59,844 nucleotides of DNA from an uncultured Agathobacter sp. (GTDB taxonomy: Bacteria; Bacillota; Clostridia; Lachnospirales; Lachnospiraceae), in NCBI GenBank assembly GCA_944381555.1, contig CALWLL010000045.1, forward strand, positions 1-59,844, given 5' to 3'. Below, piece after piece: positions 1-59,844 of the stretch. The translations under genes were made by a program, and so were the position numbers. The first letter of the stretch is position 1; every line of letters begins with the position of its first letter. A model generated the notes under the pieces. It was not told the origin of the DNA, searched no databases, and saw only the letters and a list, made by a program, of their open reading frames with translations.

Positions 1-124
1 CGGTATCGCAAAGCGATTATTTCCTTTCCGCGAGGTGCGCATCCTTCGCGGAGCGTTTTTCATATCATAGGAAAGTAAATTTCTTTCACACGTTAATGTA
101 TCACGGTCTTTCCTATGATATAAA
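1..124 (-). repeat. Dispersed palindromic repeat, copy 1 (cut by window edge)
   Basis: Read on the minus strand, this stretch matches 35697-35818 with about four substitutions over roughly 122 bases. It contains the inverted pair ATATCATAGGAAAG / CTTTCCTATGATAT around a loop of about 32 nt, then a GC-rich arm ending GCGATACCG. The copy runs off the left edge, so its far end is not visible. It abuts the terminator of the CYTH gene. No coding function is evident. Confidence 0.85.
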
Positions 125-150
125 AAAGAGGCTGTTTTGCAGCCTCTTTT
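123..150 (-). terminator. Intrinsic terminator of the CYTH gene
   Basis: AAGAGGCTG and CAGCCTCTT form a 9-bp stem around TTTTG and are flanked by A and T runs, so the hairpin can act in either direction. It lies a few bases past the stop of the minus-strand CYTH gene. The same stem and loop recur at 33114-33139. Confidence 0.8.
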
Positions 151-156
151 GAAAAA

Positions 157-609
157 TTAAAGAAGTCCATGCTGGCTTAGATTGCTGTTATGGTATTTGG
201 AAGAAGCGGTAACGTCCTCTCCGAACCAGTCCGGCGGAATAAATGCGTTGGCGTCCTCCACGCTTTCAAACTCCACTTCGACAAGGCGAAGAGGCGCTAA
301 AGCTCCCTGAAAAATATCCAGCTCTGCCGTGTGTGTTTCATCTAACGGAATGAGATAGCGGATTTTATCAATCAGGATTCCGTCAATTTTTGGAAGCATA
401 TGCGCAAAACTCTCTGCATTCAGCACAAGATTATATTCCTCGCGAACCATATGACCTTTTCCTTTATAGGTAAGGTAGTAGTCATCATTGCTGCGGCGGA
501 TCCGCACAACGGGATTCGTGTTAATATATCCCTGGCTGATGTGCTGCTGTTTATAGGAATCCAGATTCTCAGGAAGTTTTTTTACAAGAAATTTGCGTTC
601 GATTTCCAT
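157..609 (-). CDS. CYTH domain protein (triphosphatase / adenylate cyclase-like)
   Basis: This 150-residue protein opens with MEIERKFLV, the EXEXK-type signature of the CYTH superfamily. It continues with the alternating basic and acidic strand motifs of the eight-stranded tunnel fold: VRIRR, YYLTYKGKG, REEYNL, IDKIRYLIP, AELDIF and VEVEFE. Family members bind a triphosphate and divalent metal inside the barrel; many bacterial ones hydrolyse inorganic triphosphate or nucleoside triphosphates, and a few make cAMP. The length fits a stand-alone CYTH domain with no CHAD partner. An AAGGAGT-type ribosome binding site precedes the ATG. It is transcribed divergently from the DJ-1 gene and ends at a clear terminator. 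The exact substrate cannot be read from sequence. Confidence 0.85.
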   Translation of the reverse strand: MEIERKFLVKKLPENLDSYKQQHISQGYINTNPVVRIRRSNDDYYLTYKGKGHMVREEYNLVLNAESFAHMLPKIDGILIDKIRYLIPLDETHTAELDIFQGALAPLRLVEVEFESVEDANAFIPPDWFGEDVTASSKYHNSNLSQHGLL

Positions 610-746
610 AAGTACTCCTTTCGGGCTGTTTTCATGGGTTTCTTTGTGATATTATGTTATCATACTTTGTAGTAAGTGGAAACAAAATATTGTGTTTGTG
701 AAACAGCACATACAGGTGCCAGAAGTTAGAAAGATGAGGGAAAAGC

Positions 747-1295
747 ATGAAAAAATTAGGTGTTTTTATCGCAGACGGCTGCGAAGAAATTGAAGCATTA
801 ACCGTAGTAGACATTGCAAGACGTGCAGGTATTGAAACTGCAATGATTTCCGTATCCGGAAAAAAAGAGGTGACAGGCTCGCACAAGGTAACGTTTCAGA
901 CGGATATTCCGGCAGAGTTTATGGATTATGATATGCTTGACGGCATTGTGCTTCCGGGAGGTATGCCGGGAACCATAAATCTTGGCGCAAACGATTATGT
1001 GCAGAAGGTAATCGCTGATTTTTCCGCGCAGGGAAAACTGGTTGCAGCCATTTGTGCTGCACCGGGCGTACTTGGAGAAGCAGGGCTTTTGGAAGGAAAA
1101 ACCGCAACCTGTTATCCGGGATTTGAAGACAAATTATTGGGGGCGGTCAAAAGCGTTGAACCGGTGGTAAGAGATGGCAACATCATCACAAGCCGGGGAA
1201 TGGGAACCGCCATTTTATTTGCGCTTGAAATCGTGGCGTATCTGCTTGGAGAGGAAAAAGCAAAGGAGATAAAAGAGGCAATTATTTATTCATAA
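747..1295 (+). CDS. DJ-1/PfpI family protein
   Basis: This 182-residue protein is a single DJ-1/ThiJ/PfpI domain. The nucleophile elbow AAICAAP holds the reactive cysteine near residue 102, and the conserved acidic residue that polarises it is in the N-terminal CEEIEA segment. The GGMPG loop is also typical. Length and motif order match the YajL/DJ-1 subgroup, whose members have been linked to glyoxalase or deglycase activity and to oxidative-stress protection; which applies here cannot be told. It stands alone between a divergent CYTH gene and a convergent spore-protein gene, and is followed by a long hairpin. The ribosome binding site is a GAGGG about 9 nt before ATG. Confidence 0.88.
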   Translation: MKKLGVFIADGCEEIEALTVVDIARRAGIETAMISVSGKKEVTGSHKVTFQTDIPAEFMDYDMLDGIVLPGGMPGTINLGANDYVQKVIADFSAQGKLVAAICAAPGVLGEAGLLEGKTATCYPGFEDKLLGAVKSVEPVVRDGNIITSRGMGTAILFALEIVAYLLGEEKAKEIKEAIIYS

Positions 1296-1304
1296 GTAAA
1301 TAGG

Positions 1305-1335
1305 ACAAAGTGTGCGCATCCTTTTCCTACGATAG
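1305..1335. repeat. Degenerate fragment of the TATCATAG repeat
   Basis: ACAAAGTGTGCGC at 1305-1317 matches, in reverse complement, the right-hand hairpin of the full repeat near 35853. It is followed by TTTTCCTACGATAG, a degenerate version of the other repeat arm. It appears to be a shortened copy sitting just after the DJ-1 gene. Confidence 0.5.
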
Positions 1336-1391
1336 AAATAGACCCTGTTATATATTGAACAGTGCATTCAGTATATAACAGGGTCTATTTC
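1335..1391. terminator. 25-bp hairpin between convergent genes
   Basis: GAAATAGACCCTGTTATATA and its complement form a 25-bp stem (one G-U pair) around the loop CAGTGCA. It lies between the converging DJ-1 and SASP genes and is symmetric, so it could end transcription from both sides. No long T-run follows on either strand, which makes it an atypical terminator. Confidence 0.6.
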
Positions 1392-1429
1392 GTAAATCCC
1401 AGAACTTTGAAATTCCTATGCTACAATAG

Positions 1430-1630
1430 TTATCTCATCTGTTCTGTCTGGCTCTTAATCATTTTCTTAACCATTTCGCCGCCGATAGAACCAGCTTCTT
1501 TAGATGTTAAATCACCGTTATAACCACTTTTAAGATTTACACCTACTTCATTTGCGCATTCCTGTTTGAAACGCTGCATAGCTTCAGATTTGTTTGAATT
1601 TGAACTTGAGTTGTTATTTGATTTGCTCAT
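1430..1630 (-). CDS. Alpha/beta-type small acid-soluble spore protein
   Basis: This 66-residue protein has the alpha/beta SASP signature: an Asn/Ser-rich N-terminus, then KQECANEVGVNL, KSGYNGDLTSKEAG and SIGGEMVKKMI. SASPs coat and protect DNA in the dormant spore and are degraded at germination; the NEVG segment resembles the Gpr protease cleavage region. A strong AAAGGAGGTGAAC ribosome binding site precedes ATG. Upstream on the minus strand, ACATA (1680-1684) and CAATATA (1654-1660) resemble sigma-G elements, although the spacing is slightly long. The gene is direct evidence that the lineage makes endospores. Confidence 0.93.
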   Translation of the reverse strand: MSKSNNNSSSNSNKSEAMQRFKQECANEVGVNLKSGYNGDLTSKEAGSIGGEMVKKMIKSQTEQMR

Positions 1631-1694
1631 TGATGTTCACCTCCTTTACAATGTATATTGTTGTCAGTTTCAAAAAAAATATGTGAAAAGGTAG

Positions 1695-1723
1695 TTGACA
1701 ATAAATGGCAAGAGTGGTTTACT
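1695..1723 (+). promoter_or_regulatory. Sigma-A promoter of the ABC exporter leader
   Basis: A perfect TTGACA (1695-1700) is followed after 17 nt by TTTACT (1718-1723). Transcription should start near 1730 and produce a leader of about 380 nt before the exporter gene at 2109, with a terminator at 1931-1965 in between. Confidence 0.7.
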
Positions 1724-1762
1724 AGATGAGTAGACTAAAATATAAAAGAAAGCGAGGTAAAA

Positions 1763-1846
1763 ATGATGATTAGAACTACAATGAATAATTTCAAATTGAA
1801 TAAGAATTTGAACAGGAATTTTACCTCGGTGTCTATGGATTGCTGA
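1763..1846 (+). CDS. Candidate 27-residue leader peptide
   Basis: A GAGG ribosome binding site 5 nt upstream precedes a 27-codon ORF starting MMIRTTMNNF, rich in Asn, Lys and Thr, and ending in MDC before TGA. It matches nothing I recognise. It lies between the promoter at 1695 and the terminator at 1931, and its start region forms one arm of the first leader stem, so its translation should affect which stem forms. A second possible ORF (1887-1940, starting MYHNFSNGY) ends with its TAA inside the terminator arm but lacks a convincing ribosome binding site. The role as an attenuator peptide is an inference from position. Confidence 0.45.
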   Translation: MMIRTTMNNFKLNKNLNRNFTSVSMDC

Positions 1847-1930
1847 TATTATGATTATTTTTGGATAACAGAATAGTTTCTTATTCATGTATCATAATTT
1901 TAGTAATGGATATGTGTATTATGCGTGTAC

Positions 1931-1965
1931 TCCCGGGTAAGGATTGTCTTACCCGGGATTTTTTT
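1931..1965 (+). terminator. Leader terminator before the ABC exporter
   Basis: TCCCGGGTAAG (1931-1941) and CTTACCCGGGA (1948-1958) form a perfect 11-bp stem with a 6-nt loop, followed by seven T. It sits downstream of the promoter and upstream of the exporter genes, so it should block the operon unless the antiterminator pairing forms. Confidence 0.88.
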
Positions 1966-2108
1966 GCGTTATCGGAGAATTTATTTGAAAGAGATGCATG
2001 ACAAAGGCTCCAAAACCTGTGAAGGAGCAGAAGTTTTACCCGCATATGTCAGCAGCACATACATGGACTCCGAAAAAACAACTTGGTATTACTTGAAGGG
2101 AGTGTGTT

Positions 2109-3848
2109 ATGAAAAAAATTCATACTTATGTATTAAAACAATGGCCATTTTATTTATTTGCATTGGTCAGTATGTTTATTGCAATCGGATTAGACATGCT
2201 GTACCCGCAGGTTACAAAGATTATCGTAAATGAAGTACTCGTAAGCAAGGACATGGAGCGGCTGCCGGGACTTCTGATGATTATCGTATTGTGCGGTATC
2301 GGCAGATGTGTTTTTGGATATTTAAAAGAAATTACATTCGACAGAACCGGTTCAACGATTGGTTCTGAAATGAGAAAAGATTTGTTTGGACATATTCAGG
2401 GATTATCCGTAGATTACTTCGATAAAACCAACACGGGAGAACTGATGGCTCGTGTAAAAGATGATATCGACAGACTCTGGAGTGTGCTTGGGTATGTGGG
2501 TATGTTAGTAATTGAGGTCGTAGTGCATGTAAGCAGCGTATTATACTGCATGTTCAATCTGAACTTTAAACTGACATTTTTTCCGCTGGCATGTATGATC
2601 GCCTGTGGTATCGTGGCAGTTATCATGGAGAAAAAGCTGGATAAAATCTATGAGGATATCAGTGAAGAAAATGCTGTGCTTACAACCATTGCAGAGGAAA
2701 ACTTATCGGGCGTGCGTACCGTTAAGGCTTTTGCCAGAGAAGAATTTGAAATCAAGAAATTCTTATCGCATAACAGCAGATATTATGAATTAAATATGCG
2801 GCAGGCGAAGGCATGGGTAAGATATTTTCCGTTCTTCCAGTTCGTAAGCGCAATGCTCCCGGTATGTACGACCATTCTGGGCGGAATAGAGGTGCTAAGT
2901 GGAAATATGGATATCGGCTCTTTATTTGCATATGTGGAGTACAGCCGTAATTGTACATGGCCAATGCAGATGGTTGGCTGGCTGACAAATGATGTATCGA
3001 GCGCAATAGCATCCAAAAAGAAACTGGATAAAATCGTAAATCAGTTTTCCAATATGACAGAACCGGAAAATCCGGTCATTCTGGATGAGGTGCGCGGCGA
3101 AGTGTCCTTTGAGCATGTAAGTTTTTCCATTGAAGATAAGGAGATTTTAAAGGATATTACTTTTACGATTCCACAGGGGAAAACGCTTGGTATTATGGGG
3201 GCAACAGGCGCAGGCAAATCTACGATTGTAACTTTGATGCAGAGGTTCTATGACCCGACCAAAGGCGTTGTTCGGATAGACGGAACAGATATTAAAGAGA
3301 TGTCTTTTAAGCAGGTGCGCGGAAGCAATGCCGTTGTAATGCAGGATGTTTTTCTGTTCTCAGACACAATTGCTGAGAATATCAAAATGGGCAAACGACA
3401 CAATACCTCTATGGCCGAAATAAAGGGTGCTGCTTCGTTTGCGCAGGCATCGGATTTTATCGAGGAAATGGAAAATACATATGATACTGTTATCGGCGAG
3501 CGCGGGGTAGGTTTATCAGGCGGACAAAAACAGCGTATCAGTATTGCCAGAGCGATAGCAAAAAAGTGTCCGATTCTTGTTATGGATGATTCTACATCAG
3601 CTCTTGATATGGAAACCGAACGTGAAATTCAAAAAGAGTTAGAGCAGATGAAAGGAACAACAAAAATAATTATTGCCCATAGAATTTCCGCAGTACGTCA
3701 TGCAGATGAGATTATTTACCTAAAGGACGGACAAATCGCGGAGCGAGGTACCCATGAAGAACTTCTTGCAAAGAAGGGCTTATACTATGAGACATACAAG
3801 GTACAGTATGGTGATATGGCATTAGCCATTGCAGCAAAGAACTGTTAA
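2109..3848 (+). CDS. ABC exporter, degenerate-site half (BmrC/YheI-like)
   Basis: This 579-residue half-transporter has six predicted membrane helices in residues 1-300, then an ATPase domain. It shows Walker A GATGAGKST (364-372), signature LSGGQ (469-473), Walker B ILVMDD (489-494) and H-loop His 524. The residue after the Walker B aspartate is Asp, not the catalytic Glu, which marks the half that contributes the inactive site of a heterodimeric exporter. The next gene, 24 bp on, encodes a partner with an intact Glu. Such pairs (BmrCD, LmrCD, TM287/288) export hydrophobic drugs and other amphiphiles. AAGGGAG precedes the ATG. Expression is probably controlled by the upstream attenuator. Confidence 0.88.
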   Translation: MKKIHTYVLKQWPFYLFALVSMFIAIGLDMLYPQVTKIIVNEVLVSKDMERLPGLLMIIVLCGIGRCVFGYLKEITFDRTGSTIGSEMRKDLFGHIQGLSVDYFDKTNTGELMARVKDDIDRLWSVLGYVGMLVIEVVVHVSSVLYCMFNLNFKLTFFPLACMIACGIVAVIMEKKLDKIYEDISEENAVLTTIAEENLSGVRTVKAFAREEFEIKKFLSHNSRYYELNMRQAKAWVRYFPFFQFVSAMLPVCTTILGGIEVLSGNMDIGSLFAYVEYSRNCTWPMQMVGWLTNDVSSAIASKKKLDKIVNQFSNMTEPENPVILDEVRGEVSFEHVSFSIEDKEILKDITFTIPQGKTLGIMGATGAGKSTIVTLMQRFYDPTKGVVRIDGTDIKEMSFKQVRGSNAVVMQDVFLFSDTIAENIKMGKRHNTSMAEIKGAASFAQASDFIEEMENTYDTVIGERGVGLSGGQKQRISIARAIAKKCPILVMDDSTSALDMETEREIQKELEQMKGTTKIIIAHRISAVRHADEIIYLKDGQIAERGTHEELLAKKGLYYETYKVQYGDMALAIAAKNC

Positions 3849-3872
3849 TTATAAGGAAAGGTGGAATGAAGC

Positions 3873-5654
3873 GTGGCCGTAAATTCATTTCGGGAAGACG
3901 AACAGGTGGAAAGCAAAGGCAAATGGAAAGTCATTGTCCGATTGCTTTCTTATCTGAAAAATCATATAAAAGCGGTAATCGGAGTGCTTATCTGCATGGG
4001 GATTACCATAGGAATCAGTCTTGTCAATCCGCTTTTGATAGAACATGCGATTGACGAGTATATTGGAAAAGGAAATATGAAAGGGCTTTTGTATCTTGGC
4101 GTATTTTGTCTGATACTAAATGTAATTTACATACTGCTTGTAAAAGTGCGTATGTATGTGATGTCCTTAATTTCCAATCAAATTCTTTTGAGCGTACGTC
4201 AGGAATTGTATGAACATATCCAGAAGTTAAGCTTTAAGTTTTTTGACAGCAGACCAAGCGGTAAGATTCTGGCGAGAATCATCGGGGATGTTAATTCTCT
4301 TAAGGATGTTTTATCCAATGCTGTTACAACGCTTATCCCGGATTTTGTGACAGTGATAGGGGTGCTTGTGATTATGCTGGTTAAGAATTGGAAGCTGGCT
4401 CTTGCATCCCTTTGTACGATTCCGCTTCTTATGACAGGAATGTTTATTATTCAAAGATTTTCGCATGAAAGATGGAGGACTCACCGTAAAAAGTCTTCCA
4501 ATCTCAATGCATTTGTGCATGAGGACATTGCGGGAATCCGCGTTGTGCAGAGCCTTTGTGCCCAGGAGGAGACAAAACAGACGTTTGATGAATTGACCGA
4601 TGAGCACAGAACCTCCTTTATCCGTGCCTGTGCGGTAAACGATATGTTTTTTCCTTGTGTTGATTTTTGCTGGGGAATCAGTTCGATGGCGATGTATCTG
4701 GTCGGGGTAAAATATATTGGATTTCCAGAGATTTCCATTGGATTATTGGCGTCCTTTGGTATGTATATCGGTATGTTCTGGGACCCGATTTCAAACTTAA
4801 GTAATTTTTATAACCAGTTAGTTTCCAACTTATCGGCGGCAGAGCGTATTTTCGAACTGCTGGACACAAAACCGGACATCATCGATGAAAGTGATGCGGT
4901 GGAACTGCCGGATATTGAGGGTAAAGTTGAATTTAAGCATGTTTCTTTTACTTATGATGAAGGAACAGAGGCAGAAACGAAGGTTTTGGATGATGTGAGC
5001 TTTACCGTAAAACCGGGAGAAACCATTGCGCTGGTTGGACCAACAGGTGCGGGGAAAACGACAATTGTAAATTTAATCAGCCGTTTTTATGATATTCAGA
5101 AAGGGAATATATTCATTGACGGATATGATTTAAAGAAGGTATCCCTTCACAGCCTGCGTAAGCAGATGGGGGTTATGACGCAGGATAATTTCATTTTTCA
5201 TGGAACGATTCGTGAGAACATAATGTATGGAAAACTCGATGCAACAGAGGAAGAGATGATTGCTGCCGCAAAAGCGGTCAATGCGCATGATTTTATCATG
5301 AAGATGGAAAACGGATATGATACAAAACTCCGCGAGCGCGGAGCGGGATTATCTATCGGACAAAGACAGTTGATTGCTTTTGCCAGAACCATGATATCTA
5401 TGCCTAAAATATTGATTCTCGATGAAGCAACTTCAAGTATTGACACGCATACGGAACGTATGGTGCAGGAAGGCATAGCAGCTCTTTTAAAAGGGCGGAC
5501 CAGCTTTGTCATTGCCCATCGCCTGTCGACGATTCAGAACGCAGACAGGATATTTGTAATTGATAATGGCGGTATTGTGGAGGCAGGAACGCCAACGGAG
5601 CTTATGGAGAGAAAAGGGGCTTATTACAGGCTGTATATGGCACAGGTTGTATAA
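3873..5654 (+). CDS. ABC exporter, catalytic half (BmrD/YheH-like)
   Basis: This 593-residue partner of the preceding gene has a membrane domain in residues 20-330 and an ATPase with Walker A GPTGAGKTT (389-397), signature LSIGQ (493-497), Walker B ILILDE (513-518) with the catalytic Glu, and His 549. The non-canonical LSIGQ signature and intact Glu complement the degenerate residues of the first half, as in known heterodimers. Translation starts at GTG, preceded by AGGAAAGGTGG. The two genes are certainly co-transcribed. The substrate is unknown, but the attenuator upstream and the APH-like fusion downstream suggest a role against translation inhibitors. Confidence 0.88.
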   Translation: MAVNSFREDEQVESKGKWKVIVRLLSYLKNHIKAVIGVLICMGITIGISLVNPLLIEHAIDEYIGKGNMKGLLYLGVFCLILNVIYILLVKVRMYVMSLISNQILLSVRQELYEHIQKLSFKFFDSRPSGKILARIIGDVNSLKDVLSNAVTTLIPDFVTVIGVLVIMLVKNWKLALASLCTIPLLMTGMFIIQRFSHERWRTHRKKSSNLNAFVHEDIAGIRVVQSLCAQEETKQTFDELTDEHRTSFIRACAVNDMFFPCVDFCWGISSMAMYLVGVKYIGFPEISIGLLASFGMYIGMFWDPISNLSNFYNQLVSNLSAAERIFELLDTKPDIIDESDAVELPDIEGKVEFKHVSFTYDEGTEAETKVLDDVSFTVKPGETIALVGPTGAGKTTIVNLISRFYDIQKGNIFIDGYDLKKVSLHSLRKQMGVMTQDNFIFHGTIRENIMYGKLDATEEEMIAAAKAVNAHDFIMKMENGYDTKLRERGAGLSIGQRQLIAFARTMISMPKILILDEATSSIDTHTERMVQEGIAALLKGRTSFVIAHRLSTIQNADRIFVIDNGGIVEAGTPTELMERKGAYYRLYMAQVV

Positions 5655-5685
5655 GTGCTTTTTCCTGTGTTATAATTGCAGGAAA
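5648..5685 (+). promoter_or_regulatory. Promoter with inverted repeat over the -10
   Basis: TTGTAT (5648-5653), a 17-nt spacer and a perfect TATAAT (5671-5676) form a promoter just after the exporter stop codon. TTTCCTG (5661-5667) and CAGGAAA (5679-5685) form an inverted repeat centred on the -10, which could be a repressor operator. The promoter overlaps the ATG at 5676, which therefore cannot be the start of the next gene. Confidence 0.6.
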
Positions 5686-5711
5686 TAATAGTCATAAAAG
5701 GAGAATGGAGT

Positions 5712-7415
5712 TTGAGATTAAAGTACAAAAAGATTCATATTGGAAGACGAACATTAAAAACAGCGATAGCGGTGATCGTATCTATGCTGATTGTGACTTC
5801 TTATGGGGCAACGACATCCAAAATGATTTTTGCTATGCTCGGGGCTATGAATGCAATGGAGACCACCTTTAAGAAATCAATAGAGGCGTGTCTGACGCAG
5901 ATTGTCGGAATGCTTCTGGGTGCAATCACAGGAGTGCTGCTTTTGAACCTCCCAATTAATCATTTTGTATGCGTGGGAATCGGAATTGTATGTGTTATTA
6001 CAATATATAATGTACTTCAAATTCCATTTTCTCCTGTGCTGCCCGGATTGATTATTGTGACTGTATGTACCACGCCGGATATCCAGCCATTTGCATATGC
6101 GCTTGGCAGGCTTTGGGACACGGCAATCGGTTTGGGTGTGAGTATGGTAATCAACGTACTGGTTTTACCTTATGATAATAGCCTTAAAATCCGAAACAGT
6201 ATTGAATATCTGAAGGAGGAGGTGATTATCTTTTTGGAGGATATGTTTGACGGGGACAAGCTGTACCCGGATACAAAGAAGCTGACAAAGATAATTACCG
6301 AAATGGCGGGGAGTTTAGGGATTCTGTCCGAACAGTGGTTTCCGCTAAGAAGAAAGCAAAATGCAAGACGTCTTGCAGTATTGCTTGAATATGAAGGAAA
6401 ATCACGCCAGCTATTGGCACATATGGAGATGTTGTCAGGAATAAAGGCGCTTGGAAGGCTGACAGAGGAAAACCGGGAAAGGCTCAAAGCCTGTGGGGCG
6501 AAGATTCAGGATAAGAGAGTCATGGATGAGGTTTTGGAAATGGATGTAATTACCAATTATCATCTGAAAGAGATTCTCATACTAAGACAGGAGCTGATGG
6601 AAGAACTCATGCAGTTTCCAATCAGGCGGGCAATCAAAAACCGGACGCTAATCTATGAGAATCAAACCAAATGCGTCTACACGGGCGAATCAAACGAATT
6701 TGGCCCTGTGGTATTGAAAACAGACCAAAATATCACACAACTGTATTCGGAATATCATATGCTTGCGAAGTTAAACGGAAATCATAGCTGCAAGGTATAT
6801 GCATTTGATGCAGACAAAGGACAATTGTTAGAGGAACGGATTTTGCCGGGACATAAGCTAAGAGAAGAAGCATCATTGGAAAAAAGGCTGGATGCTTTCG
6901 TGGAGGTATTTCAATCAATACATATACCTGTGGTGGCAGACAAACCTGCAAAGTATACTATTCCAACGTATCTGGACTGGTTAGAGGATATCTGCCAATA
7001 CAATCCGCTCCCAAAAGAATGGAGAGCGTATGCAAAAAAAGCACAGGAAATTGGGGCAGAGCTTTTTGAAAAGTATCCGGACAGAGTGCTGCTGCATGGA
7101 GATTTGCACCATGATAATCTGTTGCAGAAGCAGGATGGAAGTTATGTATTTATAGACCCGAAAGGGGTTATCGGACCGGAAATTTTTGATTTGCCGAGAT
7201 TCATTTTAAATGAACTCGATATGGACCCTGAAAAGACAGATGAAGAGCATATAGATCACGTTATACAAGAACTCAGCGGGCGTTTGGACTATCCGCCGGA
7301 GGATGTGCAGAAACTTTTTTATATGGAGGCTGTGCTCGCAAACGTATGGAGCATAGAAGATAACGAAGAGGTAAATACAAAGATGATGGAAGTGGCCAAA
7401 GCAATGATAGAATAA
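5712..7415 (+). CDS. ArAE membrane domain fused to APH(6)-like phosphotransferase
   Basis: This 567-residue protein joins two families. Residues 1-160 form an aromatic-acid-exporter (ArAE/FUSC) membrane domain with about five to six helices, and an associated soluble helical region runs to about 300. Residues 315-567 read as an aminoglycoside/hydroxyurea phosphotransferase of the APH(6) type: an ATP-binding Lys in VVLKTD (about 336), the catalytic loop HGDLHHDN (462-469) and the metal-binding IDPKGV (about 481-486). I chose the TTG start because AAAGGAG lies 8 nt before it and the upstream ATG overlaps the promoter. No frameshift separates the halves. The fusion would place a kinase at the membrane; its substrate is unknown. 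Confidence 0.8.
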   Translation: MRLKYKKIHIGRRTLKTAIAVIVSMLIVTSYGATTSKMIFAMLGAMNAMETTFKKSIEACLTQIVGMLLGAITGVLLLNLPINHFVCVGIGIVCVITIYNVLQIPFSPVLPGLIIVTVCTTPDIQPFAYALGRLWDTAIGLGVSMVINVLVLPYDNSLKIRNSIEYLKEEVIIFLEDMFDGDKLYPDTKKLTKIITEMAGSLGILSEQWFPLRRKQNARRLAVLLEYEGKSRQLLAHMEMLSGIKALGRLTEENRERLKACGAKIQDKRVMDEVLEMDVITNYHLKEILILRQELMEELMQFPIRRAIKNRTLIYENQTKCVYTGESNEFGPVVLKTDQNITQLYSEYHMLAKLNGNHSCKVYAFDADKGQLLEERILPGHKLREEASLEKRLDAFVEVFQSIHIPVVADKPAKYTIPTYLDWLEDICQYNPLPKEWRAYAKKAQEIGAELFEKYPDRVLLHGDLHHDNLLQKQDGSYVFIDPKGVIGPEIFDLPRFILNELDMDPEKTDEEHIDHVIQELSGRLDYPPEDVQKLFYMEAVLANVWSIEDNEEVNTKMMEVAKAMIE

Positions 7416-7498
7416 TAGGATATTGACGATTTTCAAAAGATATCAGATATTATATATAACCCATGCATAGAACTATGAGATGTCACGGAGGTAGCCAT

Positions 7499-7993
7499 AT
7501 GCACACAATTCTTGTTTTAGATGAGAAAAATTATACAGATGATATGCCGGTTATAAAAAGAGTCGGAGTTCGTGCAATTATTATGAAAAATGGATTGCTT
7601 GCCATGCAAAAGAGTAAAGAGGGCGAATACAAGATACCCGGCGGCGGCATGAATCCGGGTGAAACCATAGAAGAAGCCCTTATGCGTGAGGTGAGGGAAG
7701 AAACAGGTCTTATCATAATTCCGGAAACCATCCGGGAATTGGGTGAAATTCTTGAGGTACGCAGGGATATTTTTGATGAGAATGCCAAGTATATTGCACG
7801 TTCGCTGCACTATAGCTGTGAAGTAGAGGACAGAATCATTCCGACATCTATGACAGAAAGTGAAATGCGCAAAGGCTTTCATCTGGCGTGGGCAGACATT
7901 GATACCATCATTGCTGCAAATGAGGCTCTTATAAAGGAAAAGTGGCAGGAGCGTGACATAAGATTTCTAAGATGGCTGAAGGAAAAACAATAA
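7499..7993 (+). CDS. NUDIX hydrolase
   Basis: This 164-residue protein has a complete NUDIX box, with GGGMNPGETIEEA followed by REVREETGL, which binds the metals used to hydrolyse a nucleoside diphosphate linked to another moiety. The start was placed at the ATG preceded by GGAGGTAGCCAT rather than an in-frame ATG 36 nt earlier that lacks a ribosome binding site. It lies 83 nt after the ArAE-APH fusion and just before yfcE. The substrate cannot be predicted from the box alone. The C-terminal region (AWADIDTII) is typical of house-cleaning NUDIX enzymes. Confidence 0.88.
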   Translation: MHTILVLDEKNYTDDMPVIKRVGVRAIIMKNGLLAMQKSKEGEYKIPGGGMNPGETIEEALMREVREETGLIIIPETIRELGEILEVRRDIFDENAKYIARSLHYSCEVEDRIIPTSMTESEMRKGFHLAWADIDTIIAANEALIKEKWQERDIRFLRWLKEKQ

Positions 7994-8032
7994 ATTCTGT
8001 ATATCAGAGAGGTTAGAAAGGATAGTATATAT

Positions 8033-8578
8033 ATGAAGTGGTTCATTGCATCTGACCTTCACGGGTCGGCATATTATTGTGAAAAATTGATAGAGGCATA
8101 CAAAAGAGAGCAGGCAGACAAAATACTTCTGCTTGGCGACATTTTATATCATGGTCCGAGGAATGATTTGCCGCAGGGACACGCGCCGAAAGAAGTAATT
8201 GCCATGTTAAACGAAATGGAAAAGGATATCCTGTGCGTGCGTGGGAACTGTGACACAGAGGTGGACCAGATGGTGCTGCATTTTCCGGTTCTTGCTGATT
8301 ATGCGATTCTGACCGCAGGCAAGCGGATGATTTTTGCAACGCACGGTCATGTTTATAACAACAAAAATCTGCCGCCGCTTCATAAGGGAGATATTTTGCT
8401 GCACGGACATACGCATGTGCCGGCATGCGAAGAGTATGACGGGTATATGTACTTAAATCCCGGTTCGGTTTCCATTCCAAAGGAAAATTCGCCCCACAGC
8501 TACATGATTTTCGATGGAGAAGGCTTTGTGTGGAAAAATTTAGACGGGGAAGTATTTATGCAAAAAGTATTTTATTGA
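8033..8578 (+). CDS. yfcE: YfcE-type metallophosphodiesterase
   Basis: This 181-residue calcineurin-like enzyme has every metal-binding block of the YfcE/MJ0936 family: the SDLHG motif at residues 7-11, LLGDILYHG, the VRGNCD segment, ATHGH and HGHTHVP, followed by LNPGS. Characterised members hydrolyse phosphodiester bonds in vitro with two metal ions, but their natural substrates are poorly defined. It follows the NUDIX gene by 40 nt and is probably in the same transcript. Its stop codon overlaps the -35 of the polyamine operon promoter, so there is no room for a terminator between them. Confidence 0.9.
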   Translation: MKWFIASDLHGSAYYCEKLIEAYKREQADKILLLGDILYHGPRNDLPQGHAPKEVIAMLNEMEKDILCVRGNCDTEVDQMVLHFPVLADYAILTAGKRMIFATHGHVYNNKNLPPLHKGDILLHGHTHVPACEEYDGYMYLNPGSVSIPKENSPHSYMIFDGEGFVWKNLDGEVFMQKVFY

Positions 8579-8605
8579 CAAATGCTGATTTTGTGCTAAT
8601 ATAAT
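8575..8605 (+). promoter_or_regulatory. Promoter of the polyamine operon leader
   Basis: TTGACA (8575-8580) is followed by TAATAT (8597-8602, 16-nt spacer) or TATAAT (8600-8605, 19-nt spacer). Either gives a start near 8610 and a leader of about 365 nt before the arginine decarboxylase ATG. Confidence 0.6.
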
Positions 8606-8610
8606 TTTAA

Positions 8611-8945
8611 CGCATTCTTGCGTGAAATAAGTGCATAGTTTTCAGAATATTATGCGAATATATATTGACCTAGCGTTTAAAACGTGAAAGGCTCATCGGA
8701 CAGGGCTGGTCGCTGCCGTTTGTGGGAGATTCCCACATTTATTGAAAAAGTTAAGCCATATGGCTTTGACTGATTTTATGAGATGGTTACTTTACAACCA
8801 GTGCCCGCAAGGCACACCACTTGTGAAAGTTCAATGAAAGAGTAGTGAAAGTATATTTGCTAAATAGACTCTGAAAAGGATATGAAACATATTTACGAAT
8901 ATCTGGAATTGAATGGAAAGTAGTGTGGCTCGCACTACTTTTTTT
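8611..8945 (+). promoter_or_regulatory. Structured leader RNA of the polyamine operon (riboswitch-like)
   Basis: This 335-nt non-coding leader is full of short hairpins: CGCA/TGCG (8611-8622), GTGGGA/TCCCAC (8722-8736), AAGCC/GGCTT (8753-8766), and two adjacent stems TGGTT/AACCA (8784-8800) and GTGCC/GGCAC (8801-8815). It ends in a terminator at 8919-8945. AGTAGTG occurs both at 8841-8847 and as the terminator 5' arm (8919-8925), so the terminator 3' arm can pair with either copy; the upstream pairing would be an antiterminator. I do not recognise a named riboswitch. Its place before a polyamine biosynthesis operon suggests sensing of a polyamine, agmatine or arginine, but this is inference. 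Confidence 0.6.
8919..8945 (+). terminator. Attenuator terminator before speA
   Basis: AGTAGTGTG (8919-8927) and CGCACTACT (8931-8939) form a 9-bp stem with a 3-nt loop, followed by six or more T. It ends 30 nt before the speA start codon, in the middle of the transcription unit, which is the expected position for a regulated terminator. Confidence 0.85.
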
Positions 8946-8975
8946 ATATACAAAAATATTAAGACGGAGAAGGAT

Positions 8976-10427
8976 ATGAACTTAGAAAAGCAAAAGCAAA
9001 CCCCTATATTCTCGGCACTTGAGAGGTTCCGCAAGCAAAGGGTCGTGCCATTTGATGTGCCAGGACATAAAAGAGGCAGGGGCAATCCCGAACTTGTGGA
9101 ATTGCTTGGTGAGCGTTGCGTGGGAATAGATGTTAATTCCATGAAGCCGCTTGACAATCTCTGTCACCCCATATCTGTTATTAAAGAGGCAGAGGAACTG
9201 GTGGCAGATGCATTTGGAGCCGCCCATGCATTTCTCATGGTAGGAGGAACAACGTCAAGTGTTCAAGGGATGGTGCTGTCGGCATGTAAGGCAGGAGATA
9301 AAATTATACTTCCGAGAAATGTGCACAAGAGTGCGATAAATGCGCTGGTGCTTTGCGGTGCTATACCGGTATACATAGACCCAAAAGTAGACAAGAAGCT
9401 GGGGATTCCCCTGGGAATGGAAATAGAGGATGTAAGACGGGCGGTGGAGGAAAATAAGGATGCAAAAGCTATTTTCATAAACAATCCGACTTATTACGGA
9501 ATCTGTTCTGACCTTAAAGCGCTGGTGGAACTGGCACATGAGTTTGGAATGCTTGCGCTTGTAGATGAGGCGCATGGAACACATCTGTATTTTAACAGGA
9601 ATCTTCCTGTCTGTGCAATGGCAGCAGGCGCGGATATGGCTGCGGTGTCCATGCATAAATCAGGAGGAAGCCTTACGCAAAGCTCGATTCTTTTGCTCGG
9701 CGAGAGGATGAATGAAAGATATGTAAGCCAGATTATTAACCTTACGCAGACAACGAGCGCTTCGTATCTGCTTATGGCAAGCCTTGATATATCAAGAAAA
9801 AATCTTGCACTCAGAGGAGAGGAGTCATTTGAAAAGGTAGCCAGACTTGCTTCTTATGCAAGAGATGAGATCAATGCAATAGGCGGGTATTATGCATACG
9901 GAAAAGAACTAATCAACGGCGGCAGTATCTATGATTTTGATGTTACAAAACTTGCGGTATATACAAGGGATATAGGTCTGGCCGGCATCGAGGTATATGA
10001 TCTGCTTCGGGATGAGTATGATATACAGATAGAATTTGGGGACATAAGCAATATTCTGGCATACATATCGATTGGCGACCGTATACAGGATATCGAACGG
10101 CTTGTTGGAGCCCTGGCGGATATTAAGCGTCTGTATGCAAAGGATGTGACCAATGTATTTATCTCAGAGTATATTGCGCCTATTGTAGCGATGACGCCGC
10201 AGAAGGCATTTTATTCTCCGAAAGAAACGCTTCCTATAAAAGAGACTGTAGGGCGCGTGTGCAGTGAATTTGTTATGTGTTATCCGCCGGGAATACCGAT
10301 ATTGGCGCCCGGAGAGGTGATTACAAAGGAAATCATCGATTACATAGAATTTGCAAAAGAAAAGGGCTGCTCCATGCAGGGACCGGAAAGCCCTGATATA
10401 TCGCAGCTTAATGTCATTATGGATTAG
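8976..10427 (+). CDS. speA: Arginine decarboxylase (Orn/Lys/Arg decarboxylase family)
   Basis: This 483-residue PLP enzyme has the aspartate-aminotransferase fold of the Orn/Lys/Arg decarboxylase major domain, with the cofactor lysine in SMHKSGG (Lys 228), the upstream VDEAHG motif, and the family C-terminal domain. Length and the VPGHKRG segment match Bacillus-type SpeA. Substrate specificity within this fold is hard to read, but agmatine deiminase and N-carbamoylputrescine amidase in the same operon point to arginine, giving agmatine. The ATG is preceded by ACGGAGAAGGAT. It is the first gene of a six-gene operon and lies directly behind a leader terminator. Confidence 0.88.
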   Translation: MNLEKQKQTPIFSALERFRKQRVVPFDVPGHKRGRGNPELVELLGERCVGIDVNSMKPLDNLCHPISVIKEAEELVADAFGAAHAFLMVGGTTSSVQGMVLSACKAGDKIILPRNVHKSAINALVLCGAIPVYIDPKVDKKLGIPLGMEIEDVRRAVEENKDAKAIFINNPTYYGICSDLKALVELAHEFGMLALVDEAHGTHLYFNRNLPVCAMAAGADMAAVSMHKSGGSLTQSSILLLGERMNERYVSQIINLTQTTSASYLLMASLDISRKNLALRGEESFEKVARLASYARDEINAIGGYYAYGKELINGGSIYDFDVTKLAVYTRDIGLAGIEVYDLLRDEYDIQIEFGDISNILAYISIGDRIQDIERLVGALADIKRLYAKDVTNVFISEYIAPIVAMTPQKAFYSPKETLPIKETVGRVCSEFVMCYPPGIPILAPGEVITKEIIDYIEFAKEKGCSMQGPESPDISQLNVIMD

Positions 10428-10445
10428 TAAAAGTGGAGAATGGCT

Positions 10446-11315
10446 ATGAATTATTGGTTTAGTGAGATGCATACGGACAATGTAAAGATGTCAATACGGG
10501 TTGAGAACCAGCTTTTTAGTAAAAAGAGTGATTTTCAGCGCATTGATGTATTTGACTCTCCTGAGTTTGGAAAATTTATAACCTCTGACGGAAGTGTTAT
10601 CTTCTCGGAAAAGGACGAGTTCGTATATGATGAAATGATTGTACATGTGCCGATGGCGGTGCATCCGCATGTAAAGCGTGTACTTGTAATAGGCGGCGGA
10701 GACGGCGGAGTTGCAAGAGAACTTGCACACTATGAAGAGATAGAGAGTATAGATGTGGTAGAGCCTGACGAAATGTTTGTGGAGGTGTGCAGGGAATTTT
10801 TCCCGGATAACGCCTGTGGTCTGTCAGATCCAAGGGTATCCGTATATTATCAGGACGGATTGCGTTTTTTGAGAAATCGTTGCGATGAATATGACCTTAT
10901 CATAAATGATGCGACAGACCCGCTTGGGCATACGGAAGGTTTGTTTACAAAAGAATTTTACGGAAGCTGTTATAAGGCGCTGCACGATGATGGAATTATG
11001 GTGTATCAGCATGGCAGTCCCTTTTTTGACGAGGACGAGGAGCCCTGCCGCTCGATGCACAGGAAGGCATTTTTGAGTTTTCCGATAAGCCGCGTTTATC
11101 AGGCGCATATACCGACATGTCCTGCGGGATACTGGCTGTTTGGTTTTGGCTCAAAGAAGTATCATCCGATTGATGATCTGGATATTTCCCGCTGGAAGGC
11201 AAGAAATATAAAGACGTGGTATTATACGGTTAATCTTCACAGAGGGGCATTTATGCTTCCGAAATATGTGGAAGATTTGCTGGAGGAAGAGGAAAAGAAT
11301 AAAAAAATCATTTAG
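10446..11315 (+). CDS. speE: Polyamine aminopropyltransferase (spermidine synthase family)
   Basis: This 289-residue protein has the SpeE layout: an N-terminal beta domain, a Rossmann methyltransferase-like core with GGGDGG (83-88) for the aminopropyl donor, VEPDEM, and the catalytic region NDATDP (154-159) followed by EGLF. Canonical enzymes usually have DS(T/S)DP here, so Ala 156 is a substitution worth noting. The second ATG was chosen because GGAG sits 7 nt before it and only 1 nt before the first. SpeE needs decarboxylated S-adenosylmethionine made by SpeD, and no speD is in this operon. Because the next two genes encode the alternative carboxyspermidine route, the acceptor may be something other than putrescine. 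Confidence 0.82.
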   Translation: MNYWFSEMHTDNVKMSIRVENQLFSKKSDFQRIDVFDSPEFGKFITSDGSVIFSEKDEFVYDEMIVHVPMAVHPHVKRVLVIGGGDGGVARELAHYEEIESIDVVEPDEMFVEVCREFFPDNACGLSDPRVSVYYQDGLRFLRNRCDEYDLIINDATDPLGHTEGLFTKEFYGSCYKALHDDGIMVYQHGSPFFDEDEEPCRSMHRKAFLSFPISRVYQAHIPTCPAGYWLFGFGSKKYHPIDDLDISRWKARNIKTWYYTVNLHRGAFMLPKYVEDLLEEEEKNKKII

Positions 11316-11348
11316 CAACAAGAATTTGCAGAGAAAGGCAGGAGTATT

Positions 11349-12614
11349 ATGAGCAGAGTTTTAGTTATAGGTTGCGGCGGAGTTGCCGGAGTGGCAATCC
11401 AGAAATGCTGTCAGAATGACGAAGTGTTTACAGAGCTTTGTATTGCAAGCCGTACTAAGGAAAAGTGTGATGCACTTAAGGCAAAAATCGAGAGCGAGGG
11501 AAAGACTAAGACGGTTATTACTACAGCAAGTGTAAATGCAGATAGCGTAGAGGAGATGATTGCCCTGATAGAGAGCTATAAGCCGGAGGTGGTGCTTAAT
11601 GTGGCATTGCCTTATCAGGATCTTACTATTATGGAGGCTTGTCTGGCCTGTAAGGTACATTATGTGGATACTGCTAATTATGAGCCGGAGGATACGGATG
11701 AACCGGTATGGCGGGCAGCATATGAGAAACGCTGTAAGGAAGCGGGATTTACAGCATATTTTGATTACAGCTATCAGTGGGCATACAATGAAAAGTTTAA
11801 GGAGGCAGGGCTTACCGCACTTCTTGGAACCGGATTTGATCCGGGCGTAACAAGCGTGTTTACTGCATATGCACAGAAACACTATTTTGATGAGATACAT
11901 ACAATCGATATATTAGACTGCAACGGAGGCGATCACGGATATCCGTTTGCTACGAACTTTAATCCTGAGATAAACCTTCGTGAGGTATCGGCAAACGGAA
12001 GTTATTGGGAAAATGGACATTGGATTGAAACTGCTCCGATGGAGATTAAGAGAGAGTATGATTTCCCTGAGGTTGGAAGGAAGGATATGTATCTTCTTCA
12101 CCATGAAGAGATCGAATCGCTTGCAAAAAATATAAAAGGTGTTAAGCGCATACGATTCTTTATGACATTCGGACAGAGTTATCTTACCCATATGAAATGT
12201 CTTGAAAATGTAGGTATGTTATCGACAAGTCCGGTCATGTTCGAGGGGCGCGAGATCGTTCCGATACAGTTTTTAAAGGCGCTTTTGCCGGATCCTGCTT
12301 CCCTTGGACCAAGAACGGTAGGAAAGACAAATATCGGCTGTATCTTTACGGGAGTAAAAGACGGAAAGGAAAAAACGATATATATCTACAATGTATGTGA
12401 CCATCAGGAATGCTACAGGGAGCTTGGAAGTCAGGCCATCAGCTATACAACGGGCGTTCCTGCAATGATCGGAACAGCGCTCGTGGCAACCGGGATATGG
12501 AATAAAACAGGGACGGTCAACCTTGAGGAGCTTGATCCGGATCCATATATGGATATGCTGAATAAATTCGGTCTTCCTTGGGTGGTTGAGGAGAATCCCC
12601 AAACAGTAGAGTAA
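11349..12614 (+). CDS. Carboxy(nor)spermidine dehydrogenase (saccharopine dehydrogenase-like)
   Basis: This 421-residue protein starts with the dinucleotide-binding VLVIGCGGVAG and has the saccharopine-dehydrogenase fold throughout, including NVALPY and LLGTGFDPGV. In the alternative polyamine pathway, this enzyme joins aspartate semialdehyde and putrescine (or diaminopropane) by NADPH-dependent reductive condensation, giving carboxyspermidine. The gene directly downstream is the matching decarboxylase, which makes this role much likelier than lysine metabolism. AGAAAGGCAGGAG precedes ATG. It is co-transcribed with its neighbours at 33 to 43 nt spacing. Confidence 0.87.
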   Translation: MSRVLVIGCGGVAGVAIQKCCQNDEVFTELCIASRTKEKCDALKAKIESEGKTKTVITTASVNADSVEEMIALIESYKPEVVLNVALPYQDLTIMEACLACKVHYVDTANYEPEDTDEPVWRAAYEKRCKEAGFTAYFDYSYQWAYNEKFKEAGLTALLGTGFDPGVTSVFTAYAQKHYFDEIHTIDILDCNGGDHGYPFATNFNPEINLREVSANGSYWENGHWIETAPMEIKREYDFPEVGRKDMYLLHHEEIESLAKNIKGVKRIRFFMTFGQSYLTHMKCLENVGMLSTSPVMFEGREIVPIQFLKALLPDPASLGPRTVGKTNIGCIFTGVKDGKEKTIYIYNVCDHQECYRELGSQAISYTTGVPAMIGTALVATGIWNKTGTVNLEELDPDPYMDMLNKFGLPWVVEENPQTVE

Positions 12615-12657
12615 GTGGAATATGCCGGCGAAATTTCAATATGCATGCGAGGAAAAG

Positions 12658-13785
12658 ATGAAATTTGAACAGATAAGAACCCCAGCTTATGTGATAGATG
12701 AAAAAAAACTTGAGGAAAATTTGAAGATTCTTAAGAGTGTGTCAGATAGGAGTAAAGCAAAGATTCTTCTGGCACAGAAAGCGTTTTCCACATACAGGAT
12801 GTATCCTTTGATAGAAAAATATCTTTGCGGTACTGCGTCGAGCGGACTTTTTGAGGCAAGGCTTGCGGCAGAGGAATTTAGAGGAGAAAATCATGTGTTC
12901 TGCCCTGCATTTACCGGGGCGGAAATGGAGGAAATCGTCGGCATATGCGACCATATAGTATTTAATTCCCTGTCACAGCTAGAGCTTCATAGAAAGACAT
13001 GGGAAAAATCGGGTGCTTTGATAGGTATAAGAATTAACCCTGAATTTTCTACGCAGGAGGGACATCAGATATATGACCCATGCGCAAGAGGCTCAAGACT
13101 TGGAGTAACCAGAGCAAATATGCCGGATGTGCTTCCAAAAGGTGTGACAGGATTACACTTTCATACATTGTGCGAGCAGAATGCCCAGCCTCTTATTGAT
13201 ACCTTTAGGGTGGTTGAAGACAAATTCGGCAGCTTGCTGCATAGTATCCGTTGGATAAATCTCGGAGGAGGACATCATATCACACGCAGGGATTATGATA
13301 TAGATGCATTGTGTGAGCTTATCCAATATATAAGTAAGAAGTACGGAGTAGAAGTTTATCTTGAACCGGGAGAGGCAGTAGCCCTTAACGCCGGTTATCT
13401 TGTGACATCGGTTATGGATATTGTTCATAATGATATGCCGGTTCTTATACTGGATACTTCTGCGGCGTGTCATATGCCGGATGTGCTTGAGATGCCTTAC
13501 AGACCACCGCTAAGAGATGGGGCATTAGCGTATGAGAAAGCGTATACCTGTAGACTTTCCTCTTGTACATGTCTTGCGGGAGATGTGATAGGGGACTATA
13601 GCTTCGATGTCATGCCAAAGGCAGGCGAGCGGCTTGTGTTTGAAGATATGGCGATATACACGATGGTAAAGAACAATACCTTTAATGGAATGGCGCTGCC
13701 CGACATAGTGCTTATGCATAAGGATGGGGATTGTGAGCTTATAAAACGCTTTGGATATGAAGATTTTAAGGAGCGTCTTTCATAA
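12658..13785 (+). CDS. nspC: Carboxy(nor)spermidine decarboxylase
   Basis: This 375-residue PLP enzyme has the alanine-racemase-like barrel fold. It begins with the family pattern IRTPAYVID, carries the cofactor lysine in LLAQKAFS near residue 40, and has HFHTLCE, NLGGGHH and EPGEAV in order. It removes the carboxylate of carboxyspermidine to give spermidine. The ATG at 12658 has GAGG 5 nt upstream and gives the usual N-terminus, so it is preferred over an in-frame ATG 36 nt earlier. It follows the dehydrogenase by 43 nt, completing the two-step route. Confidence 0.9.
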   Translation: MKFEQIRTPAYVIDEKKLEENLKILKSVSDRSKAKILLAQKAFSTYRMYPLIEKYLCGTASSGLFEARLAAEEFRGENHVFCPAFTGAEMEEIVGICDHIVFNSLSQLELHRKTWEKSGALIGIRINPEFSTQEGHQIYDPCARGSRLGVTRANMPDVLPKGVTGLHFHTLCEQNAQPLIDTFRVVEDKFGSLLHSIRWINLGGGHHITRRDYDIDALCELIQYISKKYGVEVYLEPGEAVALNAGYLVTSVMDIVHNDMPVLILDTSAACHMPDVLEMPYRPPLRDGALAYEKAYTCRLSSCTCLAGDVIGDYSFDVMPKAGERLVFEDMAIYTMVKNNTFNGMALPDIVLMHKDGDCELIKRFGYEDFKERLS

Positions 13786-13807
13786 TATTTAAGGAGTTTG
13801 TGGGAAA

Positions 13808-14926
13808 ATGGAATATATCAATACGTTTCCGGCCGAGGATGGTTTTTTTATGCCGGCGGAGTATTCAAAACATGTGGCTACCGTTATGATATGGCCGGTC
13901 AGAGCAGGAAGCTGGGGAATTGATGCGGCAAAGTCGCAAGCTGCCTTCCTTGATGTTATACGCGTGATTGCAAAAAGTGAAACGGTGTATGTACTTGCAG
14001 GAAAGGAACATTTTTTGGAAGCAGAGCGTGCCCTGCATGGAATTGCAAAGGTCCTTATGATAGAGAGTGATGATGCATGGGCTCGTGATGTTGCGCCAAC
14101 GTTTGTCACAAATGGAAAAACGGTACGCGGCATAGACTGGAGCTTTAACGCATGGGGCGGAGAGTATGACGGACTTTATGCAAGCTGGGAAAAGGATGAT
14201 GCTGTTGCCAAGCGCTTCTGCGACCGGATAGGGCTTGAATGCTATAATGCAAGGCCATTTGTGCTTGAGGGAGGTTCGGTACATTCAGATGGAGAAGGTA
14301 CGCTTATGGTTACGGAAAGCTGTCTTTTGAGTGCCGGACGCAATCCTTCCATGACAAAGGCACAGATAGAGGAACAGCTTAAAAAGTATCTCGGAGTTAA
14401 AAAAGTACTTTGGCTTCCACGAGGAATATACAATGACGAAACAAATGAACATGTGGATAATGTGTGCGCATTTGTGGCGCCGGCTAAGGTGGTGCTTGCA
14501 TGGACGGATGATGATAAAGACCCGCAGTATGCACTCTCAAAGGCCTGCCTTGAGTATCTCGAAAACGAAACGGATGCCTGTGGCCGGGAGATAGGAATCG
14601 TTAAACTCCCGATTCCGAAACATCCAATATGTGTGGATGAAAGTATGTGCTCCTCATATAGTTTTGAGGAGGGCGAAGATATAAGGGAGATAGGAGAAAG
14701 GCTTGCTGCAAGCTATGTGAATTTTTATTTTTCAAATGAAGCAATTATTGTGCCGCAATTTGGCGCAGAGAATGAAGAAAGCGACAGACAGGCTGTCAGG
14801 ATATTGGAAAGCGTCGCAGATGGCAGGCAGGTTATTGGAATACCGGCTATGCCGATACTTCAGGGCGGAGGAAATATACACTGTATTACACAGCAGATAC
14901 CGGTATGCAGACAGCCTCAATTTTAA
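13808..14926 (+). CDS. aguA: Agmatine deiminase
   Basis: This 372-residue protein belongs to the peptidyl-arginine deiminase-like guanidino-modifying family. The catalytic Cys 359 sits in GGGNIHC near the C-terminus, and WARDVAP and FVLEGGSVHSD supply the substrate-binding acidic and histidine residues. It converts agmatine to N-carbamoylputrescine and ammonia. It follows nspC by 22 nt with an AAGGAG ribosome binding site, and the next gene takes the product forward to putrescine. Confidence 0.93.
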   Translation: MEYINTFPAEDGFFMPAEYSKHVATVMIWPVRAGSWGIDAAKSQAAFLDVIRVIAKSETVYVLAGKEHFLEAERALHGIAKVLMIESDDAWARDVAPTFVTNGKTVRGIDWSFNAWGGEYDGLYASWEKDDAVAKRFCDRIGLECYNARPFVLEGGSVHSDGEGTLMVTESCLLSAGRNPSMTKAQIEEQLKKYLGVKKVLWLPRGIYNDETNEHVDNVCAFVAPAKVVLAWTDDDKDPQYALSKACLEYLENETDACGREIGIVKLPIPKHPICVDESMCSSYSFEEGEDIREIGERLAASYVNFYFSNEAIIVPQFGAENEESDRQAVRILESVADGRQVIGIPAMPILQGGGNIHCITQQIPVCRQPQF

Positions 14927-14983
14927 CCTAAAATTAGACGACACAACCATAAAAGCAATGAACAGTGTTTAAGCGGAGGAACA

Positions 14984-15862
14984 ATGAGCAGGATTAAAGT
15001 GGCAGCAGTTCAAATGAATTGTGCAGGAGATATTCATACAAATATAGAAAAGGCAAAGAAAATGGTATGTAAAGCGGCGGAGGCAGGGGCTAAGATAATA
15101 CTCCTGCCAGAGCTGTTTGAACGGCGGTATTTTTGTCAGGAAAGGCAATATGAATACTATTCCTATGCTGCGGCAGTTGATGAAAATGAGGCAGTAAAGG
15201 CGTTTTGCAGGATTGCAAAGGAGTATGAGGTAGTGATTCCCGTGAGCTTTTATGAAAAGTCAGGCGTATGTCTTTTTAATTCCGCAGCGGTCATTGATGC
15301 GGACGGCAGTGTGCTTGGAGTATATAGAAAAACGCATATACCGGATGACCATTTTTATCAGGAAAAATTTTATTTTACTCCGGGAAACACAGGCTTTCAG
15401 GTATGGGATACAAGGTACGGAAAAGTGGGGATAGGCATATGCTGGGATCAATGGTTCCCTGAGACGGCACGCTGTCTTGCTCTTAATGGTGCGGATATCA
15501 TTATGTATCCTACGGCAATAGGAAGTGAACCTATACTGGATTGTGACAGCAAAGGTCACTGGCAGCGTACTATGCAGGGGCATTCTGCCGCTAATATTGT
15601 GCCGGTAGTAGCCGCAAACAGATATGGGGAAGAAAGAGTAACTCCGTCTGCTGAAAATGCCGGACAGGAGTCGAGTCTTTTATTTTACGGTTCTAGTTTT
15701 ATGACGGATGAAACGGGTAACATTCTCTGCGAGGCAGGAAGAACTGAGGATGCAATCATTTATGCGGAGTATGATTTTGGAGAAATAAGAAAGAAACGCA
15801 TGGAGTGGGGGATTTTCAGGGACAGACGTCCGGAATGTTATGGAGGCATTTCGGCGAAATAA
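14984..15862 (+). CDS. aguB: N-carbamoylputrescine amidase
   Basis: This 292-residue nitrilase-superfamily enzyme has the full Glu-Lys-Cys triad: Glu 43 in LLPELFE, Lys 116 in YRKTHIPD and Cys 153 in GICWDQWFPE. These motifs match the AguB subgroup closely. It hydrolyses N-carbamoylputrescine to putrescine, CO2 and ammonia. It is the last gene of the operon, so speA-aguA-aguB form a complete route from arginine to putrescine, which feeds the spermidine-forming genes in the middle. GCGGAGGAAC precedes ATG. Confidence 0.94.
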   Translation: MSRIKVAAVQMNCAGDIHTNIEKAKKMVCKAAEAGAKIILLPELFERRYFCQERQYEYYSYAAAVDENEAVKAFCRIAKEYEVVIPVSFYEKSGVCLFNSAAVIDADGSVLGVYRKTHIPDDHFYQEKFYFTPGNTGFQVWDTRYGKVGIGICWDQWFPETARCLALNGADIIMYPTAIGSEPILDCDSKGHWQRTMQGHSAANIVPVVAANRYGEERVTPSAENAGQESSLLFYGSSFMTDETGNILCEAGRTEDAIIYAEYDFGEIRKKRMEWGIFRDRRPECYGGISAK

Positions 15863-15893
15863 AAGGAAATGCGGAAACCTTGGAAAAAAGTAC

Positions 15894-15972
15894 TGGTATT
15901 TTCATAGAGCCTGTGATATAATCTCAAATGATTGCGATGGTGGAAGTATGTCCATTTTTAAAAACCACCATC
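15894..15972 (+). promoter_or_regulatory. Probable tig promoter and leader hairpin
   Basis: A perfect TATAAT (15917-15922) has only a weak -35 (TGGTAT, 17 nt upstream). GATGGTGG (15936-15943) and CCACCATC (15965-15972) form an 8-bp stem in the resulting leader. The stem is not followed by a T-run, so it is not a standard terminator for the polyamine operon. Confidence 0.45.
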
Positions 15973-16027
15973 CTTTGAATAAGAAATACTTGTATTCATA
16001 TATATTTAAGGAGGAAAACAGTAAGTA

Positions 16028-17368
16028 ATGAGTGTACAGGTTGAAAAATTAGAAAAGAATATGGCGAAACTTACAATCGAAGTGTCCGCAGAAGAGTTAG
16101 AGAAAGCCTTAGAGGCAGCTTATCAGAAACAGAAAAAGAGCATCAATGTTCCGGGCTTCCGTAAAGGAAAAGTACCGCGTGCAATGATTGAAAAAATGTA
16201 TGGTACCGGCGTGTTCTACGAAGAAGCTGCAAATACCTTAATGCAGAACAGTTATCCGGCAGCAGTTGAAGAGTGCGGAGAAGATGTTGTATCCCGTCCT
16301 GTAGTAGACATCGTTCAGATTGAAAAAGGCAAGCCATTTATCTATACAGCAGAAGTTGCCGTAAAACCGGAAGTAAAACTTGGCAAATATACAGGCGTGG
16401 CGGTAACAAAGGCAAATACAAAAGTTACAGCAGCAGAAGTGAAGGAAGCTTTAGAAGCAGAAAGAAATAAAAATGCAAGAACCGTATCCGTTACAAGAGC
16501 AATCAAAAACGGCGACACAGCAGTGATTGATTATGAAGGATTCTGTGATGGCGTGGCATTTGAAGGCGGAAAAGGTGAAAACCATTCATTGGAAATCGGT
16601 TCACATTCCTTCATAGATACATTTGAAGAACAGTTGATTGGCAAGAAAGCAGGGGAAGAGGTTGATGTAAATGTTACATTTCCGGCAGAATACCATGCTG
16701 CTGAACTTGCAGGCAAACCGGCTCTCTTCAAAGTTAAGATTAACGAGGTTACAACAAAAGAGCTTCCAAAATTAGATGATGAATTTGCTGCTGATGTTTC
16801 TGAATTTGATACATTAGATGAATATAAAGAAGACTTAAAGAAACAGCTTGAAGCGAAGAAAGCAGAAGAAGGCAAACGCGCTCAGGAGGACGAAGCTATT
16901 GCAGCTATCGTAGAAGCTTCTGAAATGGACATTCCGGAAGCTATGATTCAGACACAGTGTGAAGACATGGTAAATGAATTTGCGCAGAGACTCGCACAGA
17001 GCGGGCTTACAATGGAACAGTATATGCAGTTCTCTGGTCAGACGGTGGACAAATTAATGGAGCAGGTTCGTCCGGAAGCAGAAACACGTATCAAAACAAG
17101 CCTTGTTCTTGAAGCAATCGCAAAAGCAGAAGGAATTGAAGCGGCAGATACAGACGTAGATGCAGAAATCGAAAAGATGGCAGATATGTACGGAATGGCT
17201 GCAGAGCAGTTAAAGGAATACATGGGCGAAAATGAAAAAGATTCCATGAAAAAACAGATTGCAATTACAAAAGCAGTGGAATACATTATGGCTAATGTAA
17301 AAGAAAAAGCGAAAGCAAAACCAAAAAAGGATGCGGAAGCGGAAACGGAAACTGCAACGGAAGAATAG
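16028..17368 (+). CDS. tig: Trigger factor, ribosome-associated chaperone
   Basis: This 446-residue protein has the three trigger-factor parts: an N-terminal ribosome-binding domain with the tail motif VPGFRKGKVPR (about residues 42-52), an FKBP-type prolyl isomerase domain around 160-245 (GDTAVIDYEGF, VTFPAEYHAAELAG), and the helical C-terminal cradle. It binds nascent chains at the exit tunnel. A short Lys/Glu-rich tail ends the protein. It is the first gene of a quality-control cluster with clpP, clpX and lon, the usual Firmicute order. A terminator follows, so clpP may depend partly on its own promoter. Confidence 0.96.
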   Translation: MSVQVEKLEKNMAKLTIEVSAEELEKALEAAYQKQKKSINVPGFRKGKVPRAMIEKMYGTGVFYEEAANTLMQNSYPAAVEECGEDVVSRPVVDIVQIEKGKPFIYTAEVAVKPEVKLGKYTGVAVTKANTKVTAAEVKEALEAERNKNARTVSVTRAIKNGDTAVIDYEGFCDGVAFEGGKGENHSLEIGSHSFIDTFEEQLIGKKAGEEVDVNVTFPAEYHAAELAGKPALFKVKINEVTTKELPKLDDEFAADVSEFDTLDEYKEDLKKQLEAKKAEEGKRAQEDEAIAAIVEASEMDIPEAMIQTQCEDMVNEFAQRLAQSGLTMEQYMQFSGQTVDKLMEQVRPEAETRIKTSLVLEAIAKAEGIEAADTDVDAEIEKMADMYGMAAEQLKEYMGENEKDSMKKQIAITKAVEYIMANVKEKAKAKPKKDAEAETETATEE

Positions 17369-17390
17369 TGTGAAAAAATAAGATGAAAAC

Positions 17391-17424
17391 AAGGGTTGCC
17401 GTAAGATAGTGCGGCAGCCCTTTT
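17391..17424 (+). terminator. Terminator between tig and clpP
   Basis: AGGGTTGCCG (17392-17401) and CGGCAGCCCT (17412-17421) form a 10-bp stem with one G-U pair and a 10-nt loop, followed by four T. The short T-run suggests partial termination. Confidence 0.7.
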
Positions 17425-17452
17425 AGAACTTTTATTAAGGAGGCATTTTTAC

Positions 17453-18034
17453 ATGAGTTTAGTACCTTATGTCGTTGAACAAACCAGCAGAGGAGAAAGA
17501 AATTATGATATTTACTCCCGCTTATTAAAGGATAGAATCATTTTTCTTGGAGAAGAAGTGAATGAAACAACAGCCAGCCTTGTTGTTGCGCAGTTATTAT
17601 TCCTTGAATCAGAAGATCCGGGAAAGGATATTCAGTTATACATCAATTCACCGGGCGGAGTGGTAACCGCAGGTATGGCAATTTATGATACCATGCAGTA
17701 TATCAAATGTGATGTGTCAACAATTTGTATCGGTCTTGCTGCAAGTATGGGCGCATTCTTACTGGCAGGCGGAGCAAAGGGCAAAAGATTTGCGCTTCCA
17801 AATGCGGAGGTTATGATTCATCAGCCATCAGGTGGTGCAAAGGGTCAGGCAACAGATATTCAGATTACTGCTGAAAATATTTTAAAGACCAAAAAGAAAT
17901 TGAATGAAATTCTGGCTGCTAACACAGGAAAGACTTATGATCAGGTGGCAGCAGATACGGAAAGAGACCACTATATGAGTGCAGAAGAAGCATTGGAATA
18001 TGGTCTTATTGATGGTGTTATCACAAGTCGATAG
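17453..18034 (+). CDS. clpP: ATP-dependent Clp protease proteolytic subunit
   Basis: This 193-residue protein has the serine protease triad Ser 98 (GLAASMGAF), His 123 (MIHQPSGG) and Asp 172 (ERDHYMS), and the conserved INSPGG oxyanion strand. It forms the tetradecameric chamber that degrades proteins unfolded by ClpX, encoded next. AAGGAGG precedes ATG. A weak hairpin with a T-run (18047-18090) follows. Confidence 0.97.
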
Positions 18035-18045
18035 AAGAACATGCA

Positions 18046-18090
18046 AGGCTGCCGCAAGATATAAACACACAAATTGCGACAGCTCTTTTT
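18046..18090 (+). terminator. Weak terminator between clpP and clpX
   Basis: GGCTGCCGCAA (18047-18057) pairs imperfectly with TTGCGACAGCT (18074-18084), with one mismatch and a 16-nt loop, followed by five T. It may only reduce read-through into clpX. Confidence 0.45.
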
Positions 18091-18171
18091 CAGATAGGAA
18101 GGCGTTTTAAGCCAAATTGATGCGGCGAATGCCTGCATTGGGTTTTAATGACTAGAAAAAGGAGAGAACGT

Positions 18172-19455
18172 ATGGCAGGAAGAAAAGACGATAGAATCCG
18201 CTGTTCCTTCTGTGGAAAGACACAGGATCAGGTCGGAGGAAAACTTATTTCCGGACCAAACGGAGCGTATATCTGCTATAGCTGCGTAGATATCTGTTCG
18301 GAAATTATAGATGAAGACGAATTTGGAGAAGTACGTCCAAAATCTGCGGCAAAAGAAGAAATCAATCTTTTGAAACCAGAAGAAATAAAAGCGTTTCTGG
18401 ACGATTATGTAATCGGTCAGGACCAGGCAAAGAAGGTATTGTCGGTTGCTGTTTATAATCACTATAAAAGAGTTCTTGCAGGGGAGGATTTAGGCGTAGA
18501 GTTACAGAAAAGCAATGTGCTTATGCTTGGACCGACAGGCTCCGGTAAAACCCTTCTGGCACAGACGCTTGCAAGAGTCATCAACGTACCGTTTGCCATT
18601 GCAGACGCAACCACATTAACAGAAGCGGGATATGTGGGTGAAGACGTGGAAAATATCTTACTCAAGCTGATTCAGGCGGCTGATTATGATGTGGAGCGTG
18701 CAGAGCACGGTATCGTATATATAGACGAAATTGATAAGATTACAAAAAAATCAGAGAATGTATCCATTACAAGAGATGTATCCGGCGAAGGTGTTCAGCA
18801 GGCGCTGCTTAAGATTTTAGAGGGTACGGTAGCATCTGTTCCTCCACAGGGCGGAAGAAAACATCCGCAGCAGGATTTAATTCCAATCGATACCACCAAT
18901 ATATTATTTATCTGCGGCGGTGCTTTTGACGGATTAGAAAAAATCGTAGAAAAGAGAATGGACACAGCCTCCATCGGGTTTAATGCAGAGGTTCGCAGCA
19001 AATCCGAAATGAACGTTGGGGAAGCATTTAAGCATGCACTTCCACAGGATTTTGTAAAGTTTGGTTTAATTCCGGAATTTATCGGACGTGTGCCGATTAC
19101 CGTAGCTTTGGATAATCTTGACAGGGAGGCGTTGATCCGTATTTTACAGGAGCCAAAAAATTCATTAATAAAGCAATATACTAAGTTATTAGAACTAGAC
19201 GGAGTAGAGCTTACCTTTGATGAGAAAGCTGTCAGAGCGATTGCAGATAAAGCATTAGAGCGCAAGACAGGAGCAAGAGGACTTCGTGCGATAATGGAAA
19301 ATGTTATGTTGGATCTGATGTATACGGTTCCGTCCAACACAGAGATTTCACAGTTCGTAGTTACAAAAGATATGGTAGAGGATAATCTGAAGGCTTTAGA
19401 GACAAATCCTTTTAAACTGGAGGATAAATCAAAAGAAGATACTCTTGCTTCATAA
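18172..19455 (+). CDS. clpX: ATP-dependent Clp protease ATP-binding subunit ClpX
   Basis: This 427-residue AAA+ unfoldase has the N-terminal C4 zinc-binding domain (CSFCGK and CYSCVDIC), Walker A GPTGSGKT, Walker [10 protein letters not shown], the pore loop GYVGED and the sensor GARGLRA. It recognises tagged substrates and feeds them to ClpP. The ATG preceded by AAAAGGAGAGAACGT gives the standard N-terminus and is preferred over an upstream in-frame start. It is followed after 37 nt by lon. Confidence 0.97.
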
Positions 19456-19492
19456 ACCAAAGGTTCGTAAGTGTTTGAAAGGACGAGGTTAT

Positions 19493-21838
19493 ATGAAAAA
19501 GATGCCGGCAATTGCCCTTCGAGGCATGACTATTTTACCGGGAATGATTGCTCATTTCGACATAAGCCGTGAAAAATCAATAAAGGCAGTAGAAGCATCC
19601 ATGAATGATAATCAGGAAATCTATCTTGTAACGCAAAAGGATGTGGAGAAAGAAAATCCAACCATTGAAGACCTCTATCAGGTTGGGATTATTGCGGAAA
19701 TCAAACAGGTTATCAAGATGCAGAACAATATTGTCCGTATTCTTGCAGAAGGGAAATGCCGTGCAGGCATTTTCTCTTTTTCCGAGTGCGAGGAGTATCT
19801 GGAAGCAGAGATTTCCGAGTTAGAGGATATGTCAGAGGAACTGCCGCCGGAAATTAAGGATGCCATGAGAAAGAGCATCCGTGAGACTTTTGCCCAGTAT
19901 GCCAAGCTAAACGGTAAGATTGGAGCAGATGTATTAAAGCAGGCAAATTCCTATGACAGTGTAGAGAAGCTCATCAATTACATTTCCAACAACATACCCG
20001 TAGGGTATGCTGATAAGCAGCATATTTTAGAGGCAGACAGTCTGTCGGAGCGATACGAAGTCTTGCTTGCGCTGCTGTTTCGGGAAATGGACGTCATGGC
20101 TATCCAGAAGGAATTTCAGGAAAAGGTTAAAAAACGTATTGATAAAAACCAGAAGGATTATATCCTCCGTGAGCAGATGTCCCTGATTCGCGAGGAACTG
20201 GGGGAGACAAATACCCAGTCGGACGCGGACGGATATATGGAAGCGCTCGAAAAGCTGGAGGCTTCAGATGAAGTAAAGGAACGCATCAAGAAAGAAATCC
20301 TGCGTTTTAAGAATATCAATTCCAATTCATCGGAAAGCACGGTAAGTCGTGGCTATATTGAAACGTTATTAGAACTTCCCTGGGAAAAAACTTCCGTTGA
20401 TAACAATGATTTAGACCATGCAGAGCAGGTGTTAAATGCGGACCATTATGGGCTGGAGAAAGTAAAAGAGCGTATGCTGGAATTTCTTGCAGTGCGCAAT
20501 CTTACCAATAAAGGGGAAAGTCCGATCATCTGCTTAGTCGGACCGCCGGGAACCGGCAAGACCAGTATTGCGCGCTCTGTTGCGAGAGCCTTAAATAAAG
20601 AGTATGTGCGCATTTGTCTGGGCGGGGTTCGCGATGAGGCGGAAATCCGGGGACACAGACGTACCTATGTAGGGGCTATGCCGGGGCGTATTGTAAACGG
20701 GCTTCGCAGCGCCGGGGTAAAGAATCCGCTCATGCTCTTAGATGAAATCGACAAGGTAAGCAGCGACTATAAAGGAGATACCTCCGCAGCGCTCTTAGAG
20801 GTGTTGGATTCTGAGCAAAACAGCAGGTTCCGCGACCATTATGTGGAACTTCCTGTGGATTTGTCAGAGGTGCTTTTTATTGCAACGGCAAATTCCTTAC
20901 AGGATATTCCAAAACCGCTTTTGGACAGAATGGAGCTGATTGAAGTCACAAGCTATATGGAAAATGAAAAATTTCATATTGCCACAGAGCATCTTCTTCC
21001 GAAACAGTTAGAGAAAAACGGGATTTTGCCAAACCAGCTTACCATCAGCGAGGGCGCTATGGTTAAAACCATCCGATCCTATACGAAAGAGGCGGGGGTT
21101 CGCGGACTGGAACGTAAACTCGGAGAAATCTGCCGGAAGGCGGCCCGTGAGATCTATCAGAACAAAAAGAAGAAAATTGCGGTTACGGAAAAAAATCTCA
21201 CCAAATATCTTGGCAAAGAAAAGTATAGTCAGGATGAGAAGAACGAAAAAGACGAAATCGGTATCGTAAGAGGTCTGGCATGGACAAGTGTCGGTGGAAC
21301 GACGCTGGAGATAGAAGTCAATATCATGCCGGGAAAAGGAGAAGTGAAGCTGACCGGTAAGATGGGGGATGTCATGAAAGAATCTGCATCTGCCGCAATC
21401 AGTTGTGTGCGGGCCATTAGCGAAGGCTATCACATTGATAAGGTATTTTTTCAGGAGCATGATATTCATATACATATTCCGGAAGGCGCTGTACCAAAGG
21501 ATGGTCCATCTGCCGGAATAACAATGGCTACAGCCGTGCTTTCGGCTGTGATTGAAAAGCCGGTAAGAGCAGATGTTGCCATGACCGGTGAGATTACTTT
21601 AAGAGGCCGCATTCTGCCGATTGGCGGGTTGAAAGAGAAATTATTAGCAGCCAAGAATGCCGGAATGAAAACGGTATGTATTCCGGCAAAGAATGAGAAG
21701 GACTTAGATGAGATTTCCGATGAAATCAAGAAAGGACTTGAGATTGTGCCGGTGGATAAACTGGAACAGGTTTTAGATATTGCACTTGTGCCTTCTGCGG
21801 GCAGTGAATCAGAAGCATGTGCCAAGCACCTGATATAG
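19493..21838 (+). CDS. lon: ATP-dependent protease Lon
   Basis: This 781-residue LonA has an N-terminal substrate-recognition domain (1-200) with coiled coils, an AAA+ module with Walker A GPPGTGKT and Walker B LMLLDEIDK, and a C-terminal protease domain whose Ser-Lys dyad lies in KDGPSAGI and in the GGLKEKLLAAK helix. It degrades damaged and short-lived regulatory proteins. The start at 19493 follows AAAGGACGAGG and gives the normal short N-terminus. Co-location with clpPX and engB is the standard Firmicute arrangement. Confidence 0.97.
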   Translation: MKKMPAIALRGMTILPGMIAHFDISREKSIKAVEASMNDNQEIYLVTQKDVEKENPTIEDLYQVGIIAEIKQVIKMQNNIVRILAEGKCRAGIFSFSECEEYLEAEISELEDMSEELPPEIKDAMRKSIRETFAQYAKLNGKIGADVLKQANSYDSVEKLINYISNNIPVGYADKQHILEADSLSERYEVLLALLFREMDVMAIQKEFQEKVKKRIDKNQKDYILREQMSLIREELGETNTQSDADGYMEALEKLEASDEVKERIKKEILRFKNINSNSSESTVSRGYIETLLELPWEKTSVDNNDLDHAEQVLNADHYGLEKVKERMLEFLAVRNLTNKGESPIICLVGPPGTGKTSIARSVARALNKEYVRICLGGVRDEAEIRGHRRTYVGAMPGRIVNGLRSAGVKNPLMLLDEIDKVSSDYKGDTSAALLEVLDSEQNSRFRDHYVELPVDLSEVLFIATANSLQDIPKPLLDRMELIEVTSYMENEKFHIATEHLLPKQLEKNGILPNQLTISEGAMVKTIRSYTKEAGVRGLERKLGEICRKAAREIYQNKKKKIAVTEKNLTKYLGKEKYSQDEKNEKDEIGIVRGLAWTSVGGTTLEIEVNIMPGKGEVKLTGKMGDVMKESASAAISCVRAISEGYHIDKVFFQEHDIHIHIPEGAVPKDGPSAGITMATAVLSAVIEKPVRADVAMTGEITLRGRILPIGGLKEKLLAAKNAGMKTVCIPAKNEKDLDEISDEIKKGLEIVPVDKLEQVLDIALVPSAGSESEACAKHLI

Positions 21839-21878
21839 CATACCGGAATGAAGGTCTGGCATACAAAAAGGAGTAAAA

Positions 21879-22688
21879 ATGGTAATTAAACATGTTAATC
21901 TGGAAACGGTATGCGGCATAACAAGCACCTTTCCAGACAATCCACACTACGAAGTTGCATTTGCAGGAAAATCCAACGTAGGAAAATCCTCGCTTATCAA
22001 TGCCTTGATGAATCGAAAATCCTTAGCGCGTACTTCATCGCAGCCGGGAAAAACACAGACGATTAACTTTTATAATGTGAACAACGCAATGTATCTGGTA
22101 GATTTGCCGGGATACGGATATGCCAATGCAAATGTGGAAATTAAGGCAAAATGGGGCAGGATGATTGAAAAATATCTGCATACCTCGAAAAAGCTAAGAG
22201 CCGTATTTCTCTTAATTGATATTCGCCATGAGCCTTCGGATAATGACTGTCTGATGTATGAGTGGATGGTAGAGCAGGGGTTTGCACCCATTATTATTGC
22301 AACAAAAGTGGACAAGATTAGCCGGGGGGCGGTTTCAAAGCATTTGAATATGATAGCCGACACCCTGTGCGTAGAGCCGGATACCATTTTGATTCCATTT
22401 TCTGCGGAAACAAAGCAGGGAAGAGAGGATATCTGGGAGCTTATTGATGCGTTGGTGTTGCCGGAAGAGGAAAATTCCAAGATGGATGAAGCTGCTGCAA
22501 AAGAAATAAGCAGTCAGTCCTTGGAAAGCGCTGCATCAGAAACCCGGAATACAGAGGCGGAAAAGAAACGAAAACCGCGATGGAAAGCTGTCGGAAAAGA
22601 AACAGCGAAGAAAACAAAAAAGCTACAGGAAAAGAAAGCCGCAAAAGGTGCAAAAGGCGCAAAAACGGGAAGTAAGAAAAAGAAGTAA
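21879..22688 (+). CDS. engB: Ribosome biogenesis GTP-binding protein YsxC/EngB with basic tail
   Basis: Residues 1-200 are a typical TRAFAC GTPase of the YihA/YsxC/EngB family: G1 GKSNVGKSS, an SQPGKTQTINF switch region, G3 DLPGYGYA and G4 TKVDK. It helps the large ribosomal subunit mature. The protein is 269 residues instead of about 195-205, because an extra tail of about 65 residues is added. The tail starts acidic and Ser/Ala-rich and ends in a very lysine-rich stretch with repeated KGAK units. Such a tail could bind rRNA. It overlaps no other gene and lies 6 nt before the metal-transport operon. Confidence 0.95.
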   Translation: MVIKHVNLETVCGITSTFPDNPHYEVAFAGKSNVGKSSLINALMNRKSLARTSSQPGKTQTINFYNVNNAMYLVDLPGYGYANANVEIKAKWGRMIEKYLHTSKKLRAVFLLIDIRHEPSDNDCLMYEWMVEQGFAPIIIATKVDKISRGAVSKHLNMIADTLCVEPDTILIPFSAETKQGREDIWELIDALVLPEEENSKMDEAAAKEISSQSLESAASETRNTEAEKKRKPRWKAVGKETAKKTKKLQEKKAAKGAKGAKTGSKKKK

Positions 22689-22694
22689 GATAGT

Positions 22695-23681
22695 ATGAAG
22701 AATAAGTATGTATTCGTAGCTGTCATGCTGTCCTTGATTCTGGCAGTAAGTTTTGGACTTACCAATATTTATGTGAGCCAAAATCAAGCGGCAGAGGATA
22801 GCGATTTTGTAGTGGTAACCTCTTTTTACCCAATGTATATTGCAGCAATGAATGTCATTGGGGATACAGACGGCGTTACCTTAAAAAATTTAAGTGAACC
22901 GCAGACGGGATGTCTGCATGATTTCCAATTGACGCCTGCTGATATGAAGCTATTATCCACTGCCGATGTATTTGTTATCAATGGCGGTGGAATCGAGGCG
23001 TTTATGGAGGATATTGCAAAGCAGTATCCCGAGCTTGTGATCGTGGAGGCGCGTGAGGGAATCGAGCTTCTTGCCAATGAGCATGACCACGAACATGAAG
23101 TCCTTCACACAGAAGATAATCAGGAAGAGATTTATGAAACCGGGGAAGCTCATGAGCATGATCATGGGGAAGTAAATGCACATGCATGGATGAGCGTAGG
23201 GTTATATCGTACACAGATAAGTAATATCGCGCAGGGATTAGCGGAGGCGGATGAAGAACATGCTGCAAGCTATCTTGCAAACCAAAAAGAATATGACGGA
23301 AAATTATCCGAATTGCAGGAAATGCAGGAAGAGATTATACATTTTTCGCAAGGGGAATCTGTGGTGCTGCTTCATTGTGCATATGATTATATTGCGCTGG
23401 ATTACGGCATGGCCGTACCGTTTTGTATGGATCTGGATGAAGAGCGTCAGGTTAGCGCGGGAGAAGTTGCAGAGGTATTGGAGATTATCAAGCAGGATAA
23501 TGTAAAGTACATTTTTGCAGAAGAATTATATGCCGCATCTATGTGTGAGATGATTCAGAAAGAGGCAAAGGTAGAGGTTATCTATCTTAACCCGCTTACG
23601 CGTGGAGAGTATGACCCAGACAGCTATATAGAGGGAATGAGAAAAAATATGGAACTCATTCTGGACGCATTCTCTAAGTAA
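22695..23681 (+). CDS. Zinc-type ABC transporter substrate-binding protein
   Basis: This 328-residue protein belongs to the cluster A-I metal-binding protein family (ZnuA/AdcA-like). It has an N-terminal hydrophobic segment, the start motif VVTSFYPMYIAA, and a loop near residues 131-165 rich in His, Asp and Glu (HDHEHE, HEHDHGE), as in zinc-specific members. NAHAWMS follows and supplies ligand histidines. Zinc rather than manganese is favoured by the His-rich loop. There is no lipobox cysteine after the signal segment, so it may be held by an uncleaved N-terminal helix rather than a lipid. It is followed by its ATPase and permease. Confidence 0.88.
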   Translation: MKNKYVFVAVMLSLILAVSFGLTNIYVSQNQAAEDSDFVVVTSFYPMYIAAMNVIGDTDGVTLKNLSEPQTGCLHDFQLTPADMKLLSTADVFVINGGGIEAFMEDIAKQYPELVIVEAREGIELLANEHDHEHEVLHTEDNQEEIYETGEAHEHDHGEVNAHAWMSVGLYRTQISNIAQGLAEADEEHAASYLANQKEYDGKLSELQEMQEEIIHFSQGESVVLLHCAYDYIALDYGMAVPFCMDLDEERQVSAGEVAEVLEIIKQDNVKYIFAEELYAASMCEMIQKEAKVEVIYLNPLTRGEYDPDSYIEGMRKNMELILDAFSK

Positions 23682-23733
23682 CGGGGCTTAAGAATGCGTT
23701 ATTTTGATGATTATGTAAGAACGGAGACGCAAT

Positions 23734-24507
23734 ATGAGAAAAATCATTGAAGCCTGCGGCTTTCACTGTATCAAAATAAATAATCTCGGTGTAAGTTTTG
23801 GGGAACAGGTTGTTCTAAAAGACGTAAACCTGCACATTCATTGTGGCTCCTTAAATGCCATTATCGGGAAGAACGGAGCAGGGAAGTCCACGTTAGTCCG
23901 GGCGATTTTAAAGGATGTACCAAGCGAAGGCACGATTGAGTACCGTGATACCAAAAATGGCAAGATGAAGGAACTAAAAATCGGTTATGTTCCTCAGAAT
24001 ATCAACATCGAAAAAAATACACCGGTCAGTGTGTATGACCTGATTGCAAGTTATGAATACCACTATCCGGTGTTTCTTCCGAAAAACAAGAAGATATACG
24101 AAGAAATCAAGAAGAATCTGGAGGTCTTTGAGGCGGCAAAGCTGATAGACAAGCAGGTATGCAATCTGTCCGGCGGACAGCTTCAGAGGGTTCTTTTGTC
24201 TATGGCGATTATGGACAGGCCAAAGCTGCTTCTTCTGGATGAGCCGGTATCCGGCATTGATAAAACCGGTATGGACTTATTCTATAAGACAATGGATTAT
24301 CTGAAGAGCCATTATGATTTGGCGATTATTCTGATTTCCCATGATCTGGACTATGTAAAAAAATATGCAGACCATGTGGTGCTTCTCGACCAGACGGTTC
24401 TAAAACAGGGTACGGTGAAGGAAGTATTTGAAAGTCCTGAATTTGCGAAGGTGTTTTCCGCAGATTACGAAGAAAAATGGATAAAGGAGGACAGAAAAAA
24501 TGATTGA
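23734..24507 (+). CDS. Zinc-type ABC transporter ATP-binding protein
   Basis: This 257-residue ATPase has Walker A GKNGAGKST, Q-loop GYVPQ, signature NLSGGQLQR, Walker B LLLLDEP and H-loop ISHD, in the arrangement of ZnuC-type importers. It energises uptake with the binding protein upstream and the permease downstream, whose start it overlaps by 8 nt, indicating translational coupling. The N-terminus carries an unusual CGFHC pair and later HIHC, which might bind metal. ACGGAGACGCAAT precedes ATG. Confidence 0.9.
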   Translation: MRKIIEACGFHCIKINNLGVSFGEQVVLKDVNLHIHCGSLNAIIGKNGAGKSTLVRAILKDVPSEGTIEYRDTKNGKMKELKIGYVPQNINIEKNTPVSVYDLIASYEYHYPVFLPKNKKIYEEIKKNLEVFEAAKLIDKQVCNLSGGQLQRVLLSMAIMDRPKLLLLDEPVSGIDKTGMDLFYKTMDYLKSHYDLAIILISHDLDYVKKYADHVVLLDQTVLKQGTVKEVFESPEFAKVFSADYEEKWIKEDRKND

Positions 24508-25312
24508 TTGGACCTCCTGGTTAGAATATGGATTTATGAGAAATGCCCTGCTTGCGGTGCTGATTATCACACCGTTGTTTGGGCTGCTTGGAACCATGAT
24601 TGTCAATAAAAGAATGGCTTATCTTTCTGATGCGCTCGGACATTCGGCGCTTACCGGGATTGCAGTTGGCGTTGTGTTCGGAATACAGGATACGACGATT
24701 TCTATGGTGGTATTTGCTGTGATTTTTGCACTGCTTCTAAACAAAATCAGCAGCAGCAATGCGGCTTCCACAGATACCATTATCTCTGTATTTTCTTCCT
24801 GCTCGGTAGCAGTTGGTCTTGCCATTTTGTCGGCAGGCGGGAACTTCAGCAAATACTCTGCAATTCTGGTAGGGGATATTTTAAGCATTACACGGACAGA
24901 GATTATCTATCTGATTATTATTTTTGCGGTAACAATTTTGTTCTGGCTGTTTGGATTTAACTTTTTAAATGCGGTCTGTATCCATAGGACCGTAGCAAAG
25001 AGCAAGCAGATTCCGGTTAAGCTTATGGACAATCTGTTTGCTGTCTTAGTGGCGCTTATTGTTATGCTCTCCATCAAGTGGGTTGGCATACTGATTATCA
25101 ACGCGCTCCTCATTCTTCCGGCAGCCTCTGCAAGAAACATTTCCAACAATATGCGGGAATATCATCTGTTTTCCCTGATATTCTCAGTTTTTTCCGGGGT
25201 GCTGGGACTCATTGTGTCTTATTACACGAACGTTGCAACAGGCCCGATGATTGTCATTTTGGCGTCTGTGATTTATTTTGCGACATATCTGTATGGAAAA
25301 AAGATAAGATAA
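24500..25312 (+). CDS. Zinc-type ABC transporter permease
   Basis: This 270-residue protein has about eight hydrophobic helices and belongs to the ABC-3 family. Typical motifs include RMAYLSDALGHSAL near the start and the LLILPAASAR stretch that contacts the ATPase. It forms the membrane channel of the metal importer. Its start lies within the end of the ATPase gene, with AAGGAGGACAG as the ribosome binding site. No terminator is obvious in the 90-nt gap before the next gene. Confidence 0.9.
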   Translation: MIDWTSWLEYGFMRNALLAVLIITPLFGLLGTMIVNKRMAYLSDALGHSALTGIAVGVVFGIQDTTISMVVFAVIFALLLNKISSSNAASTDTIISVFSSCSVAVGLAILSAGGNFSKYSAILVGDILSITRTEIIYLIIIFAVTILFWLFGFNFLNAVCIHRTVAKSKQIPVKLMDNLFAVLVALIVMLSIKWVGILIINALLILPAASARNISNNMREYHLFSLIFSVFSGVLGLIVSYYTNVATGPMIVILASVIYFATYLYGKKIR

Positions 25313-25409
25313 CTTAAAGAAATCTTAAACTATATTAAGTCAAAATTTATTGTAATTCATTTTAAGGTGTGCCACAATCATACCAGAAAAAAGAGAGGAG
25401 ACCTTGAAA

Positions 25410-28361
25410 ATGCTACAGACAATACATTTGACAAAAATCTACAAGACCAAGGGCGGCGCGGATGTAAGAGCCCTTGATGATGTATCGATTCAGTTTCCCG
25501 AGCGGGGAATGGTATTCCTGCTTGGAAAAAGCGGCAGTGGTAAATCAACACTTCTTAATGTCTGCGGAGGATTGGATGCACCTACAAGCGGTGCCATTGT
25601 TGTAAAAGGCAGAAGCAGCAATTCTTTCAGCCAGAGTGATTTCGACAGCTACCGGAATACCTATGTGGGTTTCATTTTTCAGGAATACAATATCTTAAAT
25701 GAATTTACAGTAGAGGACAATATTGCCCTTGCGTTAGAATTACAGGGCAAACCAAAGGATAAAAAGGTCATTGCAGACCTGTTGGAACAGGTGGATTTAA
25801 CCGGTTATGCAAAGCGCAAGCCCAATACGTTGTCCGGCGGACAGAAACAGAGAATCGCGATTGCGCGGGCTCTGGTAAAATCACCGGAGATAATTATGGC
25901 GGATGAACCGACGGGAGCGCTTGATTCTGCAACCGGAAAGCAGGTTTTTGATACACTTAAGAAATTATCAAAAGATAAGTTGGTTATCGTGGTATCCCAC
26001 GACCGGGATTTTGCGGAAAGCTATGGAGACCGTATTATTGAATTAAAAGATGGTAAGGTGTTGTCAGACGTTACCAAAACACATGAGGATAAGCAGGAAC
26101 TCAGTGCAAATATCAGTGTTGTAGGTAATACGCTCTGTGTAAAAAATGGTTCAGAATTAAATGAAGAAGACTTTGAAGAGATAAAGAGCTTCTTGAGCAA
26201 GGCGCAAAATGATGTCGTTATTGCAAGCGGTAAGCGGGAGGTACAATCTTTTAAAGAAGTCAACCATATCAAGGATGACGGTGGAATGGAAGTGTTCCGT
26301 GACTCAGCAGAAATGCCGGTAGAACCAAGAATCTACAAACCGGAGGAAAGCCGCTTTATCCGGTCAAAACTTCCGGCAAAACATGCGGTTAAAATTGGAG
26401 TGTCGGGGCTTAAAACCAAACCGATTCGTTTATTTTTTACCATTTTGTTGTGTACGCTCGCATTTATTTTCTTTGGATTACTTTCAACCATGACTTTCTA
26501 TGATAATGAGTCCACATTTAAACAATCTTTGAAGGATTCAAATTATAGTCTGGTAAAATTGGGAAAACTTTATGAACTTCGGGAAATATGGCACTGGGAC
26601 GGACAGGAAGAGATGGATTATTCCTATCCGGTGGAAACCCGTTTTACCAAGGACGAATTGAACGGATTTAAAGAGCAGTTCGGAGACACGGCTTTTGGCG
26701 GAACATCTGTCTGGTGGGGATACAGCGTTCAAAGTTCTGCCGCCCTATACTGGAATACAGAGATTAGAACTGTGGCATATCTGGAAGAAGACAACCCGCT
26801 TCGTAAGAACATTACAGGAGAATATCCAAAGAATGCGGGAGAAATCTGCATTTCTTCCTATATCGCAGATGTAATATATAACTGTAAGATTTATGATTCT
26901 GTTGCGGGAGAGCTTATTGTATTAGAAGAGCCGGAGGATATTATTGGAAAGAAAATAAATATTCAGGGAACACAATACACAGTTTCCGGTATTATGGAAA
27001 GCGGCGATATTTCTTCCAAATATGATGAATTGAAAGATTCTGAAAACAGAAATTACACGTTGTATAACGGTTTTTACAATGAACTTCAGGACGGATTGCA
27101 TTTGACGGCTTTTGTTGCTGAAAATTCTTTTGCGCAGATTGCAGAAGAAAATTACTATATCATGGGGCAGGATTTTGCATCACATCGCGTAACGGCGGCA
27201 ATTGGAGCAGGAATATGGGATGCATATACCTTCCCGGAATTGCCAAACGCTGGATATTCTGCTTTTTCAAAATATGCGAAAGCAGAAGATGTTGTTTCTC
27301 TCGTAGATGGAAAAACAGTACCGGGAGAAAATGAAGCAGTTATCAGTGAAACATTATTCTATGAGCTTATCATGGAATTGGCACAAAAGCCTATATCTTC
27401 CGAGGATGCAAAAGTTGTAGAGAAAGCCGGCGAAATATATGAAATTGCCATGATACTCTTTAACGGCGGTACGGAATATGAAGATAAGCAGACAGGCGAG
27501 TTCCAATTCCGTGCGCTTACAGAGACAGATAAGCAGGAATATCTGGATAAGCTGATTGCTCTCTTGAAAGAAGATAATGAACAGATTACATTAGCAATGA
27601 AGCTGTATGATGAGTATAATGCAACCGTAATCGGAGGGCAGCAGGAGTATACCATTACAGGAATTCTTACTGATGGAAATACAGGCTTGCAGAAGATTCT
27701 GCTTGAGGATAAGACAGCAGAAAAATTGTGGGAAACACAAAAGGCGAGTATGGACAATTACTCAGAGTACATCACAAACTATATAGAGCCTGTGGATGCA
27801 ATCTATGGAATAGTATTCCTCCCATATGACCATTCTGACGAGCAGACCAATATGCTTTGGGATATTTATGAGAATACCAAATATGATGAAAGTGGCAGCA
27901 GAAGCACACTGACCAGCGCGCTTATCAGCAATCTGGAAATGGTAGATATGATGGTAGATGCATTATCGAAAGTATTCTTATATGTAGGTCTTATATTAGC
28001 GGTATTTGCAGCATTGCTTTTGTCTAACTTCATATCGGTATCTATCTCTTACAAAAAGCGTGAAATCGGTATTTTGCGTGCAGTAGGCGCAAGAAGCATT
28101 GATGTATTTAAGATTTTCTTCTCAGAGTCATTTGTAATTACTGCCATCTGTGTTGTGTTGTCGTTAATAGGCAGTCTGTTGTGCTGTGCATTGATTAACG
28201 GAGTACTTGTAGACCTCATAAGTGCATCGCTCTTTGTATTTGGTCCGTTGTCTTTTGGAATTCTTCTTGCAGTTGCAATCCTTACTGCAATAGTTGCAAC
28301 CTTCCTTCCGGTATGGAATGCGGCTAAGAAGAAGCCGGTAGAATCCATTCGGGCTTTATAA
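25410..28361 (+). CDS. ABC transporter ATPase-FtsX permease fusion (MacB/BceAB-like)
   Basis: This 983-residue protein is a MacB-type ATPase (1-225; Walker A GKSGSGKST, signature LSGGQKQR, Walker B IIMADEP, then SHDRDFA) followed by a linker. One membrane helix lies near 340, then a large extracytoplasmic region of about 480 residues, and three C-terminal FtsX helices from about 850 with YKKREIGILRAVGAR. Such four-helix transporters move peptides or lipids or work by mechanotransmission, often giving antimicrobial-peptide resistance. The ATG at 25410 has GGAG 9 nt upstream and is preferred to a TTG at 25404. No two-component system lies beside it, unlike classical BceAB. Confidence 0.85.
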   Translation: MLQTIHLTKIYKTKGGADVRALDDVSIQFPERGMVFLLGKSGSGKSTLLNVCGGLDAPTSGAIVVKGRSSNSFSQSDFDSYRNTYVGFIFQEYNILNEFTVEDNIALALELQGKPKDKKVIADLLEQVDLTGYAKRKPNTLSGGQKQRIAIARALVKSPEIIMADEPTGALDSATGKQVFDTLKKLSKDKLVIVVSHDRDFAESYGDRIIELKDGKVLSDVTKTHEDKQELSANISVVGNTLCVKNGSELNEEDFEEIKSFLSKAQNDVVIASGKREVQSFKEVNHIKDDGGMEVFRDSAEMPVEPRIYKPEESRFIRSKLPAKHAVKIGVSGLKTKPIRLFFTILLCTLAFIFFGLLSTMTFYDNESTFKQSLKDSNYSLVKLGKLYELREIWHWDGQEEMDYSYPVETRFTKDELNGFKEQFGDTAFGGTSVWWGYSVQSSAALYWNTEIRTVAYLEEDNPLRKNITGEYPKNAGEICISSYIADVIYNCKIYDSVAGELIVLEEPEDIIGKKINIQGTQYTVSGIMESGDISSKYDELKDSENRNYTLYNGFYNELQDGLHLTAFVAENSFAQIAEENYYIMGQDFASHRVTAAIGAGIWDAYTFPELPNAGYSAFSKYAKAEDVVSLVDGKTVPGENEAVISETLFYELIMELAQKPISSEDAKVVEKAGEIYEIAMILFNGGTEYEDKQTGEFQFRALTETDKQEYLDKLIALLKEDNEQITLAMKLYDEYNATVIGGQQEYTITGILTDGNTGLQKILLEDKTAEKLWETQKASMDNYSEYITNYIEPVDAIYGIVFLPYDHSDEQTNMLWDIYENTKYDESGSRSTLTSALISNLEMVDMMVDALSKVFLYVGLILAVFAALLLSNFISVSISYKKREIGILRAVGARSIDVFKIFFSESFVITAICVVLSLIGSLLCCALINGVLVDLISASLFVFGPLSFGILLAVAILTAIVATFLPVWNAAKKKPVESIRAL

Positions 28362-28405
28362 AAAGTTTAACGGAATAGATAGCAGGAGTTGAAAACTCCC
28401 CAAAG

Positions 28406-28440
28406 AAAAACAGCTATGGGCTTTTGCTCATAGCTGTTTT
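28406..28440 (+). terminator. Terminator after the FtsX-type ABC gene
   Basis: ACAGCTATGGGC and GCTCATAGCTGT form a 12-bp stem with one G-U pair around TTTT, flanked by A and T runs. It ends the transcript of the gene at 25410-28361. Confidence 0.88.
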
Positions 28441-28832
28441 GGTATTAGTTACGTTCTGCCTTTGGGCGTATATAAAAAAACTTCTTGCCACTGCCTAAAT
28501 TTCTTTTCATTTTCACGCGCTTTTTTCGAAAATTGGGCATGGGTGAAAAAACGTTCTTCCTAGGTCCAAGATTTTGAAAAATCGTGGGCATGGGCTATCA
28601 ATTTTTCTGTATTCGCCCAAACCGATAGTCAAAGTGCTAATTCTAAGAGTATGTTTGGGCATACAACAACAAGTTGAGATGTTTTCTGCCCAAAACTCAC
28701 AGATGACAAGGGAATTTGCTTTGTCAAAATTGAAAGGAGCTGTATTTGCTCCCTTTTTATATAAAAGAACCTATGAAATAAATGGAAATTGTGATAAAAT
28801 AAAAATAAGTTTGTGTAAAAAGGAGTCGTATT
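28441..28832 (+). other. Non-coding stretch with repeated TGGGCA words
   Basis: No credible gene is present in about 390 nt. Words of the form TTGGGCA or its complement recur at about 28461, 28532, 28585, 28615, 28654 and 28688. Two longer partial direct repeats, ATTGGGCATGGG (about 28532) and GTGGGCATGGGC (28584-28595), each follow a run like TTTTCGAAAA or TTTTGAAAAA. GCCCAAAC (28615-28622) and GTTTGGGC (28653-28660) form an inverted pair. TGACAA/TTGTCA (28704-28726) and GGAGC/GCTCC followed by CTTTTT (28736-28758) form two hairpins just before the next ABC operon, the second possibly a weak terminator. A GATAAAAT near 28795 could be a -10. Confidence 0.45.
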
Positions 28833-30608
28833 ATGATTTTTGGAAAATACATTAACCGGTATTACCTGAAATATGGAGCATGGCTGCTGTTGGGGCTTAT
28901 GGCTCTTTTGATCGTAGACTGGTTCCAGCTTAAGATTCCGAATTTGTACCGCATGGTAATCAATGGTATCAATAACGGAGTGGTAGACGTAGACGGAGTA
29001 TCTATGGTCTTTGATTTTGAGTTTCTTTTGGACAACATTTGTATGCCAATGGTAGGAATTATTGTGCTTGTAGTATTCGGACGTTTTTTGTGGCGTGTTT
29101 CTTTGTTCGGCGCTGCCATTCGTGTGGAAACGGATATTAGAAATAGAATGTTTGATCATGCAAAGGACTTAAGCCGTGAGTATTATCAGGTGAATAAGGT
29201 AGGTAACCTGATGAGCTTATTTACCAATGATTTAGATACAATTCAGGAGTGCTTCGGATGGGGTTTCCTTATGTTTTTTGATGCCCTGTTCTTAGGAATT
29301 ATGGCAGTCGGAAAAATGTGGAGTATGGACAGGGTGCTGACCGTCTTTTCTATGATTCCGATGGTGTTTTTATTAGCGGCAAGCACCGTAGTAGGGAAAT
29401 ATATGACAAAGAAGTGGGACGTCAGACAGGAGGCATTTTCCAAGCTTTCTGATTTTTCCCAGGAGAGTTTTTCCGGAATTGCCGTTATCAAGGCTTTTGT
29501 AAAAGAGGCCAAAGAACTGATGGCGTTTAAGAAGCTGAATAAGGAAAATGAAGAAGCCAATATTGACTATACGAAATCTTCTGTGCTTCTTCGTATTCTG
29601 GTAACGCTGTTCGTAGAAAGCGTTATCTGCGTTATCTTAGGATACGGCGGATATCTGGTCTATAAAGGAAGTTTTAATGCAGGACAGCTTGTGGAGTTTA
29701 TCGGATACTTTAACTCTATTGTATGGCCGGTTATGGCGGTATCAGAGCTTATCGACATGTCTTCGAGGGGCAAGGCGTCCTTAAAACGTGTCAGTGAGCT
29801 TCTGGATGCAAAACAGGATGTCATTGATGAGCCGGGAGTAGAGCCGTTATCGGATATAAAAGGGGATATTGAGTTTCGCAATCTGACCTTCCGTTATCCT
29901 GATGGAGAATATAATGCGCTGGAGAATATATCCTTTACAATCAAAGCGGGTGAAAATGTTGGTCTGGTGGGCAAGACAGGCTCAGGTAAGACAACCCTTG
30001 TAGATTTAATCCTTCGTACCTACAACGTGCCGGATGGAACAATATTTATCGACGGGCATGACGTAAATACGGTGGCGATTCGAGATGTGCGTGCAGGCTG
30101 CGCTTATGTGCCACAGGATAATTTTCTGTTTTCCGATACCATAGAGAATAATATTTCCTTTGGGACGGATGATAAATCACGCGGTGCGATTGTGGATGCA
30201 GCAGTTTTAGCTGACGTAGACAGCAATATTAAAGAATTTAAAAAAGGGTATGAAACCATTCTCGGAGAACGCGGCGTGACGGTTTCCGGCGGACAGAAGC
30301 AGCGAATCAGCATTGCAAGAGCGCTGATGAAGGATGCTCCGATCTTGATTTTAGATGATTCTGTTTCGGCTGTTGATACTAAGACAGAAAGGACCATTCT
30401 GGGCAATCTGCGAGAGACAAGAGCCGGCAAGACGACCATTCTGATTGCACACAGAATTTCTACCATTGAGCAGATGGACAAGGTTCTCTTTATTGAGGAC
30501 GGAAAACTTATGGCTATGGGAACACATACAGATTTGTACCGTGATTGTCCGGAGTACCGGAAGATGGTGGATTTACAGAAATTAGAGGAAGAGGGAGGAA
30601 ATGAATAA
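28833..30608 (+). CDS. ABC exporter, degenerate-site half (second pair)
   Basis: This 591-residue half-transporter has membrane helices in residues 15-310 and an ATPase with Walker A GKTGSGKTT, signature VSGGQKQR and Walker B ILILDDSVSAVD. As in the exporter at 2109, Asp replaces the catalytic Glu after Walker B, so this is the inactive-site half of a heterodimer. The following gene, overlapping by one base (TAATG), is the catalytic partner. Family members export drugs, lipids or peptides; the substrate is unknown. AAAAGGAG precedes ATG. Confidence 0.88.
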   Translation: MIFGKYINRYYLKYGAWLLLGLMALLIVDWFQLKIPNLYRMVINGINNGVVDVDGVSMVFDFEFLLDNICMPMVGIIVLVVFGRFLWRVSLFGAAIRVETDIRNRMFDHAKDLSREYYQVNKVGNLMSLFTNDLDTIQECFGWGFLMFFDALFLGIMAVGKMWSMDRVLTVFSMIPMVFLLAASTVVGKYMTKKWDVRQEAFSKLSDFSQESFSGIAVIKAFVKEAKELMAFKKLNKENEEANIDYTKSSVLLRILVTLFVESVICVILGYGGYLVYKGSFNAGQLVEFIGYFNSIVWPVMAVSELIDMSSRGKASLKRVSELLDAKQDVIDEPGVEPLSDIKGDIEFRNLTFRYPDGEYNALENISFTIKAGENVGLVGKTGSGKTTLVDLILRTYNVPDGTIFIDGHDVNTVAIRDVRAGCAYVPQDNFLFSDTIENNISFGTDDKSRGAIVDAAVLADVDSNIKEFKKGYETILGERGVTVSGGQKQRISIARALMKDAPILILDDSVSAVDTKTERTILGNLRETRAGKTTILIAHRISTIEQMDKVLFIEDGKLMAMGTHTDLYRDCPEYRKMVDLQKLEEEGGNE

Positions 30609-32497
30609 TGCATGAGTTTTTACCAGTACTTATTGTAGGCGCAATTATCGGCGCATTTTCCCTCGTTTTCATTATGGCGTATATTGCCGTTAGCAGACAA
30701 AAGGACGACAGTGACAGCGACCGCCAGATGAAGGACATAGAATTAATAAAGCGCCTTTTGCATTATGCAAAACCATATTGGAGAGAGTTTTTGCTTGTAC
30801 TTGTCATTATGGCTTTTTCTATCGTGTATGATATTGTTTCACCGTTGATTATAGGTAATATACAAGACCTTGTAAAAACCGATTTCAAGCTGCCGGAACT
30901 GTATAAGCGAGTTGCTGTTTATGCGGGAATTTTAATTGTCTCTATGATCTGTACTTATTTTCAGGCGATTATTCTCCAAAGAATCGGACAAAAGATTCTT
31001 TCTAAGCTGCGTATGGACATCTTTTCGCATATTGAGAGTCTGTCTCATGAACAGCTTAATAACATTCCGGTAGGAAAACTGGTAACCAGAGTTACAAATG
31101 ATACCAATGCGATTTCCATGATGTTTACCAATGTACTGGTAACTATGATCAAAAACAGTATGGTTATCATCGGTGTAATGGGTGCCATGTTGTTGTTAAA
31201 TTATGCCCTCGCGCTTATGGTATTCTGTTTTGTACCGTTTGTTGTATTATTTACGGTTATTTTCCGTAAATTTTCCCGTAAGGTGCACAGAGAAGTAACG
31301 GATGCCAGAACAGATATCAATACCTATCTGTCAGAGAATCTATCCGGTATCAAGATTACACAGATTTTTAACAGGGAAGAACAGAAGATGGAGGAGTTTT
31401 TAGCAAGAAGCAGAAAACTGCAAACGGCTAAAACGCATCGTATTTTTGTTTTTGGTATTTTCCGTCCAATGGTTTATATGTTAAATGTGTCTACGGTAAT
31501 GTGTCTGTTTTACTTTGGTGCGAAAGGGTATTTAAACGGTACTGTCTTTTTAGGACAGGTGATTGACAGTGCCGTGATAGTTTCTTTCTATATGTATATT
31601 TCCAAGTTCTTTAATCCAATCCAGACTTTAGCAGAGCAGTTTGATGTGCTGCAAAATTCTTTTGCTTCAGCAGAGAAAATATTCACGATTATGGATATGG
31701 TTCCAGAAGTGGTGGACGAGCCGGATGCGATTGAACTTCATGAAATTCGCGGTGAGATTGAATTTAAGGACGTATGGTTTGCATATAAAGAAAATGAGTG
31801 GGTATTAAAGGGAGTATCCTTCCGTGTAGAGCCAAAACAGACCGTTGCGTTTGTCGGTTCTACCGGTTCGGGAAAAACGACAATCTTATCGCTTATTGTG
31901 CGAAACTATGATATTCAAAAAGGTCAGATTCTCATTGATGGAATTGACATTAAAAAGATTAAAATATCTTCTCTTCGTAAGCATTTTGGTCAGATGCTAC
32001 AGGACGTATTCCTTTTTTCAGGCGACATCAGAAGCAACATTGTTTTGCGCTCGGAGGGAATCCGTGACGAAGAAATTATGGAAGCCTGCCGTTATGTAAA
32101 TGCGGATTCTTTTATCAATAAGCTGGAATCCGGTTTGGATGAGGTGGTACAGGAGAGAGGAAATAACTTCTCCGCAGGACAAAGGCAGCTTTTGTCTTTT
32201 GCAAGAACCATTATTCATAAGCCGGCAGTTATGATTTTAGATGAGGCAACTGCCAATATTGATACAGAGACAGAGCTTCTCATACAGGATTCTTTGGAAA
32301 AGATGAAGAATATCGGAACAATGCTTGTAGTAGCACACCGACTGTCTACCATTCAGCATTCCGATAATATTATACTCTTATCCAAGGGAGAGATTGTAGA
32401 ACAGGGAACGCATCAGGAGCTGCTTCATAAAAAGGGAAAATATTATCACTTATATACGTTACAGTTTAGTAAGGAGCAGTTCTTACAGAATAAATAG
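30608..32497 (+). CDS. ABC exporter, catalytic half (second pair)
   Basis: This 629-residue partner carries an extra N-terminal membrane helix (about 5-28) and a charged linker before the usual six-helix domain, then an ATPase with Walker A GSTGSGKTT, signature FSAGQRQ and Walker B VMILDEATANID with the catalytic Glu. The non-standard signature and intact Glu complement the first half. A GAGGGAGG ribosome binding site inside the end of the first gene supports coupled translation in about equal amounts. It shares the two-gene layout with 2109-5654 but differs clearly in sequence, so it is not a recent duplicate. Confidence 0.88.
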   Translation: MHEFLPVLIVGAIIGAFSLVFIMAYIAVSRQKDDSDSDRQMKDIELIKRLLHYAKPYWREFLLVLVIMAFSIVYDIVSPLIIGNIQDLVKTDFKLPELYKRVAVYAGILIVSMICTYFQAIILQRIGQKILSKLRMDIFSHIESLSHEQLNNIPVGKLVTRVTNDTNAISMMFTNVLVTMIKNSMVIIGVMGAMLLLNYALALMVFCFVPFVVLFTVIFRKFSRKVHREVTDARTDINTYLSENLSGIKITQIFNREEQKMEEFLARSRKLQTAKTHRIFVFGIFRPMVYMLNVSTVMCLFYFGAKGYLNGTVFLGQVIDSAVIVSFYMYISKFFNPIQTLAEQFDVLQNSFASAEKIFTIMDMVPEVVDEPDAIELHEIRGEIEFKDVWFAYKENEWVLKGVSFRVEPKQTVAFVGSTGSGKTTILSLIVRNYDIQKGQILIDGIDIKKIKISSLRKHFGQMLQDVFLFSGDIRSNIVLRSEGIRDEEIMEACRYVNADSFINKLESGLDEVVQERGNNFSAGQRQLLSFARTIIHKPAVMILDEATANIDTETELLIQDSLEKMKNIGTMLVVAHRLSTIQHSDNIILLSKGEIVEQGTHQELLHKKGKYYHLYTLQFSKEQFLQNK

Positions 32498-32623
32498 TGT
32501 GAAAAATAAATGTATCACACCGTAATATTAAGTCTGTGTGATGTCTGGCTCAAAGCTGCATATGCCAGGAAACGGAGATTAAAATGCAAAAAGGATTTAC
32601 AGAGGAGAAGAAGGGGGAAGGTT

Positions 32624-33094
32624 ATGAGATTATGTATTAAGCAAAGAGTATTCTCTTGGGGAGATACTTATGACATCTATGATGAAAACGGAAATGAAAA
32701 ATACCTTGTAAAAGAAGAGACGTTTACCTTTGGGCATCCGCTTCATGTGTATGATAAACGCGGACAGGAAATCGGCTGTGTAAACGAAGTGCCATTTAGC
32801 TTTCCAAAGCAGTATGAAATCATCGTGGGCGGAGTACAGCGGGGAAGTATTCAAAAACAATTTACATTCTTTCGCCAAAAGTATGATGTGGATTTTAACG
32901 GCTGGCACATAGAAGGGGATTTTCTTGATTGGGATTATGATGTGTTCTCAGGTTCAAGACCAATCATCCATATAAACAAGGAATGGCTCACATGGGGAGA
33001 TACCTATACGATTGATTTTGAAAATCCGGCGGATGAATTAATGGGGATTATGTTAGTGGTGGCAATTGATGCTGCCAATCGGAATAAGAATTAG
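32624..33094 (+). CDS. LURP-one-related (tubby-like fold) protein
   Basis: This 156-residue protein reads as a LURP-one-related domain: an N-terminal IKQRVFSWGDTYDIYDENG, repeated beta-strand blocks (LHVYDKRGQEIG, RQKYDVDFNGWHIEGDF) and a C-terminal helix. The fold resembles the C-terminal domain of tubby and phospholipid scramblases. Bacterial members have no settled function. The ATG after AGGGGGAAGG was chosen; an upstream in-frame extension is Arg/Lys-rich and has no ribosome binding site. It follows the ABC exporter by about 125 nt and could be co-transcribed. Confidence 0.8.
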   Translation: MRLCIKQRVFSWGDTYDIYDENGNEKYLVKEETFTFGHPLHVYDKRGQEIGCVNEVPFSFPKQYEIIVGGVQRGSIQKQFTFFRQKYDVDFNGWHIEGDFLDWDYDVFSGSRPIIHINKEWLTWGDTYTIDFENPADELMGIMLVVAIDAANRNKN

Positions 33095-33113
33095 AGTAAT
33101 AAGCGAATCAAAC

Positions 33114-33139
33114 AAAAGAGGCTGTTTTGCAGCCTCTTT
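33114..33139. terminator. Bidirectional terminator between convergent genes
   Basis: AAAGAGGCTG, a TTTTG loop and CAGCCTCTTT form a stem between the LURP-like gene and the convergent gene at 33165. The stem and loop are identical to those at 123-150. Confidence 0.85.
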
Positions 33140-33164
33140 GCTCTATGTCTGTTTGTTATGTAGT

Positions 33165-33848
33165 TTACTGTGTTACCACCTCTCCTGTTGTAGGGTCCGT
33201 AGTTACGACAGGACCGGAGTCTGTAGTGGTTTCGGCAGAAGTTTCTGATTCTGCTTTCCATGCTACAAATTTTTCTTCTACAGCTTTGTAGGTCTGCTGT
33301 GAGATGTCAGGAAGCTCTTTGCCCCATGTTTCGGTTGCTTCTTGAAAGCCCTTCTTAAATGCTTCTAGCAATTCATCCGCTTTGCTTACATCATCACCTG
33401 CAAGTGCTTTGGCAAAGTCAACGATTCTCTGGGAGGTCTGTTCTACACCCCAGTAGCCGTCTTCTGAAATCGCTTCCTGTGATTTTGCCTTAGCGGCTTC
33501 TGTTACTGTAAAATCACCGCTTGCAAGGAAAGACCAGATATCGTCGGCAGTTCCAATCGCAATACCCTGCTGGTTCATCATCTGCTGAACATAGGACTGC
33601 ATCTGGTTCATCCGGGCTTCGGTGTCCGCTTTCATCTGTGCAATGATTGCATCACGGTCAATGGTGTTATTCTTGTTTGTAATAGAAGCATCCGGTGCAG
33701 CGGATTTTTCATAAATAACTGCTGTTTCATCAAAGCCTGTTTTATTTTCAACAGCAGTATTAACAGTAGTTTCTTCTTTTTTTTCGGCTGCATTAACATT
33801 TGTAACAGCGGTGCTGTTTGTTACGCCGTAAATAGACTGAACGTTCAT
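33165..33848 (-). CDS. Hypothetical protein, Lachnospiraceae-type
   Basis: This 227-residue protein of unknown function is rich in Ala, Glu, Thr and Gln with no cysteine. It has a low-complexity N-terminus (NVQSIYGVTNS then KKEET), a central helical region with TEARMNQMQSYVQ, and a more conserved-looking core (IWSFLASGDFTV, EDGYWGVEQTSQR, ELPDISQQT). It ends in a Thr/Val-rich tail. No signal peptide or membrane segment is present. I have an impression of similar proteins in other Clostridia but cannot name a family. AAGGAGGGAG precedes ATG. A hairpin (33889-33909) lies in the leader. Confidence 0.7.
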   Translation of the reverse strand: MNVQSIYGVTNSTAVTNVNAAEKKEETTVNTAVENKTGFDETAVIYEKSAAPDASITNKNNTIDRDAIIAQMKADTEARMNQMQSYVQQMMNQQGIAIGTADDIWSFLASGDFTVTEAAKAKSQEAISEDGYWGVEQTSQRIVDFAKALAGDDVSKADELLEAFKKGFQEATETWGKELPDISQQTYKAVEEKFVAWKAESETSAETTTDSGPVVTTDPTTGEVVTQ

Positions 33849-33928
33849 AAAGACTCCCTCCTTGGATAAGATATGATGTTATGCGTTACAAAGGGGAGAA
33901 ATGCCCCTTTTAGTTCCTTTCTACTTAT

Positions 33929-33957
33929 ATTATCGTATAAAAGCAGGAAAAAGTGAA
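33929..33957 (-). promoter_or_regulatory. Promoter of the 33165-33848 gene
   Basis: On the minus strand, TTCACT (33952-33957) and GATAAT (33929-33934) are separated by exactly 17 nt. The transcript would include the hairpin AAAGGGG/CCCCTTT at 33889-33909. Confidence 0.5.
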
Positions 33958-33975
33958 TCCCTTTATCAAGATTAA

Positions 33976-34025
33976 TTGATTTTTTTTTTTTCTTGCGTAT
34001 AATGAATATTGTATACATAATACAA
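33976..34025 (+). promoter_or_regulatory. ispE-gntR promoter with GntR-like operator
   Basis: TTGATT (33976-33981), a 16-nt T-rich spacer and TATAAT (33998-34003) form the promoter. TTGTAT (34009-34014) and ATACAA (34020-34025) form a perfect inverted repeat with 5-nt spacing over the likely start point. The core TTGTATACA resembles operators of GntR/FCD regulators, and such a regulator is encoded in this operon, so self-control is plausible. Confidence 0.6.
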
Positions 34026-34055
34026 CATCATCTTTAAAAGTGACTGGAGCAGCAT

Positions 34056-34931
34056 ATGGATAATATCTCACTAAAAGCACTGGCAAAAATCAATCTTGGA
34101 CTGGATGTGGTTCGAAAACGGGAAGACGGCTACCATGAAGTCCGAATGATTATGCAGACGGTTCATTTATATGATAAACTGGATATTACGAAGACCAAGG
34201 AAAACAAAATTGCCATTACATCAAATTTGTCTTATGTTCCGACGAATGAGAATAATTTAGTATATAAAGCGGCAAAACTTCTTATGGATGAGTTTCAGAT
34301 AAAAGAAGGGGTATCCGTAAATCTTATAAAAAGAATCCCTGTTGCGGCAGGAATGGCAGGAGGAAGTTCGGATGCTGCGGCGATGCTTTACGGAATGAAC
34401 CGGATGTTTGAGCTGGGTTTATCCAGACAGCAGCTTATGGAACGGGGGGTTAAGATTGGCGCAGATGTACCGTACTGCCTGATGAGGGGAACAGCATTGG
34501 CAGAAGGAATCGGTGAGAAGCTGACCCAGCTTCCGCCTATGGTAAAATGCCCGGTGCTTATTGCAAAACCCCAGATATCGGTATCCACGAAGTTTGTATA
34601 CGAGAATCTGAAATTAAACGAAGAAACCGTTCATCCCGACATTGACAGGCTTGTGACAGCTATTAGGAATAAAGATTTGAATGCAGTTGCAGAGCATATG
34701 GGAAATGTGCTGGAATCGGTTACAATTTTGGAATATCCGGTTATTGAACAGATAAAAGCACAGATGATACAATCGGGTGCGGTAAATTCCATGATGAGCG
34801 GAAGCGGTCCTACCGTATTCGGGCTTTTTGAAGATGAAAAGACCGCAAGAAGAGCATATGAAAAGATGGCGGCATCAGGACTTGCAAAACAAATTTATGT
34901 AACCAGTATTTACAACAACCGCAGAGAATAA
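34056..34931 (+). CDS. ispE: 4-diphosphocytidyl-2-C-methyl-D-erythritol kinase
   Basis: This 291-residue GHMP kinase has LKALAKINLGLDVVRKREDGYHE at its start, with the catalytic Lys and Asp residues expected of IspE, the ATP loop PVAAGMAGGSSDAAA near 92-106, and MMSGSGPTVFG near the C-terminus. It phosphorylates CDP-methylerythritol in the MEP isoprenoid pathway. The next gene, 31 nt on, is a GntR regulator, and an operator-like palindrome overlaps the promoter. Confidence 0.96.
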   Translation: MDNISLKALAKINLGLDVVRKREDGYHEVRMIMQTVHLYDKLDITKTKENKIAITSNLSYVPTNENNLVYKAAKLLMDEFQIKEGVSVNLIKRIPVAAGMAGGSSDAAAMLYGMNRMFELGLSRQQLMERGVKIGADVPYCLMRGTALAEGIGEKLTQLPPMVKCPVLIAKPQISVSTKFVYENLKLNEETVHPDIDRLVTAIRNKDLNAVAEHMGNVLESVTILEYPVIEQIKAQMIQSGAVNSMMSGSGPTVFGLFEDEKTARRAYEKMAASGLAKQIYVTSIYNNRRE

Positions 34932-34962
34932 GCACTTTGCAGGAAGATAAGGGTGAGGGACT

Positions 34963-35637
34963 ATGACGGATGATTTCAAACCGAACATGAATGCATACCT
35001 TCCTTTACGGGATGTGGTATTCAACACATTAAGAGAAGCAATATTAAGAGGAGATTTACAGCCGGGAGAGCGTCTGATGGAGCTTCAGCTTGCATCAAAG
35101 CTTGGCGTAAGCCGTACGCCAATCCGGGAAGCCATCCGAATGTTAGAGCAGGAGGGGCTTGCAGTTACTATGCCAAGAAAAGGGGCGGAAGTAGCGAAGA
35201 TGACATTAAAGGCTATGGAGGACGTGCTGGAAATCAGAGGCGCATTAGATGAATTTGCATCGCAGCTTGCCTGTGAAAGAATCACAGAAGAACAGCTTGT
35301 GCGTCTGGAGGCGCGCAAACAGGATTTTGAAGCCAGCTTAAAAACAGGAGATGTAAAGCTGATTGCAGAGGCTGATGTGAATTTCCATGATGTCATTTAT
35401 GAGGCAACCGGAAATCCGAAGCTGGTTAGTCTTCTTAACAATCTGCGCGAGCAGATTTACCGCTATCGTGTGGAATATATTAAAAAGGCGGAGAATCATC
35501 CGATCCTGATTAAGGAGCACGAGGCAATTTATCAGTCTCTTCTTAAAAGAGATGAGAAGGAGGCAAGGCTTTCCATACGTGAGCATGTGGAAAATCAGGC
35601 GACCGCTGTCAAAGAAGTTATTGTAAGACAGGAATAG
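34963..35637 (+). CDS. GntR family transcriptional regulator with FCD domain
   Basis: This 224-residue protein has an N-terminal winged helix (about 12-80) with LGVSRTPIREAIRMLEQEG, the GntR signature, then an all-helical FCD ligand domain. FCD members bind a metal and a small carboxylic acid through Asp and three His residues; candidates here are in FHDVIYEATGN, KEHEAI and REHVENQA. The effector is unknown. Co-transcription with ispE and a palindrome at the promoter suggest that it regulates this operon. AGGGTGAGGG precedes ATG. A terminator and a dispersed repeat follow. Confidence 0.9.
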   Translation: MTDDFKPNMNAYLPLRDVVFNTLREAILRGDLQPGERLMELQLASKLGVSRTPIREAIRMLEQEGLAVTMPRKGAEVAKMTLKAMEDVLEIRGALDEFASQLACERITEEQLVRLEARKQDFEASLKTGDVKLIAEADVNFHDVIYEATGNPKLVSLLNNLREQIYRYRVEYIKKAENHPILIKEHEAIYQSLLKRDEKEARLSIREHVENQATAVKEVIVRQE

Positions 35638-35660
35638 CAGGAAAAATAAATACGCATAAT

Positions 35661-35697
35661 AAGAGCATCTTAGGAAACCCTAAGGTGTTCTTTTTTA
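35661..35697 (+). terminator. Terminator of the ispE-gntR operon
   Basis: AGAGCATCTTAGG and CCTAAGGTGTTCT form a 13-bp stem with two G-U pairs around AAAC, followed by six T. The dispersed repeat begins directly at its end. Confidence 0.85.
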
Positions 35698-35864
35698 TAT
35701 CATAGGAAAGAACGTGATACATTAACGTGTGAAAGAAATTTGCTTTCCTATGATATAAAAAACGCTCCGCGAAGGATGCGCACCTCACGGAAAGGAAATA
35801 ATCGCTTTGCGATACCGCTCGGGCGTGAAAGTGTGCGTCAAGCGCACACTTTGTTCTATCATAG
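35697..35864 (+). repeat. Dispersed palindromic repeat, full copy (168 bp)
   Basis: The element starts ATATCATAGGAAAG (35697-35710), whose perfect complement lies at 35743-35756. A GC-rich middle (CGCTCCGCGAAGG) follows, then a 10-bp hairpin AAAGTGTGCG/CGCACACTTT (35828-35852). It ends with TATCATAG (35857-35864), a direct copy of its first bases. The first 122 bases match 1-124 in reverse. It lies between the gntR terminator and gerA and encodes nothing convincing. Its size and terminal repeats suggest a small non-autonomous mobile or REP-like element. Confidence 0.85.
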
Positions 35865-35901
35865 AAAAATGCAATCAATATATTTTATCCGGGGAGAAGG
35901 A

Positions 35902-37392
35902 ATGAACGAAAAGAAGCAGCCCATTACAATCAATATTGCGGAAAATGAAGCCGGGATGCGGCGGGTATTTTCCCACTGTGATGATTTGAAAATCCGCAAA
36001 ATGTCTGTAGGCGCAAACCAGAAAGTGCAGTGCCTTATCTGTCATATTGAGGTCAACATGGACAACATGATGCTCATAGCGCTTGGGCGGCTTTTGTCCT
36101 ATCTGGAGAATATACCCAAAGAACAGATTGGCTTTGAGGTAAAAAATAATGCTTTTGGCCTTTCAGACGCTACGCCGTTTTCTTATATCGAAGACGCGGC
36201 TGCGGCACTTTTATCAGGGGACGCCATTCTGTTTGTCGATGGCGCGGATGTGGCGCTTAAGATTCCTGCAAAGGGCTATCCGAACATGGGGGTCGGAGAG
36301 TCCGACACCGAGAAGGTGGTCCGGGGCTCTAATGAGAGCTTTACGGAATCAGAAAAGGCAAATACCGCTTTAATCCGTAGAAGGGTCAGAAGTACCCGTC
36401 TTAAGGTAAAGGAATTTAAAGTAGGAATCCGCTCGCATACCAATGTGGCGATTGTGTATATCGAGGATTTGGCAGACCCTGAACTTGTGGAAGAAATCTA
36501 TGAACGTCTGACCGCATATGAGATTGACGGAGTATTAGACAGCGGCGTTATGGAGCAGCTTACAGAAGAAAACTGGGCTTCGCCGTTTCCGCAGATGCAG
36601 TCTACCAGAAGACCGGACAGGGCGGCGATGTCGGTTTTGGATGGAAAAGTAGTAGTACTTGTGGATAATTCACCTTTGGCGCTTTTGCTTCCGGCGGATG
36701 TCAATTCTTTTTTGAAAACAACAGACGACTATTATAATCGTTTTCATATGGCAACCTTTGCAAGAATCATCCGTTATGTGTCGGCATTTTTTGCGCTGAC
36801 GCTGCCCGGGTTGTATCTTGCGGTGACAAATTTTCATACGCAGATACTGCCGACGCCGTTGTTGTTATCCTTCTGGCAGGCGCGGATGGGAGTGCCTTTT
36901 CCGGCAGCGTTAGAGGTGCTTCTGATGGAACTGTCCTTTGAACTTTTGAGAGAGGCAGGGGTAAGACTTCCGGGAGCTATGGGGAATACGATTGGCATTG
37001 TTGGAGGTCTTATTATCGGGCAGGCGGCAGTAGATGCCAATCTGGTAAGTCCGATTGTGGTTATTGTAGTCGCATTTACGGCATTATGTTCGTTTGCCAT
37101 TCCAAATGAAGAGTTTGCTTTTTCGTTCCGGATACTGAAGTTTGTAATTATCGGATTATCGGCTTGGCTGGGGTTTTTTGGATTTCTGATTGGAGTATTC
37201 GGCGTGCTGGTGCATATGGCAGGCTTGAAAAGTTTTCATACACCATATCTTACCCCATACGTTAGTCCGGGCTTGAATGGGTATCAGGATGAAAAGGATG
37301 CCATAGTACGTTTTCCGCTCCGTATGATTTGGAAGAGACCGATTTATGCAAACCGATACGAAAGAACCAGATTAAAAAAGAAAGAAAAGTAA
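35902..37392 (+). CDS. gerA: Spore germination protein GerA (germinant receptor A subunit)
   Basis: This 496-residue protein has a soluble N-terminal half (1-270) and a membrane half with about five helices. GerA-family marks include VGIRSHTNVAIVYIEDLAD, STRRPDRAAMSVLDGKVVVLVDNSP and REAGVRLPGAMGNTIGIVGGL (partial). It forms the A subunit of a germinant receptor in the spore inner membrane. ATG follows GGGGAGAAGGA; an ORF extension into the repeat upstream is not credible. The B gene starts 2 nt after its stop. Confidence 0.94.
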   Translation: MNEKKQPITINIAENEAGMRRVFSHCDDLKIRKMSVGANQKVQCLICHIEVNMDNMMLIALGRLLSYLENIPKEQIGFEVKNNAFGLSDATPFSYIEDAAAALLSGDAILFVDGADVALKIPAKGYPNMGVGESDTEKVVRGSNESFTESEKANTALIRRRVRSTRLKVKEFKVGIRSHTNVAIVYIEDLADPELVEEIYERLTAYEIDGVLDSGVMEQLTEENWASPFPQMQSTRRPDRAAMSVLDGKVVVLVDNSPLALLLPADVNSFLKTTDDYYNRFHMATFARIIRYVSAFFALTLPGLYLAVTNFHTQILPTPLLLSFWQARMGVPFPAALEVLLMELSFELLREAGVRLPGAMGNTIGIVGGLIIGQAAVDANLVSPIVVIVVAFTALCSFAIPNEEFAFSFRILKFVIIGLSAWLGFFGFLIGVFGVLVHMAGLKSFHTPYLTPYVSPGLNGYQDEKDAIVRFPLRMIWKRPIYANRYERTRLKKKEK

Positions 37393-37393
37393 T

Positions 37394-38488
37394 ATGTATG
37401 TAGATAATGGAAAAATATCAGGCCGACAGACCTTTCGGCTATATGTATTTGATTTGATGGGGATTGCCACTTTGCTTTTGCCGCCTTATCTGGCGAGACT
37501 ATGCGGCTGCGACGGGATATGGGCGATTATAATCGGAAGCGGGACGGGCTTTGTCTATCTTCTTTATCTGGGATGGATTATGAAGAAGATGGGGCAGGAT
37601 ATGCTGGCATATCTAAAGGAGCAGAAAAGCAGATGGATAAGGTATCCGGTTTTGAGCCTTGTGGGAATCCACAGCCTTATTACGGCAGGATTTTGTGCCT
37701 GTGTATTTACCAGACTAATGCAGCACAGTCTGATCCGCGAAGTATCTTATGAAGTAATTCTTCTGGTAATTGTGGTTGTGGCGGCATATGCAGTCAGCGG
37801 AGGCCTTGAATGCCGTGCCAGAGTATATGAGGTACTGTTCTGGTTTGTGCTGATTCCCTATGTGGGAATGATGCTTGCGTCCCTGCGAAACTTTGAAACC
37901 GCCTATGCAGCTAGTTTTTTTACTGCCGAAACCGGTAATCTGCTAAAGGGCATCTATCTGGTGTTTCTGCTTGTGACGCCACTGTTTTTTTCGCTGTTTC
38001 TGATTCATGAAAAGGGAAAGAAATACGGCAGCATGATAAAAAGCGTAGCGGGAGCGCTGCTTCTTACGGCGATTATATTGTTGGGAAGTTATATCTTGCT
38101 GATTGGGAATTTTGGTGCTAATTCCTTGAAAACCATGCGTTTTCCGGTCGTAACGCTGATGAGTACCATACAGTTTGAAGGAAATTTTTTAAAAAGAATG
38201 GATGCGCTTATGGTGGCAGTATGGTTTTTTACGCTGTTTGCGTTATTGAATCTGCACTTGCACTATGGTGTTAAAATGGGGAGAGAATTGTGGAAAAAGT
38301 ACGAAAAGGCACGCATATATAAGGGCTGCACACTTTTTGTACCGGCAGCGCTGGTTTGCGCAGTTGCATACGGCATGGAATATTGGGAAGGCGGGCTGGA
38401 CCTTTTTCTAAAATATTACAGTTATGTGGCAATGCCTCTTATGGTGATTGGACCGGGATTACTTCTGATTGGAGGGAAAAAAGCATGA
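37394..38488 (+). CDS. gerB: Spore germination protein GerB (endospore permease)
   Basis: This 364-residue integral membrane protein has about ten hydrophobic helices and the amino acid/polyamine-organocation fold of spore permeases, starting with GKISGRQTFRLYVFDLMG. In germinant receptors, the B subunit binds the small-molecule germinant. It starts 2 nt after gerA with no separate ribosome binding site and overlaps gerC by 4 nt (ATGA), so the three are translationally coupled. Confidence 0.9.
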   Translation: MYVDNGKISGRQTFRLYVFDLMGIATLLLPPYLARLCGCDGIWAIIIGSGTGFVYLLYLGWIMKKMGQDMLAYLKEQKSRWIRYPVLSLVGIHSLITAGFCACVFTRLMQHSLIREVSYEVILLVIVVVAAYAVSGGLECRARVYEVLFWFVLIPYVGMMLASLRNFETAYAASFFTAETGNLLKGIYLVFLLVTPLFFSLFLIHEKGKKYGSMIKSVAGALLLTAIILLGSYILLIGNFGANSLKTMRFPVVTLMSTIQFEGNFLKRMDALMVAVWFFTLFALLNLHLHYGVKMGRELWKKYEKARIYKGCTLFVPAALVCAVAYGMEYWEGGLDLFLKYYSYVAMPLMVIGPGLLLIGGKKA

Positions 38489-39150
38489 AAAAGAGCATAA
38501 AGAAGGGGCTTTGCATGGTGCTGCTTGGAAGCTGCCTTTTGCAGCTTACAGCATGTGCGAAGACAGAATTAGAGGAGCGGTGTTATCCGCTTCTTGCAGT
38601 AGTAGATTATGATGAAGATGCAAATCAGGTAAGTTTTTGCGCAGGTTTTCCGCGAGCAGATAATTCCGGCGGCAGTACGGGACAGACTGCGGAACTACAG
38701 GTGTCTACTGCCAGTGAGAAAACCTTTGAAACAAGTAAGGCAGAGTATGAGAAAAATCTCAACAAGGTGCCGGATTATAACCATATAAAGGTTCTGGTAC
38801 TGGGGGAGGATTTTGTAGAAAACGAACAGGCATATGAGGATATGCTGGATCATCTTTCTTTGACAGAGGAATTTCCGCGAAATACCTATGTGTGCATGGT
38901 AGAAGATGTGGAGGAGCTTTTGGAGATTGACAAGAATCTGCCGCAGGATCTTGGCACCTATCTGGAGGAATACTTAGGAAACCACGAAGAAAAGAAAAAC
39001 CGTATGCTTACCTTAGGTGATTTGATCGATGAGAAAGAAAATAAAACGCTTGTACTTTATGCGCCTTATTTAATACCGGAGGAAACTTATGTGGAATGGG
39101 GAGGTTATTATGCAATTGGCGCAGGAATGCCGCCGATAGATTTTGAATAA
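38485..39150 (+). CDS. gerC: Short Ger(x)C-type germination lipoprotein
   Basis: This 221-residue lipoprotein has a signal segment ending in LQLTACAK, the lipobox with Cys at about residue 24. Position, overlap with gerB and the N-terminal pattern (YPLLAVVDYDEDANQVSF, then NHIKVLVLGEDF) fit the first domain of Ger(x)C. Normal GerC proteins are about 350-400 residues with three domains; this one stops after roughly the first one to two. The stop is followed by AT-rich DNA without further homology, so it looks like a genuinely short form or an old truncation. GGAGGG precedes ATG. Confidence 0.82.
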   Translation: MKKSIKKGLCMVLLGSCLLQLTACAKTELEERCYPLLAVVDYDEDANQVSFCAGFPRADNSGGSTGQTAELQVSTASEKTFETSKAEYEKNLNKVPDYNHIKVLVLGEDFVENEQAYEDMLDHLSLTEEFPRNTYVCMVEDVEELLEIDKNLPQDLGTYLEEYLGNHEEKKNRMLTLGDLIDEKENKTLVLYAPYLIPEETYVEWGGYYAIGAGMPPIDFE

Positions 39151-39203
39151 ATATTTTCAATAAAAAATTTTGAAAATAAAAATTTTGAATAAGAAAGAAA
39201 AAA

Positions 39204-39247
39204 CATGACCAGACTTCTGATATAACAAATCGGAGGTCAAGGTCATG
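39204..39247 (+). promoter_or_regulatory. Hairpin covering the spoIIR ribosome binding site and start
   Basis: CATGACC (39204-39210) pairs with GGTCATG (39241-39247, containing the start codon), and GACTTCTGA (39212-39220) pairs with TCGGAGGTC (39230-39238, containing the ribosome binding site) with two G-U pairs. This makes 16 bp with a 1-by-2 internal loop and a 9-nt loop. If the transcript begins upstream of 39204, it would hide both translation signals. The transcript start is not known. Confidence 0.55.
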
Positions 39248-39856
39248 AAAAAATACTTTTTTAAAATAGCGGGGGCAGCAGTAATTTTCTTATACATATG
39301 GATTGTGGTACTGGGTAACGACCCTTTGCAGCCGGCAATTGCATCGAAAATACTTCGTTTTCATGTGCTGGCAAACAGCGACAGCAAGGAGGATCAGGCA
39401 ATAAAGGAAGTGGTCCGGGATGCGGTAGGTACATATATGCAGCCTTTATTAGAGGAAGCGGACAGTTTAGAAAAAACCAAACAGATTGTAAATGATAACC
39501 TCGGAGTGATTATTGAGATTGCCAAAACAACCTTAGAGGAGCATGGATATGATTATGATGTAGATGCCTGCATTACAAAGACGGATTTCCCGGAAAAAGA
39601 GTATGGCTCCTATACGTTTCCGAGAGGAAAATATGAAGCGCTCCAGATTACCATAGGCGAAGGAAAAGGCCAGAACTGGTGGTGCGTATTATATCCGAAT
39701 ATGTGCTTTAAGGGCACAGTCTATGAAGTGGTAGAGGAGGATGCCGGAGAAGCGCTGCGCGAGGTTTTAAGTCCTTGGGAGTATGCGGATGTATTTGAAT
39801 CAGAGGACGTGAAGCTTCGTTTCAAATTCCTTGAATATTTCGGGGAAAGAGGGTAG
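39245..39856 (+). CDS. spoIIR: Stage II sporulation protein R
   Basis: This 203-residue protein has an N-terminal membrane or signal helix (5-25), then LRFHVLANSDSKEDQAIKE and later NWWCVLYPNMCF, which are hallmarks of SpoIIR. In sporulation, it is made in the forespore under sigma-F, exported to the intermembrane space and triggers SpoIIGA to activate sigma-E in the mother cell. It follows the germination operon by 94 nt of AT-rich sequence. Its ribosome binding site and start codon lie within a strong hairpin. Confidence 0.93.
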   Translation: MKKYFFKIAGAAVIFLYIWIVVLGNDPLQPAIASKILRFHVLANSDSKEDQAIKEVVRDAVGTYMQPLLEEADSLEKTKQIVNDNLGVIIEIAKTTLEEHGYDYDVDACITKTDFPEKEYGSYTFPRGKYEALQITIGEGKGQNWWCVLYPNMCFKGTVYEVVEEDAGEALREVLSPWEYADVFESEDVKLRFKFLEYFGERG

Positions 39857-39915
39857 AATATCTTAAAGGAATATAAGTGCGCAAGAGGCAGGATATAAGG
39901 TACAAGGAGAAGAGG

Positions 39916-40362
39916 ATGACCAAGGAAGTAATTATTACAATTTCTGGACTACAGGCAGGACCGGATACAGACGGTGAGCCGATTGAAATGATTACCACAG
40001 GCGAATATTTTTACAAAAATAATAAGCATTATATTTTATACGAAGAGGTAATGGAAGGTGAAACGGCTGCCAATAAGAATCGTATTAAGATTGCGCCGGG
40101 CAGCATGGAGCTGACGAAAAGCGGACTGGTAAGCGTATATATGTTATTTGAGGAAAATAAAAAGAAAATGACGCATTATCATACTCCGTTTGGAACCCTG
40201 CTTATGGGTATCGAGACAAAGAAAGTAGATATTACGGAAACAGAGAATGAAATCAAGGTTGCTGTAGAATATCTACTAGAAATCAATGAGGAACATGCTG
40301 CAGACTGTAACATCAGGATAACAGTTAAACCGAAGGGTGCGGGGGATTTCAGGCTGGTGTAA
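39916..40362 (+). CDS. DUF1934 (YwiB-like) beta-barrel protein
   Basis: This 148-residue protein fits the DUF1934/YwiB family, a calycin-like beta-barrel: VIITISGLQ at the start, GEYFYKNNKHYILYEE, NRIKIAPGSMEL, HYHTPFGTLLMGI and VEYLLEINEE. No function is settled for the family. ATG at 39916 follows AAGGAGAAGAGG; an earlier GTG at 39877 lacks a good site. It ends at a terminator shared with the convergent gene. Confidence 0.88.
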   Translation: MTKEVIITISGLQAGPDTDGEPIEMITTGEYFYKNNKHYILYEEVMEGETAANKNRIKIAPGSMELTKSGLVSVYMLFEENKKKMTHYHTPFGTLLMGIETKKVDITETENEIKVAVEYLLEINEEHAADCNIRITVKPKGAGDFRLV

Positions 40363-40366
40363 CAAA

Positions 40367-40391
40367 GAGGCTGTCTAGTTCAGACAGCCCC
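40367..40391. terminator. Bidirectional terminator between convergent genes
   Basis: GGCTGTCT (40369-40376) and AGACAGCC (40382-40389) form an 8-bp stem around AGTTC, with weak A and T tracts on both sides. Confidence 0.75.
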
Positions 40392-40402
40392 TTATCATAT
40401 AT

Positions 40403-40906
40403 TTATTTTTTAGACTTGTGTTCTTTTTTTCCTGCTTCAGCTTCTGCGGATAATTTTTTGTATTTTTCCTGTATACGAGCACGCAGGCTCTTCTTTTCTT
40501 CCGGCTTTTCTAAAGTTCCGCGAAGGCCCTTAACACTCGTAATATAAAGTCCGCTTACAGTAGCTTTTACTTCTTTTTTTACAGGAATATCGGCAAAAAC
40601 AGATTCATCCGCAATTAAAGACATAACCTTTGGTCCAACCTTTGCTTTAACGATTGGAAGTTTGGTCCAGCGCATATACTTCGGCGTCTGGTCAATAACC
40701 TGCTGCGGAAGACCGGAATCTTTGATTTTCATTTTCTTCTTGTCAATAATCAGCATAGATACGGTCTGGGCAACTGCCGCCATCTGGGCGTCCTGCTCTT
40801 CTTTTCGTTTCTGTGCTTTCTTGCCCAAAAAATACAGTGCAACTGCTGCGGCTATAAGAACAATAACAATCACAAGTAAAACGATTGACAATGGATTGTC
40901 GAACAT
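40403..40906 (-). CDS. Hypothetical single-pass membrane protein
   Basis: This 167-residue protein has one N-terminal helix (about 7-27, IVLLVIVIVLIAAAVALYFL), then a basic linker with KKAQKRKEEQ. A soluble region follows with MLIIDKKKMKIKDSGLPQQV and VKAKVGPKVMSLIADESVF, and a Lys/Glu-rich tail ends KKEHKSKK. The topology suggests a cytoplasmic domain anchored in the membrane. I do not recognise a named family, and no catalytic motif is visible. AAGGAGGATAAATT precedes ATG on the minus strand. Confidence 0.75.
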   Translation of the reverse strand: MFDNPLSIVLLVIVIVLIAAAVALYFLGKKAQKRKEEQDAQMAAVAQTVSMLIIDKKKMKIKDSGLPQQVIDQTPKYMRWTKLPIVKAKVGPKVMSLIADESVFADIPVKKEVKATVSGLYITSVKGLRGTLEKPEEKKSLRARIQEKYKKLSAEAEAGKKEHKSKK

Positions 40907-40986
40907 AATTTATCCTCCTTGAATATCATTAACGAATATTTTAACAAAAAGACCTGAAAAAATCAATGCGAATATGCGTTATATAT

Positions 40987-41015
40987 TTGTAATTTTGAGA
41001 AAACTATGGTATTAT
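40987..41015 (+). promoter_or_regulatory. Promoter of the trigger-factor-like lipoprotein gene
   Basis: TTGTAA (40987-40992), a 17-nt spacer and TATTAT (41010-41015) lie 48 nt before the start codon. Confidence 0.6.
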
Positions 41016-41062
41016 TTATAAATTCGGAACAAAAATAGTATTTTATCAGGAGAAAAGGATTT

Positions 41063-42175
41063 ATGAAAAAGAAAATAGTGGCTGCATTACTTTGTGTAGC
41101 AATACTTGTGTCTGTATGTGCATGCGGCAATGGCGAAGGCGACACAGAAAAAAACAGCGAAAAAACACCGGCGACACCGCCGACACTTACTTCACTTGCA
41201 GCGTTTGATGACTTAAAGGAAGTATTGAAGGGTGATTATGAAATCACAGAGGAAGCAATAGCAGATTATTTTACCAGTATACTCTGTGCAAAGGATGCAG
41301 GACTGATTGAAGTAACAGACCGCGATACCGTACAGGAAGGCGACATAGTACAGGTTGACTACACCGGATATCTGGATGACGAGGCTTTTGATGGCGGCGA
41401 GGCAGATAATCAGATTATTGATGTGTCCGGAAACTGTGCATTTGATGAAGCAACAGGCTCTACAGGCAATACTTATATTGATGATTTCTCGGACGGACTG
41501 ATTGGCGCTAAGGTAAAAACGCCTGTAAAGCATAATGTTACGTTTCCTACTAATTACTCAAATACAGATTTGGCAGGAAAGGAAACAACCTTTGAGTTTA
41601 ACGTAGATAAAATCTATATCAAAGCAACGCCGGATACGGTAACAGATGAATATGTTGCAAAGCATTTAGGCGAAGACGGCTATACAACGATAGATGCGCT
41701 TGTAACATATTCCAAAGAAGAATTAGCCGTTTCTATGGTTATGGGATATGTAATTGATGAAAGCAAATTAGACATCTCAGAAGAGTACTTAAATGAACGT
41801 CTGGCTTTATATGAAGAATTTATTGCAGAAACAAGCGGCACAAGCGATATCAGTACAATTGTATATTACAGCTATGGCATGACATTAGAACAAATAAGAC
41901 CATACTGGCTTGCGTGGATTAAGTCACAGGTAACGGCAGAAGTAGTATTTGCAGAAATTGTTAAGAGCAAGAATTTATCTACGGATGAGAAGGAACTGGA
42001 AGAGTTTGTGGAAGACGTATTAGATGAAAACAGCTCATTTGAAAGTGAAGAGGATGTGTATAATGCAGTAAGTTATGGCAGTCCTGAAACAGGCAGGACT
42101 TATATCTTACATGAATTTGCAGTAAAAGAGTATATTTTAGAGCAGTACCGCACATTACAGACAGCAACGGAATAA
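41063..42175 (+). CDS. Trigger-factor-like FKBP-domain lipoprotein
   Basis: This 370-residue protein has a signal peptide with a lipobox at VCAC (Cys about 21), then a Thr/Pro-rich linker. An FKBP-type domain (about 80-190) with [31 protein letters not shown] and FEFNVDKI follows, then a helical C-terminal region like the trigger-factor cradle. It resembles trigger factor without the ribosome-binding domain, moved to the outer face of the membrane. The likely role is folding of secreted proteins, like PrsA. AGGAGAAAAGG precedes ATG. It lies 25 nt before asnS. Confidence 0.85.
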
Positions 42176-42200
42176 TCTTGAAATAAAGGAGATTAAGAAA

Positions 42201-43592
42201 ATGGAATTAGTAAACATCAGGGATATTTTTCGCAATCGGGCAAAGTATGAGAACACAAAGGTAACTATCGGAGGATGGGTCAGAAGCAACCGCAGTTCTA
42301 AGAATTTTGGCTTCCTTGTAATGAATGATGGTACTTTCTTTGAACCAATTCAGGTAGTGTATTCGGACAAATTGAATAATTTTGCCGAAATCGAAAAAAC
42401 GAATGTTGGCGCGGCTCTTATTGTAACCGGACAGCTTGTTCCGACCCCGGATGCAAAACAGCCATTTGAAATTCAGGCGGAAGATGTAGCAGTGGAGGGT
42501 GCGTCTACGCCGGACTACCCGCTTCAGAAAAAACGCCATACTTTTGAATATTTGAGAACAATTTCTCATTTAAGAGCAAGAACAAACACATTTGAAGCAG
42601 TATTTCGTGTGCGTTCCTTATGTGCATATGCAATCCATAAGTTCTTTCAGGAAAGAGATTTCGTATATGTTCATACACCACTGATAACAGGAAGCGATTG
42701 TGAAGGCGCCGGAGAAATGTTTCAGGTAACAACATTGGATTTAAACAATGTTCCAATACTTCCGGACGGAAAAGTGGATTTCTCACAGGACTTCTTCAAT
42801 AAGCCAACAAACCTTACGGTTTCCGGACAGTTAAATGGCGAAACGTATGCGATGGCATTTAAGAATATCTATACTTTTGGGCCAACCTTCCGTGCAGAAA
42901 ATTCAAACACAACACGTCATGCCGCAGAATTCTGGATGATTGAGCCGGAAATCGCTTTTGCAGATTTGGAAGATAATATGATGCTTGCGGAGAGTATGCT
43001 CAAATATATCATTAACTATGTTTTAGAAAATGCTCCGGAAGAAATGGCGTTTTTCAACAGCTTCGTAGACAAGGGACTCTTAGAACGTCTTGAGAATGTA
43101 GTAAACAGCGATTTTGCAAGAGTAACTTATACAGAAGCTATCGATATTCTTTCTAAGAATAACGATAATTTTGATTACAAAGTGTCGTGGGGCTGTGACT
43201 TACAGACAGAGCACGAAAGATACTTAACGGAGGAAGTGTTTAAGCGCCCGGTCTTTGTTACGGATTATCCAAAGGATATCAAGGCATTCTACATGAAGCT
43301 TAACGAAGACGGAAAAACAGTAGCGGCAGTTGACTGTCTGGTACCGGGAATCGGTGAGATTATTGGTGGAAGCCAGCGTGAAGATGACTACGACAAGCTG
43401 CTTGCAAGAATCAAAGAAATGGGACTCAATGAAGAAGACTATGGCTTCTACCTTGACCTTCGCAAATATGGTTCGGCAAGACATGCAGGCTTTGGTCTTG
43501 GGTTTGAGCGTTGCGTCATGTATTTAACAGGTATGAGTAATATCCGTGATGTAATCCCATTCCCAAGAACAGTAAATAACTGCGATTTATAG
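42201..43592 (+). CDS. asnS: Asparaginyl-tRNA synthetase
   Basis: This 463-residue class IIb synthetase has an N-terminal OB-fold anticodon-binding domain (about 15-105, with [11 protein letters not shown]). Its catalytic domain has motif 2 [19 protein letters not shown] and motif 3 [15 protein letters not shown]. The AENSNT segment marks asparagine rather than aspartate. It charges tRNA-Asn. AAAGGAGATTAAG precedes ATG, and a terminator follows. Confidence 0.96.
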
Positions 43593-43611
43593 GAAAGTAT
43601 AAAAGTATAAG

Positions 43612-43649
43612 AAAAGTGCTGTGCAGACGAGCTTGCGCAGTGCTTTTTT
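43612..43649 (+). terminator. Terminator after asnS
   Basis: AAGTGCTGTGC and GCGCAGTGCTT form an 11-bp stem with two G-U pairs and a 10-nt loop, followed by six T. Confidence 0.85.
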
Positions 43650-43672
43650 GTATCTAAAAAAGAACATCCAAT

Positions 43673-43690
43673 GTGTTAGAAATTTAACAG
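43673..43690 (+). promoter_or_regulatory. Rex-like operator upstream of the pfl operon
   Basis: GTGTTAGAAATTTAACAG is a near-palindrome that matches the clostridial Rex pattern TTGTTAANNNNTTAACAA at 11 of 14 fixed bases. It lies just upstream of the -35. Rex is a redox-sensing repressor that responds to the NADH/NAD ratio and often controls fermentation genes, including pyruvate formate-lyase. Confidence 0.55.
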
Positions 43691-43697
43691 GAATACA

Positions 43698-43726
43698 TTG
43701 ACACTAAACACGGAAAACTGTAATAT
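43698..43726 (+). promoter_or_regulatory. Promoter of the pfl operon
   Basis: A perfect TTGACA (43698-43703), a 17-nt spacer and TAATAT (43721-43726) lie about 75 nt before the start codon, giving a short leader. Confidence 0.75.
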
Positions 43727-43800
43727 AAAGTCAGTATCAGGACAGTTAGATGCAACTAATTGTTTTAGAAATAATATATATACTGAAAGGAGAATATGTA

Positions 43801-45903
43801 ATGGAATATTTATACGAGGGCTGGGAAGGCTTTGAAGCAGGTACATGGGTAAAAGAAATCAATGTCCGCAGCTTTATCCGCCACAATTACACGCCATATG
43901 ATGGTGATGAAGCATTCTTAGAGGGTGCAACAAACGATACTTTAGACCTCTGGAATCAGGTAACAGAGTTATCAAAGAAAGAGCGTGAAGCAGGCGGTGT
44001 TCTGGATATGGACACTGAAATTGTAACAGGCATCACATCTCATGGACCAGGTTATTTAAATAAAGACAAAGAAAAAATTGTTGGCTTTCAGACAGATAAG
44101 CCGTTTAAACGTGCCTTTCATCCATACGGAGGAATCCGTACAGCAGAAAAAGCGTGTTTGGACAACGGATATGAAGTAGATCCAAAGGTAAAAGAATTTT
44201 TTACCATTCATCGGAAAACACACAACGCAGGTGTATTTGATGTATACACGCCTGAAATGCGTGCATGCCGTTCCAGCCATATCATTACAGGTCTTCCGGA
44301 TGCATACGGACGTGGACGTATTATCGGCGACTATCGCAGGGTAGCGCTTTATGGTGTTGACAGACTGATTGAAGATAAGATGGAGCAGAAAGAAACAACC
44401 CGTTCTGCTATGTACTCAGCAGTTATCAGAGAACGTGAAGAATTAGCAGAACAGATTCGCGCGCTTCATCAGTTAAAGGAAATGGCAGCAAGCTATGGCT
44501 ATGACATTTCAAAACCTGCAAGAAATACACAGGAAGCAATCCAGTGGCTTTACTTTGGCTATCTGGCAGCAGTAAAAGAACAAAACGGTGCTGCAATGTC
44601 TCTTGGAAGAACATCTACATTCCTTGATATTTATGCAGAGAGAGACCTAAAGGCAGGCGTATATACAGAGAAAGAGATTCAGGAATTGGTAGACCAGTTC
44701 ATCATGAAGCTTCGTCTTGTAAAATTTGCGCGTACTCCGGAATATAATGCGCTCTTCTCAGGAGACCCACAGTGGGTAACAGAATCTATTGCAGGTGTAG
44801 CAATTGACGGACGTCATATGGTTACAAAGATGTCATACCGTTATCTGCATACATTAAAGAACCTTGGACCTTCGCCGGAACCAAACTTAACAGTACTCTG
44901 GTCTGTAAATCTTCCGGAAAACTTCAAGAGATTCTGTGCGAAGATTTCCATTGAAACTTCTTCCATTCAGTACGAAAACGATGACTTAATGCGTTTCACA
45001 CATGGTGATGATTATGCGATTGCATGTTGTGTATCATCTATGCGTGTTGGTAAAGAGATGCAGTTCTTCGGCGCTCGTGCAAACCTTGCAAAATGTCTGC
45101 TTTATGCAATCAACGGTGGTGTGGATGAAATCAGCCACAAGCAGGTAGGCCCGGAATACAGACCAATTACATCCGAATATCTTGATTATGATGAAGTAAT
45201 GAAGAAATTTGACGACATGATGGAATGGTTAGCAGGCGTTTATGTAAATACTTTGAATATTATTCACTATATGCATGACAAGTACTGTTACGAAAAGATC
45301 CAGATGGCTCTTCACGATAAGAACGTAACAAGATGGTTTGCAACAGGTATTGCAGGTCTTTCTGTTGTAGCGGATTCGTTATCTGCAATTAAATATGCAA
45401 AAGTACGTGTTATCCGTGATGAAACCGGTCTTGCAGTAGACTATGAAGTTGAGGGAGATTTCCCGAAATATGGTAATGATGATGACCGTGTAGATGAATT
45501 GGCTCGCGAAGTTGTTCATACCTTCATGAAACATATCCGCAAGAACCACACTTACAGAGGCGGAATTCCAACAACTTCCATCTTGACGATTACTTCTAAC
45601 GTAGTATATGGTAAAAATACAGGATCTACACCAGACGGACGTAAAAAAGGAGAAGCATTTGCACCGGGTGCAAACCCAATGCACAGAAGAGATACTCATG
45701 GTGCAGTTGCATCTTTGGCTTCTGTTTCAAAACTTCCATTTATTGATGCGCAGGATGGTATTTCCAATACATTCTCTATCATTCCGGGAGCACTTGGAAA
45801 AGAAGACAAAATCTTTGTTGGCGATATTGATGTAGATATTGACTGTGGTGGAGCATGTTCATCACCAACACTTTTTGAAAGTCTTGATACTGACAACGAA
45901 TAA
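43801..45903 (+). CDS. pflB: Pyruvate formate-lyase catalytic subunit lacking the glycyl-radical domain
   Basis: This 700-residue protein matches pyruvate formate-lyase along residues 1-670, with the catalytic Cys 409-Cys 410 in [18 protein letters not shown], the GPSPEPN loop and [17 protein letters not shown] are also present. Normal enzymes are about 740-760 residues and end in a glycyl-radical domain. Here, homology stops near residue 670 and a new tail of about 30 residues follows, rich in Asp and containing CGGAC (682-686), then TAA TAG. The missing domain is the next gene, in another frame with its own ribosome binding site. ATG at 43801 follows AAAGGAGAATATGTA. It cleaves pyruvate with CoA to acetyl-CoA and formate when complexed with the small subunit. 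Confidence 0.9.
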
Positions 45904-45923
45904 TAGAAAGGAGATTTATCATT

Positions 45924-46166
45924 ATGGCAGCAACACAGAATCAGGTTGATAACTTAGTAGCACTTTTGGATGGTTATGTTAAAAAAGGCGGACATCATCT
46001 CAATGTAAATGTATTCAGCAAGGAAATGCTTCTTGATGCACAGGCACATCCGGAAAAATATCCGCAGCTTACAATTCGCGTCAGTGGTTATGCTGTTAAT
46101 TTCAATAAATTAACAAAGGAACAGCAGGACGAGGTAATTTCCCGTACTTTCCACGAACAGATTTAA
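45924..46166 (+). CDS. Stand-alone glycyl-radical subunit of pyruvate formate-lyase
   Basis: This 80-residue protein is the C-terminal glycyl-radical domain of pyruvate formate-lyase as an independent gene. It has [42 protein letters not shown] with the radical Gly 55, and [10 protein letters not shown]. It starts with its own ATG behind AAAGGAG, 20 nt after the large subunit, and stops 14 nt before the activase gene. E. coli GrcA/YfiD is a similar domain that repairs oxygen-cleaved full-length enzyme, but there the main enzyme keeps its own domain. Here, the large subunit lacks it, so this subunit should be essential for activity. Confidence 0.92.
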
Positions 46167-46180
46167 GGAGAATGTGACGT

Positions 46181-46936
46181 ATGGAGGGATATGTTCATTC
46201 CATTGAAACGTTTGGCACGGTAGATGGCCCGGGTATAAGATTTGTAATCTTTATGCAGGGCTGTCCTCTGCGCTGCAGATATTGCCATAATCCGGACACA
46301 TGGGATTTGCATGGCGGTAATCGTATGTCCGTAGAGGAAATTCTAATGCAGTATCGTAAGAACAAAGCCTTTTACAGTAAGGGTGGGATTACGGTTACCG
46401 GCGGGGAGCCGCTGCTTCAGATTGATTTTTTGTGCGAGCTTTTTCAAAGAGCGAAAGAACAGAAGATTCACACCTGTATCGATACATCGGGAATTACTTA
46501 TCATACAGACAATACAGAATATAACGGGAAGCTGGATACCCTGATGCAGTATACAGACCTTGTTATGCTGGATATTAAGCATATTGACAGAGAAGCGCAC
46601 CATGAACTGACAGGTGCGTACAATGAAGGGATTCTTGATTTTGCCCGGTATCTGGAGAAAAAGAAGATTCCGGTCTGGATACGCCATGTGGTAGTTCCGG
46701 GAATTACCGACAAAGAGGAGTATCTTCTTGCACTTGGCAGATTTATCGGCAGTTTGTCGAATGTTAAGGCGTTGGACGTGCTTCCATACCACACCATGGG
46801 CGTGGAAAAATACCGCAAGCTTGGAATCCCATACTCTTTAGAAGGAGTAGAGCCAATGAGCGCTGAGGGAGCAAAAAGAGCAAAGGAAAGTATTCTGTCA
46901 GGAATCAAAGAGGTGCGGCAGAAAAATAAGAAATAG
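46181..46936 (+). CDS. pflA: Pyruvate formate-lyase activating enzyme
   Basis: This 251-residue radical-SAM enzyme has the cluster motif CPLRCRYC (Cys 28, 32 and 35), the GGEPLLQ SAM-binding strand and MLDIKHID. It uses a 4Fe-4S cluster and S-adenosylmethionine to abstract hydrogen from the glycine of the radical domain. In this organism, its target glycine is on the separate 80-residue subunit encoded 14 nt upstream. The length and TFGTVDGPGIR start are standard for PflA. TAAGGAGAATGTGACGT precedes ATG. Confidence 0.95.
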   Translation: MEGYVHSIETFGTVDGPGIRFVIFMQGCPLRCRYCHNPDTWDLHGGNRMSVEEILMQYRKNKAFYSKGGITVTGGEPLLQIDFLCELFQRAKEQKIHTCIDTSGITYHTDNTEYNGKLDTLMQYTDLVMLDIKHIDREAHHELTGAYNEGILDFARYLEKKKIPVWIRHVVVPGITDKEEYLLALGRFIGSLSNVKALDVLPYHTMGVEKYRKLGIPYSLEGVEPMSAEGAKRAKESILSGIKEVRQKNKK

Positions 46937-46946
46937 AGCATAAATC

Positions 46947-46981
46947 AGGGTGTAGGGAATGATTTTTCCTATGCCCTTTTT
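46947..46981 (+). terminator. Terminator of the pfl operon
   Basis: AGGGTGTAGG (46947-46956) pairs with CCTATGCCCT with wobble pairs, followed by a T-run reaching into the degenerate repeat. Confidence 0.7.
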
Positions 46982-46982
46982 G

Positions 46983-47026
46983 TATCATAGGAATTAATAT
47001 GTGAAAGAGAATAACTTCCTGCGATA
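46983..47026. repeat. Short degenerate copy of the TATCATAG repeat
   Basis: TATCATAGGAA (46983-46993) and TTCCTGCGATA (47016-47026) are the inverted arms of the dispersed repeat with two changes, and the loop keeps GTGAAAGA. The GC-rich half is missing. Between here and 47126, I see no other clear element. Confidence 0.65.
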
Positions 47027-47125
47027 GTACAAAAATACGTTTAGAAGGTCTAAATAGAGATAGTGATTCATACTATGGTATAGGATTTGCCGATAGGATT
47101 TACTTTACATTTGGATGGAGGGGTC

Positions 47126-47551
47126 ATGATAAATAGAAACACAGTAAAAAACATACTGCTTTCTTTAATTCTGATGGGGATAGTGTCATTTGCTTCCTTG
47201 CTGCTGCTTGGTGTTCTTACCTACACGCTTACATGGAAAGCGCCGCAGGCAATGATAGGAATCACGCTGACATATATCTTAAGCGGCCTTGCAGGCGGTA
47301 TCCTGTCAGGTGTTCTCGACAGAAAGGGCAGCGGCGTCGCAGGACTTGAGGCAAAATCAGAGTTTTGTGGCCGTGTGGCATATGGTTTCCTGTTGGGAAC
47401 GGCTTATATGGTAATACTGATTGCCGCCTCCATAATGTTCACGGAGAACGGAAGGTGGGATTTCATACGTCTAATCATGCTGTGGGTTCTTCTGAGCTGC
47501 AGCAGTGTTTTAGGCAGCTTTATGTCCAGTATATTTTGTAAAAAACGTTGA
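47126..47551 (+). CDS. TIGR04086 family membrane protein
   Basis: This 141-residue protein has four hydrophobic helices and a short soluble loop (LDRKGSGVAGLEAKSEF). It matches the TIGR04086/YrzE-like family, often encoded beside the SCIFF peptide genes in Clostridia, as here. Its function is not known. The ATG follows GGATGGAGGGGTC; an in-frame ATG 39 nt upstream lacks a good site. The SCIFF gene begins 92 nt later behind its own promoter. Confidence 0.85.
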   Translation: MINRNTVKNILLSLILMGIVSFASLLLLGVLTYTLTWKAPQAMIGITLTYILSGLAGGILSGVLDRKGSGVAGLEAKSEFCGRVAYGFLLGTAYMVILIAASIMFTENGRWDFIRLIMLWVLLSCSSVLGSFMSSIFCKKR

Positions 47552-47558
47552 AAACCCC

Positions 47559-47618
47559 TTTTCATATTGGAAATCATGTGCTATACTACCTAAGAGTGGG
47601 TAAACGTGTGTGTTTACC
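47559..47618 (+). promoter_or_regulatory. SCIFF promoter and 5' hairpin
   Basis: TTTTCA (47559-47564), a 17-nt spacer and TATACT (47582-47587) form a promoter. The transcript would begin almost directly with GGTAAAC/GTTTACC (47599-47618), a 7-bp hairpin with a 6-nt loop that could protect the 5' end of a short, abundant mRNA. Confidence 0.55.
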
Positions 47619-47643
47619 AATAACGAGAAAGGAAGATTGCCTT

Positions 47644-47787
47644 ATGAAACATGTAAAGACATTAAATACAAAGAAATTACAGAACACAGTAAAGAAAGGC
47701 GGATGCGGAGAATGCCAGACATCCTGCCAGTCAGCCTGCAAGACATCCTGTACAGTAGGAAACCAGACTTGCGAGCAGTCTAAGTAA
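47644..47787 (+). CDS. scfA: SCIFF ranthipeptide precursor (six cysteines in forty-five)
   Basis: This 47-residue peptide has a short leader (MKHVKTLNTKKLQNTV) and a core with six cysteines at 21, 24, 28, 32, 36 and 43 in the pattern GGCGECQTSCQSACKTSC. This is the SCIFF family, nearly universal in Clostridia. The radical-SAM enzyme encoded next links cysteine sulfurs to non-alpha carbons, giving a ranthipeptide; related peptides have been tied to quorum-like control of metabolism. GAAAGGAAG precedes ATG. A terminator separates it from the maturase, so the precursor should be made in excess. Confidence 0.95.
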   Translation: MKHVKTLNTKKLQNTVKKGGCGECQTSCQSACKTSCTVGNQTCEQSK

Positions 47788-47822
47788 TTAGACACAGAAG
47801 TACATAATAAGTAAAACATTCA

Positions 47823-47857
47823 CGACCGTTCGCGTTGCGTCCGGTCGATTGTTTTTT
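47823..47857 (+). terminator. Terminator between SCIFF and its maturase
   Basis: CGACCG (47823-47828) and CGGTCG (47842-47847) form a 6-bp stem with a 13-nt loop, followed closely by six T. Partial read-through would give more precursor than enzyme. Confidence 0.7.
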
Positions 47858-47877
47858 GTATAGAAGGAGGAAAAATC

Positions 47878-49236
47878 GTGGTACATCAGTATAAAAACAA
47901 TGGGTACAACATTGTGTTAGATGTCAATAGTGGTGCAATTCATGTCGTAGATGACGTCTCTTATGATGTTATTGCTCTTTTCGAAGAAAATAAACCGGAA
48001 GAGATTGTAAGCAGGCTGCTGGAGAAGTATTCAGAAGCAGAAATAAAAGAAGCGCTGGAAGAGGTGCAGGCGTTAAAAGATTCCGAAGAACTTTTTACAG
48101 ACGATCCATATGAAAACTACATCTTAGACTTTAAGAAACGTCCGACCGTCGTTAAGGCGCTTTGTTTACATATCGCGCATGATTGTAACCTTGCCTGCAA
48201 ATATTGCTTTGCGGAGGAAGGGGAATATCATGGAAGACGTGCGCTTATGGATTTTGAAACAGGAAAACAGGCGCTGGATTTTCTGATTGCAAACTCAGGA
48301 CAGAGAAGAAACCTTGAGGTAGACTTCTTCGGCGGTGAGCCGCTTATGAACTGGGATGTAGTAAAACAGCTTGTAGCATACGGCCGGGAGCAGGAAAAAA
48401 TCCATGATAAGCATTTCCGTTTTACACTTACCACAAATGGAGTGCTCTTAGATGACGAAGTGATGGAATTTGCAAACCGTGAAATGGACAATGTGGTTCT
48501 TAGTATTGATGGAAGAAAAGAAGTGCATGATAAGATGCGTCCGTTCCGCAAAGGTGCGGGAAGCTATGATTTCATCGTTCCGAAATTCCAAAAACTTGCG
48601 GAAAGCAGAAATCAGGAGCGCTATTATGTGCGTGGGACATTTACACATCACAATCTTGATTTTTCAAAGGACGTGCTTCACCTTGCAGACCTTGGCTTTA
48701 AGCAGATTTCCGTAGAGCCTGTAGTTGCGCAGGATTCGGACGATTATGCAATACGGGAGGAAGATTTACCAATCCTTTTTGAAGAATATGACAACCTTGC
48801 GAAAGAGATGGTCCGCCGTAAAAAAGACGGAAATGACTTTAATTTCTTCCATTTTATGATTGATTTGGAAGGAGGCCCATGCGTGGCAAAACGTCTTTCC
48901 GGCTGTGGTTCGGGAACAGAGTATCTGGCGGTTACACCTTGGGGTGATTTATATCCATGTCATCAGTTCGTGGGAAATGAAGCATTCCTCATGGGGAACG
49001 TATGGGACGGCGTGAAGGCAACGGAGATTCGTGATGAATTTAAATGCTGTAACGTATATGCAAAAGAAAAATGCAGAAATTGTTTTGCAAAATTCTATTG
49101 CAGCGGCGGCTGTGCGGCAAACTCATATAACTTTCACGGAAAGATTACGGATGCATATGATGTAGGCTGTGCGCTTGAGAAGAAGCGTGTGGAATGTGCG
49201 ATTATGATTAAGGCGGCTGAGGCTGAGCTGGAGTAG
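47878..49236 (+). CDS. scfB: SCIFF thioether maturase (radical SAM, SPASM)
   Basis: This 452-residue protein has an N-terminal peptide-recognition segment (1-90, wHTH/RRE-like), the radical-SAM motif CNLACKYC (Cys 103, 107 and 110) with FGGEPLMNW, and a C-terminal SPASM-type region. That region has LYPCHQF, CCNVYAKEKCRNC and YCSGGC, which bind extra iron-sulfur clusters. It installs thioether links in the SCIFF peptide encoded just upstream. Translation starts at GTG behind AAGGAGG. The order SCIFF, maturase, secDF is the standard clostridial one. Confidence 0.94.
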   Translation: MVHQYKNNGYNIVLDVNSGAIHVVDDVSYDVIALFEENKPEEIVSRLLEKYSEAEIKEALEEVQALKDSEELFTDDPYENYILDFKKRPTVVKALCLHIAHDCNLACKYCFAEEGEYHGRRALMDFETGKQALDFLIANSGQRRNLEVDFFGGEPLMNWDVVKQLVAYGREQEKIHDKHFRFTLTTNGVLLDDEVMEFANREMDNVVLSIDGRKEVHDKMRPFRKGAGSYDFIVPKFQKLAESRNQERYYVRGTFTHHNLDFSKDVLHLADLGFKQISVEPVVAQDSDDYAIREEDLPILFEEYDNLAKEMVRRKKDGNDFNFFHFMIDLEGGPCVAKRLSGCGSGTEYLAVTPWGDLYPCHQFVGNEAFLMGNVWDGVKATEIRDEFKCCNVYAKEKCRNCFAKFYCSGGCAANSYNFHGKITDAYDVGCALEKKRVECAIMIKAAEAELE

Positions 49237-49275
49237 CCTTTTGTAGAAACGAAGGCTTTGGAAAGGAAGTAAGAC

Positions 49276-51537
49276 ATGAAAAAGAATAAAGCAGTTGTGG
49301 TGATTGTTCTGATTCTTGCCCTCACGATAGGATTGGGTGTATATGCGGTTGATATATTAAATGCAACGAATACGCAGGAGGACAATGGTATTATATTAGG
49401 ACTTGATTTATCTGGCGGCGTATCAATTACTTATCAGATTGTAACAGAGAATCCAAGCGCGACAGATATTGCAGATACCATTGCAAAAATGGAGGAGCGT
49501 GCAGAGAACTACAGCACAGAGTATGCGGTATATCAGGTAGGAGAAGACCGGATTACGGTTGAGATACCGGGTGTTTTTGACGCCAATGCAGTGTTAGAGG
49601 AATTAGGAAGTCCGGGCGCGTTATATTTCATCGTTCAGGAAAATGAAGACGGCGAAGAGAATTACTCCTATGATGATGATAGCGAAGAAGATGTTCCGTA
49701 TAAGTTAAATTTTACATTAGAGGAATTGATTGAAAACGGTTCTGTAATTCTGACCGGTAATGATGTCGTGTCTGCGGAGGCCGGATATCAGACAAATCAG
49801 TATGGCAGTAACGACCCGGTTGTTCAGTTGAAGTTTACGGAAGACGGCGCAAAGATTTTCGCAGAAGCAACTCAGGAGGCTGCAAAAAATAATGATACGA
49901 TTGCGTTATATTATAACGACCATTTTATCAGTGTGCCAACGGTTACAGAAACCATAAGCAATGGGGAGTGTACCATTTCCGGACATGAGAACTTTGCGGA
50001 AGCTGAAGAATTGGCAACGTTTATCCGTATCGGTGCAATCAGTCTGAAGTTAGAAGAATTGGAATCAAACGTTGTGGGGGCACAGCTTGGAAGCCAGGCG
50101 CTTAGCACCAGTATTCTTGCAGCCGGAATCGGTCTGGTTCTGGTCATGCTGTTTATGATTGTTTTGTACCGCCTTTCCGGTGTGGCTTCTTCAATTGCAC
50201 TTGCAATCTATACCTTTGGAACGGTTATTGTTGTGCAGTTGTTTGAAATCACGCTGACTTTGCCCGGAATTGCAGGTATTATCCTTGGAATTGGTATGGC
50301 AGTAGATGCGAATGTGATTACGTTTGCCCGTATCCGCGAAGAAATCGCAGAGGGACATTCGCCGTATGCGGCAATTCGCGATGGTTATAAAAAGGCAATG
50401 TCTGCCATCGTGGACGGGAATGTAACAACATTTATCGCAGCAGTTGTATTGCTGGTTTTAGGCTCGGGTACTGTAAAAGGTTTTGCATATACCCTGATTA
50501 TTTCAATAATTCTTTCCTTGTTTACAGCAATGTTCGTGGCAAAATATCTGATGCAGGCATTTTATGCAATTGGATTTAAATCAGAGAAATTCTATGGACG
50601 CAAAAAGGAAAGAAAGACCATAGACTTCTTAAAATACAGAGTAGTCTATGCACTGGTTTCACTTGCAGTTATTATAGCTGGTATTGGCGGAATGATCTAT
50701 TACCGAAGCACGACCGGAAAAGAATTGAACTATGGAATTGAATTTGCAGGCGGAACTTCAACAACAGCAGATTTCGGAAAACAGTATACGATTGAAGAGA
50801 TTGAAAAAGAGATTGTTCCATATGTAATTGAGATTACCGGTGATTCCGCTGTTCAAGCAACTACGGTGGATGAAAGCACTAAAATCGTATTAAAAACCCG
50901 TACGCTTAGTCTGGAGGAAAGAGATGCATTGGGTACAATGCTCGTTGAACAATTTGGTGTAGAGGAAGAAACCATTGTATCACAGAGCATCAGTTCAACC
51001 ATCAGCGGGGAAATGAGACGCGATGCGGTTGTGGCGGTCATCGTTGCATGTATTTTCATGTTAATCTATATCCGTATTCGCTTTAAGGATTTTCAGTTTG
51101 CAGCAAGCGCGATTGTTGCACTCGTGCATGATGTGTTGATTATGCTTGTTGCATATGTATTGCTAAGACTTTCGGTTGGAAGTACACTAATTGCCTGTGT
51201 CCTGACAATTTTAGGGTATTCCATCAATGATACGATTGTCATTTTTGACCGTATCCGGGAGAATCTGGCGGGAATTGATAAGCCAACTCCTGCACAGCTA
51301 TATGAGGTCGCAAACAGATCTTTGACGCAGACATTGGGAAGAAGTATTAACACTACGCTTACCACACTTATTATGGTAACGCTGTTATTTATTTTTGGTG
51401 TTCCTGCAATTCGTGAATTTTCACTGCCGATGATTGTCGGTATGATTGCAGGCTCTTATTCATCACTCTTTATTGCAACAGAGCTATGGTATGAGATGAA
51501 AATCCGAATGAGGAGCAGAACAGAAGAAGCATCATGA
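49276..51537 (+). CDS. secDF: Protein translocase subunit SecDF (fused)
   Basis: This 753-residue protein joins SecD (about 1-430) and SecF (about 445-753). Twelve membrane helices are arranged as two six-helix sets, each with one large periplasmic-side domain after the first helix. Motifs include LGLDLSGG near the start, GIGMAVDANVITFARI in SecD, and GIEFAGGTSTT and LGYSINDTIVIFDRIREN in SecF. It uses the proton gradient to pull secreted proteins through SecYEG. A single-chain SecDF is common in Firmicutes. It is followed by a terminator. Confidence 0.95.
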   Translation: MKKNKAVVVIVLILALTIGLGVYAVDILNATNTQEDNGIILGLDLSGGVSITYQIVTENPSATDIADTIAKMEERAENYSTEYAVYQVGEDRITVEIPGVFDANAVLEELGSPGALYFIVQENEDGEENYSYDDDSEEDVPYKLNFTLEELIENGSVILTGNDVVSAEAGYQTNQYGSNDPVVQLKFTEDGAKIFAEATQEAAKNNDTIALYYNDHFISVPTVTETISNGECTISGHENFAEAEELATFIRIGAISLKLEELESNVVGAQLGSQALSTSILAAGIGLVLVMLFMIVLYRLSGVASSIALAIYTFGTVIVVQLFEITLTLPGIAGIILGIGMAVDANVITFARIREEIAEGHSPYAAIRDGYKKAMSAIVDGNVTTFIAAVVLLVLGSGTVKGFAYTLIISIILSLFTAMFVAKYLMQAFYAIGFKSEKFYGRKKERKTIDFLKYRVVYALVSLAVIIAGIGGMIYYRSTTGKELNYGIEFAGGTSTTADFGKQYTIEEIEKEIVPYVIEITGDSAVQATTVDESTKIVLKTRTLSLEERDALGTMLVEQFGVEEETIVSQSISSTISGEMRRDAVVAVIVACIFMLIYIRIRFKDFQFAASAIVALVHDVLIMLVAYVLLRLSVGSTLIACVLTILGYSINDTIVIFDRIRENLAGIDKPTPAQLYEVANRSLTQTLGRSINTTLTTLIMVTLLFIFGVPAIREFSLPMIVGMIAGSYSSLFIATELWYEMKIRMRSRTEEAS

Positions 51538-51543
51538 TTATGT

Positions 51544-51584
51544 AAAAGCCATCGGAGCAGCATATGACGGCCCGGTGGCTTTTT
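51544..51584 (+). terminator. Terminator after secDF
   Basis: AAAAGCCATCGG (51544-51555) and CCGGTGGCTTTT form a 12-bp stem with one G-U pair, ending in five T. Confidence 0.85.
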
Positions 51585-51611
51585 GCAATAGAAAATAGTA
51601 AAGAAATATAA

Positions 51612-51640
51612 TTGATAAATGGAAGCAAAGAGGCTATTAT
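51612..51640 (+). promoter_or_regulatory. Promoter of the DUF1294 gene
   Basis: TTGATA (51612-51617), a 17-nt spacer and TATTAT (51635-51640) lie 30 nt before the start codon. Confidence 0.65.
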
Positions 51641-51669
51641 AAATATAGCAGAAGTCAGACTGCTGCGGA

Positions 51670-51945
51670 ATGGAGACTGGTGTGTGGTTGTTGATAGGCT
51701 ATCTGGTTGTCATAAATAGTATTGGGTTTGTAATTATGGGAATAGATAAAGCAAAAGCAAGACGGCAGAAATGGCGTATTTCGGAAAAGACTTTGTTTGC
51801 CACTGCAATACTTGGCGGAAGTCTTGGAATATGGAGCGGTATGTATATTTTCCGGCATAAGACAAAGCATTGGTATTTTGTTGTCGGAATACCAGTGATA
51901 TTGATATTAGAAATCCTTTTAGTGGTAATGTGTATAGTAAAGTAA
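51670..51945 (+). CDS. DUF1294 membrane protein
   Basis: This 91-residue protein has three hydrophobic helices and the DUF1294 core: YLVVINSIGFVIMGIDKAKA, RISEKTLF and LGGSLGIWSGMYIFRHKTKH. Its function is unknown. In other bacteria, DUF1294 is often fused to a cold-shock domain; here it stands alone. It is followed after 17 nt by a nitroreductase, probably in the same transcript. Confidence 0.85.
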   Translation: METGVWLLIGYLVVINSIGFVIMGIDKAKARRQKWRISEKTLFATAILGGSLGIWSGMYIFRHKTKHWYFVVGIPVILILEILLVVMCIVK

Positions 51946-51962
51946 GAAATGGAGGAATGAGC

Positions 51963-52478
51963 ATGACATTTTTAGAACTTGCAAAGGAACGTTATTCCGT
52001 AAGAAAGTACAAAGACAAACCTGTGGAGCAGGATAAAATCGATATGATTTTAGAGGCGTCCAGGGTTGCTCCGACAGCCTGCAATAAGCAGCCGCAGAAG
52101 ATTTATGTGGTAAAAAGCAAAGAAATGAAAGAAAAACTGGCAGAGGTATGCCGTTTCACCTTTGGCGCACCGGTAATTATGGTGGTATGCTATGATAAGA
52201 ACAGAGAGTGGCAAAATGATCTTATGCAGGGTTATAAATCTGGGCAGACAGATGCGGCGATTGCATGCACACACATGATGCTGGAGGCATGGGATTTGGG
52301 ACTGGGTTCCTGCTGGGTAGAGTGGTTCAATCCGAATGAAGTCGCAGAAGCGCTTGGTATTCCAGAATATGAGCAGGTACAGGCGCTGCTTCCGATCGGT
52401 TATGCTGCGGATGACGCAAAACCTGCATCACTTCATTTTAAGTGCAGAGATAATGCAGAAATGGTACAGGAATTGTAA
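51963..52478 (+). CDS. Nitroreductase family protein
   Basis: This 171-residue flavin enzyme has the nitroreductase pattern: ERYSVRKYKDKPV (FMN phosphate contact), ASRVAPTACNKQPQ, and later GLGSCWVEWFNP and LLPIGYA. It probably uses FMN and NAD(P)H to reduce nitro or quinone compounds; the physiological substrate is not evident. The second ATG was chosen because GGAGG sits 7 nt upstream. A stem ATGCCAAAA/TTTTGGCAT follows, overlapping the serS promoter. Confidence 0.88.
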   Translation: MTFLELAKERYSVRKYKDKPVEQDKIDMILEASRVAPTACNKQPQKIYVVKSKEMKEKLAEVCRFTFGAPVIMVVCYDKNREWQNDLMQGYKSGQTDAAIACTHMMLEAWDLGLGSCWVEWFNPNEVAEALGIPEYEQVQALLPIGYAADDAKPASLHFKCRDNAEMVQEL

Positions 52479-52537
52479 TGCGGCAGGTGCGCCTGACGCT
52501 GTAAATATCGAAATGCCAAAACTTAAGGAGCGTTTTC

Positions 52538-52566
52538 TTGATTTTTGGCATACGAAATAGTACAAT
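52538..52566 (+). promoter_or_regulatory. serS promoter
   Basis: TTGATT (52538-52543), a 17-nt spacer and TACAAT (52561-52566) lie 34 nt before the serS start. I see no T-box leader, as the transcript leader is too short. Confidence 0.6.
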
Positions 52567-52599
52567 AGCAGATAATGATAGTAGATAGTTGGAGGCACT

Positions 52600-53889
52600 A
52601 TGATTGATTTAAAATTTTTAAGAGAGAATCCTGAATTAGTAAAAGAAAATATCCGTAAGAAATTTCAGGAACATAAACTTCCTCTTGTTGATGAAGTGAT
52701 TGCATTAGATGAACAGGCAAGAAAAACGCAGCAGGAAGCGGATGAAATTCGTGCCAGCAGAAATAAACTTTCCAAAGAAATCGGTCAGTTAATGGCACAG
52801 GGAAAGAAGGAAGAAGCAGAAGCGGTTAAGGCCAAGGTTAGTGCAAACGCCGCGCGTCTTGCGGAATTGGAGGTCCTTGAAAAAGAATTAAGCGAAAAAG
52901 TTACAAAAATCATGATGTCCATCCCTAACATCATTGATTCGACTGTTCCAATCGGCCCGGACGATAGCTGTAATGTAGAAATTGAAAAATTTGGCGAGCC
53001 GGTCGTTCCTGAATTTGATATCCCATACCATACGGAGATTATGGAGCGATTTGACGGTATTGATATGGAAGCAGCAGGTAAGGTTGCAGGCAACGGATTC
53101 TATTATCTTATGGGAGACATTGCCCGTCTTCATTCCGCAGTAATCTCTTATGCGAGAGATTTTATGATTGATCGCGGTTTTACTTACTGCATTCCGCCAT
53201 TTATGATTCGTTCTAATGTTGTAACAGGTGTTATGAGTTTTGAAGAAATGGATGCCATGATGTATAAAATTGAGGGAGAAGACCTCTATTTAATCGGAAC
53301 ATCCGAACATTCCATGATTGGTAAGTTTATTGATACTTTGAATGAGGAAGAAAAACTTCCATATACATTGACAAGCTATTCTCCATGCTTCCGTAAGGAA
53401 AAAGGGGCGCACGGCATTGAAGAGCGAGGGGTATACCGTATCCACCAGTTTGAAAAACAGGAAATGATTGTAGTATGTAAGCCGGAAGAATCTCCAAAAT
53501 ATTATGATATTTTATGGAAAAACACAGTAGATTTGTTCCGAAGTTTAGATATTCCGGTTCGTACATTAGAGTGCTGTTCCGGTGACTTGGCAGACCTTAA
53601 GGTAAAATCCTGTGATGTTGAGGCATGGAGCCCGCGTCAGAAGAAATACTTTGAAGTAGGAAGCTGTTCAAATTTAGGTGATGCACAGGCAAGAAGATTA
53701 AAAATCCGCGTGAAAGACAAAGAGGGTAAGAAATACTTTGCACACACACTAAATAACACCGTAGTTGCACCTCCGCGTATGCTTATCGCATTCTTAGAGA
53801 ACAACTTAAACGAAGACGGAAGTGTAAACATTCCGGCAGCGCTTCAGCCATATATGGGTGGAAAAGAAAAACTAATTCCTGCAAAATAA
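52600..53889 (+). CDS. serS: Seryl-tRNA synthetase
   Basis: This 429-residue class IIa synthetase has an N-terminal antiparallel coiled coil (about 1-105) that contacts the long variable arm of tRNA-Ser. The catalytic domain follows with the TSEHS serine-site loop, motif 2 CFRKEKGAHGIEERGVYRIH (part) and motif 3 NTVVAPPRMLIAFLENN. It charges serine. AGTTGGAGGCACT precedes ATG, and a strong terminator follows. Confidence 0.96.
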   Translation: MIDLKFLRENPELVKENIRKKFQEHKLPLVDEVIALDEQARKTQQEADEIRASRNKLSKEIGQLMAQGKKEEAEAVKAKVSANAARLAELEVLEKELSEKVTKIMMSIPNIIDSTVPIGPDDSCNVEIEKFGEPVVPEFDIPYHTEIMERFDGIDMEAAGKVAGNGFYYLMGDIARLHSAVISYARDFMIDRGFTYCIPPFMIRSNVVTGVMSFEEMDAMMYKIEGEDLYLIGTSEHSMIGKFIDTLNEEEKLPYTLTSYSPCFRKEKGAHGIEERGVYRIHQFEKQEMIVVCKPEESPKYYDILWKNTVDLFRSLDIPVRTLECCSGDLADLKVKSCDVEAWSPRQKKYFEVGSCSNLGDAQARRLKIRVKDKEGKKYFAHTLNNTVVAPPRMLIAFLENNLNEDGSVNIPAALQPYMGGKEKLIPAK

Positions 53890-53891
53890 AG

Positions 53892-53942
53892 AAAAAGCTG
53901 TTACTTTGTGAGGGGCGTCCCCAAAAAAGTAGCAGCTTTTTA
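53892..53942 (+). terminator. Terminator after serS
   Basis: AAAGCTGTTACTTT pairs with AAAAGTAGCAGCTTT, with an inner GGGGCGTCCCC stem, and ends in five T. A fragment like the dispersed repeat (ATATGATAGGAAAG) follows. Confidence 0.85.
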
Positions 53943-53958
53943 TATGATAGGAAAGTAG

Positions 53959-54843
53959 TTATACTTCGGTATTTTGGGCATGCATATACAATTCCTTGTA
54001 TTCTTTTGGCGACATACCGTATTCCTTCTTAAAAGCACGGAAGAAACTTGAATAATCACTGAATCCGCATTTTAAGTAGGCTTCGGTAATGGCAACGTTG
54101 CTTAAAATAGCGTCTTTTGCCATTGCAAGCCGTTTTTTGGAGATATACTGATGAACGGACAGACCAAGGCTTTCTTTGAATGCATGGGCAATGTGGTATT
54201 TGCTGACATAAAACTCCTCTGCCAGCAAGTCCAAAGAGAGAGGCTCTTCCAAATGATTTTCGATATAAGAGATGATATTCTGATAGAGCCGCTGTTCCTC
54301 TTTTGGGGCATTCGGATTTTCCTGTTCGTAAATAGTACGGTTTATATGAAGAATCAGGTCGTTTACCAATAGGGAAACCTTAGCTTCTTTTCCAAAACGT
54401 TCAAAATGAATTTCATCAATTAACTGGAAGGCCTTAGACTGAATCGTATTAAACTCTATTAAATTATAGTGGTAAATGTAACGCTTGTTAAAGGCTACAT
54501 GTTTTGCAAGATAGCCATAATCAGGGGATACCGTTAAGAGCTGTTTATAATAGTCCTGTGATATCCAGAATACGATTCGCTGATAGGGCATATCGGGGTT
54601 ATGAACAAATACATGATGATGCAGACCAGGGGGTATCAGAATCATATCTCCTTGCTTTATAGGATAGTTAGCGCCATCAATATAGATAGATACTTCGCCG
54701 CCAAGCAGGAAATAAAATTCGTAATAATTGTGTGTATGGTCGTGTATAGTCGGCAGATTTCGGTCATTATAGTAATAAATCTCAAAATCCTTGGACAACA
54801 TATATTGTCTGGTGCTGAAATTGGTCCGCAGGTCTTTTTTCAT
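53959..54843 (-). CDS. AraC family transcriptional regulator
   Basis: This 294-residue protein has an N-terminal cupin-like ligand domain (about 20-150, with HDHTHNYYEFYFLLGG and GDMILIPPGLHHHVF). Its C-terminal AraC double helix-turn-helix (about 190-290) includes LAEEFYVSKYHIAHAFKE and GFSDYSSFFRAFKKEYGMSPKEY. It is transcribed away from the hexuronate operon uxuB-kdgA-kdgK, so it likely activates that operon in response to a sugar acid. ATG follows AAGGAGGGCTT; the upstream extension is disregarded. Confidence 0.92.
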   Translation of the reverse strand: MKKDLRTNFSTRQYMLSKDFEIYYYNDRNLPTIHDHTHNYYEFYFLLGGEVSIYIDGANYPIKQGDMILIPPGLHHHVFVHNPDMPYQRIVFWISQDYYKQLLTVSPDYGYLAKHVAFNKRYIYHYNLIEFNTIQSKAFQLIDEIHFERFGKEAKVSLLVNDLILHINRTIYEQENPNAPKEEQRLYQNIISYIENHLEEPLSLDLLAEEFYVSKYHIAHAFKESLGLSVHQYISKKRLAMAKDAILSNVAITEAYLKCGFSDYSSFFRAFKKEYGMSPKEYKELYMHAQNTEV

Positions 54844-54928
54844 AAGCCCTCCTTGAAATGTGCAGGTTATAGGTTTCGAAACAATTCCGTCAATTTGAAA
54901 GCATTGTAGCATAAAACCGCAACTTTTG

Positions 54929-54980
54929 CAATGAGTACAACAATGCGACCAATTTCATTTCGAGGAAAATGTTTTATAAT
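54929..54980 (+). promoter_or_regulatory. uxuB promoter region with possible AraC half-sites
   Basis: A perfect TATAAT (54975-54980) lies 47 nt before uxuB, with only a weak -35 (ATTTCA), as expected of an activated promoter. CAATGAG (54929-54935) and CAATGCG (54941-54947) form a short tandem repeat just upstream, a candidate AraC-type site. Confidence 0.4.
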
Positions 54981-55026
54981 GAGGGTAACAGAAAAAATTG
55001 TGATGCGAAAGGAGAACGTAATTACT

Positions 55027-56637
55027 ATGGAATTAAGCAGAGTTGGTTTAGAAAACCGTGCAGAATGGGAAGCAAAGGGGTACAAGCTTCCACAGTATGA
55101 CAGAGAAGCAGTTATGACCGCTACAAAAGAAAATCCATTCTGGATTCACTTTGGAGCAGGAAACATTTTCCGTGCATTTCAGGCTAATGTTATGCAGAAC
55201 ATTTTAAACAGCGCAGCTATGGACAGAGGACTCATTGTTGCGGAAGGATTTGATTATGAAATCGTTGAGAAAATGAACCGGCCGCATGATGACTATACAA
55301 TTCTTGTAACGTTAAAAGCAGACGGAAGTATCGAAAAGACGGTAATCGGTTCTGTAGTGGAATCCTGCATACTGGATTCAGAAGACGAGACAGAATATTC
55401 AAGATTAAAAGAAATCTTCTGCAAAGATTCTCTTCAGATGTGTTCTTTTACGATTACAGAAAAAGGCTATAGTCTTGTAGACGGCAAAGGAAATATGCTT
55501 CCGTTGGTAGAACAAGACCTTGCAAAAGGACCGGAAAAACCAGCAAGCTACATCGGCAAAGTAGCCTCCTTATTATATACGCGTTACCAGAACGGCGCAA
55601 AGCCGGTTGCAATGGTATCTATGGACAACTGCTCGCACAACGGTGACAAATTATACGCGGCAATCCATGCATTTGCAGAAGGCTGGGCGAAAAATGGACT
55701 GGCTGATGATGGATTTGTTGCATATATCAACGATAGAAGCAAGGTTTCTTTCCCTTGGTCTATGATTGACAAGATTACACCAAGACCGGATGCTTCTGTA
55801 GAAGCTATTTTAAAGAAAGATGATATAACAGGTCTTGAACCGGTTATTACTTCTAAGAACACATATGTAGCACCGTTCGTAAATGCAGAGGAATGTGAAT
55901 ATCTGGTAATTGAAGACTGGTTTCCAAACGGGCGTCCGGCAGAATTGGAACAGGGCGGACTTATGTTTACGGAACGCGAAACAGTAGACAAAGTAGAAAA
56001 GATGAAGGTTTGTACCTGTCTGAATCCGCTTCACACAACGCTTGCAGTATTTGGCTGCTTATTAGGATACGAAAAGATTTCGGAAGAAATGAAGGATGAG
56101 CAGCTTAAGAAACTCGTAGAGAGAATCGGATATGTAGAAGGGCTTCCTGTAGTAGTAAATCCGGGAATTTTAGACCCGAAGGAATTTATCGATACCGTGC
56201 TGCGTGTCCGTATTCCAAATCCGTTTATGCCGGATACGCCACAGCGTATTGCAACGGATACATCTCAGAAGCTTGCAATCCGTTTCGGTGAAACCATTAA
56301 AAATTATATCGCATCTTCCGATAAAGACGTTAAGGATCTGAAAATGATCCCATTGGTATTTGCAGGCTGGATGAGATATTTGATGGCAATCGATGATAAT
56401 GGCAGCGGATTTGAACTTAGCCCGGATCCGCTTCTTGATACCGTTTGCCCAATTGTAGCAGATATCAAATTCGGTGATACGGATGTCGAAGAAAAAATCA
56501 GACCGTTATTAACAAACAAAGCCATCTTTGGTGTAGACCTTTACGAAGCTGGCCTTGCGGATTTAACCGTATCGTATTTCAGGGAATTGGTTGCAGGACC
56601 GGGTGCAGTCAGAGCTACGCTTAAGAAATATGTATAA
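55027..56637 (+). CDS. uxuB: Fructuronate reductase / mannitol dehydrogenase family
   Basis: This 536-residue long-chain polyol dehydrogenase has FWIHFGAGNIFRAF for NAD binding near residue 35, SMDNCSHNG and the catalytic-lysine region VSFPWSMIDKITPRPD. The neighbours kdgA, kdgK and uxuA identify it as the D-fructuronate/D-mannonate oxidoreductase of glucuronate breakdown rather than a mannitol enzyme. It is somewhat longer than E. coli UxuB (about 486). ATG at 55027 has AAAGGAG 12 nt upstream. Confidence 0.87.
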   Translation: MELSRVGLENRAEWEAKGYKLPQYDREAVMTATKENPFWIHFGAGNIFRAFQANVMQNILNSAAMDRGLIVAEGFDYEIVEKMNRPHDDYTILVTLKADGSIEKTVIGSVVESCILDSEDETEYSRLKEIFCKDSLQMCSFTITEKGYSLVDGKGNMLPLVEQDLAKGPEKPASYIGKVASLLYTRYQNGAKPVAMVSMDNCSHNGDKLYAAIHAFAEGWAKNGLADDGFVAYINDRSKVSFPWSMIDKITPRPDASVEAILKKDDITGLEPVITSKNTYVAPFVNAEECEYLVIEDWFPNGRPAELEQGGLMFTERETVDKVEKMKVCTCLNPLHTTLAVFGCLLGYEKISEEMKDEQLKKLVERIGYVEGLPVVVNPGILDPKEFIDTVLRVRIPNPFMPDTPQRIATDTSQKLAIRFGETIKNYIASSDKDVKDLKMIPLVFAGWMRYLMAIDDNGSGFELSPDPLLDTVCPIVADIKFGDTDVEEKIRPLLTNKAIFGVDLYEAGLADLTVSYFRELVAGPGAVRATLKKYV

Positions 56638-56691
56638 TGAAAATGTATGTAAATTTGTGCATGGAAAAAGAAATTTTTCGGGTTATTGGTG

Positions 56692-56720
56692 TTGTTCTGG
56701 TTTAAGAAATGTAGTATGAT
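56692..56720 (+). promoter_or_regulatory. Promoter before kdgA
   Basis: TTGTTC (56692-56697), a 17-nt spacer and TATGAT (56715-56720) lie 50 nt before the kdgA start, so kdgA-kdgK may be expressed separately from uxuB. Confidence 0.55.
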
Positions 56721-56770
56721 AAACCTAATAGGAAAAATATAGAAACTATATGAAAAAAGGAGAATATATC

Positions 56771-57409
56771 ATGAGTCCAGTATTAGAAAAAATCCAGAAG
56801 ACCGGTATTATTCCGGTAGTTGTACTCAACGACGCAAAAGATGCGGAACCATTGGCAAAAGCCCTTATCGACGGAGGACTTCCATGCGCAGAAGTTACTT
56901 TCCGTACAGATGCAGCAGAGGAAAGCATCCGTATCATGAAAGAAAAATTCCCGGAAATGCTTGTTGGCGCAGGTACGGTTCTTACAACAGACCAGGTTGA
57001 CCGCGCGGTAGCAGCAGGTGCGGAATTTATCGTAAGTCCGGGATTAAATCCTAGAATTGTAAAATACTGTGTAGAAAAAAATATCCCAATCACACCGGGA
57101 TGTGCAAATGCTTCCGATATTGAACAGGCAATTGAAAATGGTCTTGAAGTAGTTAAGTTCTTCCCTGCTGAACCGGCAGGCGGGCTTAAGATGATTAAGG
57201 CTCTTGCTGCTCCGTATGTTGGCGTGAAATTTATGCCTACAGGCGGAATCAATGCTACGAATGTCAAAGATTACCTTGCTTACGACAGAATTCTCGCTTG
57301 CGGCGGTAGCTGGATGGTAAGCGGTGACTTAGTAAAAGCTGGCAAATTCGATACGATCAAAGAATTGACAGCAGAAGCGGCTGCGATCGTTAAGGAAATG
57401 AGAGGCTAA
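56771..57409 (+). CDS. kdgA: 2-keto-3-deoxy-6-phosphogluconate aldolase
   Basis: This 212-residue class I aldolase has Glu 41 in EVTFRT, the Schiff-base lysine 129 in VVKFFPAE, and the GAGTVLT and PTGGIN phosphate loops. It splits KDPG into pyruvate and glyceraldehyde 3-phosphate, the last step of the pathway. It lies between uxuB and kdgK. AAAAGGAGAATATATC precedes ATG. A GC-rich hairpin separates it from kdgK. Confidence 0.95.
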   Translation: MSPVLEKIQKTGIIPVVVLNDAKDAEPLAKALIDGGLPCAEVTFRTDAAEESIRIMKEKFPEMLVGAGTVLTTDQVDRAVAAGAEFIVSPGLNPRIVKYCVEKNIPITPGCANASDIEQAIENGLEVVKFFPAEPAGGLKMIKALAAPYVGVKFMPTGGINATNVKDYLAYDRILACGGSWMVSGDLVKAGKFDTIKELTAEAAAIVKEMRG

Positions 57410-57422
57410 TTGCTAATCTTTT

Positions 57423-57446
57423 GGGCTGCCGCTGCTGCGGCAGCCC
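57423..57446 (+). terminator. Hairpin between kdgA and kdgK
   Basis: GGGCTGCCGC, a TGCT loop and GCGGCAGCCC form a perfect 10-bp stem. The following tract GTATTTTA is only weakly T-rich, so termination is probably partial; it may set the kdgA to kdgK ratio. Confidence 0.6.
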
Positions 57447-57474
57447 GTATTTTATAACTTTTTAGGAGAAAGAC

Positions 57475-58497
57475 ATGGACAAAAAATTCGATTTACTTAC
57501 TTTGGGGGAAATCATGCTTCGTCTGTCGCCGCAAAACAGCGAGCGAATCGCAAAATGCAAGATGTTTGAAAAGCATATTGGTGGAGCTGAGCTTAACGTA
57601 GCAGCGGGAGTATCGCTTACCGGTTTGCGTACAGGCGTTATTTCTAAAATTCCGGATTCGGCAATTGGGGATTATATCAGAAATAAGGTGCGTTTCTGTG
57701 GAGTTAGTGATGATTACCTGATTTATGATAAGAATAGAAACGCGCGTCTGGGCGTGTACTATTATGAGATGGGTGCATATCCGAGAAAACCACAGGTTGT
57801 ATATGACAGAGCAGGCTCTTCTGTAACAACAATTAAGGTAGAGGATTTTGAAGAAGAGATGTTTACCAATACCAGATGCTTCCATACATCGGGAATTACC
57901 CTGGCGCTTAGTCCGCAGTGCCGCCAAACAGGAGAGGAAATGATTAAGCGCTTTAAAGCGGCAGGTGCGCTGATTTCCTTTGATGTAAACTTTCGTGCGA
58001 ACTTATGGACAGGGGAAGAGGCGAAAGAATGTATTGAAGCTATTCTGCCATATGTGGATATTTTCTTCTGTTCGGAAGATACGGCAAGACTTACCTTTAA
58101 AAAGACAGGAGATTTGAAACAAATCTTAAAGAGCTTTACAGAGGAATATCCGATATCTATCGTAGCAGCAACACAGAGAATTGTACATAGTCCAAAGCAG
58201 CACACCTTTGGCTCTATGATTTATAATGCAAAAGAAGATAAATACTATGAAGAAGAACCATACCGGAATATCGAGGTAATCGACCGTATCGGCAGCGGCG
58301 ATCAGTACTGTGCAGGCGTATTGTACGGATTATTGTCTTCGGATATGGATTGCCAGAAAGCGCTTGTATATGGCAATGCCAGAAGTGCGGCAAAAAATAC
58401 TATCCCAGGCGATATGCCATCGTTAGACAAAGATGAAGTTGACAGCATTATTGCAGATCATAACAATAAAGGCTATATCAGTGAGATGAAACGCTAA
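57475..58497 (+). CDS. kdgK: 2-keto-3-deoxygluconate kinase (PfkB family)
   Basis: This 340-residue ribokinase-fold sugar kinase has LTLGEIMLRLSP and GGAELNVAAG near the N-terminus. The catalytic loop is DRIGSGDQYCAG, in which the usual GAGD is GSGD with the catalytic Asp kept. Gene context identifies the substrate as 2-keto-3-deoxygluconate, which it phosphorylates for the aldolase encoded upstream. TTTTAGGAGAAAGAC precedes ATG, and a terminator follows. Confidence 0.9.
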   Translation: MDKKFDLLTLGEIMLRLSPQNSERIAKCKMFEKHIGGAELNVAAGVSLTGLRTGVISKIPDSAIGDYIRNKVRFCGVSDDYLIYDKNRNARLGVYYYEMGAYPRKPQVVYDRAGSSVTTIKVEDFEEEMFTNTRCFHTSGITLALSPQCRQTGEEMIKRFKAAGALISFDVNFRANLWTGEEAKECIEAILPYVDIFFCSEDTARLTFKKTGDLKQILKSFTEEYPISIVAATQRIVHSPKQHTFGSMIYNAKEDKYYEEEPYRNIEVIDRIGSGDQYCAGVLYGLLSSDMDCQKALVYGNARSAAKNTIPGDMPSLDKDEVDSIIADHNNKGYISEMKR

Positions 58498-58498
58498 A

Positions 58499-58547
58499 GA
58501 AAAAGGCTGACCCAACAGTTTTTACGACTGTAGGGACAGCCTTTTTG
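58499..58547 (+). terminator. Terminator after kdgK
   Basis: AAAAGGCTG (58501-58509) and CAGCCTTTT (58537-58545) pair around an inner ACAGT/ACTGT stem, with A and T tracts on the outside. It lies between the convergent kdgK and GAP-family genes. Confidence 0.8.
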
Positions 58548-58588
58548 TATAATAGGTAGCACCGCTGAAGCGAAAGTGTGCATGAAGC

Positions 58589-59275
58589 TTACATTTCATT
58601 CAACAGGAAGGTGCTTCCCGCATATGTCATATATGCACCGATGATGCAGACAGCAGCCGGAATAATGTATGCGGAAATCCGGCCAAGAATAAGTTCGAGC
58701 TTTTTGATAGCCACAGTGCCTTGTAATCGGTTATAGCCAAAATATATAAGGATTAACGGCAATGCATAGATAAAGGTATATAGTACGATAAATGCAAGAA
58801 CCAGTGGAAATACAGGATTGTGTGAATCAAGCACCGCCAAAAAACCAAAGTATGGAAGTGCGCTTGTCAGTTCTACACCGCAAAATGCTGCACCCATGAT
58901 AAAAAGCGAGAGCGGGGTAAGGCTTGCCGGTTTGCGGACTTCCGTATCTTCGGTTTTGCTCGTTGTTCTTACGGTTCTAAAAATAAGAATACTCCCCAGA
59001 ATAAGGCAAAAGATTCCAAGCAGTATTTCTGCACTATAGGCATAAACAGGATATGCTTCAAACAGCCTGGTAATCAAATTGGAGATCACTGCAACAATAC
59101 CATAATAGATACCAAGACCCAGCAGAATATTGGCAAGGCTGATTCCAAGAATAAAAAACCATACATCCCTCTTCTTTTTTACCATTGCCTGAATGAGCAT
59201 TTGCTGCGCGATGGCAGATGGGTTGAGACTGTCAAAAAAACTTGTTGTAATTGCTGTTCCTAATAGACTTAACAT
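58589..59275 (-). CDS. GAP/LysE-like membrane protein
   Basis: This 228-residue protein has six hydrophobic helices, starting FFDSLNPSAIAQQMLI, with a cytoplasmic linker after the third helix (RTTSKTEDTEVRKP) and a GVELTSALPYFG segment opening the second half. The two-half layout resembles the LysE/CcdA superfamily and most closely the GAP family. Substrate is unknown; relatives move small molecules, metals or electrons. It interrupts the hexuronate genes but has its own promoter and a terminator-like hairpin in its leader. AGGAGGT is not seen; GGAGGT lies 5 nt before ATG. Confidence 0.75.
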   Translation of the reverse strand: MLSLLGTAITTSFFDSLNPSAIAQQMLIQAMVKKKRDVWFFILGISLANILLGLGIYYGIVAVISNLITRLFEAYPVYAYSAEILLGIFCLILGSILIFRTVRTTSKTEDTEVRKPASLTPLSLFIMGAAFCGVELTSALPYFGFLAVLDSHNPVFPLVLAFIVLYTFIYALPLILIYFGYNRLQGTVAIKKLELILGRISAYIIPAAVCIIGAYMTYAGSTFLLNEM

Positions 59276-59288
59276 AATTTACCTCCAT

Positions 59289-59342
59289 AAAAATAGCGTT
59301 TGCATCCCATCTTCAAAGACCTAATGATGTGACACAAACGCT
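59289..59342 (-). promoter_or_regulatory. Leader hairpin with U-run before the GAP-family gene
   Basis: On the minus strand, AGCGTTTG (59342-59335) and CAAACGCT (59302-59295) close a hairpin with a large, partly paired loop, followed by CTATTTTT just before the ribosome binding site. An upstream GCGAAAGC mini-hairpin with a GNRA-like loop overlaps its 5' arm, so the two cannot both form. This could be a regulated terminator. I do not match it to a named riboswitch. Confidence 0.45.
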
Positions 59343-59387
59343 TTCGCTTACTACCCGGTGGCAGTTCATTTTTTAATTGTTATATAC

Positions 59388-59416
59388 CATATACCACAGT
59401 AAAACCGATTTGTCAA
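59388..59416 (-). promoter_or_regulatory. Promoter of the GAP-family gene
   Basis: On the minus strand, a perfect TTGACA (59411-59416) and TATATG (59388-59393) are 17 nt apart. The leader would be about 105 nt and include the hairpin at 59295-59342. Confidence 0.65.
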
Positions 59417-59436
59417 TGGTATAATACAATCAGAGA

Positions 59437-59844
59437 TTATTTTCCGTCTAATTTATCAAGCATATCCCATACGTTGAGCATATACATGATACCAAGTGCG
59501 CGGTCATACAAGCCGTATCCAGGACGTACATTACCAGGCTCTTCATCCCAAAGATGACGGCCGTGGTCAGGACGGATATATCCTTCATAACCGCAATCAT
59601 GGTAAGCCTTTAAGATATCAAGAATTCCTGTATCGCCATCACAATCGCGGTGGCTTACTTCGGAAAAGTCCCCATTTTCAAAGTGTTTTACGTTACGGAT
59701 ATGTGCAAACGCAATGCTTGCGGACAATATCAGCAACATTGTTGTTCGGGTCAGCATTTAAACTTCCGGAGCATAATGTTAAACAGTTATATGGGTTGTC
59801 AACCATCTTTAAGAAACGGTCGATATTTTCTTCGCAGGTTAAGA
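59437..59844 (-). pseudogene. uxuA: Mannonate dehydratase, frameshifted and cut by window edge
   Basis: The minus strand encodes the C-terminal part of UxuA in two frames. From the window edge, one frame reads ENIDRFLKMVDNPYN, LTLCSGSLNADPNNN and VADIVRK, then runs into HCVCTYP and a stop. From about 59715 leftward, another frame gives IAFAHIRNVKHF, GYIRPDHGRHLWDEE and PGYGLYDRALG. In normal enzymes, VRK and IAFAH are joined by about four residues, so about 11 bases seem to be missing near 59716. UxuA dehydrates D-mannonate to 2-keto-3-deoxygluconate, linking uxuB to kdgK. It may be a real broken gene or a sequencing error; a second copy may exist. Confidence 0.8.

What the first reader, a model, noticed from the sequence alone, without database searches (positions are those of the whole stretch)
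43801..46936. Pyruvate formate-lyase split into catalytic and glycyl-radical proteins, with activase
Seen: the 700-residue protein has the Cys409-Cys410 pair but no RVSGYAV motif. An 80-residue protein encoded 20 nt later in another frame carries exactly that domain (Gly 55), with its own AAAGGAG and ATG. pflA follows in 14 nt. Known: PFL is normally one chain of about 740-760 residues with Cys and Gly in the same polypeptide; GrcA/YfiD is a repair part for an otherwise complete enzyme. Inference: this is a functional two-subunit glycyl-radical enzyme in which the oxygen-sensitive part is a replaceable small subunit. A simple frameshift does not explain it, because the large protein has about 30 new residues and a double stop, and the small gene has its own translation signals.
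Basis: partly seen in the sequence, partly recalled or inferred. Interest (0 to 1): 0.92.

Follow-up and report, generated by a model that had tools for sequence, protein, structure and literature searches.

The report
Two-part radical enzyme in gut bacteria
Many gut bacteria seem to make the sugar-fermenting enzyme pyruvate formate-lyase as a large catalytic protein plus a separate small protein carrying the oxygen-sensitive radical, often with an unnamed cysteine-containing partner, which could let them replace only the part that oxygen destroys.

Summary
Window 43801-45903 encodes a 700-aa PFL with Cys409-Cys410 that stops before the glycyl-radical domain; an 80-aa protein (45924-46166) carries that domain (Gly55), and pflA follows. 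It is neither a frameshift nor unique: 59 of 150 same-family genomes, one per genus, have the split pair, and it appears in Collinsella, Olsenella and spirochaete assemblies. Catalytic motifs are kept, and the window's genome shows no other PFL. A functional two-subunit PFL is well supported by comparison but untested at the bench. NCBI already names the small protein (GrcA3), and two recent PDB chains (38LA, 38LB) look like such large subunits, so the split is not wholly unknown.

In 79 of 130 distinct split loci a third small gene lies between the two: its N-half resembles the start of the radical domain, its C-half is a Cys motif. In 46, the window included, the large subunit itself ends in a Cys-bearing tail. 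None has both; 5 have neither. I propose a third, undescribed component, possibly a place-holder or thiol guard for the empty radical-domain site; that role is inference.

The parts
43698..43726 (+). possible promoter (TTGACA-17-TAATAT)
   Evidence: consensus match only, the scan found no more promoter-like sites (7) than shuffles (mean 9.9)
43801..45903 (+). pflB': catalytic subunit of split PFL, 700 aa, Cys409-Cys410, no glycyl-radical loop
   Evidence: TIGR01255 profile 2-666/744; only PF02901 match in the genome
45802..45900 (+). 33-residue C-terminal tail after ALGK, ending in the Cys peptide [20 protein letters not shown] (45841-45900)
   Evidence: 21.9 bits against a profile of 76 middle-protein Cys halves, 0 of 200 shuffles as high; Cys tail and middle gene never occur together in 130 loci; pN/pS about 0.22 with saturated pS
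45907..45913 (+). Shine-Dalgarno-like AAAGGAG of the small gene
   Evidence: in relatives 64 of 70 vs 5.9% background
45924..46166 (+). glycyl-radical subunit, 80 aa, radical Gly55 in RVSGYAV (NCBIfam GrcA3)
   Evidence: aligns to E. coli PFL 683-757
46181..46936 (+). pflA, radical-SAM PFL-activating enzyme, 251 aa
   Evidence: TIGR02493, 306.4 bits (cut-off 231.75)
46947..46977 (+). terminator-like hairpin after pflA
   Evidence: 13 pairs followed by TTTT

Best explanation
The locus encodes a naturally split pyruvate formate-lyase. The large subunit (equivalent to E. coli residues 1 to about 680) holds the active-site Cys pair. The 80-residue subunit (equivalent to about 683-759) supplies the last strand and the radical loop. 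The small subunit docks on the large one, PflA installs the radical on Gly55, and the radical passes to Cys409/410 as in ordinary PFL. Oxygen would then cut only the small, cheap subunit, which can be resupplied. A third element belongs to the system. In most relatives examined it is a separate protein of about 55-90 residues whose N-half resembles the start of the radical domain and whose C-half is a Cys motif; in the window a Cys peptide like this C-half is on the end of the large subunit. I propose that the N-half is a docking decoy which fills the strand-10 position while the radical subunit is away, and that the Cys peptide guards the opened site (thiol quencher, redox switch or metal site), so that the N-half becomes dispensable once the peptide is tethered. 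Shown here: sequence anatomy, distribution, conservation, mutual exclusion. Inferred: assembly, activation, exchange, and the whole role of the third element.
For: Split pair in 59 of 150 same-family genomes. Short radical-domain frames, not fetched, also in 30 genomes of a second family, two of a third and one of a fourth in the order survey of 295 (counted by eye from a capped list). 130 distinct split loci pooled: Cys pair and Gly motif in all that are not cut by contig ends. Only PFL found in its genome; a long PFL-type frame at E<=1e-20 is listed for only 3 of 59 split genomes (read from the table). Purifying selection over 13 pairs: pN/pS 0.06 for the small gene, 0.22 for the middle gene. 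One fused relative (L055) carries a Cys peptide in the linker between the two parts and sits within the split clade, as expected of two halves of one enzyme. E. coli work shows an artificial split is chemically possible: PFL cut at 695 plus YfiD takes up radical, weakly, and once activated is as active as wild type (PMC8683613, discussion part 1 of 2 and passages read). Third element: 79 middle/no Cys tail, 46 Cys tail/no middle, 5 neither, 0 both.
Against: No biochemical or proteomic evidence was found. In E. coli, PFL truncated at 695 binds YfiD too weakly to measure, so a split enzyme needs adaptations not yet identified. 16 of 46 Cys tails do not resemble the middle's Cys half better than 1% of shuffles, and 5 loci have neither form, so that part is not strictly required. 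NCBI's name implies a spare part. The genome also has pyruvate:ferredoxin oxidoreductase, so PFL is not its only route to acetyl-CoA.
Confidence: 0.85

Rival explanations
1. Spare part only: the small protein is an autonomous repair cofactor (GrcA3), as NCBI names it, and the PFL is an ordinary one.
For: NF038360 match above cut-off; Collinsella pair annotated pflB + grcA3; solo copies exist.
Against: The PFL beside it has no radical domain of its own and no complete PFL was found in the genome, so there is nothing intact to repair. The small protein is 80 aa against 126 positions of the GrcA model, matches only its last 60 and scores far below its cut-off (97.5 vs 170 bits).
Confidence: 0.08
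2. Sequencing frameshift or decaying pfl gene.
For: The two ORFs together equal one PFL.
Against: 130 distinct loci from many assemblies; frames random; own ribosome site and start; a middle gene between them in 79; purifying selection.
Confidence: 0.01
3. Programmed frameshift or stop read-through that yields a fused chain.
For: Short gaps in many two-gene loci; large, stop and small in frame with no gap in L036.
Against: Among 51 loci without a middle gene the frame is 15/19/17; gaps run to over 100 bases in several; in L034 pflA lies between large and small.
Confidence: 0.02
4. The Cys tail and the middle gene are unrelated by-products: the tail is an arbitrary extension and the middle gene a decayed duplicate of the small gene.
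For: 16 of 46 tails are not significantly like the middle's Cys half; 5 loci lack both; the Cys part is predicted with low confidence.
Against: Zero co-occurrence in 130 loci, with 14 switches between the two states on the best large-subunit tree and 7-8 changes of each label forced by its well-supported branches; one Cys, Ala-Cys and Pro invariant in 23 aligned middles (23 of the 36 then in hand, chosen by me); pN/pS about 0.22.
Confidence: 0.2

Closest known systems
Pyruvate formate-lyase PflB (TIGR01255; E. coli 1H16)
   Same: Whole catalytic barrel, Cys-Cys pair, activase partner, radical motif
   Different: Catalytic Cys and radical Gly are on different polypeptides, cut between E. coli residues about 680 and 683
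GrcA/YfiD spare-part protein (TIGR04365) and NCBIfam GrcA3 (NF038360)
   Same: Small protein with the radical domain; GrcA3 is this very family by score
   Different: Lacks the N-terminal half of the GrcA model; the partner PFL in these loci has no radical domain of its own, so the small protein should be an obligate subunit. NCBI's name does not say so
PDB 38LA and 38LB, 'Formate acetyltransferase' (687 and 739 aa chains)
   Same: Best-scoring solved chains for four large subunits tried; neither was matched by the small protein at E<=1e-10; 38LB has a CxxC tail (GECDMCEMK) and of the four scores best with Olsenella's large subunit
   Different: No small chain seen; titles and source organisms could not be read, and 38LA could be a truncated construct
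Benzylsuccinate synthase and HPAD small accessory subunits
   Same: Small Cys-containing partners of glycyl-radical enzymes; BSS beta controls thiyl-radical formation (PMC12590467, section 17 and passages read)
   Different: No such chain among PDB matches to the middle profile at E<=10; mostly two or three Cys in the middle proteins

Membership tests
Pyruvate formate-lyase | PFL barrel matching TIGR01255 above cut-off | tested here: met
   1099.9 bits, cut-off 994.2
Pyruvate formate-lyase | adjacent catalytic Cys pair | tested here: met
   Cys409-Cys410, aligned to solved PFLs; kept in all relatives not cut there by a contig end
Pyruvate formate-lyase | radical Gly on the same chain | tested here: not met
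   domain split at profile position about 50 of 106
Pyruvate formate-lyase | dedicated activase PflA | tested here: met
   14 nt downstream, TIGR02493
Pyruvate formate-lyase | formate and acetyl-CoA from pyruvate | not testable with these tools
   needs purified proteins
GrcA/YfiD spare part | matches GrcA equivalog model | tested here: not met
   TIGR04365 97.5 bits, cut-off 170
GrcA/YfiD spare part | repairs an otherwise complete PFL in the same cell | tested here: not met
   no other PF02901 match in the genome, 97.8% complete
NCBIfam GrcA3 | NF038360 above cut-off | tested here: met
   166.1 bits, cut-off 158
BSS/HPAD-type accessory subunits (for the middle protein) | sequence similarity | tested here: not met
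   profile A1 against PDB chains, three chance-like matches and no such chain at E<=10
BSS/HPAD-type accessory subunits (for the middle protein) | binds a [4Fe-4S] cluster | not testable with these tools
   mostly 2-3 Cys per protein

The most novel reading that the evidence does not exclude
A modular glycyl-radical enzyme with an exchangeable radical cartridge and a third, undescribed partner: a decoy of the radical domain that occupies the empty docking site and uses its cysteines to guard or quench the radical centre; in some lineages, the window's included, it has been reduced to a Cys tail fused to the catalytic subunit.
Probability: 0.35. Interest if true: 0.82.

Novelty: new variant of a known kind. 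Interest (0 to 1): 0.62.

Why it matters
PFL is the textbook oxygen-killed enzyme. Many gut Lachnospiraceae and relatives seem to keep its vulnerable glycine on a separate, cheap subunit, and some carry spare copies elsewhere. That makes 'how do strict anaerobes survive oxygen pulses' testable in one operon, gives natural large/small pairs for in vitro split-PFL work, and points to an unnamed protein family that may control it. It also suggests that 'autonomous cofactor' is a misleading name here.

Tried and rejected
Re-fusion: a clade of seven fused PFLs (six after leaving out L171) nests inside the split clade (four), but AU tests do not reject a single fission with these outside (p 0.15 with L171 in; 0.32 and 0.17 without it), so I claim re-fusion only for L055, whose linker holds a Cys peptide. 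Structure modelling of joined chains: quality too low to place the Cys parts or measure the Gly-Cys distance; Foldseek only confirmed the PFL fold over the joined two-gene chain (2PFL, TM 0.74, rmsd 6.5, 801 columns). Middle protein in Pfam/NCBIfam: no family of its own (three proteins tried). Phylum survey with the middle profile: 15 of 398 genomes match, of which one (G177, same family) has the separate gene and the other 14 show N-halves of radical domains; the sample holds few members of the families that have it. Papers: ten searches listed no title or abstract start that describes a natural split PFL; several listings were capped (20 of 103, 20 of 36, 10 of 13, 10 of 630, 8 of 196). 'GrcA3' occurs in no held paper. 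Passages were read in nine papers, with two sections; none of these passages mentions it. Subscription journals are mostly not held, so this is weak evidence of absence.

Parsing faults corrected by hand: tail of L154 and middle of L117. Rows dropped: contig-end fragments L096, L097, L132, L177; four duplicates; five short rows and L169 in the tree. In one search, 76 of 79 middles were used (not L025, L030, L117). One short-frame hit at a contig edge (G097:C33) was not fetched.

Full report
OBSERVATION. The window holds pflB' (43801-45903, 700 aa), a small glycyl-radical gene (45924-46166, 80 aa) and pflA (46181-46936), all on the + strand, with a promoter-like site before and a terminator-like hairpin after. 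TIGR01255 covers the large protein at profile 2-666 of 744 and the small one at 664-743; Pfam Gly_radical is cut at about position 50 of 106. Thus one PFL is divided with almost no overlap. In E. coli numbering the small protein begins at about residue 683.

ONLY PFL FOUND IN ITS GENOME. PF02901 has one match in the 2.31-Mb genome (97.8% complete), this one. The only other Gly_radical match lies in what looks like a class III ribonucleotide reductase, named by eye from its sequence and its NrdG-like neighbour. Pyruvate:ferredoxin oxidoreductase is also present.

DISTRIBUTION. The small protein searched in 150 same-family genomes, each of its own genus, matched 128. I fetched 80 regions: the short-frame hits in the listing except one at a contig edge (G097:C33), and a set of fused ones. 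They resolve into 59 split pairs from 59 genomes, 7 solo small genes in 7 of those genomes, and 14 fused genes, two of these only contig-end fragments (one search counts the window as a 60th split). PflA was found in the fetched region of 56 of 60 split loci, the window included. Only 3 of the 59 (G085, G119, G132) also list a long PFL-type frame at E<=1e-20 (read from the table). A scan of named genomes kept the best 80 of at least 588 loci: 74 split, 4 fused, 2 cut by contig ends. They include Lacrimispora, Blautia, Catonella morbi, Ruminococcus bicirculans 80/3, Massilimicrobiota, Beduini, Collinsella aerofaciens, Olsenella uli and three spirochaete assemblies (these last are MAGs), which suggests transfer between phyla. 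NCBI annotates a Collinsella pair as pflB + grcA3, and a plasmid assigned to Subdoligranulum carries a split pair.

NOT AN ARTEFACT. Pooling both sets gives 130 distinct split loci, the window among them. The Cys pair and the Gly motif are kept in all that are not cut there by a contig end. In the 51 loci without a middle gene the small gene lies in frames 0/1/2 relative to the large stop in 15/19/17 cases. 64 of 70 small genes have an AGGA-type site against 5.9% background. pN/pS is 0.06 for the small gene over 13 pairs.

A THIRD ELEMENT. Most relatives examined have another ORF of about 55-90 residues between large and small. Its N-half resembles the first 30 residues of the small protein: three middles gave NF038360 E-values of 4e-5, 3e-4 and 0.03, and the profile of 23 middles hits the window's small gene at E 2.5e-5. 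Its C-half reads like MGCTDCSRTPLACSVPTLHQGLDD. In the 23 middles that I chose for alignment (of 36 then in hand) one Cys, an Ala-Cys pair and a Pro are invariant; outside that set L025 and L030 lack the last part and L120 and L180 have Pro-Cys. No Pfam or NCBIfam family describes the three middles scanned. Loci without this ORF mostly have Cys in the tail of the large protein instead: 79 middle/no tail Cys, 46 tail Cys/no middle, 5 neither (L034, L066, L166 and two Collinsella), 0 both. The window is of the second kind. Its tail scores 21.9 bits against a profile of 76 middle Cys halves, with 0 of 200 shuffles as high; 30 of 46 tails reach at most 1% of shuffles and 16 do not. The middle gene evolves under constraint (pN/pS 0.22, 13 pairs); the tail gives 0.22 over 21 pairs of seven sequences, but its pS of 0.87 is saturated, so that figure is rough. 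On the best large-subunit tree the two states switch 14 times, and well-supported branches alone force 7-8 changes of each label, so the exclusion is not one inherited accident. The profile finds no separate middle gene in the window's genome.

ORIGIN. In quick trees of 68 and 140 large subunits all split forms fall in one clade (SH-aLRT 100), with seven fused PFLs outside. A clade of fused genes nests inside, but AU tests do not exclude its lying outside. L055 is fused with a Cys-bearing linker (CGCEEVTC) and sits among three-gene forms: the best case of re-fusion. A deletion that joins the large gene to the Cys half of the middle gene would give the two-gene form; that is inference.

MECHANISM. 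E. coli experiments (PMC8683613, passages and part 1 of 2 of the discussion) show that PFL cut at 695 plus YfiD is as active as wild type once activated but activates poorly, and that residues 696-733 act as a recognition element. The middle protein's N-half copies the stretch around that element's strand (GGQHLNVNV, about 701-709 by counting). I therefore propose a place-holder for the vacant strand-10 site carrying a cysteine guard. BSS beta is a precedent for a small partner that controls thiyl-radical formation (PMC12590467). None of this was tested.

SPARES. Of the seven solo small genes, three (L053, L067, L092) lie just downstream of a Crp/Fnr-type regulator gene; three (L047, L064, L078) stand beside what looks by eye like a spoIIIA operon; L086 has neither. 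They fit a reserve of radical subunits, but regulation is unknown.

KNOWN OR NEW. The small family has an NCBI name, and PDB chains 38LA and 38LB look like such large subunits. They are not in the 50 rows shown from the fold library, which ends in April 2026. Someone may thus be working on this. No paper describing the split, and no mention of the middle protein, turned up in ten searches, with the limits stated under Tried and rejected.

STRUCTURE. Two AlphaFold2 jobs on natural in-frame neighbours read through their stops gave mean pLDDT 67 and pTM 0.68 and 0.71; Foldseek matches the joined two-gene chain to E. coli PFL. The Cys parts lie in stretches below pLDDT 50.

Noticed in passing
window 47548-49236: A short Cys-rich peptide (GGCGECQTSCQSACKTSCTVGNQTC) directly before a radical-SAM-like protein with a C-terminal Cys-rich part: looks like the SCIFF peptide and its maturase (recalled, no family scan run).
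   Followed up: no
L053, L067, L092: Unlinked extra copies of the glycyl-radical subunit next to Crp/Fnr-type regulator genes, possibly redox-controlled spare parts.
   Followed up: partly
L055: A fused PFL whose linker between barrel and radical domain contains a Cys peptide (CGCEEVTC): likely re-fusion of a two-gene form.
   Followed up: partly
L034: Gene order large - pflA - small, with neither a middle gene nor a Cys tail found.
   Followed up: no
L175, L176, L188 (Collinsella): Split PFL with no Cys element; in L188 no pflA is annotated in the stretch shown (the gene table is incomplete): perhaps a natural minimal pair.
   Followed up: partly
L189 (OY725839.1): Split PFL on a 100-kb plasmid record assigned to Subdoligranulum variabile.
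   Followed up: partly
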